From contig DASUHB010000033.1 of NCBI GenBank assembly GCA_036273715.1, positions 1-64,000 of the forward strand: DNA of 64,000 nt. The letters run 5' to 3'. Source of the DNA: Gemmatimonadaceae bacterium. Its GTDB lineage: Bacteria; Gemmatimonadota; Gemmatimonadetes; Gemmatimonadales; Gemmatimonadaceae. Below, one piece after another: positions 1-64,000 of this stretch. Below the pieces are notes generated by a model that saw nothing but the letters and a program-made list of their open reading frames with translations, was not told where the DNA came from and searched no databases. Every line of letters starts with the position of its first letter. The stretch's first letter is position 1. The position numbers were made by a program, and so were the translations under genes.

Positions 1-912
1 GAAATCACGCCGCACCAGCACTTCACCGAACCGCCACCGCGCTTCAGCGAGGCGAGTTTGGTCAAGGAGCTGGAGCGTCTGGGTATCGGCCGCCCGTCCA
101 CATACGCGTCCATCATTTCCGTGCTCGCCGACCGTCACTACGTGACGCTCGAGCAGCGGCGGTTCACGCCCACGCCGTTAGGCGAGACCGTCGCCAAGAT
201 CATGGTCCACCAGTTCCCCGACATCTTCAACGTCGCCTTCACGTCGAACATGGAAGGCGAGCTCGACAAGATCGAAGAAGGCGAGATGGGTTGGCGTCGT
301 GTGCTGGAAGAGTTCTATGGCCCGTTCTCCCAGTCGCTCGACAAGGCGAACATCGAGGACCTCATTGCGCGGGCGCACGATCTGTCCGTCATTGAAAAGG
401 AGCGCTGTCCCAAGGACGGCGGACGCCTCGTGCCGAAGGGCGGCATCTTCGGTCCGTACCTGGCGTGCGAAAACAGACCAGACTGCGACTACACCAAGCC
501 TCTCGGCCGTGATCGCAAGCCGGCGGTCCTAACGGATGAGATCTGCCACGAATGCGGTGCGCGAATGGTCATTCGCCACGGCCGGTCCGGTGAGTTTTTG
601 GGTTGTAGCAGATTCCCGAAGTGCCGCGGTACACGCGCCTTGCCAACGGGTGTGAAATGCCCCAAGGACGGCGGCGATATCATCCAACTGCGCTCCAAGC
701 GCGGGGGTCGCGCGTTTTATGGCTGCGTGAACCACCCCAATTGCGATTTCGTCGCCTGGAACAAGCCGACGTTGGAGCAGTGCCCGGACTGCGGTTTCGT
801 GGGCGCTGAAATGAAGTCGACGAAGGCGCGCGGCGAATTCCGGAAGTGCCTCAAGTGCGGCAACGAGTGGGATGTAGCACCCGTTGCGGAGCCGGCCGCC
901 GCCGCGGGCTAG
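1..912 (+). CDS. topA: DNA topoisomerase I, C-terminal part (5' truncated by window)
   Basis: This is the 3' end of topoisomerase I, which relaxes negatively supercoiled DNA through a 5'-phosphotyrosine intermediate. The frame is open from base 1, so the catalytic N-terminus lies outside the window. The first visible residues (VKELERLGIGRPSTYASII) are the conserved topo IA block that follows the catalytic core. After it come four C-terminal zinc-ribbon-like repeats, each with paired Cys (around CPKDGG, CHECG, CPKDGG and CPDCG), as in long bacterial TopA tails. It ends with TAG at 910-912. The next gene, trmFO, starts 46 bases on, the same neighbour as in Bacillus. Identity is secure; only the length is unknown. 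Confidence 0.96.
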   Translation, partial: EITPHQHFTEPPPRFSEASLVKELERLGIGRPSTYASIISVLADRHYVTLEQRRFTPTPLGETVAKIMVHQFPDIFNVAFTSNMEGELDKIEEGEMGWRRVLEEFYGPFSQSLDKANIEDLIARAHDLSVIEKERCPKDGGRLVPKGGIFGPYLACENRPDCDYTKPLGRDRKPAVLTDEICHECGARMVIRHGRSGEFLGCSRFPKCRGTRALPTGVKCPKDGGDIIQLRSKRGGRAFYGCVNHPNCDFVAWNKPTLEQCPDCGFVGAEMKSTKARGEFRKCLKCGNEWDVAPVAEPAAAAG

Positions 913-958
913 ACTGCGGTACCTCGCCGCGCCTGATGGCCAGCGTTAGTTTCTGGCC

Positions 959-2293
959 ATGATCACCGTCGTTGGCGGCGGCCTCGCCGGATCCGAAGCA
1001 GCCTGGCAGCTTGCAGAGCGCGGACACGAAGTCACGCTGGTCGAAATGCGCCCGGTGGTCCGTACACCGGCCCATAAAACCGATCGCCTCGCTGAGCTCG
1101 TGTGTTCGAATACCTTCAAGAGCACCGAAGAGACAAACGCGCACGGGCTCCTCAAGCGTGAGATGCGACTACTCGGCTCGCTCGTCTTATGGGCGGCCGA
1201 CCAGGCGCGAGTCCCCGGCGGTTCCGCTCTCGCAGTGGATCGCGAGCTCTTCGCGGCTGCCGTCACAGAACGCATTGCGACCCATCCTCGCATTTCCGTG
1301 GAACGCCGGGAGGTCACCGACCTTCCGGTGCCAAGCATCGTTGCCACCGGCCCGCTTACTTCGGACGCACTCGCACAAGCGATGCGAGCGCGGCTCGGCG
1401 TTGAGGCGCTCGCGTTCTATGATGCAATTGCCCCGGTCGTCGATCGCGATTCGATAGATCTCGGTGTCGCGTTTCGGGCGTCGCGCTACGGCAAGGAAAC
1501 GATGCCCGATGCCGGCGCAGATGGCGCCTACCTCAATTGTCCGCTCGACCGCCAGCAATACGCAGACTTTATCGACGCGCTCGTGGCAGCGGACTTGTAT
1601 GCAGCGCACGATTTCGACTCCGTGCCGTACTTCGAAGGCTGCATGCCGGTCGAAGAAATGGCGCGCCGCGGGCGCGACACGCTCCGCTTTGGGCCGCTCA
1701 AACCCGTTGGCCTCAAAGATCCGAGAACAGCTCGCGAACCCTTTGCGGTCGTGCAGCTGCGCCGGGAAGATCGAGGCGCGCGAATGTGGAACATCGTCGG
1801 ATTCCAAACGCGTCTCCGGATTCCGGACCAACAGCGCGTATTCCGACTCATTCCCGGACTCGAGAACGCAGAGTTCCTGCGATTCGGTTCGATTCACCGC
1901 AATTCGTATCTCAACACGCCGGCGGCGCTGTCATCGCATCTCGCGTTGCGAGACGAGCCGCGCGTGCTCTTCGCGGGTCAGATCACGGGCGTCGAAGGCT
2001 ATACCGAAAGCACGGCCACCGGCCTCATCGCTGGTCTCAACATGGCCCGCTTGATGGAAGGCATGGAACCGGTGCTCCCCCCGCCCACCACGATGATCGG
2101 CGCTCTGTATCGGTATCTGCGCGAGGCGCGGCCGGAACACTTTCAGCCGATGAACGCCAACTTCGCACTGCTCGACGAACTGGACGAACACATCCGAGAC
2201 AAGCGGCGCAAGCGCGAACTACTCGCGGAGCGTGCGATCGCAGCAATCGAGACCTGGCGCACCGAGACGAATGCGCACGCATTTGTCCCATGA
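959..2293 (+). CDS. trmFO: Methylenetetrahydrofolate--tRNA-(uracil-54-C5)-methyltransferase
   Basis: The 444-residue product is TrmFO, the folate- and FAD-dependent enzyme that makes ribothymidine at position 54 of tRNA. An N-terminal FAD motif (VGGGLAGSEAA) starts at residue 4. The family block CSNTFKS lies near residue 50, and AGQITGVEGYTES sits in the C-terminal FAD part. Length is normal for the family. The ATG at 959 has no Shine-Dalgarno; a TAGTTT hexamer (947-952) ends six bases before it, hinting at a leaderless transcript. The stop overlaps the start of the Xer recombinase gene (ATGA), as expected for the conserved topA-gid-codV order. Confidence 0.96.
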   Translation: MITVVGGGLAGSEAAWQLAERGHEVTLVEMRPVVRTPAHKTDRLAELVCSNTFKSTEETNAHGLLKREMRLLGSLVLWAADQARVPGGSALAVDRELFAAAVTERIATHPRISVERREVTDLPVPSIVATGPLTSDALAQAMRARLGVEALAFYDAIAPVVDRDSIDLGVAFRASRYGKETMPDAGADGAYLNCPLDRQQYADFIDALVAADLYAAHDFDSVPYFEGCMPVEEMARRGRDTLRFGPLKPVGLKDPRTAREPFAVVQLRREDRGARMWNIVGFQTRLRIPDQQRVFRLIPGLENAEFLRFGSIHRNSYLNTPAALSSHLALRDEPRVLFAGQITGVEGYTESTATGLIAGLNMARLMEGMEPVLPPPTTMIGALYRYLREARPEHFQPMNANFALLDELDEHIRDKRRKRELLAERAIAAIETWRTETNAHAFVP

Positions 2294-3234
2294 GCGAAGC
2301 GCCGCCTGAGCTCGCGCTCCCGAACGAGATCGCCGACTTTCTCGAGCACCTCGAGAAAGAGCGAAACGATTCGCCTAACACCGTAACGGCGTACCGCCGC
2401 GATTTGCACGCGTTGGTTGCGTTCCTGGCGAGCTACTACGGAACGCAGGCCTGGACATGGGAAGGCGTCGACCGTCTCGCGATTCGCGCCTTCATGAGCC
2501 ATTTGCTCCGGCGCGGCCTCTCGAAGCGTTCCGTGGCGCGGACGTTGTCGGCTGTTCGGAGCTTCTATCGTTTCCTGCACCGCAACGAGCAGGTCACGGC
2601 AAACCCTGCGCGAGGTGTCGGCTCGCCCAAGCTCGACAAACGACTCCCCGGATATCTCGATCGTGCGCAAATCGATCTGCTCTTTCAGCAAGCGGAGACG
2701 CGGGCATGGAGCGGGAGGTTCGCCGACGTCCGCAACCTCGCCATCCTCGAGGTGTTTTACTCGACCGGAATGCGGCTGTCCGAGCTGGCGGGCATCGACA
2801 TGCGCGACCTGGATCTCGTTTCGCAGCAAGTCAAGGTGCGCGGCAAGGGGCGCAAGGAACGCATCATCCCGTTAGGCGATCACGCGGTGCTCGCATTGCG
2901 CAACTACGAGCTCAAGCGCGACGCGCTGCGGCGCGATCGCGGCAGCGCCGCGGATCGCTCGGCCTTGTTCCTCTCGAAGACCGGCAAGCGGATCGGGGTG
3001 CGAATGGTTCAGGCCGTCGTCGGCGCATTGCTGCGTCAGATCGACGAGGACGCCGAGCTGTCCGTTCATTCTCTTCGCCATACGTTCGCGACGCATCTGC
3101 TGGATGCCGGCGCCGACCTCCGTGCCGTCCAGGAACTGCTCGGACATGCGTCCATTTCCACCACACAGATTTACACACATACCAGCGTCGAGCGACTGAA
3201 AGCGGTATACATCAAAGCGCACCCGCGAGCATAA
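2290..3234 (+). CDS. xerC: Tyrosine recombinase XerC/XerD family
   Basis: The 314-residue tyrosine recombinase probably resolves chromosome dimers at dif during division. The N-terminal SAM-like core-binding domain covers about residues 10-100. The catalytic domain shows the Arg in TGMRLSEL, the Lys in GKGRKERIIPL, HSLRHTFATHLL with the His-x-x-Arg pair, LLGHASISTTQIYTH, and the Tyr nucleophile near the C-terminus. Nothing nearby suggests a phage or integron integrase; position after trmFO and before hslVU matches Bacillus codV, a XerC. The ATG overlaps the trmFO stop by four bases. XerC against XerD cannot be settled from sequence alone, but context favours XerC. Confidence 0.92.
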   Translation: MSEAPPELALPNEIADFLEHLEKERNDSPNTVTAYRRDLHALVAFLASYYGTQAWTWEGVDRLAIRAFMSHLLRRGLSKRSVARTLSAVRSFYRFLHRNEQVTANPARGVGSPKLDKRLPGYLDRAQIDLLFQQAETRAWSGRFADVRNLAILEVFYSTGMRLSELAGIDMRDLDLVSQQVKVRGKGRKERIIPLGDHAVLALRNYELKRDALRRDRGSAADRSALFLSKTGKRIGVRMVQAVVGALLRQIDEDAELSVHSLRHTFATHLLDAGADLRAVQELLGHASISTTQIYTHTSVERLKAVYIKAHPRA

Positions 3235-3290
3235 GCGCTCCGCATTTGCCTGTGTGTGGGACGGCTTCTTTCTTGCACCCGGACCATAGT

Positions 3291-3695
3291 ATGAGCTGGA
3301 TGGAAGTGCTTCCATTTCTGGGCGGATTGATCGCGGCCGTCGTCGGCGGTGCGTTGGTCGCCGATGCTGCGTTGCACGACGAGCCCTTCGCAGCCGAGCG
3401 CCGACGGACGCCACGCCCGGAGCGGAGCCGCGTTGGGCAAGGATGTCTCGGCGGAAGCCTCGTCTGCACAGCTCTGGTTCTGCTGAGCGGCGGCGGTACA
3501 CCGTTTTCGATCGCCGCCACCTTCGTTGGCATTGCTCTCCTGATAGCAGGCGTCGTGCTCAATTGGCACTACTTGCTCGATCTGATCAACGGGCCCTCCG
3601 GTCGCGCGTCCCTGTCGCCTGTCAACAACGATCCACGCCAATCGGACGGAAGCGCCACTCCCGCTTACGGCTGGCCGGTCAGCAGCGACGATTAG
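3291..3695 (+). CDS. Small predicted membrane protein of unknown function
   Basis: A 134-residue ORF lies between xerC and hslV in the same direction. It has one hydrophobic segment at about residues 5-26, a basic, Arg-rich loop (about 38-48), then two adjacent hydrophobic stretches (about 53-95) ending in NWHYLLDL, and a polar tail. I recognise no family. Codon use and GC match the neighbours, and it fills the gap between two conserved genes, so it is probably real; the start has no convincing Shine-Dalgarno. It interrupts the otherwise conserved codV-clpQ order. Confidence 0.6.
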
Positions 3696-3772
3696 CGCTA
3701 GAAGCGCCGCCTGAGTTGACGGCGGCCGCCGCCAGGCAGCAGTCGGCATGGCTTCGGACTATCTTTCCGGCC

Positions 3773-4315
3773 ATGCCAGGTCTGCCAACCATACGTGCTA
3801 CCACCATCCTCGGCGTCCGACGCGACGGGAAAGTCGCGCTTGGCGGCGACGGGCAGGTGACGGTCGGCGAGACCGTGATGAAGGCGAACGCGCAGAAGGT
3901 GCGAACGCTGCGTGGCGGCAAAGTGCTGGCTGGTTTCGCCGGAGCGGCCGCCGACGCATTCACACTCTTCGAGAAGTTCGAGGAAAAGCTCGATCGCTTT
4001 CCCGAAAATCTGCCTCGCGCGGCTGTCGAGCTAGCCAAAGAATGGCGAAGCGACCGCGTGTTGCGACGCCTCGAGGCATTGCTGGCCGTCGCCGATCGAC
4101 AGCATGGCTTCATTATCTCGGGGACCGGCGAGCTCATTGAGCCGGAAGATGGTATTCTTGCGATCGGATCGGGCGGCTCGTATGCGCTCGCGTCGGCGCG
4201 CGCGCTGCTCGCACATTCGAATCTTGCGCCGGCGGCCATCGTGCGGCACAGCCTGGAAATCGCGGGCGACATCTGCATCTACACGAATAGAAACATCACT
4301 GTTCTGGAACTGTGA
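3773..4315 (+). CDS. hslV: ATP-dependent protease subunit HslV (ClpQ)
   Basis: HslV is the proteasome-like peptidase of the cytoplasmic HslUV protease, forming double hexamers capped by HslU. The 180-residue sequence carries GDGQVT, the [22 protein letters not shown] block and SGTGEVIEP-like SGTGELIEP, all family hallmarks. Aligning ATTILGVRR with other HslV proteins puts the catalytic Thr at residue 10, leaving a 9-residue propeptide (MPGLPTIRA), longer than the single Met removed in E. coli. The ATG at 3773 follows a TATCTT hexamer at 3760-3765 with no clear Shine-Dalgarno. Its TGA overlaps a GTG (4312) in the hslU frame, so the pair is one operon. Confidence 0.96.
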
Positions 4316-4350
4316 TCCGGGCATCAGGTTCACCGGACACTACGCGACAC

Positions 4351-5829
4351 ATGCCTTCCAAGCACACGCAGCAAGCAATCGCACGACTGGCCGATCTCAC
4401 ACCGCGGCAAATCGTCGCCGAGCTCGACCGGTACATCGTTGGGCAGGGCGACGCGAAGAAGGCCGTGGCTATCGCGCTGCGCAACCGGTGGCGCCGACAG
4501 CAAGCGCCCGAAGGCATTCGCGACGAGATCTCGCCTAACAACATCATCCTCATCGGTCCGACCGGCGTCGGCAAAACGGAAATCGCCCGCCGTCTCGCTC
4601 GGCTGGCCGGCGCTCCGTTCAGCAAGGTGGAAGCATCGAAGTTCACCGAAGTCGGCTACGTGGGACGCGATGTGGAGTCGATGGTGCGCGACCTTGTCGA
4701 GAGCGCGATCGACATGGTGCGCACGGAGCGCGAGAACGAAGTCGAAGACCTCGCCTACGAGCGGGTCGACGAGCGGTTGCTGGATCTCCTGTTGCCGCGA
4801 CCGAGCGAAGCGACCGCCGAAGGGCAGCGCGGCGCGGCGTCGGCCGCTGCGGGCGGCGCGGGAAGCGGTCCGTCATTGTTCGTCGTGTCGTCCGGTGGCG
4901 AGGTGGAGCGGGAGGGCGGGACTCCGGAAGCCACGAAGGAGCGCTACAGCCGCACGCGAGACAAGCTGCGCCAGCTGCTGCGTGACGGACAACTCGAGGA
5001 CCGGGAAGTCGAAGTCGAGGTGACCCAGCAGGGTGCTCCGATGTTCGACATGCTGGTGCCGCAAGGCGCCGGCGAAGGCGTCGAGAACTTCACCGAGATG
5101 CTGCAGGACATGATGCCCAAGCGGCGGAAGAAGCGAACGGTGAAAGTCTCGGAGGCGCGGAGGATTCTCCTCGACCAGGAACTCGAGAAGTTGGTCGACA
5201 TGGAGGATGTCACGTCGGACGCGTTGGAACGCGTCGAGAAGATGGGAATCATTTTCCTCGACGAGATCGACAAGATTGCGGGAGAGCGTTCGCAGATGGG
5301 CGGTCCCGACGTGTCTCGCGAGGGAGTACAGCGCGATCTCCTGCCGATCGTCGAGGGTTCGAACGTGCAGACCAAGTACGGCATGGTGAAGACGGACCAT
5401 GTCCTCTTCATCGCGGCCGGCGCTTTCCACGTGTCGAAGCCGAGCGATCTCATTCCGGAACTGCAGGGCCGGTTCCCGATTCGCGTGGAGCTCAAGCCGC
5501 TCACCGAGCAAGACTTCGTCCGCATCATGACGGAGCCGGAGAATGCGCTGACGAAGCAGTACGCGGCGCTGGTCTCGGCGGAGGGTGCGCCGCTCACGTT
5601 TACCGATGATGCGATCGCCGAGCTTGCGCGGATCGCCACGGGCGTGAACGAGCGCATGGAGAACATCGGCGCGCGGCGCCTGCACACAGTGATGTCGTCG
5701 CTGCTCGAGGACGTCCTGTACGATTTGCCCGACCGCGGCACCAAGCCGATCACGATCGATGGCGCGACGGTGCGCGACCGTCTCAAGGCCATCGTCGACG
5801 ATGAAGACCTGCGCCGGTACATTCTATGA
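4351..5829 (+). CDS. hslU: ATP-dependent protease ATPase subunit HslU (ClpY)
   Basis: HslU is the AAA+ unfoldase that feeds substrates to HslV. From the ATG at 4351 the product has 492 residues, opening with [17 protein letters not shown] as in the family. Walker A is GPTGVGKTE, followed by [15 protein letters not shown] (pore loop GYVG). Walker B is [11 protein letters not shown]; the sensor and arginine-finger regions around [12 protein letters not shown] are intact, and the C-terminus ends DLRRYIL, which docks into HslV. A variable intermediate domain spans about residues 110-260. A GTG at 4312 overlapping the hslV stop is an alternative start adding 13 residues; homologue N-termini favour 4351. 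Confidence 0.95.
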
Positions 5830-5866
5830 CGGCGCCTAACGATTCGTTCTGCCACGCCTGACCCGC

Positions 5867-6781
5867 ATGCACCGCGACTTTCTGGCCATCCCGGATTTCT
5901 CGCCCCAAGAACTGCGCGACCTCTTTCAGTTGGCCGACGACATGCGCCGCGGCCGATATGTTGATCATCCGCTGGCAGGCAAGTCGCTGGCGATGATCTT
6001 CATGAAATCATCCACGCGGACGCGCGTGTCGTTCGAGGTCGGCACGTGGCAGCTCGGCGGCCATGCGCTGTTTCTCTCACCGCGCGACATTCAGCTGGGA
6101 CGCGGCGAACCGATCGCGGATACCGCGCGCGTGCTCTCCCGCTACGTCGACGGGATCATGATTCGCACGTTCGCGCATGCGGAGGTCGAGGAGTTGGCAA
6201 AGTACGCCGACGTGCCGGTAATCAACGGCCTGACGGACTTGCTGCACCCATGCCAGGTGCTGGCCGATCTGCTTACAGTTAGGCAGCACCTGAGCGGCTG
6301 GGATGGCAAGCGCGTGGCGTGGATCGGCGACGGCAACAACATGGCGAACTCGTGGATCAACGCGGCGTATCGTCTCGGCTTCGAGCTCGTGCTCGCATGT
6401 CCCGAGGGCTACGACCCCGATCCCGTCCTGCTGGCGCGCGCACAGACGGCGGCCGATGTGCATGTCGTGCGCGACCCAACGGAAGCGGCCGCCGGGGCCG
6501 ATGTCGTCAACACCGACGTATGGGCATCCATGGGTCAAGAGGAAGAGCAGGCGAGCCGTGCGCGCGCGTTTGCCGGCTTCACGGTGAACGCTGCGCTGAT
6601 GGCGAAAGCCAAGCCGACGGCGATTTTCCTGCACTGCCTTCCCGCCCATCGCGGAGAGGAAGTTGCCGCCGAGGTGATCGACGGGCCACAGAGCCGCGTG
6701 TGGGATGAAGCCGAAAACCGGCTGCACGTGCAGAAGGCGGTAATGGCGACCCTCATGGGCAACGGGTCCGCCAAAGCCTAA
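5867..6781 (+). CDS. argF: Ornithine carbamoyltransferase
   Basis: ArgF converts ornithine and carbamoyl phosphate to citrulline in arginine synthesis. The 304-residue protein has the carbamoyl-phosphate motif SSTRTR (about 49-54), HPCQ (about 126-129), the ornithine loop around [11 protein letters not shown] and the C-terminal [11 protein letters not shown] with the active Cys. No other arginine gene is nearby; it sits where codY lies in the Bacillus topA-clpY cluster, so it may be read through from hslU (37-base gap). The stop codon TAA is contained in a copy of the repeated heptamer GCCTAAC (6776-6782). Confidence 0.95.
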
Positions 6782-6782
6782 C
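6776..6782. repeat. GCCTAAC heptamer holding the argF stop codon
   Basis: One copy of the dispersed GTTAGGC/GCCTAAC heptamer found about 69 times in the window. Here the central TAA is the argF stop. Four other genes also end inside a copy (the kinase gene near 22904, moxR at 22942, the methyltransferase at 49409 and queD at 54122). Confidence 0.7.
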
Positions 6783-7049
6783 GGGCCTCGCTCGGCGTCG
6801 CTCGTGCGCGTTCAGCCTGGTTGGGCGAACGGCCGCAACTTTCTAGCACAATTGCGAGTGTTTGCGTAGGACGAGTCATGCCACTCCGCTCGTAAATCGT
6901 TATACCACAATACCATACATGCAGGGCATGGGTCGAGCACTCGACCCGGTCCGCGCGTGGCGCGCCTCTGAGCGGCGCCTGCGCCGCCGGCAGCACCGGC
7001 CGACACTCTCGGCCCGGCGACCACAGCCGCTCATCTCTTGCGAGAGGTC
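6782..7049. other. Intergenic region with a perfect hairpin, upstream of the minor-pilin genes
   Basis: No gene is apparent in this stretch. It holds a moderately AT-rich part (about 6840-6920) and a perfect inverted repeat at 6930-6947 (GGGTCGAG, loop CA, CTCGACCC) that could be a transcript hairpin or operator. TATACC (6901-6906) is a possible -10 element but has no good -35 partner. The pilin promoter is probably here. Confidence 0.45.
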
Positions 7050-7658
7050 ATGCGCACGACCACGCGTCACCGTTCAGCTGCCAGCGCGATCGCGGCGTCG
7101 CGACATTCGCCGCGTTGGGCGTTCACCGTCATCGAGTTGATGATCGTGCTCGCGATCATCGGCATCATCGCGGCGTTCGCGTATCCCAAGGTGAACTTCA
7201 CCCAGTTCCGCGTCGACGCTGCTGCGCGGACGGTACGTGTCTCGTTGCAGCATGCGGAGCGGTTAGCCGTCACGCGGCAGTACGATGTGGTCGTGAGCTT
7301 CGATACGGCCAACCGCCGCATCCGCATTCTCGAAGACAACAACAACAATGCGACGGTGGATGCGGGCGAGCACGTGATCTACGCGCAGCTCGAAGACTCT
7401 GTGCACTTCGCGGTGCCGCCGGCCGGTATTTCCGGCGGTGCGGCGTCATCGATCGATGGCAGCGGCATCAAGACCATCGGCAACATGCCGACGATCATTT
7501 TCCACCGCGACGGCGCGGCGAGCAGCGAAGCCGACATCTACCTCACCTCCAAGCGCGCCAGCAACGATGACTTCCGCTGCGTTCGAGTGATTCAATCGAC
7601 CGGGCGGACGAGTTGGTGGCGCTATCTCAATGGCACGTGGGAGCAGGCGAGCCTATGA
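7050..7658 (+). CDS. Minor pseudopilin, FimT/GspH-like
   Basis: The 202-residue protein has a type III (prepilin) signal: a basic leader, then AFTVIELMIVLAIIGIIAAF with Glu at mature position 5 and a 20-residue hydrophobic helix. The residue before the Phe is Ala rather than the usual Gly, which prepilin peptidase tolerates. The FimT/GspH body follows: helix with LQHAERLAVTRQ, then beta-rich repeats. It opens a four-gene minor-pilin operon and would prime assembly at the pilus tip. ATG 7050 is preferred to an upstream TTG at 7038. The next gene starts before this one ends (4-base overlap). Confidence 0.82.
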   Translation: MRTTTRHRSAASAIAASRHSPRWAFTVIELMIVLAIIGIIAAFAYPKVNFTQFRVDAAARTVRVSLQHAERLAVTRQYDVVVSFDTANRRIRILEDNNNNATVDAGEHVIYAQLEDSVHFAVPPAGISGGAASSIDGSGIKTIGNMPTIIFHRDGAASSEADIYLTSKRASNDDFRCVRVIQSTGRTSWWRYLNGTWEQASL

Positions 7659-8041
7659 CCTTCTCGATGCGCGCCCGTCAGGGCCTAACGCTGATCGAAA
7701 CGCTGATCGCGCTCGCGATTCTCACCGGCGCGATGCTCGGCATGGGGACGTTCGTCTCGCGGCTGTCCCATTCATCGGGAACAGGCTACGAAATGTCCAT
7801 GGCCGGCGATCTCGCCGTCGCCGGACTCGAGCAGGTCAAAGCATATCCGGTGTACGGATCGCTCGAGGCGAAGTTCGTCGCGACCGAAACGGGCATCGCC
7901 GGATACCCGGGCTTCACACGGCAGACTTTCATCACGCACACGTCTACCACCCGTGCGGACTACAAGACCGTGACCGTCGTCGTGACGGCATCGGCGTTGT
8001 CGACGCCGATGAAGAAAACGACGGTCATTGCGGCCTTCTGA
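7655..8041 (+). CDS. Minor pilin, PilV-like
   Basis: The 128-residue product begins with a short basic leader and the prepilin motif QGLTLIETLIALAILTGAML, with Gly before the cleavage site and Glu at +5. The family name follows from the IETLIALAIL type of helix and the position second in a FimT-PilV-PilW-PilX series. The C-terminal part is beta-rich and ends TTVIAAF. It would be an inner-membrane prepilin built into the tip complex. Its ATG overlaps the preceding stop, so translation is probably coupled. Confidence 0.8.
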   Translation: MTFSMRARQGLTLIETLIALAILTGAMLGMGTFVSRLSHSSGTGYEMSMAGDLAVAGLEQVKAYPVYGSLEAKFVATETGIAGYPGFTRQTFITHTSTTRADYKTVTVVVTASALSTPMKKTTVIAAF

Positions 8042-8053
8042 GGACGACGAGCC

Positions 8054-9208
8054 ATGACGACACCTTTACAACGTCGGCCGCAGCGAGGCGTCACGCTGAT
8101 CGAAATGCTGATCGCGTTAGCGCTGTTCGTCGCGGTGTTCGGACTCGCCGTGCCGTTCTTCAAGATGCAAGCGCGGTCGCTCGGCGCGAGCGCCGGCCGA
8201 ATGGATGCCCAGCAGAACGCGCGGTTCGCGCAGAGCACCGTTGATCGCGACCTGCGCCTCGCCGGCACCGGCGTATTGTCGAATCAGCCCATGATCGTGC
8301 AGGCGGATCGGTTCGCGCTCACGTTCAACGCGGACATCGTCGCGCGCGAGGCGAACGATCTCAACGCGGCGTACTATGATCCAGACGTCGACTCGATGTC
8401 GACCGCGAGCATGCTTACGACTCAGCAGATCACGCTGCCGCACAGCGCGGTGGCGTATCCGCAAATGAATTACTTGCAGAGTGGTGTGCCCGGCGCGGCG
8501 GAAACTATCTCGTATTGGGCCTCGCTCGACAGCACGGTGGCGGACAGCAACCAATACGTGCTCTTTCGCCGCGTGAATGATGGAGCGCCGAAGGTGGTTG
8601 CGAGCGGCATCGTGTGGAACAGCGGCGATCCGCCGATCTTCACCTATTACAAGCCGGACTCCACCGGAAATCTCATAGCAATTCCGACGGCGAACCTGCC
8701 CCTCTACCACAATGCGGCGGCGCACGGCTCGGCCTCCGATACGGGAAAGTTCGCGTGGGTCGACAGCATCCGCATGGTGACGATCCGCGTGGCCGGCACC
8801 TACGACGATCCGCAAAAGGGCTTCGTGACACGGGTCGTGCAGACATCGACCCAGCTGCTGAACGCTGGCATGCTGCACAGCACAGTGTGCGGCACCACGC
8901 CTATTCCGCCGGCGTCGTTCACCGCCGTCTATGACACGACGACGCCGGCAAAGGTGATTCTGACCTGGAACGAGTCGCTGGACCAGGACGCCGGCGAGAA
9001 GGACATCGAGCGCTACCTCATCTATCGTCGGGCAGTCGGCGATGCGAATTGGCAGAACGTCGTGACGAGCGTCGCGGCGTCGTCGGCGACGTACACCTAC
9101 GACGACATCGATCCGCCGTCCGGAAGTTGGGAATATGGCGTCGTGGCGCAGGATTGTTCGCCGTCGAACTCGCCGATCGTTTCCGCCGGCGCCGTCACCG
9201 TTCCGTGA
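8054..9208 (+). CDS. Minor pilin PilW-like with C-terminal fibronectin type III-like domain
   Basis: The 384-residue protein starts with the prepilin motif RGVTLIEMLIALALFVAVFG (Gly then Leu-type helix, Glu +5), followed by the PilW signature SAGRMDAQQNARFAQSTVDRDLRLAG. After about residue 290 a second module appears: PPASFTAVYDTTTPAKVILTWNES, then ERYLIYRR and WEYGVVAQD. This is the pattern of a fibronectin type III sandwich. The fusion would place an adhesin-like Fn3 domain on the pilus tip. It lies third in the minor-pilin operon, 12 bases after the PilV-like gene. Confidence 0.82.
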   Translation: MTTPLQRRPQRGVTLIEMLIALALFVAVFGLAVPFFKMQARSLGASAGRMDAQQNARFAQSTVDRDLRLAGTGVLSNQPMIVQADRFALTFNADIVAREANDLNAAYYDPDVDSMSTASMLTTQQITLPHSAVAYPQMNYLQSGVPGAAETISYWASLDSTVADSNQYVLFRRVNDGAPKVVASGIVWNSGDPPIFTYYKPDSTGNLIAIPTANLPLYHNAAAHGSASDTGKFAWVDSIRMVTIRVAGTYDDPQKGFVTRVVQTSTQLLNAGMLHSTVCGTTPIPPASFTAVYDTTTPAKVILTWNESLDQDAGEKDIERYLIYRRAVGDANWQNVVTSVAASSATYTYDDIDPPSGSWEYGVVAQDCSPSNSPIVSAGAVTVP

Positions 9209-9228
9209 GCAACATGAGGAGAATCCGC

Positions 9229-11232
9229 ATGCCGCGCGCATCCATCTTGTGGAGCGAGCGGACGAATCGGCGCGGGTCGGCGCTGATCCTCGTCCTGCTC
9301 CTAACCGTCACTCTGGCGGCGATCGCGTTGTCGGCGATCCTGCTCACCGGAAGCTCGACGATTCTCACGCACTCGTTCGATCGCGAGCGCGATTATCGCT
9401 ACGCAGCCGAAGCAGGCCTGGCGATGGGCAAGTCCGCTCTGAGCAAGGACACGAGCATCCACCTGCCCGACAGTGGGTACGTGACGGTGATTTCTAACGG
9501 AACCATCACGGGCGCCGACGGGAACGTGATCCCGAACCTGCACGTCAACGTCTATGCGGGCTACTCGGGCAACGTGACAGGCGAGTTTGGACAGTATGCG
9601 AGCGTCGTGTCGGAGGCGTTCGACTCCAGCGGCGCGCGGTACGTTCGTCGTCTCGAGCTGGCCGCGGAGAACTTCGCGCGCTACGCGATGTTCACCAACA
9701 CGTTCCCGGCGGGCTTGTGCTATTCGACCGGCGAATTCATTCGCGGCCGAGCGCACAGCAATCAGGGGTGGTACTCGTGCGGGACGCCGACGTACTACGA
9801 CACAGTGTCGGCGGTGGGGAGCATATCGGGCGGATCGCCGATCTTCGAGAAGGGAAAGATCAGCGGTGCGTCGGTGATTCCAATTCCGCCGGTCTCGAAG
9901 CTGGCGATCCTCCAGTCTTACGCAGCAGGGGCGAATCTCGACGTGATCTCCCAGGGGACGAACCTCAGCAACGTTCGCACGCGCATCGAGTTCGTCGGAG
10001 TCGATTTGGACAACGACGGGACGATCGATGGCGCTAACGAAGGTTTCGTCCGAGTCTATCAGGCCAACGCCGCGTACGCCGGCCGCGTGCGCGTGAAGGA
10101 CTCCGTCATCAACGGCCAGAATGTGCCGCCGGACTCGTTGTGTGGAGACTGGCACCTCGAGGATGGTGAACTGAGGTTCTTCCCGACCTTCGTCCACGGC
10201 GAGGCGTGGTTCAAGAGCCAGATCAGTTCTGGAGAGCTGTCTAGCTCTCCGATCGACACGGTTCACACTGCGTCAGCGGTGACCACGAGCGAGCGCGACA
10301 AGATCATGTCGCACACTGGATTTCGCTGCTATCCGGCTGGCGATCCCCATCTCGTGTCGAGCGAGCGGCGTCACGCGCTGCCCGTGCAGGGACCTGCGTC
10401 GTGGCAAAAAGGCGGCGATGATACGACGTTCACGGACAGCACGGTCTACGGCTACTGGCAGGCGTGGGGCGGCAACAATGCGCCGGTCGTTACGGCGTTC
10501 AACGCGATCACGGATACGCTCTACATCGGCTACAAGCATCAAGCGGACGATGCGCGGCTGTGGCCGTTGGACCGTTCACTCAACCCGAGCTCGAAGGGTG
10601 TGATTCACACGCACGGGCCGGTCGCACTCAACGGTGTGCTTCGAGGCTGGGTGACCCTGTACGCCCAGACCTATGGTTCTGCTCAGGGGACCGTGCTGTT
10701 GATCGACGACCTGGTGTATGCACAGGATCCGGCATCGGTTCTGTGCGCGAACCTGTTCGGCGTCATTGCGGACACGAGCATTATGATCGCGGACAACGGG
10801 ATCAACTCGCCGCTACGGTCGGGCAAGAACGGCTCGACATATCGCTGGACAGACGGCAATGACAATGGGATGCTGACCGCGAACAACTTCGTGTTCCACG
10901 GTGTGACGATGAGCCGAACCGGGACTGTCGGTGTCGAGAACTACGATCAGCATCCTGAAGGGTCGGCGACATTCGGCAACTGCAACACGGCGCACACAGG
11001 TCGCGGATGCATCCAGCAGGCAGGGGGAGTGATCGAGAACTTCATCAGCGCGACGTACAGCGACAACTATGATGGCTTTGGTGAAAACCGAAGTGTCGAC
11101 CAGTGCTTGAACACACAATCACCGCCGTACTTTCCGACAACTGGGCGGTATTTGAATAACCGCTTTTCAGAGATCGACCCGGCGCGTTTCGACGTGGCGA
11201 CGCTATTCAGCAAGCTGCAGTCGGGCAATTGA
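9229..11232 (+). CDS. Large PilX-type pilus assembly protein
   Basis: The 667-residue product has a basic start, RRGSALILVLLLTVTLAAIALS as the N-terminal hydrophobic helix, and an AAEAGLAMGKSAL segment typical of PilX-like proteins, which lack the prepilin Glu5 consensus. The rest (about 130-667) is a long exported part rich in Gly, Asn, Thr and Ser, with a DLDNDGTIDGANEG stretch resembling a calcium-binding loop near residue 260-270. PilX proteins are usually about 150-250 residues, so this one is unusually large and may replace a PilY1-type tip protein, which is absent here. AGGAG at 9216-9220 picks the ATG at 9229. Confidence 0.75.
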   Translation: MPRASILWSERTNRRGSALILVLLLTVTLAAIALSAILLTGSSTILTHSFDRERDYRYAAEAGLAMGKSALSKDTSIHLPDSGYVTVISNGTITGADGNVIPNLHVNVYAGYSGNVTGEFGQYASVVSEAFDSSGARYVRRLELAAENFARYAMFTNTFPAGLCYSTGEFIRGRAHSNQGWYSCGTPTYYDTVSAVGSISGGSPIFEKGKISGASVIPIPPVSKLAILQSYAAGANLDVISQGTNLSNVRTRIEFVGVDLDNDGTIDGANEGFVRVYQANAAYAGRVRVKDSVINGQNVPPDSLCGDWHLEDGELRFFPTFVHGEAWFKSQISSGELSSSPIDTVHTASAVTTSERDKIMSHTGFRCYPAGDPHLVSSERRHALPVQGPASWQKGGDDTTFTDSTVYGYWQAWGGNNAPVVTAFNAITDTLYIGYKHQADDARLWPLDRSLNPSSKGVIHTHGPVALNGVLRGWVTLYAQTYGSAQGTVLLIDDLVYAQDPASVLCANLFGVIADTSIMIADNGINSPLRSGKNGSTYRWTDGNDNGMLTANNFVFHGVTMSRTGTVGVENYDQHPEGSATFGNCNTAHTGRGCIQQAGGVIENFISATYSDNYDGFGENRSVDQCLNTQSPPYFPTTGRYLNNRFSEIDPARFDVATLFSKLQSGN

Positions 11233-11370
11233 GTCGCAGTCGTTGGTGCAAGCCAAGCGAGCCCGGGTCCGACTTACGGATGCGGGCTCGTTTGCTAATG
11301 TGCGCCGCACTGGCAGTTGGATCGAAACGCAGCCATTTTTGCAGGAGATTCCTCGTGGAGCTCCTCTCCA

Positions 11371-12480
11371 ATGGCTCAGACCGCAGTTCAGCAGACGCTC
11401 AAGCGCACGCCGTTCTACGACGTCCACGTGTCGCTGGGTGCCAAGATGGTTCCGTTTGCCGGGTACGAGATGCCCGTACAGTATCCAACCGGGATCACTG
11501 CGGAGCACCGGGCAGTTCGTGAGCACTGCGGGTTGTTCGATGTGAGCCATATGGGCGAGTTCGAAGTGTCCGGCGCCGATGCCATCGCGTTCGCGACAAA
11601 GGTGACGTCGAATGACGTGGCGGCACTCGCGGTTGGTCAGGTGCAGTACTCGACGATTCTGAACGACCGGGGAACGATCGAGGACGATTGCCTGGTCTAT
11701 CGGTTTGCCGATCGTCTGATGCTCGTGGTGAACGCGTCGAACAAGGACAAGGATCTGGAGCACATTCGGCGCTCGCTCGGGCAACTGCAATGCACGGTGT
11801 CGGATGTGAGCGATCAGACCGCACTCCTGGCGCTCCAGGGGCCTAACGCAGAGAAGCTGCTGCAGCCGCAGGTGTCGGTCGAGCTGGCGTCGATGGCGTA
11901 TTACCACTTCGCGGTGGGCGAGGTTGCGGGCGCTCCGGCGGTCATCTCTCGGACCGGCTACACCGGCGAGGACGGATTCGAGCTTTACTTCTCGCCCAAG
12001 CACGCGGCACACGTGTGGAGCGCACTGGCGGCTCACGGCGTGACGCCGGCCGGTCTCGGATGCCGCGATACCCTGCGTCTCGAGATGGGAATGGCGCTCT
12101 ACGGCAACGACATCGACGATACGACGACGCCGCTCGAAGCGGGGCTCGGCTGGGTGGTGAAGTTAGGCAAGGGCGATTTCGTCGGGCGGGACGCGCTGGT
12201 GGCGCAGAAGGAGTGCGGCGTGCCGCGCCGTCTCGTCGGGTTCACGACCGCCGAGCGGAGCTTCCCGCGGCACGGGTATCCGGTGTTCGTTGGTGGAGCG
12301 GCGTCGGGTACCGTGTGCAGCGGCACCATGAGTCCATCGTTGGGCATCCCGATCGGCACCTGCTACGTCCCGACCGCCTCGGCCAAGCCGGGCACTGCGC
12401 TCGAGATCGAGATCCGCGGGCAGCGCGTAGCGGCGGAGGTGGTCCGGACGCCGTTCTACACGCACGGCACTCATCACTAG
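11371..12480 (+). CDS. gcvT: Aminomethyltransferase (glycine cleavage T protein)
   Basis: GcvT releases ammonia from the aminomethyl-lipoyl H protein and makes methylene-tetrahydrofolate. The 369-residue sequence has YDVHVSLGAKMVPFAGYEMP, the DVSHMGEF block, GYTGEDGFEL and GLGCRDTLRLEMG, all diagnostic. The ATG at 11371 (MAQTAVQQTLKRTP) gives the usual length; an in-frame start at 11317 would add a non-conserved extension. gcvH and gcvP are not in the window. A 138-base gap separates it from the pilin operon. Confidence 0.96.
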   Translation: MAQTAVQQTLKRTPFYDVHVSLGAKMVPFAGYEMPVQYPTGITAEHRAVREHCGLFDVSHMGEFEVSGADAIAFATKVTSNDVAALAVGQVQYSTILNDRGTIEDDCLVYRFADRLMLVVNASNKDKDLEHIRRSLGQLQCTVSDVSDQTALLALQGPNAEKLLQPQVSVELASMAYYHFAVGEVAGAPAVISRTGYTGEDGFELYFSPKHAAHVWSALAAHGVTPAGLGCRDTLRLEMGMALYGNDIDDTTTPLEAGLGWVVKLGKGDFVGRDALVAQKECGVPRRLVGFTTAERSFPRHGYPVFVGGAASGTVCSGTMSPSLGIPIGTCYVPTASAKPGTALEIEIRGQRVAAEVVRTPFYTHGTHH

Positions 12481-12557
12481 CCGGCCGGACGCGTGGCGCA
12501 GCGGTGCGGCGCCACGTTCGCCGTTCGCTCGTTCGCCTAACGTAGGAGTGCCCTCGC

Positions 12558-13064
12558 ATGCGGATCGCGATCCTCACGGTGTCGGACGCCGGATCGAAAG
12601 GCGAGCGCGCGGACCTGTCCGGCGACGCCATCGCCCGTTGGGCGAACGATCGCGGCGCCGCGGTCGCCGCGCGCGCAATCGTGCCGGACGACACGTCGCG
12701 CATCGTGTCGATCCTGGCGGACTGGTGCGATGGCGACGGAGCTGACCTGGTGGTGACGACGGGTGGGACGGGCCTCGCGCCGCGCGACGTCACTCCGGAG
12801 GCGACGCGCGCCGTCGTCGAGCGTGAGGCGCCGGGGATCGCGGAGCGGATCAGAGTCTTGTCGCTCGAGCGATTCCCGCGGGCGGCGCTGTCGCGAGGCA
12901 TCGCGGGGACGCGCGCGCGGACGTTGATCGTGAATTTGCCCGGGTCGCCAGGTGGCGTGCGCGACGGCCTTGCGGCGCTCGACGCGATCATCGATCACGC
13001 GATAGACATTCTGCGTGGAAACGTGACGGAGCATCGGGCCGCGGGCGGAGAGCCGGCTGCATGA
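12558..13064 (+). CDS. mog: Molybdopterin adenylyltransferase-like protein (MogA/MoaB)
   Basis: This 168-residue protein belongs to the MogA/MoaB family that adenylylates molybdopterin before metal insertion. The nucleotide/molybdopterin-binding motif TTGGTGLAPRDVTPEA lies at about residues 72-87, and LPGSPGGVRDGL near the end is also conserved. The remaining cofactor genes (moeA, mobA, mobB) are about 37 kb away. Its stop overlaps the start of the sigma54 activator gene (ATGA), an unusual partner. Confidence 0.88.
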   Translation: MRIAILTVSDAGSKGERADLSGDAIARWANDRGAAVAARAIVPDDTSRIVSILADWCDGDGADLVVTTGGTGLAPRDVTPEATRAVVEREAPGIAERIRVLSLERFPRAALSRGIAGTRARTLIVNLPGSPGGVRDGLAALDAIIDHAIDILRGNVTEHRAAGGEPAA

Positions 13065-14629
13065 AGGTTTTGCTCACGCTGGCCGACGTCGAGCCCGCGG
13101 TGCGGCTGAACGCGCTGCTCGAAGGCGCGGGCTATCAGACTACGCTGGTGTCGCCGATGGACGATGTGCCGAGCGCGATTCGTCGTGAGAAGCCCGACGT
13201 GATCGTCCTCACGGGCGCGCTCACCGACGTGGCCAACATCCAGTTGGTCAAACGACAGCAGTGGGATGGCGCGGCGGTGGTCGGACTGGCTGATCTCGAT
13301 GATCCGACGGTGCACGATCGGCTGCGCGCGATCGGATACGTCGAGGTGTACGCGAAGCCCATCGATTTGGACGAGGTCTTTGCCGGTATCCGGCGCATCC
13401 TCGATCGAAGGCGGCTGTCGCTCGACACCGGCCTCATTGGCGAGAGTGAGGCGATCCGCGAGGTGATGGTCAAGATCGAGCAGATGGCTCCGGTGTCGAG
13501 CACCGTCTTGATCGAGGGCGAGAGTGGAACGGGGAAGGAACTGGTCGCGCGCGCGGTGCACCGGCTCAGTCCTCGTCGGGGGAAGCCGTTCATCGCGGTG
13601 AACATTGGCGCGCTGCCCGAAACGCTGATGGACAGCGAGCTGTTCGGGCACGAGAAGGGGTCGTTCACCGGCGCGGCGGAGCGAAGGTTAGGCCGGTTCG
13701 AGCTGGCGAACGGAGGTACGCTGTTCCTCGACGAGGTGGGCGAGGCTCCGTTGTCGACGCAGGTCAAGCTGCTGCGAGTGCTCGAGCAACGGGAAGTGAC
13801 GCGCGTCGGGGGCACGCAGCCGTTTCGGGTTGATGTCCGGGTGTTGGCGGCGACGAACAGGCCGCTGCGCGACCACGTTGAGACGGGCGAGTTCCGGGCC
13901 GACCTCTACTACCGGCTGAACGTGCTGAACATCTACTTGCCGCCGCTTCGAGACCGGCAAGAAGACATCCCGTTGCTCGTGCGCCAGTTCGTCCAGGAAT
14001 TCTCTGCCCAACACGAGCGGCCGTTCCACGGCATTTCGGCCGAGGCGATGCAGCGGTTAGTCGAGTATTCGTGGCCTGGGAACATCCGGCAGCTGCGGAA
14101 TCTGGTCGAGAGCATGGTGGTGTTGTCGCCGGGGCACGAGATCACGGCGAAGGACATTCCGCGGGAGATCCGAGACGGTGCGGCGCGGTTTCTTCCCGTT
14201 CCCGTTGGGCGGTTGGGCAACGCGCCGGGGCGGGCAGAGGAGGCCGCGATGGGCGGCCGTGAGCTCGAATTCATCATCCGGAGTCTGGTCGAGTTGAAGC
14301 TGCAGGTGGAGGAGTTGAAGAGACGGATGGGTGACGAGCGGGTGGCATCTTCTGCGCTGTCGACCGGCGTTTCCCGCGACGTGCTGGTTGGAGAAGTCGT
14401 GCCGAGCACGCCGCCGGTGGCGGCGATCGAACCGAAGGATCAGCCGGCCGCGCCTAACGTGATCAGCATCCGGCCGGGCATGAGCATGGCGGAGATCGAG
14501 CGTGCGGCGATCGAGTCTGCGCTTCGGGAGACGCGGGGCAACCGAAGAAAAGCCGCAGACATGTTGGGCATCGGCGAGCGGACGCTGTACAGAAAGTTAA
14601 AGGAGTATAACCTGCCCGAGTATCCGTAG
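13061..14629 (+). CDS. Sigma54-dependent activator (NtrC family) with a degenerate receiver domain
   Basis: The 522-residue regulator has three parts: a receiver-like domain (about 1-120), an AAA+ sigma54 activation domain (about 125-370) and a Fis-type helix-turn-helix (about 475-520). The ATPase is intact: Walker A GESGTGKE, the sigma54-contact loop GSFTGA (common variant of GAFTGA) and Walker [10 protein letters not shown]. In the receiver the usual phosphoacceptor Asp (pattern PDVIVL-D) is Thr51, so it is probably not controlled by phosphorylation. A linker of about 100 residues with a predicted coiled segment ([19 protein letters not shown]) precedes the HTH. Targets are unknown; no partner histidine kinase is present. 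Confidence 0.9.
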
Positions 14630-14641
14630 CGCAACTGTCGC

Positions 14642-14669
14642 TTGCATTTAGGCACTGTTGTAGGAATAT
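14642..14669 (+). promoter_or_regulatory. Candidate sigma70-type promoter
   Basis: TTGCAT (14642-14647), a 16-base spacer and GAATAT (14664-14669) lie just after the sigma54 activator gene, in a locally AT-rich stretch. It would drive the uncharacterised gene at 14799. TTGC-type -35 elements recur at three other candidate promoters in this window (24701, 28048, 62874). Confidence 0.38.
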
Positions 14670-14798
14670 TGTCTGACCACATTCCGAAAGTGAAACGCGC
14701 CGTAACCTCCCCGCCCGGTCGGAGTGACGGCGGTCGTGTTAGTCTCCGTTCGTACCCGCCGTACCTCGTTCTCCCGCGTTCGCCAAGTCAGGTTCCTC

Positions 14799-15530
14799 GT
14801 GTCTGTGCCGCTCAACGCGCCGACGCCGTCGTCGCAGCCCGTGTCGCCGATCGCCGGCAGCGTCTTGCCGCTGCGGCGAGCGGAAGAGCTGTTGGTTACG
14901 CTGCCCGGCGTGTTGGCGGCGCGGATCGTGGCGAGCGAGAGCGGCGCCGTGAGCGAAGTGCATTTGCTGACGAGCGCCGAGGTGAATCCGAAGCAGACGG
15001 TGCGCAACGTGGAGAGTGCGTTGTTAGCACACCTCGGCATGCGGGTGGATCACCGGAAGATTTCGGTGGCGACGACGGTGGAACCTCAGAAGACAGCGGA
15101 AGCGAAGGCGCTCTCTGAGAGCGCGGCGGCGGAGGCCGCGGCGGCGGCTCGTCGGCGGTTCTATTTCGAGGACGTGGAAGTGCGGCGATCGCGGAGTCGG
15201 GGCGTGACGTGTCGAGTGACGCTGCGCAAGGCGGAGCAGTCTTACATCGGGGAATCAGAGGGATCGGAATCCGAACGCTCGCGGGCCGAGTTGGCCGCGC
15301 GAGCTGCTGTCGTCGCGATCAGCCAGGCTGAGGGCGACGCGCATGCGTTGACGCTCGATGGTGCGCGGTTGATCGATGCGTTCGAGCGCGAGTTCGTTTT
15401 CGTCGGAATCACGGTGCGTGTCGGGCGCGAGAGCATGCTGCTCACGGGCAGTTGCGAGATCCGGGAAAGTCCGGAGACGGCGAGTGTGCTCGCGGTGCTC
15501 GACGCAACGAATCGGTGGATCGGACGGTAG
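14799..15530 (+). CDS. Uncharacterised protein with a possible ACT-like N-terminal module
   Basis: I do not recognise a named family. From GTG 14799 the product has 243 residues. The N-terminal half holds a compact segment, PGVLAARIVASESGAVSEVH followed by NPKQTVRNVESALLAHLG and VDHRKISVA, which I recall from uncharacterised bacterial proteins. A low-complexity Ala-rich helix (AAAEAAAAARRR) links it to a C-terminal alpha/beta part ending LDATNRWIGR that repeats an AVLDATNRW-type helix. There is no signal peptide or membrane segment, so it is cytoplasmic. A GTG at 14724 is an alternative start. It lies between the sigma54 activator and the HD-GYP leader. Confidence 0.7.
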   Translation: MSVPLNAPTPSSQPVSPIAGSVLPLRRAEELLVTLPGVLAARIVASESGAVSEVHLLTSAEVNPKQTVRNVESALLAHLGMRVDHRKISVATTVEPQKTAEAKALSESAAAEAAAAARRRFYFEDVEVRRSRSRGVTCRVTLRKAEQSYIGESEGSESERSRAELAARAAVVAISQAEGDAHALTLDGARLIDAFEREFVFVGITVRVGRESMLLTGSCEIRESPETASVLAVLDATNRWIGR

Positions 15531-15797
15531 CGGTGGTGGCGAGGGGCCGTGGGACCCGGCTGAGGCAGGGTCGCTGCGGCGTGCATCGTCGGTAGAAGGG
15601 ACGGCTGTCCGGTGGTGCGTCATTCCTGCGGTACGACTCTCAACCGTTCTCACAACACGATCGATACTAACGACTAACAACCCCCGATCCTCGGCTGAGC
15701 GAAGCTGAGCGGGCAGGGCCACGTAGTTGAGCGGAGCCGACCTTCAGCACAACTGGCAGGTGCCAGGTGTGACTTCACGAAAGGGAGGTGACGCGAA
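15531..15797. other. Structured non-coding leader with GCTGAGCG repeats
   Basis: This stretch lies upstream of a 23-codon ORF and the HD-GYP gene and has no longer gene I can support. GCTGAGCG occurs at 15694-15701 and 15704-15711 and as GTTGAGCG at 15726-15733. TCGGCT (15691-15696) pairs with AGCCGA (15735-15740), enclosing the repeats. CTGGCA (15753-15758) and TGCCAG (15761-15766) form a second hairpin 17 bases before the Shine-Dalgarno. I could not match it to a riboswitch class I know; it may be a regulatory leader. Confidence 0.4.
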
Positions 15798-15869
15798 ATG
15801 TCGTTCTTGACCCAGCTCGTAACGTCGATGTACGCGGTCGTTGCGTCTGACACCGCACACTGGTGGTAA
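15798..15869 (+). CDS. 23-residue small ORF with near-perfect Shine-Dalgarno
   Basis: ATG at 15798 begins a 23-codon ORF ending TAA at 15867-15869; the peptide starts MSFLTQLVTS and ends HWW. GGGAGGTGA (15783-15791) lies six bases before the ATG, the strongest ribosome-binding site in the window, with an AT-rich-free but clean spacer. It is followed at once by a weak hairpin and a CTCTTTTT run, then the HD-GYP gene 41 bases on. It could be a regulatory leader peptide (tandem Trp codons at the end) or a free small protein. No protein homology is known to me. Confidence 0.5.
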   Translation: MSFLTQLVTSMYAVVASDTAHWW

Positions 15870-15896
15870 GACCCGGGGACGGGGGTTCCTCTTTTT
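15870..15896 (+). terminator. Possible attenuator between small ORF and HD-GYP gene
   Basis: GACCC (15870-15874) can pair with GGGTT (15883-15887, one G-U pair) over an 8-base loop and is followed by CCTCTTTTT. The stem is weak but this is one of the few T-runs in the window. Its place directly after the small ORF stop suggests transcriptional attenuation of the downstream gene. Confidence 0.3.
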
Positions 15897-15910
15897 CGCA
15901 AGCGGTGCGA

Positions 15911-17242
15911 ATGAACCGGGTGCGACTGTACGTGTCGGGTGTGGCGTTGGGCGCCGTGGCTGCTGCCATCTGCGTCTATTGGGTCGCGCCGGTGGTCGAT
16001 GCCGGTTCGATTCGGGCCGCGCTGTGGATGTCCGGGTTGTCGGTGTTCGCGCTGCTGTTGGTGTACCAGTTGCCGGCCGGCGCCGGCGGGTCGATCGGGT
16101 TCATCCCGTTCACGGCCACGGCGCTACTCTCACCCAATTGGATCGCGGTGGTCGCGGTCGCGGTGACGAACATCATCACCGAGATCATCAGCATTCGCGA
16201 CGGAGTCAAGAAGGTTTTCAACGTGGTGCAGATGTCGCTGGCGACCTCGCTGGCGGTACTGTCGTACTTGTTGTTAGGCGGGAAGCCGTTGTTGCAGTAC
16301 AGCGGGATGAGCGCGCCGCAGGCGCTGGCGACGGTCGGCGTGCCGTTCTCGGTGATGGTCATCGTGTTCGTGGCCGTGAACACCGTGGCGGTGAGTGGCG
16401 CGATCGCGACCAACGACAGCAAGAACCTGTTGAAGGTCTGGCGCCAGAATCACCTGGGCAGCCTGGCGTACGACGTGCTCGCGAGTCCGGTGGCGTTCCT
16501 GCTCGCGTGGTGCTACGCGCGCTTCGGCGCCTTCGGCGCGTTGGTACTCGCGCTGCCGCTGTTGGGCGTGCGACAGTTGTACAAGACGAACCGGCAGCTC
16601 GAGCGGGTCAACCAGGAGCTGCTCGAGTTGATGGTCAAGGCGATCGAAGCGCGCGATCCGTACACCTCCGGTCACTCGCGGCGCGTGTCGCACTATGCGA
16701 AGCTCATCGCTCGTGCGTTAGGCCTGTCGTCGCGCGAAATCGAACGGATCGCGACCGCGGCGCTGCTGCACGACGTCGGCAAGATCCACGAGATTTACGC
16801 GCCGATTCTGCGCAAGCCGGACAAGCTCACGGCGGACGAGTGGGCGGTGATGCAGACGCACCCGATCAAGAGCGCGGAGCTGGTGTCGACCGTGTCGCAG
16901 CTCCGCGATCTGGTGCTGCCGGTGCGGCACCACCACGAGAACTGGGACGGCAGCGGGTATCCGGACGGCCTGGCCGGCGAGCAGATTCCGTTAGGCTCTC
17001 GCGTCGTGCTGATCGCGGACACGATCGACGCCATGACGACGGACCGCCCCTACCGTAAGGCGTTAGGCGAGGTGCAGGTGCGGTCGGAGCTGGCCAAGTA
17101 TCGCGGCCGCCAGTTCGACCCGAAAATCTGCGACGAGCTGCTCGCCAGTCCGATGTTCGGCCTGCTGTTTGCCTCGCCCGCGCAACGCGACGCCGCGCCC
17201 GCTTCGCGGCCCAAGGACATCTCGATCGCGCAGCTCGCCTGA
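15911..17242 (+). CDS. Membrane-bound HD-GYP domain phosphodiesterase
   Basis: The 443-residue protein has an N-terminal membrane part with about six hydrophobic segments (roughly residues 5-210), then a short coiled linker (RQLERVNQELLELMVKAIEA) and a complete HD-GYP domain. The metal residues are in GHSRRVSHY, LLHDVGKI, the later HHENWDGSGYPDG with the GYP motif, and ADTIDAMTTDRPYRKAL. HD-GYP enzymes hydrolyse cyclic-di-GMP to GMP or pGpG. It therefore fits the probable cyclic-di-GMP riboswitch at 59.7 kb. ATG 15911 is preferred; an in-frame GTG at 15863 would overlap the small ORF. The leader suggests RNA-level regulation. Confidence 0.9.
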   Translation: MNRVRLYVSGVALGAVAAAICVYWVAPVVDAGSIRAALWMSGLSVFALLLVYQLPAGAGGSIGFIPFTATALLSPNWIAVVAVAVTNIITEIISIRDGVKKVFNVVQMSLATSLAVLSYLLLGGKPLLQYSGMSAPQALATVGVPFSVMVIVFVAVNTVAVSGAIATNDSKNLLKVWRQNHLGSLAYDVLASPVAFLLAWCYARFGAFGALVLALPLLGVRQLYKTNRQLERVNQELLELMVKAIEARDPYTSGHSRRVSHYAKLIARALGLSSREIERIATAALLHDVGKIHEIYAPILRKPDKLTADEWAVMQTHPIKSAELVSTVSQLRDLVLPVRHHHENWDGSGYPDGLAGEQIPLGSRVVLIADTIDAMTTDRPYRKALGEVQVRSELAKYRGRQFDPKICDELLASPMFGLLFASPAQRDAAPASRPKDISIAQLA

Positions 17243-17263
17243 CGGCGCCGCCGCGGCGGCGTC
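17241..17263. terminator. Bidirectional hairpin between convergent genes
   Basis: GACGGCGCCGCCGCGGCGGC continuing to GTC contains a 14-base perfect palindrome (GCCGCCGCGGCGGC) between the HD-GYP stop and the stop of the convergent BTAD regulator. There is no T-run, so termination would need Rho or a strand-independent mechanism. Confidence 0.4.
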
Positions 17264-20200
17264 ACTCCACATGCAGGTCCCTGCGCAGGCGTTCCAGGTC
17301 GGGTTCGAGCGACGTCGATGGCCGCCGGTACTCTCTCACGTATGCGGTGAGCAGGCGCGATGCCTCCCGCCGCCGCCCGGCCAGCAGGAGGAGATCCATG
17401 AGTGCGGCGGTGGCGAAGTCCTGGCCGTTGGCCTTGCGCGTGCGGCGGTGCAGGTGCGCGAAGTGGCGGAGGTCGTGCTCCGACGGAGCGGCATCCCCGC
17501 GCAGGAGGGCGAGGCGCCAACGGAACGAGACGTGGCGAATGTCCGAGCGCGGCGACCGCGCCTGGCCGACCGCGTTTTCGCTTTCCACGATCAGGCGCTC
17601 GGCATCGCCTAACCGACGCTCGCGCAGCGCGATTTCGGCCCCGTTGCTCAGGATGGTGGAGCGGCCCACGCTGTCGGCGCTCCGCTCCATCAGCCAGAGG
17701 GCTTTGTCGAACCACGCACGGGCGGTGACGGTATCGCCTTCCGCCAGATAGGTGAGCGTGATCTGATTGGCGGCAGGCGCCGCGAAGGCGGCGAGCCCGA
17801 GGCGCTGCGCGATCTCGAGGGCCGACGCGGCAGCCTGTCGCGCCTCGACGATCGGCGCGCCGCACAGGCGAAGTGCGGCTGACGCGTGCGACAAATATCT
17901 GGCCTTCGAGCCGCCGTCCTGAGCGCCTAACTGCGAGTCCGTAAGGCGGTAGGCGGCCTCGAGTCCGGATTCCGGTTTGCCGAAGGCGGTGTGAAACACC
18001 ATGTGCAGGCACGAGACGGCGTCTTCCTCGACGCCCGGTTGCACGGCGGCCGATGCGACGACGCGCATCACCGTCGCGGCGGCGCGATCGTCGCAGAGAT
18101 TATCGGCGATCATCAATGCCCACGCGGCGGCGGCCAGGCGGTGCGCGTCGGACGCGGAAGCGGCCGACGCGCAGCGCGTGGCCTCGGCGAGCAGCTCGCG
18201 CCGGTCGGCGCCGAGCCGCCACTTGGCGAGGGAGAGCTCGAGCTCGGTGTCGTCGTGGTTGTCGGGTGAGCTGCGGGAGCCGCGTTGCAGCGACTCGACT
18301 TCCGCGACGACGTGCACGAACGGCTCCCAATCCGCGCCGAGGAAGAGCGCATGGGCGCGCGCGGCAAGGTGGTGCAGTTTGTCGGGCGGCGAGGACGTCA
18401 TCTGCGCGGCGCGCTCGTAGAGCCGGGCGGCCTCGATGGGCATGCCGAGTCCCGTTAGGCGGCTGGCCGCGCCAGTGAGAAGTTCGATCGCGCGCGTGTG
18501 TTCGCCGGCGTACTGCCAGTGCTCGGCGCATTCGCCGGCGAGCGCCTCGGGACGATCGGCGCGCTGTTCGCCCTCGAGCAGCTCGGCGGCGCGGCGGTGG
18601 AGCAGCTGGCGCGCCGGAGTGGACAGACGGTCGAGCGCCGCGTCCGCCGTGAGGCGGTGGCGCAGAACGATCCGGTCGCCGTCGAGGCCGATCATCCCGG
18701 CGGCGCTGAGTGCGTCGAGTCCGTCGAGCAGGCCTAACCGGTTGACGCCGAGCACTTCCTCGACGCGCCGGGTGGACGAACTCGGGCCGAGCACGGCGAC
18801 GGCTTGCAAGATGCGCAGCGGGACGTCGTTCAACTGGTCGAGGCGCTCTGCGGCAATGCGCTCGAGCGCCGCGGGGGCGCGAAACGGCTCGTATTCGCCT
18901 TCCGCCCGGGTCGCAAGCTCGATGAGGATGTACGGATTGCCGCCGCCGCGCGCGACACACCATTCGGTGAACGACTCGTTCCCGGCGCGATGCGAGCCCG
19001 TGATGATGCGTTGGACGAGCGCGCGACTTGCCGGATCATCGAGCGGTTTGAGGCGCATCACGCGGGGGCGCACGTCCTCGGCACAGTCGAACTGGCGGGC
19101 GACGTCAGGCTGCCTGGCTGTGAGGACGATGAGTGCGCGGCGCTTGAGCGCCCACCGGGACAATCCGCGGATGCATGTCCACGAGGCGGGGTCCAGCCAC
19201 TGCGCGTCCTCGATGATGAGGACGATGGGCTGTTCACTCGAGACTGCGTCGACGAGATCGATGAGCGCGTTGCGGACGCGGGTGGAGAGCTCGGCGGCAT
19301 CGAGGCCCGCCGAGTGATCGGCGCGCCCGTCCGTGACGAGCACGGCGTCGAGGGTGCGCTTCGACGCTTCTCCGACGGCGATCGCACCGCGCATGGCGCG
19401 CACGCCGCGGGCGAGCTCGATGATGCCGCCGAGGGCGCGTTCACTGTCGTGCGGCTGGCATTCCACCCGCGCGACCTTGATCCCGTCGAGTTGGGCAGCG
19501 CGGGCAACTTCGGTGGCGAAACGGCTCTTGCCGATGCCCCTTTCGCCGCAGACGAGACAGGTTTCGCCGCGGGCGGCGAAGAGACCGTGCAGGACGCGCT
19601 TGACGTCGTGCATTTCCTGATCGCGGCCGAGTTGGGACGACGGGTGTTGGTCGGGAGCGGCGCGGTATGCTTCGGCGATGCGTCGTCGGAGCAGCGTGGC
19701 CGGTACGCGGATGTCGCCTGCGGTGGGTCCGAGCTCTTGCAGGTATGCGTCGAGTATTTCGAGTGCGCGCACCTTGCTGCCGTGGAACGCGGCGGCTTCG
19801 GCAAGGGCCAGCGTCGCTTCTTCATTGAGCGGATCGAGCAGGAGGCAGCGGGTGGCGAGTCGTTCCACGGCGGCCCAGTCGGCCCGCTCCCGTTGGGCGG
19901 CGATGGCGGCGACGAGGACGCGTCGGAGACCGGATGTGACGACGTCGCGTTCCCGCTCGAGCCATTCGCTGAAGGTCGAAGAAAATCGCGGTGTGTACCC
20001 CGGAAGAAAAGGACCTTGCACGAGCTCCGCGACGCGGTTGGGGTCTGCGCTGCGTCCCGCGGCGAGGACTTCGCCGAAGTCGGACTGAGCGGAGCGCGCG
20101 GGCAGCGTGATGTGGCCGCGATCCGAACGGAGGGAAGCGCCGAGCGCGTTGAGCCGGTAAAGAGTCTGTCTGAGCCGGTGACTGGCGCGCTGCGCCGATG

Positions 20201-20360
20201 TCCGCGGCCAGAGCAGCTCGATGATGCGATGGCGCTCGATGGGCCGGCCTGCCTCGGACACGAACAACAGCGCGGAGGCGAAGAGGGTTTCGCTGGCCTG
20301 TGTAAGGCGCGTGACGCCGACCGTGATGACGGCGTGTCCGAGTCCGACCAAGTGGATCAT
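17262..20360 (-). CDS. BTAD/SARP-like regulator with AAA ATPase and TPR-like repeats
   Basis: The 1032-residue protein resembles large SARP/MalT-type signal-transduction ATPases. Residues about 5-95 form an OmpR-like winged helix (RHRIIELLWPRTSAQRASHR). About 100-230 is a bacterial transcriptional activator domain of TPR-like helices. About 240-560 is a STAND-type ATPase with Walker A GERGIGKSRFA and Walker B VLIIEDAQWLD. The rest is alpha-helical repeats. There is no C-terminal LuxR helix-turn-helix, so DNA binding rests on the N-terminus alone. The inducer and targets are unknown. It converges on the HD-GYP gene and diverges from nothing; dut follows on the same strand upstream. Confidence 0.85.
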   Translation of the reverse strand: MIHLVGLGHAVITVGVTRLTQASETLFASALLFVSEAGRPIERHRIIELLWPRTSAQRASHRLRQTLYRLNALGASLRSDRGHITLPARSAQSDFGEVLAAGRSADPNRVAELVQGPFLPGYTPRFSSTFSEWLERERDVVTSGLRRVLVAAIAAQRERADWAAVERLATRCLLLDPLNEEATLALAEAAAFHGSKVRALEILDAYLQELGPTAGDIRVPATLLRRRIAEAYRAAPDQHPSSQLGRDQEMHDVKRVLHGLFAARGETCLVCGERGIGKSRFATEVARAAQLDGIKVARVECQPHDSERALGGIIELARGVRAMRGAIAVGEASKRTLDAVLVTDGRADHSAGLDAAELSTRVRNALIDLVDAVSSEQPIVLIIEDAQWLDPASWTCIRGLSRWALKRRALIVLTARQPDVARQFDCAEDVRPRVMRLKPLDDPASRALVQRIITGSHRAGNESFTEWCVARGGGNPYILIELATRAEGEYEPFRAPAALERIAAERLDQLNDVPLRILQAVAVLGPSSSTRRVEEVLGVNRLGLLDGLDALSAAGMIGLDGDRIVLRHRLTADAALDRLSTPARQLLHRRAAELLEGEQRADRPEALAGECAEHWQYAGEHTRAIELLTGAASRLTGLGMPIEAARLYERAAQMTSSPPDKLHHLAARAHALFLGADWEPFVHVVAEVESLQRGSRSSPDNHDDTELELSLAKWRLGADRRELLAEATRCASAASASDAHRLAAAAWALMIADNLCDDRAAATVMRVVASAAVQPGVEEDAVSCLHMVFHTAFGKPESGLEAAYRLTDSQLGAQDGGSKARYLSHASAALRLCGAPIVEARQAAASALEIAQRLGLAAFAAPAANQITLTYLAEGDTVTARAWFDKALWLMERSADSVGRSTILSNGAEIALRERRLGDAERLIVESENAVGQARSPRSDIRHVSFRWRLALLRGDAAPSEHDLRHFAHLHRRTRKANGQDFATAALMDLLLLAGRRREASRLLTAYVREYRRPSTSLEPDLERLRRDLHVE

Positions 20361-20480
20361 GTGACGCGTTTCCGTGGCGTGTTTTTTCGCCCGACCAAAG
20401 TACTAACGCCGAGCTCGTCACGCGAGCGTCATTCGTACTACACTGTCATACGATTCAGTTAGGCGGGAGCCGCGAGTCCG

Positions 20481-20990
20481 TCAGCCGGTGCTGCCGATGC
20501 CGCCGCGTCGATCGGTGGACTGTGTGACGGCGCCGGTGGTCCAGGCGAGCGATGCGTAGCGATGCAGGATGATCTGCGCGATACGCTCACCGTGTTCGAT
20601 GCCGACGCGCTGCGTGGAAACATTGCGCACCATTACGAGCCATTCATCGGGATAGTCGGCATCGATGGTGCCGGGTGCGTTGGGCAGAATGAGGCCGCGG
20701 CGAAACGCGATCGAGCTCCGCAGGCGAACCTGCGCCTCGTATCCGGCCGGCAGTCGCGCACGGAAGCCCAATGGAATGAGTGCGACGTCGCCGGCCTCGA
20801 GCATGAACACGCCCTCGGCGGTTGCCGGCTCGAGGCTCTCGGCGCCCGCGCGCCATGTACGAACGGCGCGGTTGCGCAGGTGGGCGCGCACATCGTAGCC
20901 GGCGGCGCCCGTCGTGGCGCGCGTCGGCGGCGTGACGTCATCGAAGAGGGGCTCGAAGATGATTGGGGGCGCGGTGATCGTCGTATCCAT
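20481..20990 (-). CDS. dut: Deoxyuridine 5'-triphosphate nucleotidohydrolase (dUTPase)
   Basis: Trimeric dUTPase hydrolyses dUTP to dUMP, keeping uracil out of DNA. The 169-residue product has all five motifs: AGYDVRA, RSSIAF, NAPGTIDADYPDEW (motif 3, with the catalytic-region Asp), RIAQIIL and the C-terminal P-loop-like RRGGIGSTG. An inserted segment of about 20 residues after motif 1 (NRAVRTWRAGAESLEPATAE) makes it longer than E. coli Dut. ATG 20990 is chosen over a GTG at 21029. It is divergent from the kinase gene at 21048, so the 57 bases between hold both promoters. Confidence 0.93.
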   Translation of the reverse strand: MDTTITAPPIIFEPLFDDVTPPTRATTGAAGYDVRAHLRNRAVRTWRAGAESLEPATAEGVFMLEAGDVALIPLGFRARLPAGYEAQVRLRSSIAFRRGLILPNAPGTIDADYPDEWLVMVRNVSTQRVGIEHGERIAQIILHRYASLAWTTGAVTQSTDRRGGIGSTG

Positions 20991-21033
20991 GTAGGCTCGT
21001 TGATTGGCGTGCTTGGCCGTGGCCGGCACGGGC

Positions 21034-21039
21034 TATAGG
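21034..21039 (+). promoter_or_regulatory. -10-like element just before the kinase start
   Basis: TATAGG lies eight bases before GTG 21048, with TTGGCC at 21013-21018 as a possible -35 (15-base spacer). If used, the transcript would begin at or next to the start codon. The same arrangement appears before atpZ and guaB. Confidence 0.35.
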
Positions 21040-21047
21040 TTTTGCTC

Positions 21048-22904
21048 GTGACCGTCACGCCGCCTGCCGGCGCCGGGTCGCGTCCCGCTGGGGCGCCTGC
21101 GTCGCCGGCCGCCACATCCGATTCGGGCATCTCGCCCTTGGCACCCGGCGCGCCGTCGCCGAACAGCGTGACGGCGAAACTTCCGTCACACATCGAGGGC
21201 TGGCAACTACCCGCGGGTTGGTCGTGGGGCGCCGAGGGGGTGCAGGCCGAGTTCCGTCACTACCAGGAAGTCGTGGACGCGCTCGGTCGCTCGCTGTCGC
21301 TTGTGACGGTGCCGGATCCCGCGCAGGCGACATGGCTGGGCGCGGAGGCGCGCGCGCTGGCACATCGGGCGCACGCATCAATACCAACTGCGTACGACTG
21401 GTGGCCGGGCGGTTTGCAGAGTCGTCGAGGACCCGCGTACGTGCGGCGATGGATTTCGGGTGAGAGCGTGGCCGGACGGATTCGGCGGGTGGGGCCGGAC
21501 GATCTCGCGACATCGCTGCAGCTCTTGCGCTCGACGGGTCAGGCGTTGGCGTATCTGCACACGACGGCTACCGCGCACGGCGCGGTGTGCGGCGAATCGA
21601 TCTGGTTCACGCCGACGGGTCAGCTCTGGCTGCTGGCGTGGGAGTGGGCGCTGCCGCGCAACATGATACCGGCGGAGCTGACACCGTTTCCCGGCCGACT
21701 GCCGCGGGCTCCGGAATGGCCCGATGGCGAGTGGCTGCCGACGCCGGAGAGCGATCAGTGGCAGTTGGCGGCGACGGCATTTGCCTCGCTGACCGGCGAG
21801 TATCCGCCGCCGGAGGTGCCGCCGCTTCCGTTAGTCCGGCCGGACTGTCCGCAGGCCGTGGCGCGCGTGCTCGACCGGGCGCTGGAGCGCGATCCCGAGC
21901 GGCGGTATCACTCGGTGGCGGCGATGCTGCGCGAGCTGGATCGAGCGGTGGGCGGCGGCGCGAGATCGTCGGTGTACATCAGCGGCTCGATGCCGGCGAT
22001 TCGTCCGTTAGGCGACGCGGAAGAGGAGCGGCTGCGGTGGGCGACGGGCGAGGACTACGAGGTGATCGCGCGGCTCGGTTCCGGTACGTTCGGGTCGGTG
22101 TGGCGCGTGCGAGATCTGACGCTGGAGCGCGAGGTCGCGCTCAAGATGCTCCATCCGCAGGTCGCGAACGACGAGATCGCCGTGCGGCGGTTTCGCCGCG
22201 AAGCGCAGCTGGCGGCGCAGCTCGCGCATCCGGCGATCGTGCCGATCTACGACTGGGACAGCAACGGCGGCGTGTCGTGGTACACGATGGAGTTGGCCGA
22301 GAACGGGTCGCTGGCCGATCTGGTGAAGCGATCGGGGCCGCGGTCGGTGGAGCAGATTGCGTCGCACATCGATCAGGTGCTGGACGGGCTGGCGGCGGCG
22401 CACGCGATCGGCATCGTGCACCGGGATCTCAAGCCGGAGAACATCCTGATCGATCGGCACCGGCGGTGGCGGATCGCCGATTTTGGTGTGGCGAAGATTT
22501 CCGGCGAAGAGCTGTTGAGCGGGACGACGGGCACGCCGGAGTTCGCGGCGCCGGAGCAGTTGTTAGGCGAGTCGCAGGGAGCGGCCGTCGATTGCTTCGG
22601 CTTGACGGCGATCGTGACGTATCTCTTATCCGGCGAGCCGCCGTTCGGCACGGGAGATGGGCGGGCGATTCTGGGGCGGGAACTATCGGGCGACGTCGAT
22701 CTGCGCGGGTATCCGGAGCCGGTGGCCGAGTGGTTGCGGCGCGGACTGGCGCCGGTGGCGGAGCAGCGATTTGGCGACGCGGCCGAGATGCGTGACGCGT
22801 GGCGGAACGCGGTGGACCGGACGTTGGCGCCGGAGTCGCGGCCGCCGTGGTGGCGGCGGTGGTGGAGCGGTGACGACGAAGGGCGGGACGGCGACGACGC
22901 CTAA
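21048..22904 (+). CDS. Serine/threonine protein kinase with an N-terminal pseudokinase domain
   Basis: The 618-residue protein has two kinase-fold regions. The C-terminal one (about 335-600) is a complete Hanks-type kinase: glycine loop from about 344 (GSGTFGSVW), Lys366 in VALKML, H458-R459-D460 in HRDLKPEN and D478-F-G. The N-terminal one (about 50-300) keeps the general layout, with a catalytic-loop remnant HGAVCGESIWF and LLAWEW where DFG should be, so it is a probable pseudokinase. No transmembrane helix is evident, so it is cytoplasmic. GTG 21048 is chosen (TTG 21042 possible). The stop TAA lies inside a GCCTAAC copy and meets the moxR gene from the other strand. Confidence 0.88.
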   Translation: MTVTPPAGAGSRPAGAPASPAATSDSGISPLAPGAPSPNSVTAKLPSHIEGWQLPAGWSWGAEGVQAEFRHYQEVVDALGRSLSLVTVPDPAQATWLGAEARALAHRAHASIPTAYDWWPGGLQSRRGPAYVRRWISGESVAGRIRRVGPDDLATSLQLLRSTGQALAYLHTTATAHGAVCGESIWFTPTGQLWLLAWEWALPRNMIPAELTPFPGRLPRAPEWPDGEWLPTPESDQWQLAATAFASLTGEYPPPEVPPLPLVRPDCPQAVARVLDRALERDPERRYHSVAAMLRELDRAVGGGARSSVYISGSMPAIRPLGDAEEERLRWATGEDYEVIARLGSGTFGSVWRVRDLTLEREVALKMLHPQVANDEIAVRRFRREAQLAAQLAHPAIVPIYDWDSNGGVSWYTMELAENGSLADLVKRSGPRSVEQIASHIDQVLDGLAAAHAIGIVHRDLKPENILIDRHRRWRIADFGVAKISGEELLSGTTGTPEFAAPEQLLGESQGAAVDCFGLTAIVTYLLSGEPPFGTGDGRAILGRELSGDVDLRGYPEPVAEWLRRGLAPVAEQRFGDAAEMRDAWRNAVDRTLAPESRPPWWRRWWSGDDEGRDGDDA

Positions 22905-22946
22905 CGCAATGGGGGCGCGCAGCCGGGCTTCGATCGAGCGCCTAAC
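22899..22946. repeat. Two GCCTAAC heptamers forming the ends of two convergent genes
   Basis: GCCTAAC at 22899-22905 supplies the TAA stop of the plus-strand kinase gene. GCCTAAC at 22940-22946 read on the other strand (GTTAGGC) supplies the TAG stop of moxR. Both copies have the same orientation, 34 bases apart. Confidence 0.7.
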
Positions 22947-23949
22947 GTTCCGCGAGGCGGATGAGGCGCTCGGGCGTCATGCCTTCGGCTTCGCCCTGGA
23001 AGTTGAGCACGATGCGGTGGCGGAGCACGACGAGCGCGACGGACCGGACGTCGTCCAGGTCGGGCACAGCGCGGCCGTCCATGGCGGCCCGAGCTTTCGC
23101 GCCTAACACTAGATATTGCGAGGCTCGCGGGCCGGCGCCCCAGCTGACGTATTTTCTGACGTCGGGCGAGGCTTCTTTTGCATCCGGTCGTGTGGAGCGC
23201 GCGAGGCCGACGGCGTAGCGGACGACCGTGGGCGGCGCCGGGAGGCGGCGCACCAGGTGTTGGAGTGCGATGAGGCGCGTCGCGTCCAGCACCGGCGTGA
23301 CCGAGGCTTCGGTATCGCTTGTGGTGGTGGCGACGACGTGCTCTTCTTCGTCGGCCGTCGGATAGCCGACGCGCAGCTCGAACATGAATCGATCGAGCTG
23401 CGCTTCCGGCAGCGGGTACGTGCCTTCCTGCTCGATCGGGTTCTGCGTGGCGAGCACGAAGAACGGCTCGGGGAGCGGGTGCGTCCGCCCGGCGGCGGTG
23501 ACGGCGTGCTCCTGCATGGCCTGCAGCAGCGCGGCCTGCGTTTTCGGAGGCGCGCGATTGATCTCGTCGGCGAGCACCGCGTTGGCGAACACCGGTCCCT
23601 TCACATACTTGAACACGCGTCTGCCCGTCGCGTGATCTTCTTCGAGCAATTCGGTGCCGGTGATGTCGCTCGGCATCAAGTCGGGGGTGAACTGGATGCG
23701 AGAGAAGGAGAGGTCGAGCGCGTCGGCGAGCGTCCTAACGAGCAGGGTCTTGGCGAGACCGGGAACGCCGACGAGTAGTGCGTGACCGCCGCTCAGCAGG
23801 GCGGCGACGAGATTCTCGACGACTTCCTTCTGGCCGATGATGCGCCGGCCGATCTGATCGATGAGCGCTTGGCGCGCGGTGGCCAACTCGGTGAGGAGTT
23901 GGACGTCGCGCGTGTCATCGTGTGTGGAAGATCGAGCCGGTGTCGCCAA
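22942..23949 (-). CDS. MoxR-family AAA+ ATPase
   Basis: MoxR ATPases are chaperone-like AAA+ proteins that help mature secreted or metal-dependent complexes. The 335-residue sequence has RRIIGQKEVVENLVAAL, Walker A GVPGLAKT, the MoxR block RIQFTPDLMPSDITGTEL, FANAVLADEINRAPPKTQAALL (Walker B) and ATQNPIEQEGTYPLPEAQLDRF. Length and motif set are standard. The start is TTG at 23949 with AGAGGA close upstream on the minus strand. The usual partners (DUF58 and von Willebrand factor A genes) are not in view; the neighbour is the tandem kinase gene. Confidence 0.92.
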   Translation of the reverse strand: MATPARSSTHDDTRDVQLLTELATARQALIDQIGRRIIGQKEVVENLVAALLSGGHALLVGVPGLAKTLLVRTLADALDLSFSRIQFTPDLMPSDITGTELLEEDHATGRRVFKYVKGPVFANAVLADEINRAPPKTQAALLQAMQEHAVTAAGRTHPLPEPFFVLATQNPIEQEGTYPLPEAQLDRFMFELRVGYPTADEEEHVVATTTSDTEASVTPVLDATRLIALQHLVRRLPAPPTVVRYAVGLARSTRPDAKEASPDVRKYVSWGAGPRASQYLVLGAKARAAMDGRAVPDLDDVRSVALVVLRHRIVLNFQGEAEGMTPERLIRLAER

Positions 23950-24030
23950 ACGCGTCCTCTGATTCTCGCCGCAGGTTTGCGAAAGGTAGCGGCGGGGGCG
24001 CGGGGCGTTAAGGGTGGTGCGTGGGCTCGA

Positions 24031-24513
24031 TTAGCGCAGTGTGAAGTCGGTGCGCTGCTGAATGGGGTGATTATTGCTTTCCAAGCGAGCGACGGCGGTG
24101 AAGTCGCCGGTACGTCCGTGCGGATTCCATGACTCCTCGTATGTGACGGACTCGTTCGCGCCCAAGAGCGTATTGCGGACTGCTTGGGTGAACATGCGGC
24201 CGTCGCTCCAGCGCCAGACTTCATGGCCAGTGGAGTCGAGGATGACGACGTCGTGGGTTTTGCCGGATGGGAAATCGATTTCGACCGCGTGATCGGCGAC
24301 GTTCGTGACGCGCAGGCTGACTTTGACGTTATGGTCGACGCTGACGTGCGCGGCGGAGGTCAGCGCAGCGGTAGTGACTTTTTTGGGTACGGTATCCGAT
24401 TGCGAGTGCTCGTTCGTCGTGCTGGCGGCGGACTCGTTGTGTTTGGCGTGGGGGCTCCAGGCCACGAACACGGCGCCTGCGCAGAGTAGCCAGATGACGA
24501 AACGGGAGGTCAT
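24031..24513 (-). CDS. Secreted BsuPI-domain protein (proteinase-inhibitor-like)
   Basis: The 160-residue protein starts with a hydrophobic segment (MTSRFVIWLLCAGAVFVAW) that is either a signal peptide or membrane anchor, then a Ser/Thr-rich linker. The beta-sandwich from about residue 65 (VKVSLRVTNVADHAVEIDFPSG, then VVILDSTGHEVWRWSDG) matches the pattern of the BsuPI domain, first described as an intracellular proteinase inhibitor and common in uncharacterised surface proteins. ATG 24513 is chosen; an upstream in-frame start at 24609 adds a Cys-rich stretch unlike a protein N-terminus. Function unknown. Alternative: a general Ig-like export protein. Confidence 0.72.
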   Translation of the reverse strand: MTSRFVIWLLCAGAVFVAWSPHAKHNESAASTTNEHSQSDTVPKKVTTAALTSAAHVSVDHNVKVSLRVTNVADHAVEIDFPSGKTHDVVILDSTGHEVWRWSDGRMFTQAVRNTLLGANESVTYEESWNPHGRTGDFTAVARLESNNHPIQQRTDFTLR

Positions 24514-24700
24514 GAGATTGAGACCGGCCGGGGAACGGGGGCGGTCGCACGGGCAAAGGGAGAAGCAGAATCTGAGGGCGAAGTTATCAACACCGGGACG
24601 AGCCGTCAAGGGTGTAGTAACGCGTAAGTTATGTGGAGACCGAAACTTGGCGATTAGACGGTTATTATGTCCGGTGGGTTGGAGCGGGTTCTTCTTTAGC

Positions 24701-24718
24701 TTGCGAAAAATTTCACAA
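24701..24718. promoter_or_regulatory. Rex-like redox operator upstream of the atp operon
   Basis: TTGCGAAAAATTTCACAA fits the Rex consensus TTGTGAA-N4-TTCACAA at all but one position (C for T in the left arm). Flanking bases extend the dyad to a 24-base imperfect palindrome, AGCTTGYGAAA-AA-TTTCRCAAGCT (24698-24721). Rex is the NADH/NAD+-sensing repressor; it blocks transcription when NADH is low. Its site covers the -35 box of the promoter before atpZ, so binding would block the ATP synthase operon. Rex itself is not in the window. Confidence 0.6.
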
Positions 24719-24729
24719 GCTCCTACATT
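24701..24729 (+). promoter_or_regulatory. Promoter of the atp operon
   Basis: TTGCGA (24701-24706), a 17-base spacer and TACATT (24724-24729) give an optimally spaced sigma70-type promoter. The -10 ends nine bases before the atpZ ATG at 24739, so the transcript is probably leaderless or nearly so. The -35 lies within the Rex-like operator. Confidence 0.45.
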
Positions 24730-24738
24730 TCCGCGCGC

Positions 24739-25056
24739 ATGAGAGAACCGGAGCGGCGATCTGGAGCGCCCGGTTCCGGGCGCGGTGAACGTGGAATGCC
24801 AGCGGGCGGTCCATCTCCGGCCGCATTTGCGGGCTCGGGCATTCAGCTCGTGGTGTCGATTCTGGTGTTCGTGTATCTCGGCCGGTGGTTGGACGGGAAG
24901 CTTGGTACGACGCCGTGGCTGTTGGTGTTAGGAGCATTCGTGGGCGCGTTCGCCGGATTCTACTCCATGTATCGCTCGCTCACGGCGCACTCGTCGCAGC
25001 AGCGGGGCGGGCGTAGTTCCGAGCACGACGCGCATGGCGATGGAGGCGAGCGATGA
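24739..25056 (+). CDS. atpZ: AtpZ/AtpI-family ATP synthase accessory membrane protein
   Basis: The 105-residue product has a Gly-rich cytoplasmic N-terminus and two transmembrane helices (about 33-50 and 60-80), with VSILVFVYLGRWLDGKLGTTPWLLVLGAFVG characteristic of AtpZ-type proteins (the key run is GRWLDGKLGT). Such proteins precede F-type ATPase genes in many phyla and are thought to help assemble the c ring or carry Mg2+. It begins the operon, next to the Rex-like site. Its stop overlaps the start of the following gene (25053). Confidence 0.85.
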   Translation: MREPERRSGAPGSGRGERGMPAGGPSPAAFAGSGIQLVVSILVFVYLGRWLDGKLGTTPWLLVLGAFVGAFAGFYSMYRSLTAHSSQQRGGRSSEHDAHGDGGER

Positions 25057-25406
25057 AGCGGGTGATGCGTTTCGTCGCCGCTGCCGCAGTCCTGATCGTC
25101 GTTGGCGCGTTCTTGCTCGGCCTGTTGTTCCGATTGCCGGGCGATGCGCACGCGATCGAGGTGAGCGCGGTCATCGCGTTTGCGGTGCAGTCGTTTGCGT
25201 TTGCGGTCGTGTTGCTCGTTGCGGGCGCGGGCACGAACGTGTTTCCCGCTTGGGGTATGGGAATGTTGCTGCGGCTCGCGGCGCTGGCCGTGATGGGATT
25301 CTGGTTGGTGCGGGCGTTGGGGCTGCGCGCCGAGCCGGCGCTTCTCAGTTTGGCGACGTTCTTCTTCGTGACGACGTTGGTCGAACCACTGCTTCTGAAA
25401 CGATGA
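25053..25406 (+). CDS. atpI: AtpI-like ATP synthase accessory protein
   Basis: The 117-residue protein is almost entirely hydrophobic, with four predicted transmembrane helices, fitting the AtpI (UncI-like) accessory proteins that help assemble the c ring. Sequence identity to a named family is weak, so the assignment rests on size, topology and position between atpZ and atpB. Start and stop overlap both neighbours by four bases, so the whole series is translationally coupled. Confidence 0.6.
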   Translation: MKRVMRFVAAAAVLIVVGAFLLGLLFRLPGDAHAIEVSAVIAFAVQSFAFAVVLLVAGAGTNVFPAWGMGMLLRLAALAVMGFWLVRALGLRAEPALLSLATFFFVTTLVEPLLLKR

Positions 25407-26371
25407 CTTTTCGTTCGCTCGTCCTCGCGCTCGCGTGCATGGCGGCGCCCGCGGCGATGTACGCCCAGGGCGCGGCGCCCAACGCCGCTCCGGCGCATCA
25501 GATCCACGTGGGACCTCGCGGCGACCGCCTCATGGGCGCGCAGGGATCGGCGGACATCATCATGCCGCACATCACGGACTCGCACACGATCGAGCTGCCG
25601 TTCGGGCATGCGTGGGAGATTCCGCGGTGGAAGCCGGTGCGCGTCGGATCGGTCGAAATCGATTTTTCGATCACCAAGCACGTCGTCATGCTGTTCGTCG
25701 CGGCGATCCTGTGCATGGTCGTATTGATCCCGGCGGCGATTGCGCACGAGCGGCACACCACGGAGCGCGGATCGCCGAAGGGCTTTGCGACGGGCATCGA
25801 AGCCGTGGTGCTCTACATCCGCAACGACGTGGTGCTGGCGAACGTGGGACCGCACGGCAACGCATTCGTGCCATTCGGGCTCACGCTCTTCTTCTTCATT
25901 CTGTTCGCGAATCTGCTGGGCCTGGTGCCTTACGGATCGACAGCCACGGGCAACATCTCGGTGACCGGAATGCTGGCGATCATCACGTTCGTGGTGGTCG
26001 AAGCAACGGGGATCAAGACGCAGGGGTGGCGATATCTGCGCACGATTTTCTATGTGCCGCCCAAAGAAATTCCGTTCGTGATGAAGCTGTTCATGGTGCC
26101 GATCATGACGGTCGTCGAGATCATCGGCAAATTCACGAAGCCGTTCGCGCTGGCCGTTCGATTGTTCGCGAACATGACGGCGGGTCACGTGGTGTTGTTG
26201 GCGCTGATCAGCCTCATCTTCACGTTCGCGAGCTACTGGGTGGGCATTCCGTCGGTGCTGATGGGTGTGGGCAGCAGCCTGCTCGAGATATTCGTGGCGT
26301 TCCTGCAGGCGTACATTTTCACGATTTTGTCCTGCGTGTTCATCGGGCTCATTCGGTCCGAGGCGCATTAG
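25403..26371 (+). CDS. atpB: ATP synthase F0 subunit a, with N-terminal signal peptide
   Basis: Subunit a forms the proton half-channels next to the c ring. The 322-residue protein is longer than the 271-residue E. coli form because of an N-terminal extension with a signal peptide (MTFRSLVLALACMAAPAAMYAQ, shown in part) and about 55 periplasmic residues. Conserved elements follow: FVPFGLTLFFFILFANLLGL, and FALAVRLFANMTAGHV with the essential Arg of the channel, then a C-terminal Q-AYIFTILSCVFIG helix. Signal-peptide extended subunit a proteins are known from Bacteroidota and related phyla. Confidence 0.95.
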   Translation: MTFRSLVLALACMAAPAAMYAQGAAPNAAPAHQIHVGPRGDRLMGAQGSADIIMPHITDSHTIELPFGHAWEIPRWKPVRVGSVEIDFSITKHVVMLFVAAILCMVVLIPAAIAHERHTTERGSPKGFATGIEAVVLYIRNDVVLANVGPHGNAFVPFGLTLFFFILFANLLGLVPYGSTATGNISVTGMLAIITFVVVEATGIKTQGWRYLRTIFYVPPKEIPFVMKLFMVPIMTVVEIIGKFTKPFALAVRLFANMTAGHVVLLALISLIFTFASYWVGIPSVLMGVGSSLLEIFVAFLQAYIFTILSCVFIGLIRSEAH

Positions 26372-26391
26372 CAGGCATTGGTGTTTTGACG

Positions 26392-26416
26392 CCTGCGGCG
26401 GTGCTCCAGCCGCAGG
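26392..26416 (+). other. Hairpin between atpB and atpE
   Basis: CCTGCGGC and GCCGCAGG form an 8-base perfect stem with a 9-base loop. It lies just after the atpB stop. Structured spacers here could stabilise the downstream message or attenuate the upstream one, which would help make c subunits in excess. Confidence 0.45.
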
Positions 26417-26444
26417 TTGGTACCCGGTCGAGCGACCTGGGGAA

Positions 26445-26475
26445 GCTCGTTGAGGCCCGGGCCTCGGCGACGAGC
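26445..26475 (+). other. Second, stronger hairpin between atpB and atpE
   Basis: GAGGCCCGGGCCTC (26452-26465) is a perfect 14-base palindrome, and GCTCGT (26445-26450) pairs with ACGAGC (26470-26475), making an extended stem. Lacks a T-run, so transcript processing or stability is more likely than termination. Confidence 0.45.
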
Positions 26476-26535
26476 GGCGGCGGCGCGGTGAGGCCGACGC
26501 GGAGCGAGGGTCAGTCAACGGAACGGAGAACATCG

Positions 26536-26820
26536 ATGATCCACATGTTCGCACTCTTGCAGGCCGCCGGGTCGTTCTCACGCGAGTACGCGGGTGCGTG
26601 GGCAATGTTAGGCGCCGGCGTCGGTGCCGGTTTGGCGACGATCGGTGCCGGTATCGGCATCGGGCGCATCGGCGGACAGGTTGCCGATGGCATCGCACGG
26701 CAGCCCGAAGCATCGGGCTCGATTCAGACGGCGGGGTTGATTCTCGCCGCGCTCATCGAGGGCGTGGCCCTGTTCGCGGTCGTCGTCGCGTTCGTCATTC
26801 AGAACAAGTTCGCGTTCTAG
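26536..26820 (+). CDS. atpE: ATP synthase F0 subunit c
   Basis: The 94-residue proteolipid forms the rotor ring. It has two helices separated by the polar loop RQPE, the Gly-rich packing motif GAGVGAGLATIGAGIGIG in helix 1, and the ion-binding Glu in LIEGVALF of helix 2. The residues that define Na+ sites (Ser-Thr after Glu, later Tyr) are absent, so proton coupling is likely. The first 17 residues before helix 1 form a short extension rather than a cleavable signal. The 164-base gap to atpB contains two hairpins. Confidence 0.95.
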   Translation: MIHMFALLQAAGSFSREYAGAWAMLGAGVGAGLATIGAGIGIGRIGGQVADGIARQPEASGSIQTAGLILAALIEGVALFAVVVAFVIQNKFAF

Positions 26821-26882
26821 CGTTCAAACGGCATCGGGAGCCCGGGCTTCCGATGCGGTTTCACTCTTCGGGGATCGTACTC

Positions 26883-27461
26883 ATGCGCACGTCGCTGGCC
26901 GCCTGCGTCCTCATGTTAGGCAACGCGCTGCCGCTTGCAGCCCAGCAGCAGCACGCGGAGCCGCCGAAGCTGCTGACCGCGAACGGCGGTTTGATGTTCT
27001 GGACGCTGATCATCTTCATCGTCGTGCTGATCGTGCTGACGAAGTTCGCGTTCAAGCCGATCACGCGGGCCGTCGAGGCGCGTGAGCAAGCGCTGGAAGA
27101 TGCGATCGAGAACGCGAAGCGGGATCGTGAGGAAGCGGCGAAGCTGCTCGAGGAGCACAAGCGGCTCGTTGCTCAGGCGCACGCCGATGCCCAACGCTTC
27201 ATCGCCGAGGGTCGTGTCGCAGGTGAGAAGGTGCGCACGGAGATCGTGGAGCAGGCGCATCGCGAGCAGCAGCAGGTGATGGAGCGCGCGCGCCAGGAGA
27301 TCGAGACCGAGCGTCAGCAGGCGATGGTGGAGCTGCGGCGCGATACGGTGAATCTCGCGGTGCGGAGCGCGAGCAAGGTGATCGAGAAGAACCTGGATGA
27401 TGAGACCAACCGTCGAGTGGTCGAGTCGTTCCTGGCGTCGCTGGAACCGGCCAGCCGCTAA
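26883..27461 (+). CDS. atpF: ATP synthase F0 subunit b, with N-terminal signal peptide
   Basis: The b subunit is the peripheral stalk. From ATG 26883 the 192-residue product starts with a signal-peptide-like segment ending PLAAQ before QQHAEP, then one transmembrane helix (GGLMFWTLIIFIVVLIVLTKF), then a long coiled coil rich in Glu, Arg, Lys and Gln (about 70-190). An ATG at 26853 would extend it by 10 residues and has a nearby GGGAG; the signal-peptide reading favours 26883. The stop TAA overlaps the ATG of atpH by one base. Confidence 0.9.
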   Translation: MRTSLAACVLMLGNALPLAAQQQHAEPPKLLTANGGLMFWTLIIFIVVLIVLTKFAFKPITRAVEAREQALEDAIENAKRDREEAAKLLEEHKRLVAQAHADAQRFIAEGRVAGEKVRTEIVEQAHREQQQVMERARQEIETERQQAMVELRRDTVNLAVRSASKVIEKNLDDETNRRVVESFLASLEPASR

Positions 27462-28006
27462 TGCAAGAGCCGACGATCTCGCGCAATTATGCGGAGACGC
27501 TGGTCGAGCTCGCGCGTCGTGCGTCGGACCTGGATGGCTGGGGGGGTCTGATCGACGAGGTCGCCGGCGCCATTCAGGCGGACATCAGGTTGTCGCGATT
27601 CCTCGAATCGCCGCGCGTGAGCGCCGAGCGAAAGAACGAGATCGTGGCGGCGGCGTTTGCGGACCGGCTGCCGAGGCCGTTCGTGCGCTTTCTGCAGGCT
27701 GTGATCAGGCACCGCCGGCAGCATCTCATTCCGGACATTGCGATCGAGTATCATGCGATTGTGGATGAAATCCAGAATCGCGTGCACGCGTCTGTGACGG
27801 TGGCGCGAGAGCCGGATGCCACGCTGGGGCATGACGTGGCCGCGCGGCTGTCGCGCGTGCTGGGCAAGACGGTGGTACCGCATTTCGTCGTTCGTCCGGA
27901 GATTCTTGGCGGCACGATCGTGCGTGTTGGCGACACCATCATGGATGGATCGGTGCGCCGGCGTTTGAGCATGTTGCGTTCGCGCATGCTCGGCACGATT
28001 CGGTAA
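27461..28006 (+). CDS. atpH: ATP synthase F1 subunit delta
   Basis: The 181-residue delta (OSCP) subunit joins the stalk to the F1 head. It has the N-terminal six-helix domain (ISRNYAETLVELARR) and the C-terminal part with FVVRPEILGGTIVRVGDTIMDGSVRRRL, the family signature GG-x-x-x-x-x-G-D-x-x-x-D-x-S. It is the last gene of this operon; atpA, atpG, atpD and atpC do not follow, so the F1 genes must be elsewhere. Confidence 0.95.
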   Translation: MQEPTISRNYAETLVELARRASDLDGWGGLIDEVAGAIQADIRLSRFLESPRVSAERKNEIVAAAFADRLPRPFVRFLQAVIRHRRQHLIPDIAIEYHAIVDEIQNRVHASVTVAREPDATLGHDVAARLSRVLGKTVVPHFVVRPEILGGTIVRVGDTIMDGSVRRRLSMLRSRMLGTIR

Positions 28007-28028
28007 GCGACGCGGCGCAGAGCGTCGC
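28007..28028 (+). terminator. Hairpin after atpH
   Basis: GCGACGC (28007-28013) and GCGTCGC (28022-28028) form a 7-base stem with an 8-base loop, starting directly after the atpH stop. It has no T-run; as with other hairpins in this window, termination at the operon end is plausible but not shown. Confidence 0.4.
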
Positions 28029-28047
28029 GCCGCGTTGCGCGGGCCGC

Positions 28048-28075
28048 TTGCGCGGCACATGCAGTGCTCTAGAAT
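28048..28075 (+). promoter_or_regulatory. Promoter of the cupin-nucleotidyltransferase operon
   Basis: TTGCGC (28048-28053), a 16-base spacer and TAGAAT (28070-28075) lie between the atpH hairpin and the cupin ATG at 28105, predicting a 5' leader of about 20 bases. The -10 is close to consensus. Confidence 0.45.
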
Positions 28076-28104
28076 CCTGACACTTCATCACTCGCGAGCA
28101 ACGC

Positions 28105-28479
28105 ATGTCCGGACCGGCGGCGGTGACCACGGTGCCCAAGCCGTGGGGACACGAGATCATCTGGGCGCGCACCGACCAATACGTCGGGAAGATTCTGCAC
28201 ATCAAGGCTGGCCACGCGCTGTCCGTCCAGTATCACAATCACAAGGACGAGACGGTGTACCTCTTGTCCGGCAAGCTCATCTATTGGGTGAAGCTCGGCG
28301 ACGGGGAGCTCGAGGACATGCGACTCGAGCCCGGGCAGGCATTCCGCATTACGCCGGGCACGGTCCACTACATGGAAGCGGTGACGGACTGCGACGTGCT
28401 CGAGGCATCGACGCCGCATCTGGACGACGTCGTGCGACTCAAGGACCGCTACGGGCGGGAGGGGACGAGCGCGCCATGA
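28105..28479 (+). CDS. Cupin-domain protein, mannose-6-phosphate isomerase-like
   Basis: The 124-residue single-domain cupin has the metal motifs in QYHNHKDETVYLLSGKL (two His and a Glu) and RITPGTVHYMEA (a third His), and opens with PKPWGHEIIW, the start typical of the C-terminal domain of bifunctional GDP-mannose pyrophosphorylase/phosphomannose isomerase. It is coupled by an ATGA overlap to a sugar nucleotidyltransferase gene. Together they may rebuild, as two proteins, an activity that is usually fused. Substrate unknown. Confidence 0.82.
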   Translation: MSGPAAVTTVPKPWGHEIIWARTDQYVGKILHIKAGHALSVQYHNHKDETVYLLSGKLIYWVKLGDGELEDMRLEPGQAFRITPGTVHYMEAVTDCDVLEASTPHLDDVVRLKDRYGREGTSAP

Positions 28480-29465
28480 AGGTGATCATTCCGCTCGCGG
28501 GCAAGGGGACGCGGCTCAGGCCGCACACGCACGTCACGCCGAAGCCGATGCTCCGCGTGGCGGGGAAGCCGGTGATGGGGTACATCCTGGACGATCTGCA
28601 ACGGTTAGGCGGCGTCGAGCAGATCATCTACATCACCGGGCATCTCAAGGAAAAGGTGGAGGCCTTCGCGAAGCAGGAATACGATTTTCCGTCGGTGTTC
28701 ATCGAGCAGGAGGTGCAGAACGGAACGGCGAGTGCGATCGCGTTGGCGCGGCCGTACGTCGACCAGCCGGTGCTGATCATCTTCGTGGACACGATCTTCG
28801 ATGCGGACTTGTCGGTGCTCAAGACGACGGATGCGGACGGGATCATCTGGGTGAAGGAAGTCGAGGACTACCAGCGCTTCGGGGTGGTGGTGACTAACGA
28901 AGCGGGAGACATGACCCGCATCGTGGAGAAGCCGCGCGAGCCGATTTCGCGGCGGGCGAACATCGGGCTGTACTATGTGCGCGACTGGAAGCGCTTGTAC
29001 GAGGGGATCGACTACGTGATGCGGCAGCCGCCGGTGAACGGCGAGTATTACCTGACGGATGCGTTCCAGTACATGATCGATCACGGGTCGCGCATCAAGG
29101 TGATCGACGTCGAGGGCTGGTACGACGCGGGCAAGCTCGACACGCTGCTGGAAACGAACCGCGCGATGCTCGAGCGGGGACGGGCGCGACGGCCGGCGCC
29201 GGCGCCCGGCGTGCGCATTTTCGATCCCGTCTACATCGAAGACGGGGTGGTGATCGAGCGCTCGACCATCGGGCCGAACGTCTCGATCGGAGGGGGAACG
29301 CGCATCAGCGGTTCGACGATTCGGGACAGCGTGATCGGCGTCAAGAGCTGCATCGAGGCGTCGTTGCTGCACGACTCGATGCTCGGCGACGAGGTCGTGG
29401 TGAAGGGCGCGCGCGGCTCGCTGACGTTAGGCAGCCACAGCGAGATCCGGCTGGAACGCGACTGA
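28476..29465 (+). CDS. Sugar-phosphate nucleotidyltransferase
   Basis: The 329-residue enzyme starts MKVIIPLAGKGTRLRPHTHV, the nucleotide-binding motif of glucose-1-phosphate thymidylyl- and mannose-1-phosphate guanylyltransferases, followed by PKPMLRVAGKPV, FVDTIFDAD (catalytic metal Asp) and VEKPREP. The C-terminal part from about residue 250 has hexapeptide-like repeats (IEDGVVIERSTIGPNVSIGGG). It transfers a nucleotidyl group to a sugar-1-phosphate for surface-polymer synthesis. The nucleotide and sugar cannot be settled from sequence; the coupled cupin hints at mannose or a related sugar. Confidence 0.88.
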   Translation: MKVIIPLAGKGTRLRPHTHVTPKPMLRVAGKPVMGYILDDLQRLGGVEQIIYITGHLKEKVEAFAKQEYDFPSVFIEQEVQNGTASAIALARPYVDQPVLIIFVDTIFDADLSVLKTTDADGIIWVKEVEDYQRFGVVVTNEAGDMTRIVEKPREPISRRANIGLYYVRDWKRLYEGIDYVMRQPPVNGEYYLTDAFQYMIDHGSRIKVIDVEGWYDAGKLDTLLETNRAMLERGRARRPAPAPGVRIFDPVYIEDGVVIERSTIGPNVSIGGGTRISGSTIRDSVIGVKSCIEASLLHDSMLGDEVVVKGARGSLTLGSHSEIRLERD

Positions 29466-29484
29466 CGGCGGTGCTCCGTTCGCG

Positions 29485-30711
29485 TCAGGCGGCTGGAGGC
29501 GCGGTGTGGGAGGCGGTGGCGAGACCGGCGGCGCCGATCACGATAGCGAGCGCGCGCGCGAGTCCGGTGTGCCCGTCGGTGTTGTCGAACCACTCGGCGG
29601 GCGTATGGGCATCTCCGCCGCGACCACCGGCGCCGATGGCGATCGCAGGAATGCCGCGGCTGATCGGCACATTGGCGTCGGTCGACGCGGTGGCCAACTC
29701 GGGCTCGCGGCCGATGAGGCGCGTGGTGTCGACGGCGAGCGCGACCAACGGGTGAGTGGCGTCTGTGTCGCCGCCGGGCCGATTCCCGATGCGCGCGATC
29801 GATTCCGTGAGCGGCGGTGTGCCGCGCGCACGGCGACCATTTTCTTCTTCGGATGCGGCGCGAGCCGCGGCGTGGATTTCGTGCTCGTAGCGATCGAGGA
29901 CTGCCGCCGACGTCGAGCGGAGGTCGACCTCGAGCCAGCCTTCCTCGGGGATGGCGTTCACGGCAATTCCGCCACCGATGCGTCCGACCGAGAGGGTGGT
30001 GCGCGGCGACGCGGGCCGGGGGAGTCGTGCGAGCTTGGCGGCGGCGAGCGCGGCGGCGTGGACAGCGTTAGGCACGCCGAACGCCGTCCAGCTGTGGCCA
30101 CCCGGACCGCGGAAGGTGATCCGGAAGCGGCGCGATCCCAGGGCGCGGTGGACGATGCGCTCATCGCCTGCGCCGTCGAGCGCGATCGCGGCGCGCGCAT
30201 CGCCGGCGCGGTCGAAGAGGTGCTTGGCGCCGCGGAGGTCGCCGGCGCCTTCTTCGCCGACGGTGGCAACGAAGTCCACCGGTGCGTGCGTGCGCATGCG
30301 TGTTCCGTCAATGACCTCGGCCAAGGCGAGCATGGCGGCGAGTCCGCGGCCGTTGTCGCCGATCCCGGGGCCAACGAGACGGGCGCCGGAGCGCCTTACG
30401 CGAACGGGGGTGCCGGGCGGAAAGACCGTGTCAAGGTGGGCGCAGATGACGACGGGCGCGACATCGGCTGCGCCGTCGCGACGGCCGATCACATTGTCGG
30501 CCGCGTCGACGCGAACGTCGCGCAGTCCGATCGCGCGGAATCGCTCGGCGATGCACGCGCCGCGACGGCGTTCGTTGCCGGTGGGCGCTTCGATTTCGGA
30601 GATCGCGACCTGCGAGGCGACGATCTCGGTGTCGCGCGCGCGGAGCGCGCCGCGCGCGTGCGCGAGCGGCGCTGACATCCAGAGATCGTAAACCGAGGAC
30701 TGGCGCGGCAT
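29485..30711 (-). CDS. M20-family metallopeptidase/deacylase
   Basis: The 408-residue protein is an M20 dizinc hydrolase (aminoacylase, acetylornithine deacetylase and dipeptidase superfamily). The first metal His is in CAHLDTVFPPGTP, followed by VGPGIGDNGRGLAAML (bridging Asp), TVGEEGAGDLRGAKHL (general base Glu and metal Glu) and GPGGHSW in the dimerisation domain. No signal peptide, so cytoplasmic. M20 substrates cannot be inferred from these motifs. It is convergent with the nucleotidyltransferase and divergent from the gene at 30798. Confidence 0.85.
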   Translation of the reverse strand: MPRQSSVYDLWMSAPLAHARGALRARDTEIVASQVAISEIEAPTGNERRRGACIAERFRAIGLRDVRVDAADNVIGRRDGAADVAPVVICAHLDTVFPPGTPVRVRRSGARLVGPGIGDNGRGLAAMLALAEVIDGTRMRTHAPVDFVATVGEEGAGDLRGAKHLFDRAGDARAAIALDGAGDERIVHRALGSRRFRITFRGPGGHSWTAFGVPNAVHAAALAAAKLARLPRPASPRTTLSVGRIGGGIAVNAIPEEGWLEVDLRSTSAAVLDRYEHEIHAAARAASEEENGRRARGTPPLTESIARIGNRPGGDTDATHPLVALAVDTTRLIGREPELATASTDANVPISRGIPAIAIGAGGRGGDAHTPAEWFDNTDGHTGLARALAIVIGAAGLATASHTAPPAA

Positions 30712-30797
30712 GCCTTCAATTGATCTCGGGATCGGGTCTGCGCAAGGGTATATTGCAACCTAGCGCAGACGGCCTGTTCGGACGGAGGCTTTCACCG

Positions 30798-32054
30798 GTG
30801 ACCATGGACGAACGCGAGCTGATCCACGACTGGAATTCGATCGACACCGCCTTCGATTGGCGCGCGTGTCGGGTGGAGCTCGACGACGAGACGCTGCGCG
30901 ACGGGCTGCAATGTCCGTCGGTGACCGATCCGTCGATCGATGACAAGCGTGCGCTCCTGCGCCTGATGGTCGAACTGGGCATCGACGCGGTGGACATCGG
31001 GCTGCCGGGCGCCGGTCCGCGGGCGCGCGCGGACACGTTGGCGTTGGCGCGCGAGATCGTGGATGCGCGACTTCCGTTGTCCCCGAACTGCGCGGCGCGC
31101 ACGGTGCTGAGTGATGTGGAGCCAGTCGTCGAGATCGCGCATGCGACGGGACTCGCGATCGAGACCGCGACGTTCATCGGGTCGTCGCCGATCCGGCAGT
31201 ATGCGGAAGACTGGACGCTGGATCGCATGCTGCGGGCGAGTGAAGAGGCGGTGACGTTCGCGGTGCGCGAGGGCATGCCGGTGATGTTCGTGACCGAGGA
31301 CACGACGCGCGCGGCGCCGGACACGCTCAAGGCGCTGTACGGGAACGCGATTCGCTGGGGCGCCCGGCGTCTGTGTCTGGCGGACACCGTTGGGCACGCA
31401 ACGCCGGACGGTGTGCGCGCGTTGGTGCGTTTTGTTCGCGACGAGATCATCGCGCCGAGCGGTGAAGCGGTGAAGCTGGACTGGCACGGGCATCGCGACC
31501 GCGGGCTCGGGTTGGCCAACTGCTTCGCGGCGATCGAGGCGGGGGTGGATCGCGTGCACGGGACCGCGTTAGGCATTGGGGAGCGCGTGGGCAACACGGA
31601 GATGGATCTGTTGTTGATCAATCTGCGGCTGCTCGGCGCGCACCCGCACGAGCTGAGCCGGCTGCCGGAGTACTCGCGACTGGCGTCGCGCGCGTGCGGC
31701 GTGCCGATCCCGCCGAGCTACCCTGTGTTAGGCGACGATGCATTCCGCACCGGGACGGGCGTGCATGCGGCGGCGATCATCAAGGCGCGCCGCAAGGGAC
31801 ATGCGTGGCTGGCGGACCGCATCTATTCCGGCGTGCCGGCGGGCGACTTCGGCCTTGCGCAACGGATCGAGATCTCGCACGTGTCGGGGCTGTCGAACGT
31901 GAAATACTGGCTCGAGGAGCACGGCCATGACGCGTCGGACGCCGGGCTGTGCCAGCACGTGTTCGAGGCCGCCAAGCGTGTGAGCCGCGTGTTGAGCGAC
32001 GTCGAGATCGAGACGCTGGTGTCTGCGTATCGGAGCCAGCCGGCGCGGGCGTGA
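30798..32054 (+). CDS. DRE-TIM metallolyase of the LeuA/homocitrate synthase family
   Basis: The 418-residue enzyme condenses acetyl-CoA with a 2-oxo acid, or cleaves such a product. The N-terminal motif is ETLRDGLQCP; LeuA usually has DGEQ, while DGLQ is the HMG-CoA lyase form. The metal HxH is in DWHGHRDRGLGLAN, followed by TALGIGERVGNTEMD and GTGVHAAAIIKA with the catalytic His. No C-terminal regulatory leucine-binding domain is present. GGAGG at 30784-30788 favours GTG 30798 (spacing 9) over ATG 30804. The stop overlaps the DUF885 start, so the two are coupled. Exact substrate is not decidable. Confidence 0.8.
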   Translation: MTMDERELIHDWNSIDTAFDWRACRVELDDETLRDGLQCPSVTDPSIDDKRALLRLMVELGIDAVDIGLPGAGPRARADTLALAREIVDARLPLSPNCAARTVLSDVEPVVEIAHATGLAIETATFIGSSPIRQYAEDWTLDRMLRASEEAVTFAVREGMPVMFVTEDTTRAAPDTLKALYGNAIRWGARRLCLADTVGHATPDGVRALVRFVRDEIIAPSGEAVKLDWHGHRDRGLGLANCFAAIEAGVDRVHGTALGIGERVGNTEMDLLLINLRLLGAHPHELSRLPEYSRLASRACGVPIPPSYPVLGDDAFRTGTGVHAAAIIKARRKGHAWLADRIYSGVPAGDFGLAQRIEISHVSGLSNVKYWLEEHGHDASDAGLCQHVFEAAKRVSRVLSDVEIETLVSAYRSQPARA

Positions 32055-33643
32055 CGCCGCCGCTCGCGCAGGTCTTCGAGGGGTATCTCGACCTTCGATT
32101 CCGGATCGATCCAGTCGAAGCGACGCGTGCGGGCCGGCGCGAGCTGGACGGGATGTACGGCGCGTTCGACGCCGCAGCGGTGCGGGCGCACAGCGCGGCG
32201 CTACGCAGCTATACCGGCGCGCTCGAGGAAGCGACGGCCGACACGCTCGATGATGAGATCGACCAAACGGCGGCGCTGCACGACGCGCGGCAACTCCTGT
32301 CGTGGTTCGAGCGCGAGCGCCCGTTCGCGCACGACCCGACGTTTCACGTGCGCCACGCCCTGGATGGGATCGATCGCCTAACGGATAACGAAGGCGACCC
32401 GCGCGAGCGGAGCGCCGCGCTCCTCTCGCGGCTGCGCGCCCTCCCGGCATTCCTCGGGGCGGCGGTCGACGCGCTCGTCCAACCCACTCGGCCAGCGTTA
32501 GGCATCGCGGCGGCCATGCTGCCCGGCGGATTGGCGATGGTGCGTGACGAGGTGCGCGAAGCGCTTGGTCCGTTGGGCGCCGATCCCGAGGGTGCGGCGG
32601 TGCAGGAGGCGGCCGTCGAGTCGCTGGAACGATTCGGCGACGCGTTGGCACTCATGGATGAGCGCGCGCGGGACACGGCGGGCGTCGGACGCGAGGCCTT
32701 CGAGCGACGCCTGCATACGGCGCACATGATCCAGGACGGCGCGGACCAACTGCTGCGTTGGGCAGAGCACGCGTACGAAGAGTCGCAGCGCGGCGTGGAG
32801 GCGGCCGCGGCGGCGATCGCACCCGGCACGCCGTGGCGGGAGGTGGTGGAGCGCGTGAGTGAAGATTCCGGAGCGGCGGCAGTGCTCACGAGCGCGTACG
32901 CGGACGCCATGGATACGGCTCGTCGGTTCGCGTCGGCGCACGGCTTGGTCACTGTGGTCACGGCGCCGGTGCGCGTGCGGGCAACGCCCGCGTATCTCGC
33001 GCCGCTCGTGCCGTTCGCATTGTACGATGGGCCGGGTGCGTTCGCGGAATCGCAAGCGGGCACGTTGTTCCTCACGGCGCCTAACGTGGCGGGGTCATCG
33101 GTCTATCGGCGGTCGGACATCGCGAGCACGGTGGTGCACGAGGTGATTCCCGGGCACCATCAGCAGACGGTCACGGCGAACGCATTGGAGCGCACGGTCC
33201 GTCGCGTGTTGTGGAGCGACGAGGCGCGCGAGGGCTGGGCTTACTACTGCGAGGCGATGATGGCGGAGGCGGGGTTCTTCGCGTCGCCGGCAGCGCGGCT
33301 TCTGCACGCGCGGGATGTTCTATGGCGGACCCTTCGCGCGATCATCGATGTGGCCGTGCACACCAAGACGCTGCACCTGAGCGCCGCCGAGCGCCGGTTG
33401 CGTGACGAGCTCGGCGTGGATGAGGCGACGGCTCGCAGCGAGGTGATGCGAGTGGTCGCGCATCCGACACTCATGTCGTGCTTCGTCGTTGGGCGGCGCG
33501 AGATCGAGCGGCTGCGCGACGATGCACGCGACGCGTGGAGCCGCGATGGCAGCGGATTCTCGTTGTCGCGATTTCACGGCGAGCTGTTGCGGTACGGCGG
33601 ATATCCGACGGCGTTGGCCCGGTGGGGAATGGGCCTCGCGTAG
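32051..33643 (+). CDS. DUF885-family metallohydrolase
   Basis: The 530-residue protein fits DUF885, helical proteins related to M3/M2-type metallopeptidases. The zinc motif is TVVHEVIPGHHQQ (His-Glu-x5-Gly-His-His), with a downstream EGWAYYCEAMMAEAGF that supplies the third ligand in the family. It has no signal peptide, so it may act in the cytoplasm, unlike many secreted DUF885 members. GTG 32051 overlaps the stop of the LeuA-like gene by four bases. A role on the product of that enzyme is speculation; peptide hydrolysis is equally possible. Confidence 0.82.
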   Translation: MTPPLAQVFEGYLDLRFRIDPVEATRAGRRELDGMYGAFDAAAVRAHSAALRSYTGALEEATADTLDDEIDQTAALHDARQLLSWFERERPFAHDPTFHVRHALDGIDRLTDNEGDPRERSAALLSRLRALPAFLGAAVDALVQPTRPALGIAAAMLPGGLAMVRDEVREALGPLGADPEGAAVQEAAVESLERFGDALALMDERARDTAGVGREAFERRLHTAHMIQDGADQLLRWAEHAYEESQRGVEAAAAAIAPGTPWREVVERVSEDSGAAAVLTSAYADAMDTARRFASAHGLVTVVTAPVRVRATPAYLAPLVPFALYDGPGAFAESQAGTLFLTAPNVAGSSVYRRSDIASTVVHEVIPGHHQQTVTANALERTVRRVLWSDEAREGWAYYCEAMMAEAGFFASPAARLLHARDVLWRTLRAIIDVAVHTKTLHLSAAERRLRDELGVDEATARSEVMRVVAHPTLMSCFVVGRREIERLRDDARDAWSRDGSGFSLSRFHGELLRYGGYPTALARWGMGLA

Positions 33644-33703
33644 ATGGTGCACGCGCGGTCGGGCGTATTGAGCGCCCGGTACTTCAGCACGAGGAGATTG
33701 GAA

Positions 33704-34804
33704 ATGCGTGGAACGTGGCAGGGCCTTTCGTTAGGCAGTAGCATCGTGGCGGGCGCGTTGGCGGCGGCGGCGTGCTCGGGCAGCGAGAAACAGCCCGCGG
33801 CGGGGGCGGAATCGACGGCGGCTGCGCCGGCTCCGGCCGCGGCGAGCGCTCGGGCGTCGCTGGTGTATGTGTCGGACGAGCGCGGCAACAAGGTCACGGT
33901 GATCAACACGGCCACCGACAGCGTGGTGAAAACGATCGACGCGGGGCAGCGGCCGCGCGGCGTTCGCCTAACGCCTGACGGCAAGACGCTGGTCGTCGCG
34001 GTGAGCGGCTCGCCGATCGGTGGACCGGGTGTCGACGAGTCGAAGTTGCCGCCGCCCGACAGGTCCAAGGACGGCATCGCGCTGGTCGATCTGGCGACGG
34101 ACAGCATGCGACGCCTGCAGGGCGGTCACGATCCTGAGAACTTCGACATTACGCCCGACGGCAAGTTCATCTATGTGTCCAACGAGGATGCGGGCAAGGC
34201 CACGGTGCTCGACCTCGCGGACGGCAAGGAGGTCGCCAAGGTGAAAGTGGGCAGCGAGCCCGAGGGCGTGAAGGTGACGCCCGACGGCAAGGAGGCATGG
34301 GTGACCAGCGAGGGGCAGGGGACGGTGACGGTGATCGATGTGGGGTCGAACAAAGCGATTGCAACGATCAAGGTCGGGAAGCGGCCGCGGTCGGTGGTTT
34401 TTGCACCTGATGGGTCGAAAGGGTACGTGCCGGCCGAAGTCGGCGGCAACGTGTCGGTTGTCGACGTGAAGAGCCACAAGGTGGTCAAGACGCTCGATCT
34501 CACGAAGACGACGCCTGGGGCGAAGCCCATGGGCTCGGCGATTTCACCGGACGGCAAGTTCGTGTACATCACGACCGGTCGCGGGGCCACGTTGGAGGTT
34601 ATCGCGACGGCGAACGATTCGGTGGTGGCGACGATTCGAGATCCGAAGCGGCCATGGGGCGTCGCGGTGACATCGGATGGATCAAAGATCTACACGGCGA
34701 ACGGTCCGTCCAACGACATTGCGATCATCGACGCAGCGACGAACAAGGTGATCAAGACTGTGCCGGCAGGCGATTCGCCGTGGGGTGTGGCGATCTCAAG
34801 GTAG
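33704..34804 (+). CDS. YVTN beta-propeller lipoprotein
   Basis: The 366-residue protein has a lipoprotein signal ending at the lipobox ALAAAAC-SGSEKQ, then an Ala-rich linker, then seven or so repeats of about 40-45 residues containing YVSDERGNKVTVINTATDSVV-type strands and RLTPDGKTL or VTPDGKEAW. This is a YVTN propeller, a fold used for binding in surface or periplasmic proteins. GAGGAG is six to eight bases before ATG 33704. Ligand unknown. Confidence 0.85.
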   Translation: MRGTWQGLSLGSSIVAGALAAAACSGSEKQPAAGAESTAAAPAPAAASARASLVYVSDERGNKVTVINTATDSVVKTIDAGQRPRGVRLTPDGKTLVVAVSGSPIGGPGVDESKLPPPDRSKDGIALVDLATDSMRRLQGGHDPENFDITPDGKFIYVSNEDAGKATVLDLADGKEVAKVKVGSEPEGVKVTPDGKEAWVTSEGQGTVTVIDVGSNKAIATIKVGKRPRSVVFAPDGSKGYVPAEVGGNVSVVDVKSHKVVKTLDLTKTTPGAKPMGSAISPDGKFVYITTGRGATLEVIATANDSVVATIRDPKRPWGVAVTSDGSKIYTANGPSNDIAIIDAATNKVIKTVPAGDSPWGVAISR

Positions 34805-34951
34805 CTATACGAAGGCGGTTTGCGATGCGGGAAGGGTGCGGACGCGCGAGGGGGTAGCGCGCCACGACTCCCCTTGACGATCGAAAGGAGCGGCTGGATA
34901 TTCGGGAGGCGCATCTTTCGACCGCCGAGGGTACGTGTCCGAGGAGCCACA

Positions 34952-37615
34952 ATGAGGCCTGTCGCAAAGGTCACGCGGATATTTCGCGGCCTCGTCGAGT
35001 CGATTTCCGGGATCGTTCATCGCAATGCCTGGAACGCTCGGATGAACGACGAGATGCAGTTCCACATCGATCAGCTCATCAGGCACAATCTGCAGCGCGG
35101 ACTTTCGAGCGACGATGCGCGTCGCACTGCACTCATCGCGTTCGGGGGCAGGCAACGCCACGCCGAGTCGGCGCGCGATGAGTTCCGGAGCCGTGCGGTG
35201 GATGAGCTCGCACGCGACGTGCGCTACGCGGTGCGTTCGCTCGGGCGCGCACCGGCCTTCACGGCGGCGGTCGTCCTTTGCCTCGCCATCGGCATCGGTG
35301 CGACGAGCGCGATTGTCACTGTCGTGGAGCGCGTGGTGCTGCGTCCGTTGCCGTATGGGCCGGGCGGACACCTGGTGATGCTCTGGTCGCGCCCAACGAG
35401 CGTGCCGGATGAGCGCGACGTGGTCTCGTATCTCGATTACCTAGACTGGGTGCACGGGACCCCCGCGATCGAGCGCGCGGCGGCGTTCAACGTTTGGTCT
35501 CCTGCTCTGACGGGGACCGGTGACCCGGAAGTGCTGCATGGCTCCTCGGTAAACGCGGATTTTTTCCGCGTGCTCGGCGTTGCACCGATTCTCGGCCGGA
35601 CGTTCCGCGCCGATGAGGACGTTCACGACGGAGCTCGGGTCGTCGTGATTGGCCACGGGCTCTGGCAACAGCGCTTCGGTGGCGACCGGCACATCGTCGG
35701 TCGCAAGATTACGCTCAGTGGCTATCCCTATGATGTGATCGGCGTGATGCCGGCCGCGTTTCGTTCTCCGGAGCCATTTGTACGGGAAGACGCAGAGGTT
35801 TGGAGACCGCTATCGCTGGCCGGTTCGCCCTTCTCACGAGACACGCACTACTTGCGCGTCATCGCGCGGCTGCGACCGGGCGTGTCGGTGGGTATCGCGC
35901 AGCGCGACCTGGATGTGGTGGCAGCGCGGCTCGCGCGCGCATACCCGATTACCGACAGCGCGAAGACTGTTGCCGTCACGCCTATGGAGGAGCAGGTGGT
36001 AGGCGCCGTAGGTCCTGTGTTGTTCGCAACGCTTGCAGGCGCCGCGTGCCTGTTACTGATCGTCTGCGGGAACGTGGCAACGCTCGTCGTCGCGCGTCAC
36101 GAGAACCGCGCGGGCGAGATTGCTGTGCGCATCGCCATGGGTGCCGGTCGAGCGCGGCTCGCCCGTATGCTTTTCATGGAGAGCGCGCTGTTATCCGTGG
36201 TTGGCGGCACGATGGGGCTTCTGCTGGCCAGCGGAGCGTTGGCCATTCTCAGGCACGCTGCGCCGGCAGATCTTCCACGTGTGAACGAGATCGTACTGGA
36301 CGTGCCGGTGGTCATGGTCACGATTGTTATCACGTTCATGTGTAGCGTCCTGTTTGGCGTGTTTCCGTCGCGCCGCGCCACTCGCGTCGACTTGAGCAGC
36401 GCATTGCACGCTGTCGGGCGCCGTGCCACGGCACGCGGCAGGATGCGGAGTACGATCATTGTCGCGCAATTTGCGCTCTCGCTGCTGCTGCTTTCCGCGG
36501 CGGGCCTGCTTGTGCGCACGCTAATGCGCCTCAACACGACTCCACTGGGTTTCTCGGCGGACCATCTCCTAACGATGCAAGTAGCGCTGCCTGGCACACG
36601 CTATGGGAGCGATACCACTGTCCGTGCGTTCTACCGCACGGTGACCGGTCGGCTGGACGCGATTCCCGGCGTCGTGCGCACGGGAATCACCAGCTCGCTG
36701 CCGCTGAGCGGGCTCAACGATATCGAGGCACTCGTGCCCGTCACGGCAGGCGCAGTGGGAGACGCGCGCGCGTGGTCCAGCGTTCACTATCGCGGTGTGA
36801 CGCCGGACTATCGAAGCGCCATGGGCATCCGGCTCATCGCTGGCCGCGACTTCACGGAAGCCGACACGGAGGGCGCGCCGCCGGTCGTGATCCTCAATCG
36901 CGCGGCCGCCGAGAAGTTCTATCCTCGACGGAGCCCGTTAGGCGCCGAGTTCGTGACCGATACCGGCATCGGCGGCCGCGCTCACGTGGTGGGCGTGGTG
37001 GAGGACATCCGCTTTGCCGGTCCGATCCAGCCGACCGCGCCGGAAATGTTCGTACCCGAGGCACAGTTTGCGTGGGGTGAATTCAGCATCGTCGTGCGAA
37101 CGGCAGCGGCGCCAGGGAACGTGACTTCGGCAGTGCGAGACGTGGTACGCACGATCGACCCGGATTTGCCGTTGCGCGCAGTGCAGCCGATGACAGCGCT
37201 CGTCGCCGGCTTTGCGGCGCGTCAGCGTTTTTATGCGATTCTGCTTTCTTCGTTTGCGGCGATGGCGCTCATCCTTTCGGCGATCGGAGTGTACGGACTT
37301 GTCTCGTACCTCGTCGCTGCTCGTCGCCGCGAGATCGGCTTGCGGATCGCGCTTGGAGCGCAGCCGGGTACTGCGCTTCGCCGGTTCGTCCTGGGGATCG
37401 CGAAGCTGACGGCGCTGGGCTTGGTAATCGGCGTTCTCGGGTCTATGCTGGCGCTACGGGCCATTGCGTCACTGCTTTACGGCGTGCAACCGTTCGATGC
37501 GGCGACGATGGCCGTTGCCATCGCTGTGCTTATGGCGACGGCGCTCGGTGCCGCTTTCGTGCCGGCATTCCGTGCCACGCGCATTTCTCCCGCGATTGCG
37601 ATGCGAGACGAGTGA
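34952..37615 (+). CDS. ADOP-type ABC transporter permease (MacB/FtsX-like)
   Basis: The 887-residue protein is an orphan permease of the duplicated type common in Acidobacteriota and Gemmatimonadota. An N-terminal cytoplasmic segment (MNDEMQFHIDQLIRHNL) precedes the first helix (PAFTAAVVLCLAIGIGATSAI), then a MacB-like periplasmic domain, three helices with the FtsX repeat (VARHENRAGEIAVRIAMGAGR), a second periplasmic domain and a second helix triplet with AARRREIGLRIALGAQPG. There is no ATPase domain, and no partner ATPase or PadR regulator adjoins. GAGGAG precedes ATG 34952. Confidence 0.9.
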   Translation: MRPVAKVTRIFRGLVESISGIVHRNAWNARMNDEMQFHIDQLIRHNLQRGLSSDDARRTALIAFGGRQRHAESARDEFRSRAVDELARDVRYAVRSLGRAPAFTAAVVLCLAIGIGATSAIVTVVERVVLRPLPYGPGGHLVMLWSRPTSVPDERDVVSYLDYLDWVHGTPAIERAAAFNVWSPALTGTGDPEVLHGSSVNADFFRVLGVAPILGRTFRADEDVHDGARVVVIGHGLWQQRFGGDRHIVGRKITLSGYPYDVIGVMPAAFRSPEPFVREDAEVWRPLSLAGSPFSRDTHYLRVIARLRPGVSVGIAQRDLDVVAARLARAYPITDSAKTVAVTPMEEQVVGAVGPVLFATLAGAACLLLIVCGNVATLVVARHENRAGEIAVRIAMGAGRARLARMLFMESALLSVVGGTMGLLLASGALAILRHAAPADLPRVNEIVLDVPVVMVTIVITFMCSVLFGVFPSRRATRVDLSSALHAVGRRATARGRMRSTIIVAQFALSLLLLSAAGLLVRTLMRLNTTPLGFSADHLLTMQVALPGTRYGSDTTVRAFYRTVTGRLDAIPGVVRTGITSSLPLSGLNDIEALVPVTAGAVGDARAWSSVHYRGVTPDYRSAMGIRLIAGRDFTEADTEGAPPVVILNRAAAEKFYPRRSPLGAEFVTDTGIGGRAHVVGVVEDIRFAGPIQPTAPEMFVPEAQFAWGEFSIVVRTAAAPGNVTSAVRDVVRTIDPDLPLRAVQPMTALVAGFAARQRFYAILLSSFAAMALILSAIGVYGLVSYLVAARRREIGLRIALGAQPGTALRRFVLGIAKLTALGLVIGVLGSMLALRAIASLLYGVQPFDAATMAVAIAVLMATALGAAFVPAFRATRISPAIAMRDE

Positions 37616-37636
37616 GATGGCGCGGGGCACGCCGCT

Positions 37637-37834
37637 TCAGCAGCAGCGGCTGCCGGGCTTCTCGTAGCGGTCGCGCATGCGCTCGCGGACGAATTCGTTG
37701 CGCGTGAGTGGCCGTTGGGCCGGGTGGCGCCGGCGCATGTGTGCCAGATAGCGCTCGTAGTCTGGAGCGCCGACGATCGCGCGCACGACCCGCGACGCGG
37801 CGGCGATGCGCGCGCCTAACGATCGCGCGGTCAT
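37637..37834 (-). CDS. ybdD: YbdD/YjiX-family small protein, CstA partner
   Basis: The 65-residue product has the family landmarks: VGAPDYERYLAHMRRRHPAQ, LTRNEFVRERMRDRYE and the Cys-Cys C-terminus (GSRCC). E. coli YbdD and YjiX have the same size, motif order and CC end and are encoded directly after CstA and BtsT. Here an S9 peptidase gene lies between cstA and ybdD. Its ATG (37832-37834) overlaps the peptidase stop by four bases, so all three are coupled. It probably supports the transporter. Confidence 0.88.
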   Translation of the reverse strand: MTARSLGARIAAASRVVRAIVGAPDYERYLAHMRRRHPAQRPLTRNEFVRERMRDRYEKPGSRCC

Positions 37835-40215
37835 CGGGCGCCCGTGGTGACCGACGCCGGCGGATGGCCAATGGTCCGCTCGAACAGTGCGAACACGCGG
37901 GTGTATTCGTCGGTCCACGACGACGGCCGCACGAAGCCATGGTTCTCGACCGGATACGGCGCCAGCTGCCAGTTGGTCTTGCCGAGCTCGATGAGGCGCT
38001 CCGTTAGGCGAACGATGTCCTCGAACTCGACGTTCGTGTCGACCATGCCGTGGCACATGAGCAGCGGCCCCTGGAGTCCGTGCGCGAAATAGATCGGCGA
38101 TGACTGGTGGTACGCGACCGTGTCTTTGTCCGGCAGATTCAGGATCCGCATCGTGTACCAGTGGTTGTAGTGCGACCAGTCGGTGACCGCGCGGAGCGCG
38201 GCGCCGGCGCCGAAGTGCTTGGGTTCGGTGAACATGGCCATGAGGGTCATGAAGCCGCCGTAGCTGCCGCCGTAAATGCCGACGCGCTCAGGCGGAATGC
38301 CGAACTTGGCGCCGAGGTAGCGCGAGGCGTCGACCTCGTCCTGCAGATCGCGTCCGCCCATGTGGCGATAGATCGCGACGCGCCAATCGCGGCCGTAGCC
38401 GGCGGAGCCACGGTAGTCCTCGTCGAGCACGACGTAGCCTTTGGTGGCGAGGAACTGGTTGAACATGTACTCTCGATAATAGCTGGACCAATAGTCGACG
38501 ACGTTGTGCAGATAGCCGGCGCCGTGGACGAAGATGACGGCGGCTCCGTTAGGCTGCGCGCCCACATCCTGGGGGCGATAGATGCGCGCCGGGACCATGA
38601 CGCCATCGGACGCCGGAATCTGGATGATCTGCGGGTCGATCCAGTGATACGCGAGCCACGCTTTCGTGGGCGACACCGTGAGCTGCGCCAGCGAGGCGCC
38701 TGCGCGGAACGGGCCGACGAAGAGCTCCGGCGGCCGGTTGGACGTGGAGGAGACGTCGGCCAGGAGCAGGCCGTTAGGCGATACGGTGACGTCGTGGCCG
38801 CCCTTGGCGCCGGTGATCCGCTCGCGCGCGCCGCCGGTGACGGCCATGCGGAAGAACTGGCGCTCGTACGGTGACGGTTCGCTCGTGTGCATCCAGAAAT
38901 ACTTCTTGTCGGGCGACAGCACGGCGTCGAGCACTTCCCACTTGCCGTTGGTGAGCTGGGTGCGGCCGCTCCCATTGGCGTTGACGCCGTAGAGATGCGC
39001 CCAGCCGTCGGCCTCCGACACGAACCAGACGCGTTTTCCGTTGTCGTACCAGCCGCCGCAGCCGAAGCACGGACCCTCGATCCAGGCCGTGTCGCGGAGG
39101 ACGTCGACCGTGTCCATGCGGCCGTCCTCGGCGACCGTTTCGATGTAGCGCTCCTTGTAGTCCGAGCGCACCGTGAACAGGAGCGCGCGCGAGCCGTCGT
39201 CGTTCCAGCCGAGCATGCGGATGAGGCCGGGGTTGGCGATCGAGTCGCCGGGAATGGCGTGCAGCCAGCGCGCGTTGCCGGTGGGCAGGCTGACGAGGGC
39301 GACGCGGCCGCTGTCCTGCGCGTCGCCAACCTTGTCGCGGCCCTTGATGTCCTCGACGTATCCGCTCTTGGTGACCCACTTGGGGACCTCGGTGGGCCGG
39401 GAGCGCTCGGACGCGATCCTGGTGATGAGCAGCACGCTCTCTCCGTTAGGCGAGATCGCGAGCTGGCTCACGTGCTCATCTTTCAACAGATAGAGCGGCT
39501 TGCCGCGGATGCCTTCGGCGCGCGCCTTCTCGGCGTTGGCGATGCTGTCGGCGCGATACTCGTCGCGAATCACCTGGAAGAGGCGCTTCTGGTCGGCCTC
39601 GAGCGCTTTGCGCTGCGGCGAGCTCGCCGAATCTTCTCGTGGCGCCGGTCCCGGGCGGACATCGGTGAGCTGCTGGACGAGTCCAGTGTGCAGGTCGGCG
39701 GAAAACACGTTGTCGTCGCGGGTGAAGAACACGCGGCCGTCGCCGACATCGAACTGGGGGTCCGCTTCGCGGGCTTCGGTGTTGGTGAGGCGGCGCGACG
39801 TTTCTGTCTTGACGTCGACGACGTAGATGTCGCCCTGGTAGGCGACGGCGCGGAGGCGTCCGTCGTGGGAGAGGCTGCCCGGCTCGACGATGGGGCCGGC
39901 GCTGTCCATCTGCGCGTCCGTTAGGCGTTCGGGTTTGGCATCGGGCACGGCGCGGACGCGATAGGGCGCGGGGCGTTCCCGCCAGTCGCTGCCGGGCGGG
40001 AGCCAGTAGAAGTAGATCCACTTGCTGTCGGGCGACCAACGGATGCGCTCGGGCATGCGTCCAACGACTTCCTCGCCGCGCATGATGTTCGGGATGTCGA
40101 GCGCGAAGGTGGACGTATCCTGCGCGGCGAGGGGCATCGCGCCTGCAATCGCCGCGGCGGCGAACAGGGCGAGCGGGAGCAGCGGGCGGCGCGTGGCGGG
40201 AGCGGGTTGCATCAT
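37831..40215 (-). CDS. Secreted S9-family (prolyl oligopeptidase/DPP) peptidase
   Basis: The 794-residue serine peptidase starts with a signal peptide ending AMPLAAQ (cleavage before Gln-Asp). A beta-propeller of [10 protein letters not shown] and [10 protein letters not shown] type repeats (about 35-530) precedes the alpha/beta hydrolase domain (about 540-790). That domain has [11 protein letters not shown], the nucleophile in [12 protein letters not shown], the Asp in [12 protein letters not shown] and the His in ENHGF. It is a periplasmic or surface dipeptidyl or oligopeptidase. It is embedded between cstA and ybdD with overlaps on both sides, so it likely supplies peptides or amino acids to the CstA transporter. 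Confidence 0.92.
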
Positions 40216-42245
40216 GAGGCGAGGGCCGTCGGTTCGAAGGGGACTTCGGTGCTGGCAGCGGGTCGATCACCGCGCAGGACGAGGATCCATTCGCGCGCGG
40301 ACTCGATGAGAATCACGATGACAGCGATCATGAAGAATGCGGCGACCGCGGCATCGAGGCGGTCGTTGAAGATGAGGCGACCGGTGTCGGCGGCGCGCGG
40401 TGCTTGCGCGAGCGAGCGCGCGTGCGCGAGAAATCCCAGGCGCGGCGCGGGTGAGAAGATTTTCTGCCAGCCCGCGGTGAGTGTGACCACGGCGAGCCAG
40501 ACGAGCGGCGTGATCGTGACCCACGCATAGCGCGCCTTGCCGCTCTTGATGATGACGGTGGTGCCGACGCAGAGCGCGACGGCGGCGAGCAGCTGGTTGG
40601 AGATCCCGAACAGCGGCCACAACGAGTTGATGCCGCCTAACGGATCGATGACGCCCTGCCAGAGGAAGTGTCCCCACATGGCGACGAAGATCGCGCTGGA
40701 CAGGACGACGGCCGGATACCACGACACGCGGCCGAACGGTTCCCAGACGTAGCGGCCGAGGTCCTGGAGCATGAAGCGTCCGACGCGGGTGCCGGCGTCG
40801 AGCGTGGTGAGGATGAAGAGCGCCTCGAACATGATGGCGAAATGGTACCAGAGCGCCATCGCCTCGGAGCCGCCCAACACGCCGGTGAAGAGCTGCGCCA
40901 TGCCGACGGCGAGGCTGGGCGCGCCGCCGGTGCGCGAGAGCAGCGTCTTCTCGCCGACTTGCGTTGCCAGGTGCTGCATCGCCGAGGGGTCGAGCGTGAA
41001 GCCCCAGCTCGAAATGGCATGCGCGGCCGTCGCCGCCGTGGGGCCCAGCAACCCCGTTGGCGCATTGATCGCGAAGTAGACGCCGGGTGTGAGCACGCAC
41101 GCGGCGATGAGCGCCATGACGCCGACGAGCGCTTCCATCAGCATGCCACCATACCCGATGGCGCGCGCGTCGGTCTCGCGCTCGAGCAGTTTGGGCGTAG
41201 TGCCGGAGGCGATCAGCGCGTGGAATCCGGAGATCGCGCCGCACGCGATGGTGATGAATGCAAACGGAAAGACCTTGCCAGCGAAGATCGGGCCGGTGCC
41301 GTCGACGAAGCGGGTGAGCGACGGCATCCGGAGCGGCGGCAGCACGATGATGATGCCTAACGCAAGCGCGATCACGACGCCGATCTTGACGAAGGCCGAG
41401 AGGTAGTCGCGCGGCGCGAGCAGCAGCCACACCGGGACGACCGACGCCGCGAAGCTGTATGCCATGACCAGGATGGCGAGCGTCTTGGCATCGAGGGTGA
41501 AGATGGGAGCGAGAATGGGGCTCGCGGCCACCCACTGTCCGGCATAGAGCGCGACGCCGAGGAGCACGAGGCCGAGCAGCGTCGCCTCGAGCACGCGTCC
41601 CGGGCGGATCCAGCGCAGGTACACGCCTAACAGAAGCGCGATCGGGATCGTGAGCCCGATCGTCACGGTGCCCCACGGGCTCGCCTTGAGCGCGTTCACC
41701 ACGACGAGGCCGAGCACGGAGATCAAGATGATCATGATGCCGAGGACGGCCACGAGCGCCGTGAATCCGGCAGTGGGGCCAATCTCATCCTTGGCCATCT
41801 GGCCCAACGTGCGGCCGTCCCGGCGCACGGATGCGGCGAGAATCACAAAATCCTGCACGGCGCCGCCGAACACCACGCCGATGATGATCCAGAGCGCGCC
41901 GGGAAGGAATCCGAATTGTGCCGCCAGCGTGGGCCCAACGAGCGGCCCCGGACCGGCAATGGCCGCGAAGTGATGACCGAAGACGATCCAGCGATTAGTG
42001 GGAACGAAGTCGCGACCATCCTCGAGACGAACGGCCGGCGTGGCGCGGCGTGCGTCGAGGGCGAATACGCGCGCGGCGATGAACTTTGAGTAAAACCGAT
42101 AACCGACGGCGAACGTGCAGACCGCGGCAGTGACAAGCCACGCCGCGTTGACCGTTTCTCCGTGCGAAAGCGCGAGCCACGCCAACGCGCCGGCACCGAC
42201 GCAGGCGATCACGACCCATGCTACGCCTGAGAGGACCTTCTGCAT
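40212..42245 (-). CDS. cstA: Carbon starvation protein CstA (peptide/pyruvate transporter)
   Basis: The 677-residue protein has about 16-18 hydrophobic segments. The CstA signature lies early: [26 protein letters not shown] and [19 protein letters not shown], followed by [23 protein letters not shown]. coli CstA and BtsT import peptides or pyruvate under carbon limitation. ATG 42245 is chosen; an in-frame start at 42317 adds a non-conserved piece. Its stop overlaps the S9 peptidase ATG. Regulation may involve the 120-base gap to the divergent gene at 42367, which shows no clear CRP-like site. Confidence 0.95.
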
Positions 42246-42366
42246 GTGCGGGATTCTGCGCGTCGCACCAGCCGCCGACAAGAGTTGAATGCGACGGCCG
42301 GAGACCCGGCGGTGCACGGATCGTCTCCCTCTAGGTAAGTTTCTCCCATCTCAGCCCAGGACTCGT

Positions 42367-43011
42367 GTGAAGCCCTTTCTGGTCGTCGTCGGCGTTCTCG
42401 CGATATGCGCGAGCGCGGCGCAGGTGTCAGCGCAAACAATCGCACCGACTGCCGGACGTCCGCTGTCGCCCTATGCGACGCGCCGGGTGCTGGTCATCCC
42501 GACACACTATCTGCGGACGGATGACTCGCTCGGTTGGGCGGGACAGATCACCGATCGGAAGGCGTTCCTGGACGATGTCGATGGTGAGATCGCGTTTGCG
42601 TTGCGAAATCGCGATCGGATCGGGCGGATGTGGGTGTTCCCGCATCAATTGGCTGAGGTCGCGCGGCGCAATGCGCCGTACGCGCCGGACGTGTACGACC
42701 TGGCGGCGGAATGGCTTCGTCCGCCGATGAAGTCTGTTCCGGACATGGTTCCGGAGCCGCTGGCCTCCCAACTTCGCACACTGGTGGCGTTCGAGGATGA
42801 TTGCCGGTACGTGTTGTTCCCGATCGAAGTGCGATTCGTGGGTGCGGGTCCCGGCGAGGAGCGCGCGGTGGTGCGAATGGTCATCTTCGACGCACGACAA
42901 GCGCGCATCATGTGGATGGGCGATGTTTCGAGCGAACCTGCGGCGAAGTTTTCGCGCGGCTTGGCGGCGAGCTTTGCTGAGCACCTGGCCGACCTGGTAT
43001 CAGCCCCGTGA
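42367..43011 (+). CDS. Secreted protein of unknown function
   Basis: The 214-residue product starts with a signal peptide (KPFLVVVGVLAICASAAQVSAQ) cleaved before Gln-Thr, then RRVLVIPTHYLRTDDSLGWAG, which resembles a nucleoside-diphosphate or TolB-like exported domain. The later VVRMVIFDARQARIMWMGDV strand pattern is like that of outer-membrane associated proteins that respond to stress. I recognise no family with confidence. GTG 42367 gives the signal peptide; no good Shine-Dalgarno is seen. A 75-base gap separates it from the phosphoesterase gene. Confidence 0.6.
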   Translation: MKPFLVVVGVLAICASAAQVSAQTIAPTAGRPLSPYATRRVLVIPTHYLRTDDSLGWAGQITDRKAFLDDVDGEIAFALRNRDRIGRMWVFPHQLAEVARRNAPYAPDVYDLAAEWLRPPMKSVPDMVPEPLASQLRTLVAFEDDCRYVLFPIEVRFVGAGPGEERAVVRMVIFDARQARIMWMGDVSSEPAAKFSRGLAASFAEHLADLVSAP

Positions 43012-43086
43012 GCTGGAGCGCATGGGGACTCCGATAGCGCGTGTTTCTGCGTCGGACCTCGCGGCCGCGACTGGCGCGGGGGCGTC

Positions 43087-43908
43087 GTGACGACGGTTCT
43101 CCACGTGTCCGATGTGCACTTCGGGAAGCCGGCCGTCCCCGAGCAGGTCGATGCCATTGAACAACTGATTCAGACAAGGCGCTTCGACGTGGTCGCCGTG
43201 TCCGGTGACATGTCGCAGCGAGCGCGACCCGGCGAGTTTCAACGCGCGCGGGCATTCTTGCGTGATGCGGCTCGTGTGAGCGCGACGATCGTCGTCCCCG
43301 GGAACCATGACGTGAAGTGGTGGCGGGCGCCCCTGGGTATCGGTATGCGCACGGCGGTGTTCTCGAATTACCGGCGGTATGTGTCGGCCGACCTCGAGCC
43401 GGTGCTGCGCGTACCCGGCGTGACGTTCGTGGGACTCAACACGGCGCACGGCGTCCAGACGCACACGCTGACGTGGAATCCGCGCGACATCGGCGTGGTC
43501 GGCAATCTCGAACCCGGCCAGGTCGAGCACGCGCGCCGCGCATTCGAGGCATCGCCGGCCGGTGACCGTCGCGCGATCGTGATGCATCACAATCCGCTCA
43601 AAGGCCAGCTGTCCCGCCGTTACGGCCTGGCGCATCGAAAGACTGCGTTAGGCGCGTTCGAGTCGTTGGGCGTGGATCTGGTGATGTGCGGACACGATCA
43701 TCAGGAAGCTATCCATTTCGTCGAACATCCGGGCGGCGGCACCGTGGTTTCGACGGCCGGCACCGTCTCGGACCGATCGCGCGGGGGCCGGCCGTCGTCG
43801 ATCAATCTCATCGCCATCGACCCGGGTCGCATCGTCGTGCACACGCTGATCTGGAACGAACGCGACAGCGCATTCGGCGACGGGCCGACATACACGTTCG
43901 AGCGGTGA
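43087..43908 (+). CDS. Calcineurin-like metallophosphoesterase
   Basis: The 273-residue protein has the five metallophosphoesterase motifs: DVHFGK (Asp-x-His), VSGDMSQRARPGEF (Gly-Asp), VPGNHDVKWWR (Gly-Asn-His-Asp), MHHNPLKG and GHDHQEAIHF (Gly-His-Asp-His). Length and layout match the icc/cyclic-nucleotide phosphodiesterase-like branch, but the substrate is undetermined. The start is GTG 43087 and the stop overlaps the GTG of the SprT-like gene. It has no signal peptide, so it works in the cytoplasm. Confidence 0.88.
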   Translation: MTTVLHVSDVHFGKPAVPEQVDAIEQLIQTRRFDVVAVSGDMSQRARPGEFQRARAFLRDAARVSATIVVPGNHDVKWWRAPLGIGMRTAVFSNYRRYVSADLEPVLRVPGVTFVGLNTAHGVQTHTLTWNPRDIGVVGNLEPGQVEHARRAFEASPAGDRRAIVMHHNPLKGQLSRRYGLAHRKTALGAFESLGVDLVMCGHDHQEAIHFVEHPGGGTVVSTAGTVSDRSRGGRPSSINLIAIDPGRIVVHTLIWNERDSAFGDGPTYTFER

Positions 43909-44627
43909 TCACGCGACTGCTGCACGACGCGGCAACACAGCTGGAGCTGGGGTTCGATGCGCCGCCGGCCGATGGCGATTCGCTGCTGCGGCGATTGCGC
44001 TCGCTCGGCCTGCATTCGCGGATCGAGCGGTGCGAGTTGACGAAGAATCGCACGGTAATGGTGAGCGTCCGCGGCGGTCTGCTTCGGGTGCAGGAAGGGT
44101 ATCTGTCGGCGCCCGCGCACGTGTGGCGCGCGATCGTGGTGTTTGTTGGCGGCAGGACGCGCCGGGCGAGGCGCGAGGCGGAGCGCGTGATTCTGGAACA
44201 CGCGCCGCGGGATGACGGATCGGTTCGAATACGGCGATTGGCGCGTCCGCGCCGCGAAGACGCGGTCATTCTCGCGGAGCTCGCGAAGGCGCACGAGGAC
44301 TATAATTGGCGCTACTTTGGCGGATCGCTGCACGACGTGGCGATTGCGGTCTCGCGGCGGATGCGCAGTCGCCTGGGACAGTACACGGTTGCGGCCGACG
44401 GTGCTGCGCCGGAGATCACCATCAGCCGATCGCACATTCGGCGGGAGCCCTGGGGCGAAGTCTTGCACACGCTTCTGCACGAGATGGTGCATCAATGGCA
44501 GGCAGAATGCGGTCTCCCGCTCGACCACGGGCGCGCGTTCAGGGACAAGGCCCGTGAAGTGGGGATCGAGCCGCGGGCGAGGCGAGCAATGCCGCTGGGT
44601 GCGAACGGGTTGCGCGCGGTGATCTGA
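43905..44627 (+). CDS. SprT-like zinc metalloprotease
   Basis: The 240-residue protein has the SprT zinc site HTLLHEMVHQWQ (His-Glu-x2-His) and a downstream DHGRAFRDKAREVG that carries the third ligand His. Upstream, EDYNWRYFGGSLHDVAIAVSRRMRSRLG matches the conserved substrate-binding block of SprT (WRYFGG...). The first 120 residues are a variable helical part of unknown role. SprT-like proteases act on DNA-protein crosslinks in eukaryotes; bacterial function is unclear. GTG 43905 overlaps the phosphoesterase stop. Confidence 0.82.
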   Translation: MITRLLHDAATQLELGFDAPPADGDSLLRRLRSLGLHSRIERCELTKNRTVMVSVRGGLLRVQEGYLSAPAHVWRAIVVFVGGRTRRARREAERVILEHAPRDDGSVRIRRLARPRREDAVILAELAKAHEDYNWRYFGGSLHDVAIAVSRRMRSRLGQYTVAADGAAPEITISRSHIRREPWGEVLHTLLHEMVHQWQAECGLPLDHGRAFRDKAREVGIEPRARRAMPLGANGLRAVI

Positions 44628-44663
44628 TACCGAAGTCCAAGTGGACCGAGTAGTTTTCGCGCC

Positions 44664-45836
44664 ATGACCGACTTTTATGCCATAGACAGCGCGCTGTCCG
44701 AGGAAGAGCGCGCGGTGCGGGACAGCGTGCACCGCTTTGTGGACGAGCGCGTGTTGCCGATCATCGGCGACTGCTATGTGGAGGGCCGTTTTCCTCGCGA
44801 CCTGGTGCCGGAGCTGGCATCGCTCGGCGTGTTCGGAGCGAATCTGCCGGAAGAATACGGCTGTGCGGGGCTCAACAACGTGTCGTACGGATTGATCATG
44901 CAGGAGCTGGAGCGCGGCGACTCGGGGGTGCGGTCGTTCGCGTCGGTGCAAGGCGCGCTGGTGATGTATCCGATTTTCGCGTTTGGAAGCGACGAGCAGA
45001 AGCGGACGTACCTGCCGAAGATGGCGAGCGGCGAGATCATCGGCTGCTTTGGCCTAACGGAGCCGGACTACGGGTCGAACCCGGCCGGCATGATCACGAT
45101 GGCGCGGCAGCAGTCGGATGGCAGCTGGGTGTTGAACGGCGCCAAGATGTGGATCACGAACGGGTCGACGGCGCACGTGGCGGTGGTGTGGGCGAAGACG
45201 AACGGCGACAAGGACGAGCGGTCGATCCGCGGGTTCGTCGTGCCGACCAACACTCCCGGATTCACGGCGCGCGATCAGAAGGGGAAGTTGTCGCTGCGGG
45301 CATCGGATACGAGCGAGCTGGTGATGCAGGATGTGCACGTGGCGGGCGATGCGATTCTGCCGAAGAGCGCGGGGCTCAAGAGTCCCCTCATGTGTCTCAC
45401 GCAGGCGCGCTACGGCATTGCGTGGGGCAGCGTGGGCGCGGCGATGGCATGCTACGACGAGGCGGCATCGTACGCGTGCAACCGGGTGATGTTCGGCAAG
45501 CCGATCGGCGCGTTCCAGCTCCAGCAGGCGCGGCTGGCCGAGATGTTGACGGAGATCGTGAAGGGGCAGTTGCTGACGCTGCACTTGGGGCGGCTCAAGG
45601 ATGCGGGCACGATGACGCCGCAGCAGGTATCGTTGGCGAAGCGCAACAACGTGAGCATGGCGACGGACGTCGCGCGCGAGGCGCGCCGATTGTTGGGCGC
45701 GAACGGCATTCTGGCCGAGTACGCGTCGATGCGCCACATGGCTAATCTGGAGAGCGTGTACACGTACGAAGGGACGCACGACGTGCACACGCTGGTGTTA
45801 GGCCAAGCGATCACCGGCCTGAGCGCGTTCCAGTGA
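44664..45836 (+). CDS. gcdH: Glutaryl-CoA dehydrogenase-like acyl-CoA dehydrogenase
   Basis: The 390-residue flavoprotein oxidises and probably decarboxylates glutaryl-CoA (lysine and tryptophan breakdown), passing electrons to ETF. Family features are LTEPDYGSNPAGM, KMWITNGSTAHVAVVWA, RYGIAWGSVGAAMACYDEA and YEGTHDVHTLVLGQAITG, where the catalytic Glu lies. The YEGTHD form is typical of glutaryl-CoA dehydrogenases. ATG 44664 is preceded by TAGTTT (44651-44656) seven bases upstream with no Shine-Dalgarno. It leads the ETF module that follows. Confidence 0.9.
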   Translation: MTDFYAIDSALSEEERAVRDSVHRFVDERVLPIIGDCYVEGRFPRDLVPELASLGVFGANLPEEYGCAGLNNVSYGLIMQELERGDSGVRSFASVQGALVMYPIFAFGSDEQKRTYLPKMASGEIIGCFGLTEPDYGSNPAGMITMARQQSDGSWVLNGAKMWITNGSTAHVAVVWAKTNGDKDERSIRGFVVPTNTPGFTARDQKGKLSLRASDTSELVMQDVHVAGDAILPKSAGLKSPLMCLTQARYGIAWGSVGAAMACYDEAASYACNRVMFGKPIGAFQLQQARLAEMLTEIVKGQLLTLHLGRLKDAGTMTPQQVSLAKRNNVSMATDVAREARRLLGANGILAEYASMRHMANLESVYTYEGTHDVHTLVLGQAITGLSAFQ

Positions 45837-45912
45837 TCTGCTGCGCGGCGCCCACGCAAGCGGGCGGCGCCGCCGCGATTGTGTCGGACTCAAACTCAAG
45901 GGAGCACGCGCG

Positions 45913-46665
45913 GTGAAGATAGCCGTGTGCATCAAGCGCGCCGCCGACATGGAGACGCGGTTCAAGATTGCGGCGGACGGGAAGTCGATCGACGAAACCG
46001 GTGTGAAGTTCGACATCGCGGATTTCGATGGCTTCGCGGTCGAGGCAGCGTTGCAACTCAAGGAAAAGGACGGCACGGGCGAGGTGACGGTGATCTCGCT
46101 CGGCAAGGACACGGTGCAGGAGACGCTGCGCAAGGCGTTGAGCATGGGCGCGGACAAGGCCGTGCATTTGAAGACGGATGCCGTGCCCGCCGACGCGTTG
46201 GTGATCGCGCGCGTGCTGGCGGCGGAGCTCGGGGGCGGCGGCTACGACCTCATGTTGTTCGGGCGGATGGCGATTGACGCCGCGAATCAGAGCGTGGGTC
46301 CGATGGCCGCGGAATTATTGGGAGTCCCATGTGTTTCGGCGGCGTCGCAGCTCGGCATTGCGGGCGGCCGGGGGACCGCGCGGCGCGAGCTCGAGGGCGC
46401 GGCGGAAGTGCTGGAGTTTCCGCTTCCGGCGGTAGTGACGATCGACGAAGGCATCGCGCGGCCGCGGCTGCCGTCGCTCAAGGGCATCATGGCGGCGAAG
46501 AAAAAGCCGCTCGAGGTGAAACCGGTGCAGGTCGGTGAATCGCGGGTCACGGTCATGAAGATGGAGCTGCCGCCGGAACGGACGGGCGGTCGGATCATCG
46601 GCGAAGGCCCCGATGCGGTGCCGGAGTTGGTGCGGCTGCTGCAGACCGAAGCGAAGGTGCTCTAA
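45913..46665 (+). CDS. etfB: Electron transfer flavoprotein subunit beta
   Basis: The 250-residue beta subunit of ETF holds AMP and part of the FAD site. KIAVCIKRAADMETRFKI and DFDGFAVEAALQLKEKDG open the protein. VISLGKDTVQETLRKALSMGADKAVHL and DLMLFGRMAIDAANQSVGPMAAELLG follow, and SLKGIMAAKKKPLE lies near the end. GTG 45913 has AAGGGAGC close upstream. It accepts electrons from acyl-CoA dehydrogenases such as the one just before it. The stop TAA overlaps the ATG of etfA. Confidence 0.94.
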   Translation: MKIAVCIKRAADMETRFKIAADGKSIDETGVKFDIADFDGFAVEAALQLKEKDGTGEVTVISLGKDTVQETLRKALSMGADKAVHLKTDAVPADALVIARVLAAELGGGGYDLMLFGRMAIDAANQSVGPMAAELLGVPCVSAASQLGIAGGRGTARRELEGAAEVLEFPLPAVVTIDEGIARPRLPSLKGIMAAKKKPLEVKPVQVGESRVTVMKMELPPERTGGRIIGEGPDAVPELVRLLQTEAKVL

Positions 46666-47654
46666 TGGCGAACACGTTCGCGTTCGTGGAGTCGCTGAGC
46701 GGGGCGCTGCGCCGCGTTGGGCTCGAGGCAGTGACCGCTGCGCGCCGGCTGGCCGATGCGACCGGCGGCGGGGAAGTGCACGCGTTAGTCATGGGCGCGC
46801 CCGGGATTTTGGCGACCGCCGAGGTGATCGGCGCGCACGGGGCGGACGTGGTGGAGGTGGTGGAGCACGCCGGCCTGGCGCTGTACTCGCCGGAAGTAGT
46901 GGCGGCGACGGCTGCGGCGCGCATCGGCGACGGGTCGTATCGCGCGGCGTTTTTCAGCGCGTCGGCGCAAGGCAAGGATCTGGCGCCGCGCGTCGCGGCG
47001 AAGCTGGGTGCGAGCCTGGGCGCCGACGTCACGGCCTTCGAAGCGTCGGGCGACGCGATTGTCGTTAGGCACCCGGTGAACACGGGCAAGGTGATCGCGA
47101 CGCTCTCGATCACCGGCACGCCGGTGCTGCTGTCGCTGAGGCCGGGAGCGGTGACGGCGGAGCGGGCGCCGCGGACGGCGCGCGTCGCGACGATCGCGCC
47201 GGCCATCGATCCGGCCGCGGCACGCGTGGTGCCCAAGGAATTGTTGGCGGGCAATACGGCGAAGCTGGATTTAGGCGAAGCGCCTGTAATCGTGAGCGGC
47301 GGCCGCGGGCTGCGCGCGCCGGAAAACTTCAAGCTGGTGGAAGATCTCGCGGCGGCGTTCGGAAACGCCGCGGTGGGTGCGACCCGCGCGGTGACCGATG
47401 ACGGTTGGCGGCCGCACACGGATCAGATCGGGCAGACCGGCCGCCTGGTGAGTCCGGATCTGTACATTGCGTGCGGAATTTCGGGTGCGATTCAGCACCT
47501 TGCCGGCATGCGGACGTCCAAGACCATCGTCGCGATCAACAAGGATCGGGAAGCGCCGATCTTCAAGATCGCGGACTACGGCGTGGTGGGTGACGTGCTC
47601 CAGATTCTGCCGGTACTCACGGAAGCCGTTCGCAAGGCAAAACAATCGCACTGA
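46665..47654 (+). CDS. etfA: Electron transfer flavoprotein subunit alpha
   Basis: The 329-residue alpha subunit binds FAD in its C-terminal domain. NTFAFVESLSGALRR opens the N-terminal domain, and IVSGGRGLRAPENFKLVEDLA, AAFGNAAVGATRAVTDDGW and GQTGRLVSPDLYIACGISGAIQH form the FAD-binding block. IVAINKDREAPIFKIADYGVVGD follows, ending the sequence close to DVLQILPVL. It overlaps etfB by one base. The heterodimer shuttles electrons to the quinone oxidoreductase encoded next. Confidence 0.95.
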   Translation: MANTFAFVESLSGALRRVGLEAVTAARRLADATGGGEVHALVMGAPGILATAEVIGAHGADVVEVVEHAGLALYSPEVVAATAAARIGDGSYRAAFFSASAQGKDLAPRVAAKLGASLGADVTAFEASGDAIVVRHPVNTGKVIATLSITGTPVLLSLRPGAVTAERAPRTARVATIAPAIDPAAARVVPKELLAGNTAKLDLGEAPVIVSGGRGLRAPENFKLVEDLAAAFGNAAVGATRAVTDDGWRPHTDQIGQTGRLVSPDLYIACGISGAIQHLAGMRTSKTIVAINKDREAPIFKIADYGVVGDVLQILPVLTEAVRKAKQSH

Positions 47655-47671
47655 TCGATGGGGCCGGGACC

Positions 47672-49381
47672 ATGCCGGCTCCACTGTTTTCATTCGAGCT
47701 CGCCATGACGTCATCCGCTCGTTCGCTGCCCATTGTGCCCGGCCAGTACCAGCCTGCGCTGCCGACGGATCGGTTCATCATCGCCGAAGCGCCCGATGCC
47801 GAGCACGTGCCGATGGACGTGGTGTTCGTGGGAGGCGGCCCGGCGGGGCTGGCGGGGGCGATCGAGCTGGCGCGTCTGGCGCGCGCCGATGCGGAGGTGG
47901 GGGGTTCGTTAGGCGAGATCCAGATCGCGGTGCTGGAGAAGGCGGGCGCGCTGGGCGAGCACTGCCTGTCGGGCGCGGTGGTGAACCCGGTGGCGTTCCG
48001 CGCACTGTTCCCGGACATGGCGGACGGCGACTTCCCGTTCCGCGCCAAGGTGTCGGGCGAGCGCGTCTACTTTCTGACGGGGTCTCGCGCGATCCGTCTG
48101 CCGACGCCGCCGACGATGCGCAACCACGGCAACTACGTGGGCTCGATCTGCGAGATGGTCCGTTGGTTGGGCGAGCGGGCCGAAGCGGCGGGCGTGAACA
48201 TCTTCACCGGATTTCCGGTGGCGTCGCTGCTGGTAGAGCACGAGCGCGTGATCGGCGTACGGACCACTCCGTCCGGTCTGGAGCGGGATGGGACGCGCGG
48301 GCCGGCGTACACGCCGCCGACCGATCTCACGGCGCGGGTGACGGTGCTGGCGGAAGGGACGCGCGGGCCGTTGACGCAAGCGTACTGCCGCTGGCGCGGC
48401 ATCGGCTCGGCCAACCCGCCGCTGTTTGCGTTAGGCGTGAAGGAGCTGTGGGAGGCCGCGCGCCCGCTCGATGCGGTGGTCCACACGCTGGGATGGCCGC
48501 TGCCCACCGACGCGTTCGGCGGCACGTTCATGTACCCGTTAGGCGGCAACCAGATCGCGGTGGGCGTGGTGGTCGGCCTCGACTATCGCCAGGCGTCCCT
48601 CGATGCGCACGAGCTGCTCCAGCGCCTCAAGCTGCACCCGCTGTTTCGCTCGTATCTGCAGGGCGGCGAGATGGTCGAGTGGGGCGCCAAGACGATTCCG
48701 GAAGGCGGATACTGGGCGCTTCCGGAGCGGCGCTACGGCGACGGCCTGCTCGTGACTGGCGACGCCGCGGGGTTCGTCGAAGTCGCATCGCTCAAAGGGA
48801 TCCACTACGCCATGCAGTCCGGCATTTTCGCGGCACGGGCGATCTTCGACGCGCTCAAGAAGCAAGACACGTCTGCGGCGGCGCTCGCGCCGTACGACCA
48901 GATGGTAAAGGACAGCTACATCACGCGCGACCTGTACGAGCGGCGCAACATGCGCCTGGCGTTCCAGCACGGCGGTCTGTACGGCGGCGGCATCAAAGCG
49001 GGGCTCATGACCGCGACGCGCGGCGCGTTTCCCGGCGGCCGCATCGCGTCGGAGCGGGATGCAGACGTCGCGCGCACATCGGACGGAGTGGCGCACGTGC
49101 AACCGGATGGCAAGCTCACGTTCTCGAAGCTCGATGCGGTCTTCCGGTCGGGGAACGCGACGCGCGACGACATTCCGTCGCATCTGATCGTTGGGCAGAA
49201 CGTCCCGCCGGCAGTGGCGGATTTTTACGCGCATTTGTGTCCGGCAGGAGTCTACGAGCGCGACGGCGACCGGTTGGTCGTGAGTCCGGCCAACTGCGTG
49301 GACTGCAAGGCGACCGATGACGTCGGGCCGCGCTGGACGCCGCGCGAAGGCGGCAGCGGAGCAAAGTACCGCAGCATGTGA
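47672..49381 (+). CDS. Electron transfer flavoprotein-ubiquinone oxidoreductase
   Basis: The 569-residue membrane-associated enzyme oxidises ETF and reduces quinone. The FAD motif is FVGGGPAGLAGAIELA; LSGAVVNPVAF, HTLGWPL and GDAAGFVEVASLKGIHYAM follow, as in the family. The C-terminal domain should bind a 4Fe-4S cluster with four Cys. Cys523 (in CPAGVYE), Cys542 and Cys545 are present, but the fourth position is Thr548 (CVDCKATDD, where the family has C-x-x-C-K-T-C). It is coded next to etfA. An ATG at 47705 is an alternative start; the N-terminal extension is not conserved. Confidence 0.92.
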   Translation: MPAPLFSFELAMTSSARSLPIVPGQYQPALPTDRFIIAEAPDAEHVPMDVVFVGGGPAGLAGAIELARLARADAEVGGSLGEIQIAVLEKAGALGEHCLSGAVVNPVAFRALFPDMADGDFPFRAKVSGERVYFLTGSRAIRLPTPPTMRNHGNYVGSICEMVRWLGERAEAAGVNIFTGFPVASLLVEHERVIGVRTTPSGLERDGTRGPAYTPPTDLTARVTVLAEGTRGPLTQAYCRWRGIGSANPPLFALGVKELWEAARPLDAVVHTLGWPLPTDAFGGTFMYPLGGNQIAVGVVVGLDYRQASLDAHELLQRLKLHPLFRSYLQGGEMVEWGAKTIPEGGYWALPERRYGDGLLVTGDAAGFVEVASLKGIHYAMQSGIFAARAIFDALKKQDTSAAALAPYDQMVKDSYITRDLYERRNMRLAFQHGGLYGGGIKAGLMTATRGAFPGGRIASERDADVARTSDGVAHVQPDGKLTFSKLDAVFRSGNATRDDIPSHLIVGQNVPPAVADFYAHLCPAGVYERDGDRLVVSPANCVDCKATDDVGPRWTPREGGSGAKYRSM

Positions 49382-49382
49382 T

Positions 49383-49413
49383 GCGGCGCCGCGCCGGCGG
49401 CGCCGCGCCTAAC
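49383..49413. terminator. Hairpin followed by a GCCTAAC heptamer, between convergent genes
   Basis: GCGGCGCCG (49383-49391) and CGGCGCCGC (49398-49406) form a perfect 9-base stem with a 6-base loop. GCCTAAC (49407-49413) follows immediately and its complement GTTAGGC supplies the TAG stop of the methyltransferase gene. This pairing of stem and heptamer recalls terminator-linked DNA uptake sequences in other bacteria. Confidence 0.5.
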
Positions 49414-50077
49414 GAGGTACCGCGCGGCGCAGCTCGAGCAGCCGCACGCGAAAGGTGAGTCCATCGTCGCGCACCTCGCGAACAGGTGCGGCGGCAAGCT
49501 CGAACCCCAACGACTCGCACGCGCTCACGAACGCATCGGCGGCCATGCGGCCCGGGTCGGCGACGGTGGCGACGCCGTGCGCCGCCAGCGCGCGGTCGAG
49601 CACCTGCGCGACGAGCTGCCCGTAGTCGCGCTCATAGAGCACATCGGCGGCGATGATGCGGTCGAAGCGGCCGAGATCGTCGGGCAGGCGCCGCCAATCG
49701 ACGAGGCGGGTGCGCGGCGCGCGTCCGACGTTGCGCAGGGCATTGACGCGCGCAAAGCAGAGCGCGTCGTCGTAATAGTCGATGGCGGTCACGTCGTAGC
49801 CAGCACGGAGCGCCGCGATGCTGCTCAGTCCGAGGCCGCAGCCTAACTCGAGGCACGAGCGGCCCGCGCCCGATTCGCTCGCGACCGCGTCGGACAGCGC
49901 GCGCGAGGCGGGCCAGAGGTCGGCCCAGTACGGCAACCGCTCGTCGCGCGAGAAGTCCTCTTCGTCGATGAGCGCCTCGATCGAGCGCGGCTTGAGGAGC
50001 GTGACGCGCTGTCCGGCGACGTCGACGTCCTGGGTGACGCAGACATGGCGCCGCTCGATGTCCTCGGCCAGTGTCAC
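49409..50077 (-). CDS. Class I SAM-dependent methyltransferase, METTL21/23-like
   Basis: The 222-residue protein has the SAM motif LELGCGLGLSSIAAL, an acidic loop VTAIDYYDDALCFAR, and ADVLYERDYGQLVAQ, which matches lysine-type (METTL21/23-like) family proteins, some of which methylate proteins. The N-terminus LPYWADLWPASRALSDAVA also fits. The start is GTG 50077; the moeA stop is three bases away, so it ends the operon. The TAG stop lies in a heptamer copy. Substrate unknown. Confidence 0.75.
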   Translation of the reverse strand: MTLAEDIERRHVCVTQDVDVAGQRVTLLKPRSIEALIDEEDFSRDERLPYWADLWPASRALSDAVASESGAGRSCLELGCGLGLSSIAALRAGYDVTAIDYYDDALCFARVNALRNVGRAPRTRLVDWRRLPDDLGRFDRIIAADVLYERDYGQLVAQVLDRALAAHGVATVADPGRMAADAFVSACESLGFELAAAPVREVRDDGLTFRVRLLELRRAVPR

Positions 50078-50079
50078 GG

Positions 50080-51330
50080 TCAGAGGGCGAAGGTCGCGCT
50101 CATGTGCGCATCTTCGCCGAGCAGCAGCGCGTTCACCGTTTCACCGGCCTCGACGCGCGGCCGGTCTTCGGGGATGACGAGGAGCGCATTGGCGCGCGCC
50201 ATGGACGTGAGCACGCCGGACCCCTGCGGTCCCGTCAGCCGGGCGGTCATCGCGCCGCCGGCGCCGACCGAGACGATGCCGCGCATGAAGTGCGTGAGCG
50301 GGGCGGCGATCGCGACCGGTTCTTCGAGCGTCACCGGGATTGGGCGCCGGTAGAGCCGCGTATGGCCGAGCATTTTGCGGAGCATCGGCCGCACGAACAG
50401 GTCGAAGGTGACCATGGTCGAGACCGGGTTGCCGGGCAGCCCGACCCACGGCCGCGTGCCGAGCCAGCCGAAGCCGAGCGGCGCACCCGGGCGCATGCGC
50501 ACCTTCCACACCGTCATCCCGACGCCTAACTCAGTAAGGACACTGCGCACGTAATCGAACTCGCCGGCGGAAATCCCGGCCGACGTGATCAACAGGTCGG
50601 CGCCCGAGCTGCGCGCGATGCGGTCGCGGAGCTCGCCCGGATCGTCGCGGACGAGTCCCAGGTTGATCGGCTCGCCGCCTGCGGCGCGGATCATCGCGTG
50701 CAGCGTATAGCTGTTGGACGTGAGGATTTTGCGGCCGGCCACGGCGTCCGGAAGTCCATCGAGATCCACGATCTCGTCGCCGGAGCCGAAGAACGCCACG
50801 CGGGGACGGCGATAGACATCGACGACCGCGGCGCCTATCGAGGCAAGGACGCCGACTTGCGCCGGACCGATGGGTTGTCCGCGATCGAACACGGTGCTGC
50901 CTGCCTCGATGTCTTCGGCCCGGCGGCGCACATTGCGTCCCGCGTCCCGCGCGTCGTGAATGGCGACCTGGGCAGTGCCGCGATCGGTGTCTTCCACGCG
51001 CACCACGCCGTCGGCGCCTTCGGGCATCTGTGCGCCGGTCATGATGCGCGTCGCCGTGCCACGTTCGACGCGCCGCGATGGGAACGCACCGGCGGCCACG
51101 GTTTCGAGAACGCGCAGCGTCACCGGCGCGCCGGGTCGGGCGTCGCGCACGTCGTCCGAGCGCACCGCGTAGCCATCCATCGCCGAATTGTCCCACGCCG
51201 GAAGCGTGAGCGGCGACCGCACGGGCTCGGCGAGGACCCTGCCTAACGAATCGAGGAGCGCGACGCGCTCGGCGCCGAGCGTGCGGATGTCGGCGATGAT
51301 ACGCGCCGCGGCGTCGGCGACGGAGAGCAT
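50080..51330 (-). CDS. moeA: Molybdopterin molybdenumtransferase
   Basis: MoeA inserts molybdenum into adenylylated molybdopterin. The 416-residue protein has PAWDNSAMDGYAVRS, IMTGAQMPEGADGVVRVED, DILTSNSYTLHAMI-like KILTSNSYTLHAMI and VGLPGNPVSTMVTF, all diagnostic. It is in the minus-strand operon after dacB, with one base between the two. The MogA-like gene is at 12.6 kb, so the pathway is split. Confidence 0.95.
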   Translation of the reverse strand: MLSVADAAARIIADIRTLGAERVALLDSLGRVLAEPVRSPLTLPAWDNSAMDGYAVRSDDVRDARPGAPVTLRVLETVAAGAFPSRRVERGTATRIMTGAQMPEGADGVVRVEDTDRGTAQVAIHDARDAGRNVRRRAEDIEAGSTVFDRGQPIGPAQVGVLASIGAAVVDVYRRPRVAFFGSGDEIVDLDGLPDAVAGRKILTSNSYTLHAMIRAAGGEPINLGLVRDDPGELRDRIARSSGADLLITSAGISAGEFDYVRSVLTELGVGMTVWKVRMRPGAPLGFGWLGTRPWVGLPGNPVSTMVTFDLFVRPMLRKMLGHTRLYRRPIPVTLEEPVAIAAPLTHFMRGIVSVGAGGAMTARLTGPQGSGVLTSMARANALLVIPEDRPRVEAGETVNALLLGEDAHMSATFAL

Positions 51331-51331
51331 G

Positions 51332-52939
51332 CTACGGGGTGCCGCCGCCGAGGCGCATGGACGCCAGGTCGACCGCGATGGCGTCCTGCACCCGCTCGAT
51401 CTCGCGCACCGATGTCGTCCAGTTGTTGCACAGCGCGCTGAAGATCAGCATGTGGCCGTCGGCGGTGGTCACATAGCCACTGAGCGATCGCGCGTTCGCC
51501 ACGAATCCCGTTTTCGCGTGCACGTTGCCCTGCGCGGGCGTCCCGCGCATGCGGTTTCCGATCGTTCCGTCGACGCCCGCGATCGGCAGCGCGTCGTAAA
51601 ATGCGCTGAATGCGGTGTCCTTGCGGATCGATGCCAACACGCGCACGAGGGTTTCGGGCGTGAGGTAGTCGTAGCGCGAGAGGCCGCTGCCGTCGCGTTG
51701 GACGAAGCCATCCGGCTGCACGCCCCAGGCGAGCAGCTGGCGACGCACGACGGCGATGCCGCTGTCGGCCGTGCCCGAGCCCGCGCGCTCGAGGCCAATC
51801 GTGCGCAACAGGATTTCGGCGATCTGGTTCTGCGACGGCTTGGCCATCGCGCGCAGCACGTCGCGCAGCGGCGGCGACAGGTAGGTGAACAAGGTGTCGG
51901 CCATCGGCGGCGCGGCGCGAGCCCGATGCGCGCCGCAACCGCCGAATCCCTTCCGCTCCTTCACATTGCGGAGCACGACGCCGCGTTCGATGAGCGCTCC
52001 GCGCAGCGCCTCGAGGTACGCGGTATTCTGATCGGGATAGACGACGTCCATCGTGTCGACGACATCGGGCGCGATCCACCCGGTGAGCACGACAGTTCCG
52101 GTGAGGGTGTCGAGCGACGTGTGCAGTTCGCCATCCAGTCGCGAGAACCGATGACGGCCGCCGCTGCCGGAGGCGAGGGATTCGGGCGGGAATGCCGTGA
52201 GTGCGGCGACGCGCACGGTGGGATAGCGCGGCGTGGGCAGCACGGCGACGCTCACTTTGCTGCCGGGTTTGCGTCCGCCGCGGATCACCATGCGGGCGGC
52301 GCCTTCGTTGAAGAACAATTCGTCGACGCCCGCGCTGTAGGACGCATCGAGGTCGTCCCAGGACCAACCGTAGCCCAACGTTGGGCCTGGAAACGCATCG
52401 AAGCCGCTCAGCACCTGGCCCGCGACGCGATCGATGCCGCGTGCGCGCAGGGAGTCGGCGATGTCGCGCATGGCGGAGAGGGCGTCGCCGCGCATGGCGT
52501 CGCTTTCGCTCGGATCGCCGCGGCCGTCCACCACCAGATCGCCGTGCAGCGTACCGTCGCAGACCGGGCCGTCGGCCACGAAGGTGGTGCGGAACTGGAA
52601 GTTGGGGCCTAACTGAGCCAGCGCCACGGATCCGGTGATCACTTTCATGTTCGACGCCGGCATGAACAACTTGCCGGCATTGTGCGAGTAGAGCGTGTCG
52701 CCCCCGTCCGGATCGACGATGAGGATGCCCCAGTTGGCATTGCGGAACACCGAGTCCGCGATCATCGAATCGATACCGGTGCGCAACACTTCGAGCGGCG
52801 ATGGCGGCGCGGCACTCGTGGCCATCTGCGACGCAGGAAGCGCGGCCGGCTGCGGCGCCGGACTCGGATGGGTTCCGCCCGAGGCGCAGCCCAACGCGAC
52901 GAGGCCCGCGACCACCGCGGGCGTGCGACACACCTTCAT
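51332..52939 (-). CDS. dacB: D-alanyl-D-alanine carboxypeptidase/endopeptidase (PBP4, DacB)
   Basis: PBP4-type enzymes trim or cleave peptidoglycan cross-links. The 535-residue protein has a lipoprotein signal (LVALGC-ASGG), a Pro/Ala linker, then the SXXK motif (ASNMKV, with SNMK), SQNQIAEIL (SXN motif) and HAKTGFVANA (KTG). A large inserted domain of about 200 residues separates SXXK and SXN, as in the S13 family. It lies inside a molybdenum-cofactor operon, an odd place for it. Its ATG overlaps the mobB stop. Confidence 0.93.
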   Translation of the reverse strand: MKVCRTPAVVAGLVALGCASGGTHPSPAPQPAALPASQMATSAAPPSPLEVLRTGIDSMIADSVFRNANWGILIVDPDGGDTLYSHNAGKLFMPASNMKVITGSVALAQLGPNFQFRTTFVADGPVCDGTLHGDLVVDGRGDPSESDAMRGDALSAMRDIADSLRARGIDRVAGQVLSGFDAFPGPTLGYGWSWDDLDASYSAGVDELFFNEGAARMVIRGGRKPGSKVSVAVLPTPRYPTVRVAALTAFPPESLASGSGGRHRFSRLDGELHTSLDTLTGTVVLTGWIAPDVVDTMDVVYPDQNTAYLEALRGALIERGVVLRNVKERKGFGGCGAHRARAAPPMADTLFTYLSPPLRDVLRAMAKPSQNQIAEILLRTIGLERAGSGTADSGIAVVRRQLLAWGVQPDGFVQRDGSGLSRYDYLTPETLVRVLASIRKDTAFSAFYDALPIAGVDGTIGNRMRGTPAQGNVHAKTGFVANARSLSGYVTTADGHMLIFSALCNNWTTSVREIERVQDAIAVDLASMRLGGGTP

Positions 52940-53472
52940 TTCGACTCACTCCCGCGCCGCATCACGCGGCGCTCGACGAGATCAGCCACCGCCTCCAACC
53001 ACTCCGATGTGGCGAAGGAGATTTCCGGCACGCCCGGAGCGATCCCCGGCGTGTCGGTCACGATGGCGAGGTACGTGGATGCCTGCGGCGACGCAAGGTC
53101 GTAGAGCGGCGCGTGCTCGTGCACGGCCGCGGCGGTGCGGAACACTTCGATCTTGGGCAGCGCGGACTGCTTGAATCCCTCGCACAAGACGATGTCGGCG
53201 TCGGCCATGTAGCGGCGCGCGATGTCCTCCGGGTCTAACGGGTCGGTCCACCGCTCGATGAGCGCGAACTTGTCGGGTGCGGACATCGCGACCTTTTCAG
53301 CGAGTCCCTCGTGATAGTGGCGGTAGGTGTCGGTGGTTTCGGGATCGATCTCGAACGTGTGCGTGCCGTGCTTGATGGTCATCACGCGATACCCGCGTCG
53401 GTGCAGTTCCGCGGCGAGGCGCACCGTGAGGGTCGTCTTACCGTGGTGCTTCCGGCCGATGATCGCCACCAT
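52936..53472 (-). CDS. mobB: Molybdopterin-guanine dinucleotide biosynthesis protein B
   Basis: MobB is a GTP-binding partner of MobA in forming the guanine-dinucleotide form of the cofactor. The 178-residue protein from ATG 53472 starts MVAIIGRKHHGKTTLTVRLA (Walker A GRKHHGKT), with VMTIKHGTHTFEIDPETTDTYRHYHEG and ADIVLCEGFKQSALPKIEV characteristic of MobB. An ATG at 53496 is possible and overlaps mobA by 59 bases; 53472 overlaps by 35. Its stop overlaps the dacB ATG. Confidence 0.9.
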   Translation of the reverse strand: MVAIIGRKHHGKTTLTVRLAAELHRRGYRVMTIKHGTHTFEIDPETTDTYRHYHEGLAEKVAMSAPDKFALIERWTDPLDPEDIARRYMADADIVLCEGFKQSALPKIEVFRTAAAVHEHAPLYDLASPQASTYLAIVTDTPGIAPGVPEISFATSEWLEAVADLVERRVMRRGSESK

Positions 53473-54091
53473 GGGCGGCGTCGATGCGTGCGGCATATCG
53501 CTCTGCGAGCGCGAGCTCGTCCGGTGAATTGACGTTCATGAACAGCACCGCGGGGTCGCCGAAGGCGCGGACGTCCGCGTCGTGCAGTGTCGCGACGCGC
53601 ACCTCGTCGAAGAACCCGACGACGCGGCGGTCGCCGGCATCGAGGCGGCGCTCGATGGCGGCCACGCACGCTGGATCATAATATGCGCACAGCGGCTCGA
53701 CACCACGTGGCGATGCGCTTTCGGGGACTGCGACGTCGGCGTCGCGGCCGAGCGCGCGCAGGGCGGTCAGCAGAGGAGCGGACACGAAGGGCATGTCCCA
53801 GGCAACGACGAGCACGGGTGTACGGGCATGTGTGAGCGCGGCGTGGATGCCGCCCAGACTTCCGTTGCCGGGCCGCACATCCGTGGCGACGCGCAGGCCA
53901 GGTATCCAGGAAGCGGCCGCCGGATCGTTCGCGACGAGCAGCAGGTCATCGGCGGCAATGGCGAGCGCATCGGCGACGCGATCGATCACGCGGCGGCCGC
54001 CCACGCGCTCGAGGCCTTTGGGTGCGCCGGCGTACCGGCGCGCCGCTCCACCGGCGAGGATGACGCCGGTGCACGGGCCGGCGCTGGTCAC
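53438..54091 (-). CDS. mobA: Molybdenum cofactor guanylyltransferase
   Basis: MobA transfers GMP to molybdopterin. The 217-residue protein has the nucleotide-binding start CTGVILAGGAARRYAGAPKG, WDMPFVSAPLLTALRALG with the conserved Asp-Met-Pro-Phe, VEPLCAYYDP and FMNVNSPDEL near the end. It overlaps the mobB start out of frame by 35-59 bases. It is followed upstream by queD, 30 bases away, on the same strand. Confidence 0.92.
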   Translation of the reverse strand: MTSAGPCTGVILAGGAARRYAGAPKGLERVGGRRVIDRVADALAIAADDLLLVANDPAAASWIPGLRVATDVRPGNGSLGGIHAALTHARTPVLVVAWDMPFVSAPLLTALRALGRDADVAVPESASPRGVEPLCAYYDPACVAAIERRLDAGDRRVVGFFDEVRVATLHDADVRAFGDPAVLFMNVNSPDELALAERYAARIDAAHGGDHRPEAPR

Positions 54092-54121
54092 GGAGGCGAC
54101 GGCGGCGCCGGCACCGGCTGC

Positions 54122-54550
54122 CTAACGCACGCCGAACGTCGCCGACAGCGTTTCATCTTCGGCGACATCCACGCGCACGAGCTCGACGCCGGCGGGCAGG
54201 CGCGGCTGGACGCGCTCGAAGATGAACCGGGCGATGTTCTCGCCGGTGGGCACGAGCCCTCCATCGGCGAATTCGGCGACGTCCAGGTTGATGTTGCGGT
54301 GATCGAAGCGGGCAAAGATCTCATCGTCCAGGATGCGGTCGAGGAGACCGAGGTCGATGATCATTCCGGTCGTGTCATCGATGGCGCCGCGGACGGTCAC
54401 CGTGCACGCGTAATCGTGCCCATGATAGTTGAGGTTGGCGCAGGCGCCGAACACGCTGCGGTTGCGCTCCTCGTTCCAGTCCGGCCGCCGATAGCGGTGG
54501 GCGGCGGCGAAATCGACGCGACGGCTGAGTTGGGCGACGGCGCCTGCCAT
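54122..54550 (-). CDS. queD: 6-pyruvoyl-tetrahydropterin synthase/QueD-like protein
   Basis: The 142-residue protein is of the PTPS/6-carboxytetrahydropterin synthase family; QueD works in queuosine synthesis. The zinc ligands are in VDFAAAHRYRR and NYHGHDYACTVTV, with the catalytic Cys in GACANLNYHGH and catalytic Asp-His residues further on (ILDDEIFARFDHRNINLD). Related queuosine genes are not nearby. The TAG stop lies in a heptamer copy (54120-54126). It lies between mobA and a barrel protein gene in the same series. Confidence 0.85.
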   Translation of the reverse strand: MAGAVAQLSRRVDFAAAHRYRRPDWNEERNRSVFGACANLNYHGHDYACTVTVRGAIDDTTGMIIDLGLLDRILDDEIFARFDHRNINLDVAEFADGGLVPTGENIARFIFERVQPRLPAGVELVRVDVAEDETLSATFGVR

Positions 54551-54563
54551 GCGAAGGCGGGGC

Positions 54564-55262
54564 TCAGCGCCCGACGAGATACGAGATGCCTAACGCGAGC
54601 ACGCCGTTGTGCAGCCACTGGTTCTGCGGCGACGAGGCCGGAAGCACCGATTTGCCGCCCGGCGGCGCCGCAAAATAGGAATTCGGATACTGGGCCTGAT
54701 ACATGTCGTCCGAGAGCTCGGCGCGCAGCGACCAATGGCCGCCGGGCACGTAGCGCAGGCCGGCGCCGAACGTGATCGCGAATGCCGTTCCGATCTGGAA
54801 GCCGCCAATGTCCTTGGCCGTACCGGCGTCGGACACCACACCGCCGCCAAACCCGAAGGTGGGAACGAGGTGGTGCCAGCTCTTGGCGCCTGTCATGTTG
54901 AACGTCAGACCGATGTCGGCCAGGTACAGCGGCAGCGAGAAGGTGCCGAGGTTTCGCGTCGGTCCGAGCACGCCGGGCGACACCACATCCCGCTGGGTGA
55001 ACACGCGCGCGACGTGCGCGTCCATCTCCACCGGTCCGCCTAACTTGAGGCCGTAGCGTACGCCGAGCAGCGGCCCCCCCTGCGGCCCGACGCCGGCGCG
55101 TCCAGTGGCGCCGGTGAACCACCCGCTGTAGATCGTGAATTCCTGCTTGTTGGAGAAATCCTGATACGGGCTGGCGGTTGGCGGATAGCCGACCTGCGCC
55201 GGTGCGACCGTCGCCACTGCCGCGACGGCGGCCAACGAAAGAACAGCGCAGGTGCGCTTCAC
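54564..55262 (-). CDS. Predicted outer-membrane beta-barrel protein
   Basis: The 232-residue product has a signal peptide ending ATVAPAQ (before Val-Gly-Tyr), then alternating aromatic and hydrophobic strands (KQEFTIYSGWFTG, LLGVRYGLKLGGPVEMDAHVAR, FAITFGAGLRYVPGG) and ends with a strand finishing ISYLVGR. This is the layout of a small outer-membrane barrel of about eight strands. The ligand is unknown. Its ATG overlaps the gpmI stop by four bases. Confidence 0.72.
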   Translation of the reverse strand: MKRTCAVLSLAAVAAVATVAPAQVGYPPTASPYQDFSNKQEFTIYSGWFTGATGRAGVGPQGGPLLGVRYGLKLGGPVEMDAHVARVFTQRDVVSPGVLGPTRNLGTFSLPLYLADIGLTFNMTGAKSWHHLVPTFGFGGGVVSDAGTAKDIGGFQIGTAFAITFGAGLRYVPGGHWSLRAELSDDMYQAQYPNSYFAAPPGGKSVLPASSPQNQWLHNGVLALGISYLVGR

Positions 55263-56836
55263 GGATGGACTCCTGCACGAGGGGTATGCGCGTGAGCTTG
55301 CCTCAGGTCCCGCCCGGTCATCTCGACGGGCTGCTCGAGGCCGAGCATGGTGAGCAGCGTCGGGCCGACGTCGCCTAACGCACCGCCGCCGCGCAGGGGC
55401 GGCTCGCCGTCCGGGTCGACGATGACCAACGGAACGGGATTCGTCGTGTGCGCCGTGTGCGGGCCGCCGGTGTCGGGGTCGATCATCATTTCACAGTTGC
55501 CGTGGTCCGCGGTCACGATCACCCGCGCCCCGACCTCATCGGCCACGGTCAACACGCGGCCAAGGCACGCATCGACGGTTTCCACGGCGGTAATCGCCGC
55601 CGGAATCACGCCCGTGTGGCCGACCATGTCGCCGTTGGCGTAGTTGCACAGAATGAAGTCGTGCTCGCGCGAGCGGATCGCGCGGCACAGCACGTCGGTC
55701 ACCGGATTCGCGCTCATCTCAGGCGCGAGATCGTACGTCGCGACCTTCTGACTCGGCACGAGCTCTCGGATCTCGCCTCGATACGGCGACTCGAAGCCGC
55801 CGTTGAAGAAATACGTCACGTGCGCGTACTTCTCCGTTTCCGCCGTCCGGAACTGCGTGCGTCCGTGCTCGGCCAGCACCTCGGCGACGATCTGCGAGAG
55901 CACGAGCGGCGGAAACGCGACGGGAATCGTGAAGGTCTCGTCGTACATCGTCATCGATGCGGCGCGTACCTTGGGACGCTTCGCGATCTCGAACCCCTCG
56001 AACTCGTCGCTCGTTACGGCGCGGACGAGTTGGCGCATCCGGTCCGCACGATAATTGAAGAAAATGACGCCGTCGCCGTCGCGCATCGGCGCCACCGGCG
56101 TACCGTCCTGCGCGATCACGACCGGTTTGACGAACTCGTCGCTCTCGCCCCGGTAATACGCGGCTTGGATGGCGGCAACGGGGTCCTGGGCCTGGGGCCC
56201 GTGCCCAAGCGCCATCGCATCGTACCAGAGCTTGGTGCGATCCCAGCGTTTGTCCCGGTCCATCCCGTAGTACCGTCCGCCCAACGATGCGATGACCGCT
56301 TTACCCGACGCGCGCGTGAGCGTCTCCTGCATATAGCGAAGCGCGGAGCGGGGCATGGTGTCGCGACCGTCGAGTAGCGCGTGGATCGCCACGCGCGGCA
56401 CCTCGAGCCTGGACGCGAGGTTGATGAGTGCGAAGAGATGCCTGTCGACGGCGTGCACGCCGCCGTTGCCGATCAGCCCAACGAGATGCAGGGTGGCGGA
56501 TCGCTTCTTAGTCTCGCGACAGAGGTCCACGAAGACCTCGTTGCGAAAAAAATCGCCGCTCTCGACAGCGGCATCGATCCGAACGATGTCTTGCGGGACG
56601 ACACGTCCCGCACCCAAGTTGAGATGCCCAACCTCGCTGTTGCCCATCTGACCGCGCGGGAGTCCCACGGCCAAACCCGAGGCTTCGAGCAGCGTCCGCG
56701 GATGCCCTTTCCAGAGTGCGTCCCAGGTGGGAGTGCGGGCCATGGCGATAGCATTCCCTTCGCGTTCGGCACGATAGCCCCAGCCGTCGAGCACGATCAG
56801 CACTACCGGCCGCTTTTTCGCCCCCTGAGTTGCCAT
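55259..56836 (-). CDS. gpmI: 2,3-bisphosphoglycerate-independent phosphoglycerate mutase
   Basis: The 525-residue enzyme interconverts 3- and 2-phosphoglycerate using two Mn2+. Metal and catalytic residues are seen in VLDGWGYR, MGNSEVGHLNLGAG (Ser nucleophile), RYYGMDRDKRWDRTK, NYANGDMVGHTG and VTADHGNCEMM. ATG 56836 (MATQGAKKRP) is preferred to an upstream in-frame start at 56902. It is the first gene of the minus-strand series running to 49409 and diverges from the SH3 gene at 56895, with the 58 bases between as shared promoter region. Confidence 0.95.
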   Translation of the reverse strand: MATQGAKKRPVVLIVLDGWGYRAEREGNAIAMARTPTWDALWKGHPRTLLEASGLAVGLPRGQMGNSEVGHLNLGAGRVVPQDIVRIDAAVESGDFFRNEVFVDLCRETKKRSATLHLVGLIGNGGVHAVDRHLFALINLASRLEVPRVAIHALLDGRDTMPRSALRYMQETLTRASGKAVIASLGGRYYGMDRDKRWDRTKLWYDAMALGHGPQAQDPVAAIQAAYYRGESDEFVKPVVIAQDGTPVAPMRDGDGVIFFNYRADRMRQLVRAVTSDEFEGFEIAKRPKVRAASMTMYDETFTIPVAFPPLVLSQIVAEVLAEHGRTQFRTAETEKYAHVTYFFNGGFESPYRGEIRELVPSQKVATYDLAPEMSANPVTDVLCRAIRSREHDFILCNYANGDMVGHTGVIPAAITAVETVDACLGRVLTVADEVGARVIVTADHGNCEMMIDPDTGGPHTAHTTNPVPLVIVDPDGEPPLRGGGALGDVGPTLLTMLGLEQPVEMTGRDLRQAHAHTPRAGVHP

Positions 56837-56894
56837 CTTTGCCGTGTTAAATCCTAAGGGTAGACTGCGACGCGCCGTGCGCCGCCCAAAATGT

Positions 56895-57998
56895 ATGCGC
56901 ACTCACACTCCCCATCCAGCGATTTGGTCGAGTTGGATCGCCGGCGTGCTGCTCACCCCGGTGTGTCTTACTGCGCAATCAACCGTGACTTCCCACACCG
57001 CGCTGCGCGATGCGCCGAAAGGAAGTGCCGTCGCGGAGGTGAGAAGCGGCGCGACGGTGGCGCCGACCGCATCGCAGCGCGGATGGTCCAAGGTCACGCT
57101 CGAGGGATATCTACACCGCAGCGTAGTTGACGGGCGTCGCGGGAGCTACTCGATCTCGGTCAAAGCCGACGGTGGCGCTCTCTTGCGGGCGACGCCTTCG
57201 AAGTCGGGACGCGTGTTGGCGCTCGTCGCTGACCGAACCGGTCTCACGAAAGTGGGCACACGCGGCGACTGGATTCGAGTGCGTCGGACGGGATGGTTGG
57301 CCACGAGCTCGCTGCATGCGAACGCGCCTCAGGTGGCAGCGCGAAAGGCAGCGCCATCGAAGAAGGTGTCGACGCCGCGAAAATCTGCGGCGACAACGAC
57401 AGTGGCGCGTGGTGCCGCGCCAGCCAGCACGTCTGGCGGTGACAGCACCGCCGTCGCCGAGGGGGACGTTGCTCCGGACAGCGCAACGCAGGCGGTCATG
57501 GCGTTGGCGCTCGAGCGACGCGCAACGCTGTACATGGCGCCGGACGCGGGGAGCCTCGGCACCATCGACTCGAGCGCGCGAGTAACCGCTGTGGCGCGCG
57601 ATCGGGGGTGGGTCCGCGTGCAGGTAGAAGGATGGGTTCGGGCTCAGGACCTCGGTCCATCCGACAGCACGGTGCTGACGATGATCAGCGCGGCCGACCT
57701 CCGCGCTCAGCCCGATCGATATCGGGGGCAGGTGGTTCGGTGGGTGGTCCAGAAGATCGCCGTTGAGACGGCGGACCCGTTACGAAAAGGAATGGCGCCG
57801 GACGAACCGTACATTTTGGCGCGCGGACCCGGTCAGGAGAATTCCTTGCTGTACCTGGCTCTGCCGCCGTCGCTGGTCGATCAGGCCAAGCGTATCGATC
57901 CTCTCGCAGCGATCACTGTGACGGCGCGGGTCAGATCAGGTCGCAGTGAACCTTCAGGTGTGCCGTTGCTCGACGTACTCAGCATTACAGCCAGGTGA
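56895..57998 (+). CDS. Secreted protein with SH3-like repeats
   Basis: The 367-residue protein starts with a signal peptide ending CLTAQ before Ser-Thr. It then has bacterial SH3-type repeats: VTSHTALRDAPKGSAVAEV with WSKVTLEGYLHRSVV, ADGGALLRATPSKSGRVLALV with WIRVRRTGWLATSSL, and after an Ala/Thr linker a third set (RATLYMAPDAGSL with WVRVQVEGWVRAQDL). SH3b domains bind peptidoglycan, so this is probably a periplasmic wall-binding protein. It leads the L,D-transpeptidase pair; its stop overlaps the next gene's GTG. Confidence 0.75.
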   Translation: MRTHTPHPAIWSSWIAGVLLTPVCLTAQSTVTSHTALRDAPKGSAVAEVRSGATVAPTASQRGWSKVTLEGYLHRSVVDGRRGSYSISVKADGGALLRATPSKSGRVLALVADRTGLTKVGTRGDWIRVRRTGWLATSSLHANAPQVAARKAAPSKKVSTPRKSAATTTVARGAAPASTSGGDSTAVAEGDVAPDSATQAVMALALERRATLYMAPDAGSLGTIDSSARVTAVARDRGWVRVQVEGWVRAQDLGPSDSTVLTMISAADLRAQPDRYRGQVVRWVVQKIAVETADPLRKGMAPDEPYILARGPGQENSLLYLALPPSLVDQAKRIDPLAAITVTARVRSGRSEPSGVPLLDVLSITAR

Positions 57999-58756
57999 CT
58001 TCGCCTCAGCCTCCGAACGACCCATCGGTGCGGCGGCTCGTCCCGAGCGAGCCGCCGCCGCCGGCCAGGCCGACGTTTTCCGGATTCCGTCGCAACCATC
58101 GCGCTCTGTTGTCGGCGATCGTGCTGCTCATCATTGCCTGCTGCGCGTTGGATGGCTGGCTGCTGTACAAGCGCGGTCGATATGAAGCCGAAACGCAGCG
58201 GCTTCGCGCGGGAATGGACGAGTTCGAGCGGCAGCGCGCCGATGCGATTCTGAGCTCGCGGTCGAAGCGGCTGAAAATGGAGATGGAATTGATCCGCCGG
58301 CAGGCTCGCTGGGGGAAAGAGATTCATCTCGCGGTGTCGGTGGACAGCGGCCGCATGTACCTGGAACGTCAGGGCGCGCTCCTGCGATCGATTCCCATCC
58401 GCATGGGACCTGAGCGCCGAATCGGGACGGCGCCGGACACCGTGCATCTGGCCATCCCGCGCGGAGCGCGCGCCGTGCAGGCGGTGCTGAGCGACAGTGA
58501 TTCCTGGCAGGTGCCGGAGTGGGTGTATACGGATCGCGGACTCACGCCGCCGCCGGCGGCGCGGCGGACGCTGACGAAAGCGTTGGGCCCCGTGGCGATC
58601 GTGCTGGATGGCGGCACGGTGATCTACTCGCTGCCGACCAACGGGCCCCTCAACGATTCGTCGTACACGATGCCGGGCAGCGTGCGTGCGCGATCGGAGG
58701 ACCTGCAGGCGATCGTGCCTAACGTAACCAAAGGGATGGTGGTCTATTTCTACTGA
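57995..58756 (+). CDS. Inactive L,D-transpeptidase-like (YkuD-fold) membrane protein
   Basis: The 253-residue protein has a Pro-rich cytoplasmic start, one transmembrane helix (about 37-55), a helix with coiled-coil features, then a YkuD-like beta domain. It aligns with the next protein: its end MPGSVRARSED...GMVVYFY parallels SHGCVRLRNED...GTPVYIY. The catalytic Cys is replaced by Ser229 and the His by Pro, and no HGT motif is present. It is therefore a probable pseudo-enzyme, perhaps a partner or regulator of the active one. GTG 57995 overlaps the preceding stop. Confidence 0.72.
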   Translation: MTSPQPPNDPSVRRLVPSEPPPPARPTFSGFRRNHRALLSAIVLLIIACCALDGWLLYKRGRYEAETQRLRAGMDEFERQRADAILSSRSKRLKMEMELIRRQARWGKEIHLAVSVDSGRMYLERQGALLRSIPIRMGPERRIGTAPDTVHLAIPRGARAVQAVLSDSDSWQVPEWVYTDRGLTPPPAARRTLTKALGPVAIVLDGGTVIYSLPTNGPLNDSSYTMPGSVRARSEDLQAIVPNVTKGMVVYFY

Positions 58757-58786
58757 GGGCGTGTCGGGCGCTGCGAGGATCGGGCG

Positions 58787-59638
58787 ATGAATCCGTTTCG
58801 CTCGATTTCGCGCGGTGCGTACGTGCTGGGCGGCATCGCGTTGGTCGTGGCGGCGGCGTCCGGCGCATTTCTGTATTCGACGCTGCAAGTGCGGTACCGG
58901 CGGGACATCAGCCGGATCGTGTTCAACCGCAACTGGGATCTGCTCGACCAGGTGCGGCGCGATGCCGGCGTGACGGCCGACTCGCTGCGCCGGGCGATGG
59001 CGGAGGCGAGTCCCGGCCCGGATGCGGACAAGCCGTATATCGTGGTGAGCATCTCCGACCGCCGGCTGTGGTACAAGTTAGGCGACAGCGTGTTCTACAC
59101 GACGCGCGTCGCGGTGGGCAGCGGCAAGACGCTGGTGAAGCAGGACGGGCGCGACGAATACAAGTTCGACACGCCGCGCGGCCGCCTCACGGTGCAGAGC
59201 AAGGATGCGGGCCCGGTGTGGGTGCCGCCCGATTGGCACTTTCTCGAGATCGCCGAGAAGCGAAAGCTCGGCGTGGTGATGCTCAAGCGCGGACAGAAGG
59301 TGCCGGCGGCCGACGGTTCGGTGATCATGGTCGACGGCAACGACGTCGTGAAGAAATATCCGGACGGACACGAAGTGCCGTACGAGTCCGGCGAGGGCCG
59401 CGAAATCGTCGACGGAAAGAACATCATCGTGCCGCCTTACGGAACGAATCAGCGCAAATACCGTGGCACGTTAGGCGGCCATCGGCTGAATCTGGGTGAC
59501 GGCTACGCCCTGCACGGCACCGATGAGCCCAGGTCCGTGGGCGAAGCGACGAGCCATGGGTGTGTGCGCTTGCGCAATGAAGACATCGATTATCTGTACG
59601 GCATCGTTCCGGTCGGAACGCCCGTGTACATTTATTGA
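58787..59638 (+). CDS. L,D-transpeptidase (YkuD family)
   Basis: L,D-transpeptidases form 3-3 cross-links in peptidoglycan or attach lipoproteins to it. The 283-residue protein has an N-terminal transmembrane helix (about 10-30), then VVSISDRRLWYKLGDSVFYT and the active motif HGTDEPRSVGEATSHGCVRLR, where His257 and Cys259 are catalytic. A short spacer of 30 bases follows its pseudo-enzyme neighbour. An AT-rich palindrome overlaps its stop, and the riboswitch follows. Confidence 0.9.
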   Translation: MNPFRSISRGAYVLGGIALVVAAASGAFLYSTLQVRYRRDISRIVFNRNWDLLDQVRRDAGVTADSLRRAMAEASPGPDADKPYIVVSISDRRLWYKLGDSVFYTTRVAVGSGKTLVKQDGRDEYKFDTPRGRLTVQSKDAGPVWVPPDWHFLEIAEKRKLGVVMLKRGQKVPAADGSVIMVDGNDVVKKYPDGHEVPYESGEGREIVDGKNIIVPPYGTNQRKYRGTLGGHRLNLGDGYALHGTDEPRSVGEATSHGCVRLRNEDIDYLYGIVPVGTPVYIY

Positions 59639-59654
59639 CCGTTTGGTCAGTCAA
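59635..59654. promoter_or_regulatory. Palindromic operator-like site (TGACC-GTTT-GGTCA)
   Basis: TTGACCGTTTGGTCAGTCAA has a perfect TGACC/GGTCA dyad with a 4-base centre. Its TGA is the stop codon of the L,D-transpeptidase gene. Such symmetry is typical of TetR/MarR-type operators, and the site sits upstream of the riboswitch region. No matching regulator gene is near. Confidence 0.35.
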
Positions 59655-59719
59655 GTTGGCTTGTAGACACGGGTTGCGGGTTACCGCGAAGTGCGTCCCC
59701 CCTAAGGTTATTGGAAGTT

Positions 59720-59831
59720 CCTCCCCCGTCGTGACGGGGGCTCCTTGCCAAGGGCAAGTCGGCTGCGAAAAGCCGACGCGCAAAGCCAAGAGACGGCCCC
59801 GTCGTTGCCGTCAGTCTGGTTGCCGGGGAGG
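59720..59831 (+). ncRNA. Probable GEMM-I (cyclic-di-GMP) riboswitch controlling tandem M15 peptidases
   Basis: The region matches the GEMM-I layout: GCCAAGGGCAAG (5' core, pattern GCNNAGGGCAA), a hairpin GTCGGCT/AGCCGAC with a GAAA-containing loop, GCGCAAAGCC (consensus RCGCAAAGCC), a second hairpin with GACGGC/GCCGTC, and GGTTGCCGGGG at the 3' side. GGGGAGG (59825-59831) is both the 3' conserved end and the Shine-Dalgarno of the gene at 59837. CCTCCCC (59720-59726) is perfectly complementary to it, while CCCCCGTC/GACGGGGG (59723-59740) makes a competing hairpin. This points to translational control. The class call is from memory of the consensus, not a search. Confidence 0.6.
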
Positions 59832-59836
59832 CGCCG

Positions 59837-60826
59837 ATGGTCCGTGCACATACAGGCGCGCATCGCTTCGCGCGCGCCATTCGAGTCGTCGGTGCAGGAA
59901 TCGCACTCGCAGCGGCCGCAGGCGCGGCACCGCGCGCTGACGCGGCGCGCGTTCCTGTTTCGTCGCGCGATTCGATCGACGCGCCCATTCCGGCCCGCGC
60001 GCCGCTTCCCGCCAAAGCAGGTCTCTGGTTTCTCGACTCACTCGTGGGCCGCAGCGGCAAACTTCGCGCGCTCTTCGTGAGTCCGTCGCATCCGTACGGC
60101 GTCGATGCGCTTCAAGAATTGTTCGGCGACAGCGCACTCGATCGGCCCGGTGTCTACGCGGTTCATGATAGCGCTCTAACGCAACCGCTCTGCTTCATCT
60201 CGCTCGTGCCGTTCGCCGCAAAGCAAAAGGGACGCATCGGATCCTATTGGCTTGGCACTTGGCCGCACGAACGGCACGCGTCTCGCGACTCGATGTACGC
60301 CGATCCGGATGGCTTCATCGAAGTCACACCGGAGAACGAGGACACCTGGGTGTCGGAGCACTTTCAACTGCGCGACTTCCTAACGCACGACCAGGAAGAC
60401 GTGTGGCCCAAGTACCTCGCGCTGAGCCCGAAGTTGGTCGACAAGCTCGAGCTCGTGATCGATGATCTGAATGCGCACGGCGTCGACGTGACACACCTGA
60501 CGGTCATGTCGGGGTTCAGGACGCCGGAGTACAACAGACGCGGCGTGGGCAAGCGCGGTGGTCGTGCTCGCGACAGCCGTCACCAGTATGGGGATGCGGC
60601 GGATGTGTTCGTCGACAACACCGAGTCGGGCCGGATGGATGATCTCAATCACGACGGGCGCGTGAATCTTCGGGACGCTCGCGTCATTCGCGATGCGGTC
60701 GATCGCGTGGAAGCAGCACACCCCGATCTGATCGGCGGAGTGGGGCTGTATCACGCGACTCGTGCGCACGGACCATTCGTGCACATCGACACGCGCGGTG
60801 AGCGCGTGCGCTGGAGCGCACGGTGA
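59837..60826 (+). CDS. Secreted M15-family peptidase (D-Ala-D-Ala-type), copy 1
   Basis: The 329-residue protein has an N-terminal signal or anchor segment (about 12-32), then a variable part, then a zinc peptidase domain of the M15 (DUF882-like) type: SGFRTPEYNRRG, DSRHQYGDAADVFVD (the metal motif SxHxxGxAxD) and HGPFVHIDTRG with the second His. An EF-hand-like loop DLNHDGRVNLRDAR sits between them. It likely cleaves D-amino-acid bonds in peptidoglycan. It is controlled by the upstream riboswitch, whose Shine-Dalgarno is GGGGAGG. The stop overlaps the GTG of copy 2. Confidence 0.82.
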   Translation: MVRAHTGAHRFARAIRVVGAGIALAAAAGAAPRADAARVPVSSRDSIDAPIPARAPLPAKAGLWFLDSLVGRSGKLRALFVSPSHPYGVDALQELFGDSALDRPGVYAVHDSALTQPLCFISLVPFAAKQKGRIGSYWLGTWPHERHASRDSMYADPDGFIEVTPENEDTWVSEHFQLRDFLTHDQEDVWPKYLALSPKLVDKLELVIDDLNAHGVDVTHLTVMSGFRTPEYNRRGVGKRGGRARDSRHQYGDAADVFVDNTESGRMDDLNHDGRVNLRDARVIRDAVDRVEAAHPDLIGGVGLYHATRAHGPFVHIDTRGERVRWSAR

Positions 60827-61899
60827 TCAGCGGCCGGCCGTCAGCTTCCGGTCGGCATCTCATGCTCCGAGCGGCCTCGGCAACGGGCCGCCACCTAACA
60901 AAACTGCTCAAGCTGACATTCTGGGGCGGCGCCGCCGCAGGCGTCATCGGCTGGTATCATCCCCCGGGCGCGCTTGCGACTGCCACCGCGCCTCGACTTG
61001 TGGTCGACAGTTCCTTCGGCGCCCTCGCTCTCGAGGCGACACCGGCGCCCGAAGCACTCGGTAAGAGTGGCGAGCTCCGACTTGCCGTTGCCATGCCCGG
61101 CGAGGCTGTCGACTATCCGATTACGATGCCTGACGACACGCTCACGCTACGTTACGCGTGGGAGCGCGTGTCTGATTCGCAGTTGGAAGACAGTGCGCGC
61201 GCTTACTCGGGCGACACGCTTGTCGCGCCCGAGCAACCGGGCTTCTACCGGCTCACGCTGATTCACGGCACGCAGCAGCACGTGGTCGACGGCATGTCGC
61301 TCGCCGTGATGGTGCCGTTTGACGAAAAACACGGTTTGTCCCTCGACGGCTACAAGATCGGATGGTACCGCGGCGAGCGGCATCGCGCGGATTCGACCGA
61401 TCGTCCCGAAGGCTTCGTGAAGGTGACGTCGGACGAAGTCGACTTGCCGATATCGGCGCACCTCCGCCTGGGCGATTTCCTGTCGCGGGACGGACAGGAG
61501 ACGTGGCCGCGGTATGCGGCGATCGATCCGCGTGTGTTCGACAAACTCGAGCTGGTGCTCGAGCGCATCTCGCGGTCGCTCGGCCGCGAGCGCGGCGATG
61601 TTCCGGTCGAACTCGATCTACATTCTGGATTCCGGACGCCCGCGTACAACCGGCATGTGCCTCGTGCCGCCAGGGACAGTCGCCATCAGTTTGGCGATGC
61701 ACTCGACGTCTCGATCGATGCGGACGGAAACGGCAAGATCGATCGCAAAGACGCCCGGCTCGTTGCCGCGGCCGTGGACTCGGTCGAAGCGGAGTATCCC
61801 GACCTGGTGGGCGGCATGGGAGTGTACACCAGCCGCAGATATCGTCATCCTTACGTGCATATCGACGTGCGAGGCCGCCGCGTTCGCTGGCACGGTTGA
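60823..61899 (+). CDS. Secreted M15-family peptidase, copy 2
   Basis: The 358-residue paralogue of the preceding protein keeps DLHSGFRTPAYNRHV, DSRHQFGDALDVSID (metal motif), an EF-hand-like DADGNGKIDRKDAR and RHPYVHIDVRGRRVRWHG at the C-terminus. Its N-terminal half (about 40-190) is quite different, with strand-rich sequence (RLVVDSSFGALALEATPAPEAL), suggesting a separate binding domain. GTG 60823 overlaps the first copy's stop, so the same riboswitch may control both. The two probably act on different wall substrates. Confidence 0.8.
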   Translation: MISGRPSASGRHLMLRAASATGRHLTKLLKLTFWGGAAAGVIGWYHPPGALATATAPRLVVDSSFGALALEATPAPEALGKSGELRLAVAMPGEAVDYPITMPDDTLTLRYAWERVSDSQLEDSARAYSGDTLVAPEQPGFYRLTLIHGTQQHVVDGMSLAVMVPFDEKHGLSLDGYKIGWYRGERHRADSTDRPEGFVKVTSDEVDLPISAHLRLGDFLSRDGQETWPRYAAIDPRVFDKLELVLERISRSLGRERGDVPVELDLHSGFRTPAYNRHVPRAARDSRHQFGDALDVSIDADGNGKIDRKDARLVAAAVDSVEAEYPDLVGGMGVYTSRRYRHPYVHIDVRGRRVRWHG

Positions 61900-61921
61900 C
61901 GCCGTCACTGCCGTAGATGAC

Positions 61922-62356
61922 ATGAACGAGACATTGCGGGATCGCCTCCTGCGCAAGCTCGACACGCTGCCTGATGAGCGTGGTTACCAAGTGCTCGACT
62001 ACCTCGAGTTCCTAGAATCGCGCTATGCGCAGAAGACCGCGCAAACGCCCAACGTTTTTCAGCGCTTTGCCGAAGGCGTGGAGGACAGCCTGCGGGCGGG
62101 CCGGGTTTCGGCGACGGGCATCGCAGAGACGATGGGGCTCTTGAACAAGGCGATGGGAGTGTTGCAGGGCGTTGCGGCGGCGGGGAAATCAGTGGCATCG
62201 GATGTGATGGAAGTTGCGGCACGCACGGCGAGTCGCGCCGCATCGACGGATCGAGCGGATGAACCTGCATCCGAAAACGGTGCACCGTCGCCGGCGGCGG
62301 CGCCCAGTTCGCCTAACGGAACGCAGTCGCAGGAGCCGACGGGAGGTGCGTCATGA
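61922..62356 (+). CDS. Small protein with DUF2281-like N-terminus
   Basis: The 144-residue protein starts MNETLRDRLLRKLDTLPDER, followed by VLDYLEFLESRYAQK, a pattern like DUF2281/VapB-linked helices. A middle part (about 45-95) is helical and amphipathic, and the C-terminus is a Pro/Ala/Ser-rich disordered tail. No toxin partner is adjacent, so an antitoxin role is not supported. ATG 61922; its stop overlaps the start of the DUF1232 gene. Confidence 0.6.
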   Translation: MNETLRDRLLRKLDTLPDERGYQVLDYLEFLESRYAQKTAQTPNVFQRFAEGVEDSLRAGRVSATGIAETMGLLNKAMGVLQGVAAAGKSVASDVMEVAARTASRAASTDRADEPASENGAPSPAAAPSSPNGTQSQEPTGGAS

Positions 62357-62850
62357 GTCTGAGAACGAAACGTCTCGAGCGACAAGGCGGCAGAGTGCTC
62401 GGCGGCGCCTGGCTGCGCGACAAGTACGAGCGACAGGAGCGCCGGTCGGGCCGCGGTCCGCGGCGTGCGGCAAAGCGCACGGTGCTCGGTGCGGTGCGGC
62501 AGATTCCGTCGTATCTGAGACTCTTGTGGGGCTTGCTGACCGATGAGCGTGTGTCCGTGCTGGACAAGGTGCTGGTGGGCGCCGCCATCGGTTACGTGGT
62601 CATGCCGTTCGACCTCATTCCGGATTTCATTCCGCTGATCGGACAGGTGGACGACATCTACGTGATCATGCTGGCGCTGGACCGGTTGATCTCGCACGCC
62701 GGCGCCGAAGTGCTTGCCGATCACTGGGATGGCGATCCGCGCGAGCTAACGCCAAAGAGTCTCGAGGCGGTCCTCTTGGCCGCGGCGTTTTTCCTGCCGT
62801 TCAGTGCGCGCGTGCGCGTCCGCCGGCGGCTGCGCAAACGACTCCTGTAG
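62353..62850 (+). CDS. DUF1232 (YkvA-type) membrane protein
   Basis: The 165-residue protein has a basic, polar N-terminus and the DUF1232 core IGYVVMPFDLIPDFIPLIGQVDD, which includes the DLIPDFIP motif, followed by another hydrophobic stretch. The C-terminus is very basic (RVRVRRRLRKRLL). Such proteins are found near membrane or stress genes; function is unknown. It is coupled to the preceding gene by a four-base overlap. Confidence 0.8.
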   Translation: MSLRTKRLERQGGRVLGGAWLRDKYERQERRSGRGPRRAAKRTVLGAVRQIPSYLRLLWGLLTDERVSVLDKVLVGAAIGYVVMPFDLIPDFIPLIGQVDDIYVIMLALDRLISHAGAEVLADHWDGDPRELTPKSLEAVLLAAAFFLPFSARVRVRRRLRKRLL

Positions 62851-62873
62851 AGGGGCGATGCACCTCAGCGCGC

Positions 62874-62902
62874 TTGCAGCGTATAGGTGCACGCCGTAGC
62901 TT
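62874..62902 (+). promoter_or_regulatory. Promoter of guaB
   Basis: TTGCAG (62874-62879), a 17-base spacer and TAGCTT (62897-62902) end five bases before the guaB ATG at 62908, so the transcript is probably leaderless. An inverted repeat GCACCT/AGGTGC lies across 62860-62890 and could be an operator. Confidence 0.45.
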
Positions 62903-62907
62903 TGGCT

Positions 62908-64000
62908 ATGGCTACCACGACTCGCGCGTCAGCCCTCCGGCCCGCCCATTCCACGTCAGTGGAGGGCGGGCCGTCGCGCATTGACGAGGGCGCGTCGCGC
63001 GTGCGCGATGGATACGCGTTGACGTTCGACGACGTGCTGCTCGTTCCTCGTCATTCGCATTCGCATCCGAAGGACGTCAGCACCACATCGCGCTTCACCA
63101 CCGGCATTCCGCTCAACTTGCCGCTCGTGTCGGCCGCGATGGATACGGTCACCGAATCGGAAATGGCGATCGCGATGGCGCGGGCCGGCGGAATCGGCGT
63201 GATCCACAAGAACATGTCGATCGACCGTCAGGCCGCTGAAGTAGATCGCGTGAAGCGGTCCGAGAGCGGTATGATCCTGAATCCCATCACCCTGGCGCCG
63301 GACGCGACGCTCCGCGAAGCGAACGCGCTCATGATGCGCTTCAAGATCTCCGGCGTGCCGATCGTGGATCGCGAGGGCCGGTTAGTCGGGATCATTACCA
63401 ATCGCGACTTGCAATTCGAGCGGAACCTCGACCGTCCGCTGCACGATGCGATGACGAAGGATGGACTGGTCACCGCGCCGGTGGGCACGACGCTCGATGA
63501 GGCCGAACGAACTCTTGGACAGCATCGCATCGAGAAGCTGCCGGTGGTCGATGAGTCTGGAAAGCTGCGCGGCCTCATCACGGTGAAGGACATCCATAAG
63601 CGCCGGCAGTTCCCGGTGGCGAACAAAGATCAGCACGGACGGCTGCGCGTTGCGGCCGCGATCGGCGCAGCGGGCGACATGACGGAGCGCGCGTCGGCGC
63701 TCATCGCAGCCGGAGTCGACGCGATCGTGGTGGATACGGCGCACGGGCATTCGGAGTCGGTGCTGCGGGCTACGGCCACGGTTCGCGAGATGTTCCCGGA
63801 CGTGCAGCTCATTGCGGGCAACGTGGCGACGCGCGACGGTGCGGCTGCGTTAGTCGAGCGCGGTGTGAACGCGGTGAAGGTTGGCGTGGGCCCCGGGTCG
63901 ATCTGCACGACGCGTGTGGTGACGGGCGTCGGCGTGCCGCAATTGACGGCGGTGCTCGAGGCGGTCGAGGGGGCGGGTGGCGTGCCGGTGATCGCGGACG
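62908..64000 (+). CDS. guaB: Inosine-5'-monophosphate dehydrogenase (3' truncated by window)
   Basis: GuaB oxidises IMP to XMP, the first committed step to guanine nucleotides. The frame is open to the end of the window. After a 30-residue variable N-terminus, [16 protein letters not shown] and [22 protein letters not shown] start the barrel. Two CBS domains (about residues 115-230, e.g. [19 protein letters not shown] and [18 protein letters not shown]) interrupt it. [18 protein letters not shown] and [21 protein letters not shown], which holds the catalytic Cys, follow. ATG 62908 lies right after a -10-like TAGCTT. About a third of the protein is missing at the 3' end. Confidence 0.95.

Follow-up and report, generated by a model that had tools for sequence, protein, structure and literature searches.

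We report a leader RNA of a Gemmatimonadaceae bacterium that almost certainly belongs to the c-di-GMP-I riboswitch family, in which the Shine-Dalgarno (SD) sequence of an M15 peptidase gene, here called M15a, is itself the 3' strand of the aptamer stem P1. The identity of the aptamer, its conservation, the overlap between P1 and the SD and the order of the genes around it were directly established in the window, the 64-kb stretch of DNA that was analysed as a whole, and in related genomes. As the ribosome-binding site sits within an aptamer stem, c-di-GMP most likely switches the peptidase off. The riboswitch very probably acts on translation; the OFF direction, suggested by the anatomy of the leader and by comparison with Vc2, is likely at a somewhat lower level of confidence.

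In a cmscan search of the whole 64-kb window, c-di-GMP-I (RF01051) was the sole RNA family above its gathering cut-off, matching positions 59743-59827 of the + strand over the full model length (1-87) with 47.0 bits and an E-value of 4.7e-6, against a curated gathering cut-off of 35 bits. Matches to CRISPR-DR9 and isrG fell below their cut-offs and were discarded as chance. The genome contains four c-di-GMP-I copies, and the one described here has the lowest score. The core claim of the initial annotation, that GEMM-I elements run into the SD in front of an M15 peptidase gene, is thus upheld, its motif strings lying where it had placed them, and it also withstood the covariance-model search, with matches both here and in orthologous leaders. 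The RF01051 alignment and an alignment of 13 orthologous leaders (the M15 leaders) show a P1/P2/P3 three-way junction with a conserved core, with P2 at 59754-59781 and P3 at 59784-59821 (both +). The G at 59753, the A at 59782 and the C at 59823, all on the + strand, align with the Vc2 bases that we take to be G20, A47 and C92 in Vc2 numbering. The equivalents of G20 and A47 are present in 13/13 M15 leaders and that of C92 in 12/13, all three occurring together in 12/13, the exception being the copy in genome G003. Position 20 discriminates the ligand, A20 being the mark of GEMM-Ib sensors of cGAMP (PMC6456294); this A is absent from all 13 M15 leaders, which carry the G of the c-di-GMP type. 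From these bases we infer that the ligand is probably c-di-GMP.

The periphery of the aptamer departs from that of its relatives. A P3 tetraloop receptor was found in 0/13 M15 leaders versus 31/32 canonical c-di-GMP-I leaders of the clade, and P2 ends in a hexaloop, GCGAAA, without a GNRA tetraloop. The hairpin with a GAAA-containing loop that had been noted before does exist, but its GAAA is part of this hexaloop and is missing from nearly all orthologous leaders. Since the GAAA lies in a hexaloop here and is rare in orthologues, and the receptor is missing in every leader, this GAAA is distinct from the GNRA tetraloop that docks in typical GEMM-I RNAs. Docking is not needed for the Rfam score, so we treat it as typical, not defining, for RF01051. 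In Cd1, changing the tetraloop adenines abolished binding (PMC9262584), which together with the absent receptor suggests that the affinity for the ligand may be low. The c-di-GMP-I-GGC family (RF03167) shares a short P3 without receptor; its consensus has GCGAAG where the window has GCAAAG, and its scores, 42.5 bits at this leader and 49.3 bits at locus L041, are below the cut-off of 59, placing both outside that family.

The SD, GGGGAGG (59825-59831, +), is separated by 5 nt from the ATG at 59837. Its best-conserved partner is an anti-SD strand, CUCCUUG (59741-59747, +), which pairs with CGGGGAG (59824-59830, +) to form P1, a pairing that the initial annotation overlooked. CUCCUUG is kept, with the SD inside P1, in 12/13 M15 leaders, and 97.4% of P1 cells are paired across the 13 aligned leaders. 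No compensatory changes were found in P1 among these leaders, the variation being on one side only; since the 3' strand is fixed as the SD, covariation cannot prove this stem. Furthermore, the 9-nt P1 strand may well complement the SD by chance in these GC-rich loci (p 0.02-0.15 each), so the claim for P1 rests on conservation and not on single-locus odds. The same 5' strand has an alternative partner in the aptamer core, a "switch" hairpin CCUU/AAGG (59743-59753, +) that is possible in 12/13 M15 leaders and in 0/32 canonical c-di-GMP-I leaders of the clade, with a further pairing, CUUGCC/GGCAAG, within 59744-59758. Its core strand AAGG (59750-59753) includes the G20 equivalent, and CUCCUU folding back on it would occupy this base and block ligand binding. 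A free core would instead let P1 form and hide the SD, so that ligand binding and SD exposure are mutually exclusive on paper.

The spread of the leader was followed with R1, a covariance model trained on nine leaders from orthologous genes and running from P0, the hairpin upstream of P1, to the ATG. R1 matches 13 of 179 Gemmatimonadaceae genomes, from five genera, with 61-143 bits, and all 13 matches directly precede an M15a orthologue; four of the matching genomes were outside the R1 training set (genus g32; G036, G108, G110 and G111). A wider search at class level found no match of more than 57 bits outside the family, and the top-scoring matches there did not lie before an M15 gene. Relatives of the downstream gene were found in Gemmatimonadaceae/Gemmatimonadetes metagenome assemblies, with up to 97% identity. 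Many syntenic M15a genes have no leader, from which we conclude that it was gained or lost within the family. Also, in two genomes of genus g5 (G009 and G041) an M15 gene is preceded by a canonical c-di-GMP-I aptamer that has an SD next to it. Standard pairs occupy 94% of cells in the 13 aligned leaders, and 11 pairs (four in P0, four in P2 and three in P3) have both partners changed, where sliding the structure gives 3-6. A degenerate leader, with the core GGGCAA and one C of the GCC contact changed, stands before an intact M15 gene in genome G003 (L043:1358-1501), a natural case of loss of sensing.

P0 (59723-59740, +), directly 5' of P1, has 7 bp and the loop CGUG; four of its seven pairs changed on both sides and 82% of its cells are paired in the 13 leaders. 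The pairing CCCCCGTC/GACGGGGG described in the initial annotation exists at this site but comprises only seven pairs (59723-59729 with 59734-59740), because an eighth would leave a 2-nt loop. Overlapping the 5' arm of P0 is a candidate 5' anti-SD, CCTCCCC (59720-59726, +), whose perfect complementarity to the SD at 59825-59831 was confirmed base by base over 7 bp. In the window this complementarity outdoes that of same-locus windows (p=0.041), and in the fold model the ensembles with P0 and with CCTCCCC paired to the SD tie at -65.4 kcal/mol. In this sense, the idea of a CCTCCCC/SD switch is partly supported at this locus, but most orthologues do not pass the same comparison: the 5' anti-SD is seen in the window and in L049, L079 and L042, is weak or absent in L039, L043, L044 and L045, and is less conserved than P1. 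Comparing the fit of each 5' flank to its own SD and to those of other leaders is uninformative among the M15 leaders (p=0.92), since their SD is nearly invariant. A clean two-state switch built from the CCTCCCC/SD pairing alone is unsupported, as the SD would be covered by P1 as well as by CCTCCCC.

In ensemble calculations, accessibility of the SD drops when the aptamer is formed in 12/13 leaders (e.g. from 0.59 to 0.14, from 0.57 to 0.06 and from 0.32 to 0.02), the bound-state figures following from the enforcement of P1. The changes are large in L041, L045, L049 and genus g32, and small in the close relatives of the window, in which the SD is already covered by other pairings. In the window itself the SD is masked at equilibrium without ligand too (accessibility 0.11 vs 0.07), mostly by the 5' anti-SD, and the aptamer-formed ensemble lies about 6 kcal/mol above the tie, before any ligand or tertiary contribution. 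No terminator was found between the aptamer and the ATG, and terminator-based control was rejected on this ground. No consensus sigma-70 promoter was found in the 200-nt gap, and a TAnnnT-like box 5' of P0, conserved only loosely, is too weak to be claimed as one.

We consider it likely that this c-di-GMP-I riboswitch represses translation of M15a at high c-di-GMP, and probably that of the second M15-like gene downstream (M15b). Ligand binding would close P1, take up the SD as the 3' strand of this stem and so hide the ribosome-binding site; without ligand, CUCCUUG would pair with the purine-rich aptamer core and leave the SD open or less tightly bound. P0 would shield the second anti-SD, CCTCCCC, within its own 5' arm. 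The model of the initial annotation, an ON switch in which CCTCCCC covers the SD until c-di-GMP releases it by favoring P0, appears unlikely to us. It has in its favor the tie between the two ensembles and the behavior of canonical leaders (n=24), whose 35-nt flank 5' of the aptamer fits their own SD better than the SDs of other leaders (-13.8 vs -11.8, permutation p=0.0004) and beats same-locus windows (Fisher p=2e-10; 11/24 below 0.1). These flanks suggest that canonical leaders possibly have an expression platform upstream of the aptamer. However, ligand-bound M15 leaders would already have their SD hidden in P1, the 5' anti-SD is not found throughout the orthologues, and fold models give no ligand-dependent release even in canonical leaders, where the test of direction by equilibrium folding showed no ligand-dependent shift.

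The same SD mechanics would hold if the leader sensed cGAMP or another cyclic dinucleotide, as the divergence of the aptamer, its 42.5 bits with RF03167 and the absent tetraloop receptor might suggest; the conserved G20, A47 and C92 equivalents and an RF03167 score under the cut-off speak against it, and we judge this quite improbable. Slightly less credit still is due to a relic or structural leader without switching, whose hairpins merely tune translation: the loss of the tetraloop/receptor pair, the degenerate copy in G003 and the many M15a genes without any leader fit with it, but the contact bases and the switch hairpin are kept over five genera and P0, P2 and P3 show compensatory changes. 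A c-di-GMP-responsive switch that hides the SD within P1 remains our preferred explanation.

The locus begins with a gene for an SH3-like protein and continues with two more genes, the second encoding a YkuD L,D-transpeptidase (58787-59638, +; PF03734, 86.2 bits, syntenic), then the riboswitch, M15a, M15b and a DUF1232 gene. M15a (59837-60826, +) encodes an exported-type M15 peptidase (Peptidase_M15_2 / DUF882; Pfam 36.3 bits over a cut-off of 27). Scores with the M15 peptidase models PF05951 / PF08291 were 36.3 bits over 27 and 27.7 over 23.2. The zinc/catalytic motif of M15a, SRHQ.GDA.D plus HxD (HxxGxAxD...HxD), is invariant in 19 homologues. A sequence search of M15a against solved structures gave no match, and a fold search with its AlphaFold model (mean pLDDT 70) finds M15 carboxypeptidases/endopeptidases of the PDB with weak E-values. 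M15b (60823-61899, +) begins with GTG and overlaps the stop of M15a by 4 nt, from which its translation is likely coupled to that of M15a. The nearest NCBIfam model for both proteins is MepK (NF053624), an equivalog model that scores 32.5 bits against a cut-off of 185, so that MepK, the L,D-endopeptidase of E. coli with which they share the M15 zinc-site motif, is only a distant relative. Enzymes of the MepK type are hydrolases of L,D cross-links (PMC12729407, PMC10792238). M15a may cut those made by the neighboring YkuD transpeptidase. Since the switch lies between the transpeptidase and the MepK-like M15 genes, c-di-GMP may limit the cutting of L,D cross-links; it would set only the cutting side of their balance. 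Additionally, M15a has an EF-hand/dockerin-like loop (DLNHDGRVNLRDA, ~60630-60670) between the zinc-motif segments that is near-invariant in homologues, and calcium control of the peptidase is possible. An inverted repeat, TGACC...GGTCAGTCA (~59637-59656), follows right after the stop codon of the transpeptidase gene and is kept in the riboswitch-less loci L110 and L112 too; it may be a terminator or operator.

The genome encodes enzymes of c-di-GMP signaling, with 11 GGDEF and 2 EAL matches. The HD-GYP gene that had been placed at 15.9 kb was recovered as an HD-GYP-like membrane protein at 15863-17242 (HDVGKI...HHENWDGSGYPDGL), consistent with c-di-GMP turnover. Most canonical c-di-GMP-I RNAs of the clade precede genes for secreted proteins or lipoproteins (among them L002, L003, L008, L013, L022 and L030), many with Ig-like repeats, and one precedes a subtilase with PKD-like repeats. 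In canonical Gemmatimonadota leaders (L001-L036) the 5' flank or P0 hairpin complements the leader's own SD, about 110 nt downstream, beyond what chance gives and better than the SDs of other leaders. In family f2, three c-di-GMP-I aptamers (L193, L194 and L196) are followed by a shared non-coding stretch, TCGCTCACATCGGGTTCTAGGGCGCACGGTGT, with no obvious gene, and in L196 by a strong hairpin, CCCCCTGGGGAAACCCAGGGGG; these are perhaps stand-alone c-di-GMP-binding RNAs. As a tentative idea, to which we give a modest minority chance, one aptamer family in Gemmatimonadota would serve two opposite platforms, the common leaders of surface lipoproteins with a P0 anti-SD being ON switches and M15 leaders with the SD in P1 being OFF switches for a peptidase pair that cuts L,D cross-links, so that a single signal would make sessile cells both show adhesins and stiffen their wall.

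The closest precedent is Vc2 of Vibrio cholerae, described as an OFF switch of translation that P1 governs (PMC9262584). The M15 leader shares its aptamer family, its contact bases and, as predicted here, P1-governed translational OFF control, and differs in having the SD as the P1 3' strand, an additional conserved P0, lost docking and a peptidoglycan peptidase as target. Control of such a peptidase by c-di-GMP had seemed new, which is not wholly so. In Geobacter, GEMM-Ib (cGAMP) switches control the lipoprotein transpeptidase operon GSU0181-0183 (PMC6456294), again a GEMM-I RNA on peptidoglycan-active enzymes; those have A20 and expression falls without cGAMP (ON), whereas the M15 leader has G20 and is predicted to be a translational OFF switch. 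Also, the c-di-AMP (ydaO/kimA) riboswitch of Corynebacterium nlpC, probably translational, acts on a cell-wall peptidase (PMC9960051), through an unrelated aptamer, another ligand and an NlpC enzyme. Our literature search found no paper joining a c-di-GMP riboswitch with Gemmatimonadota. Judging known GEMM-I contexts through later papers, the new features are the SD as P1 3' strand together with the core-decoy hairpin, the conserved P0, the lost tetraloop docking and the M15 target. If the proposed mechanism is true, it would constitute a compact switch with the aptamer core as decoy for the anti-SD strand, and it would link c-di-GMP directly, through an RNA, to the balance of synthesis and cleavage of L,D cross-links in the peptidoglycan of a little-studied phylum.
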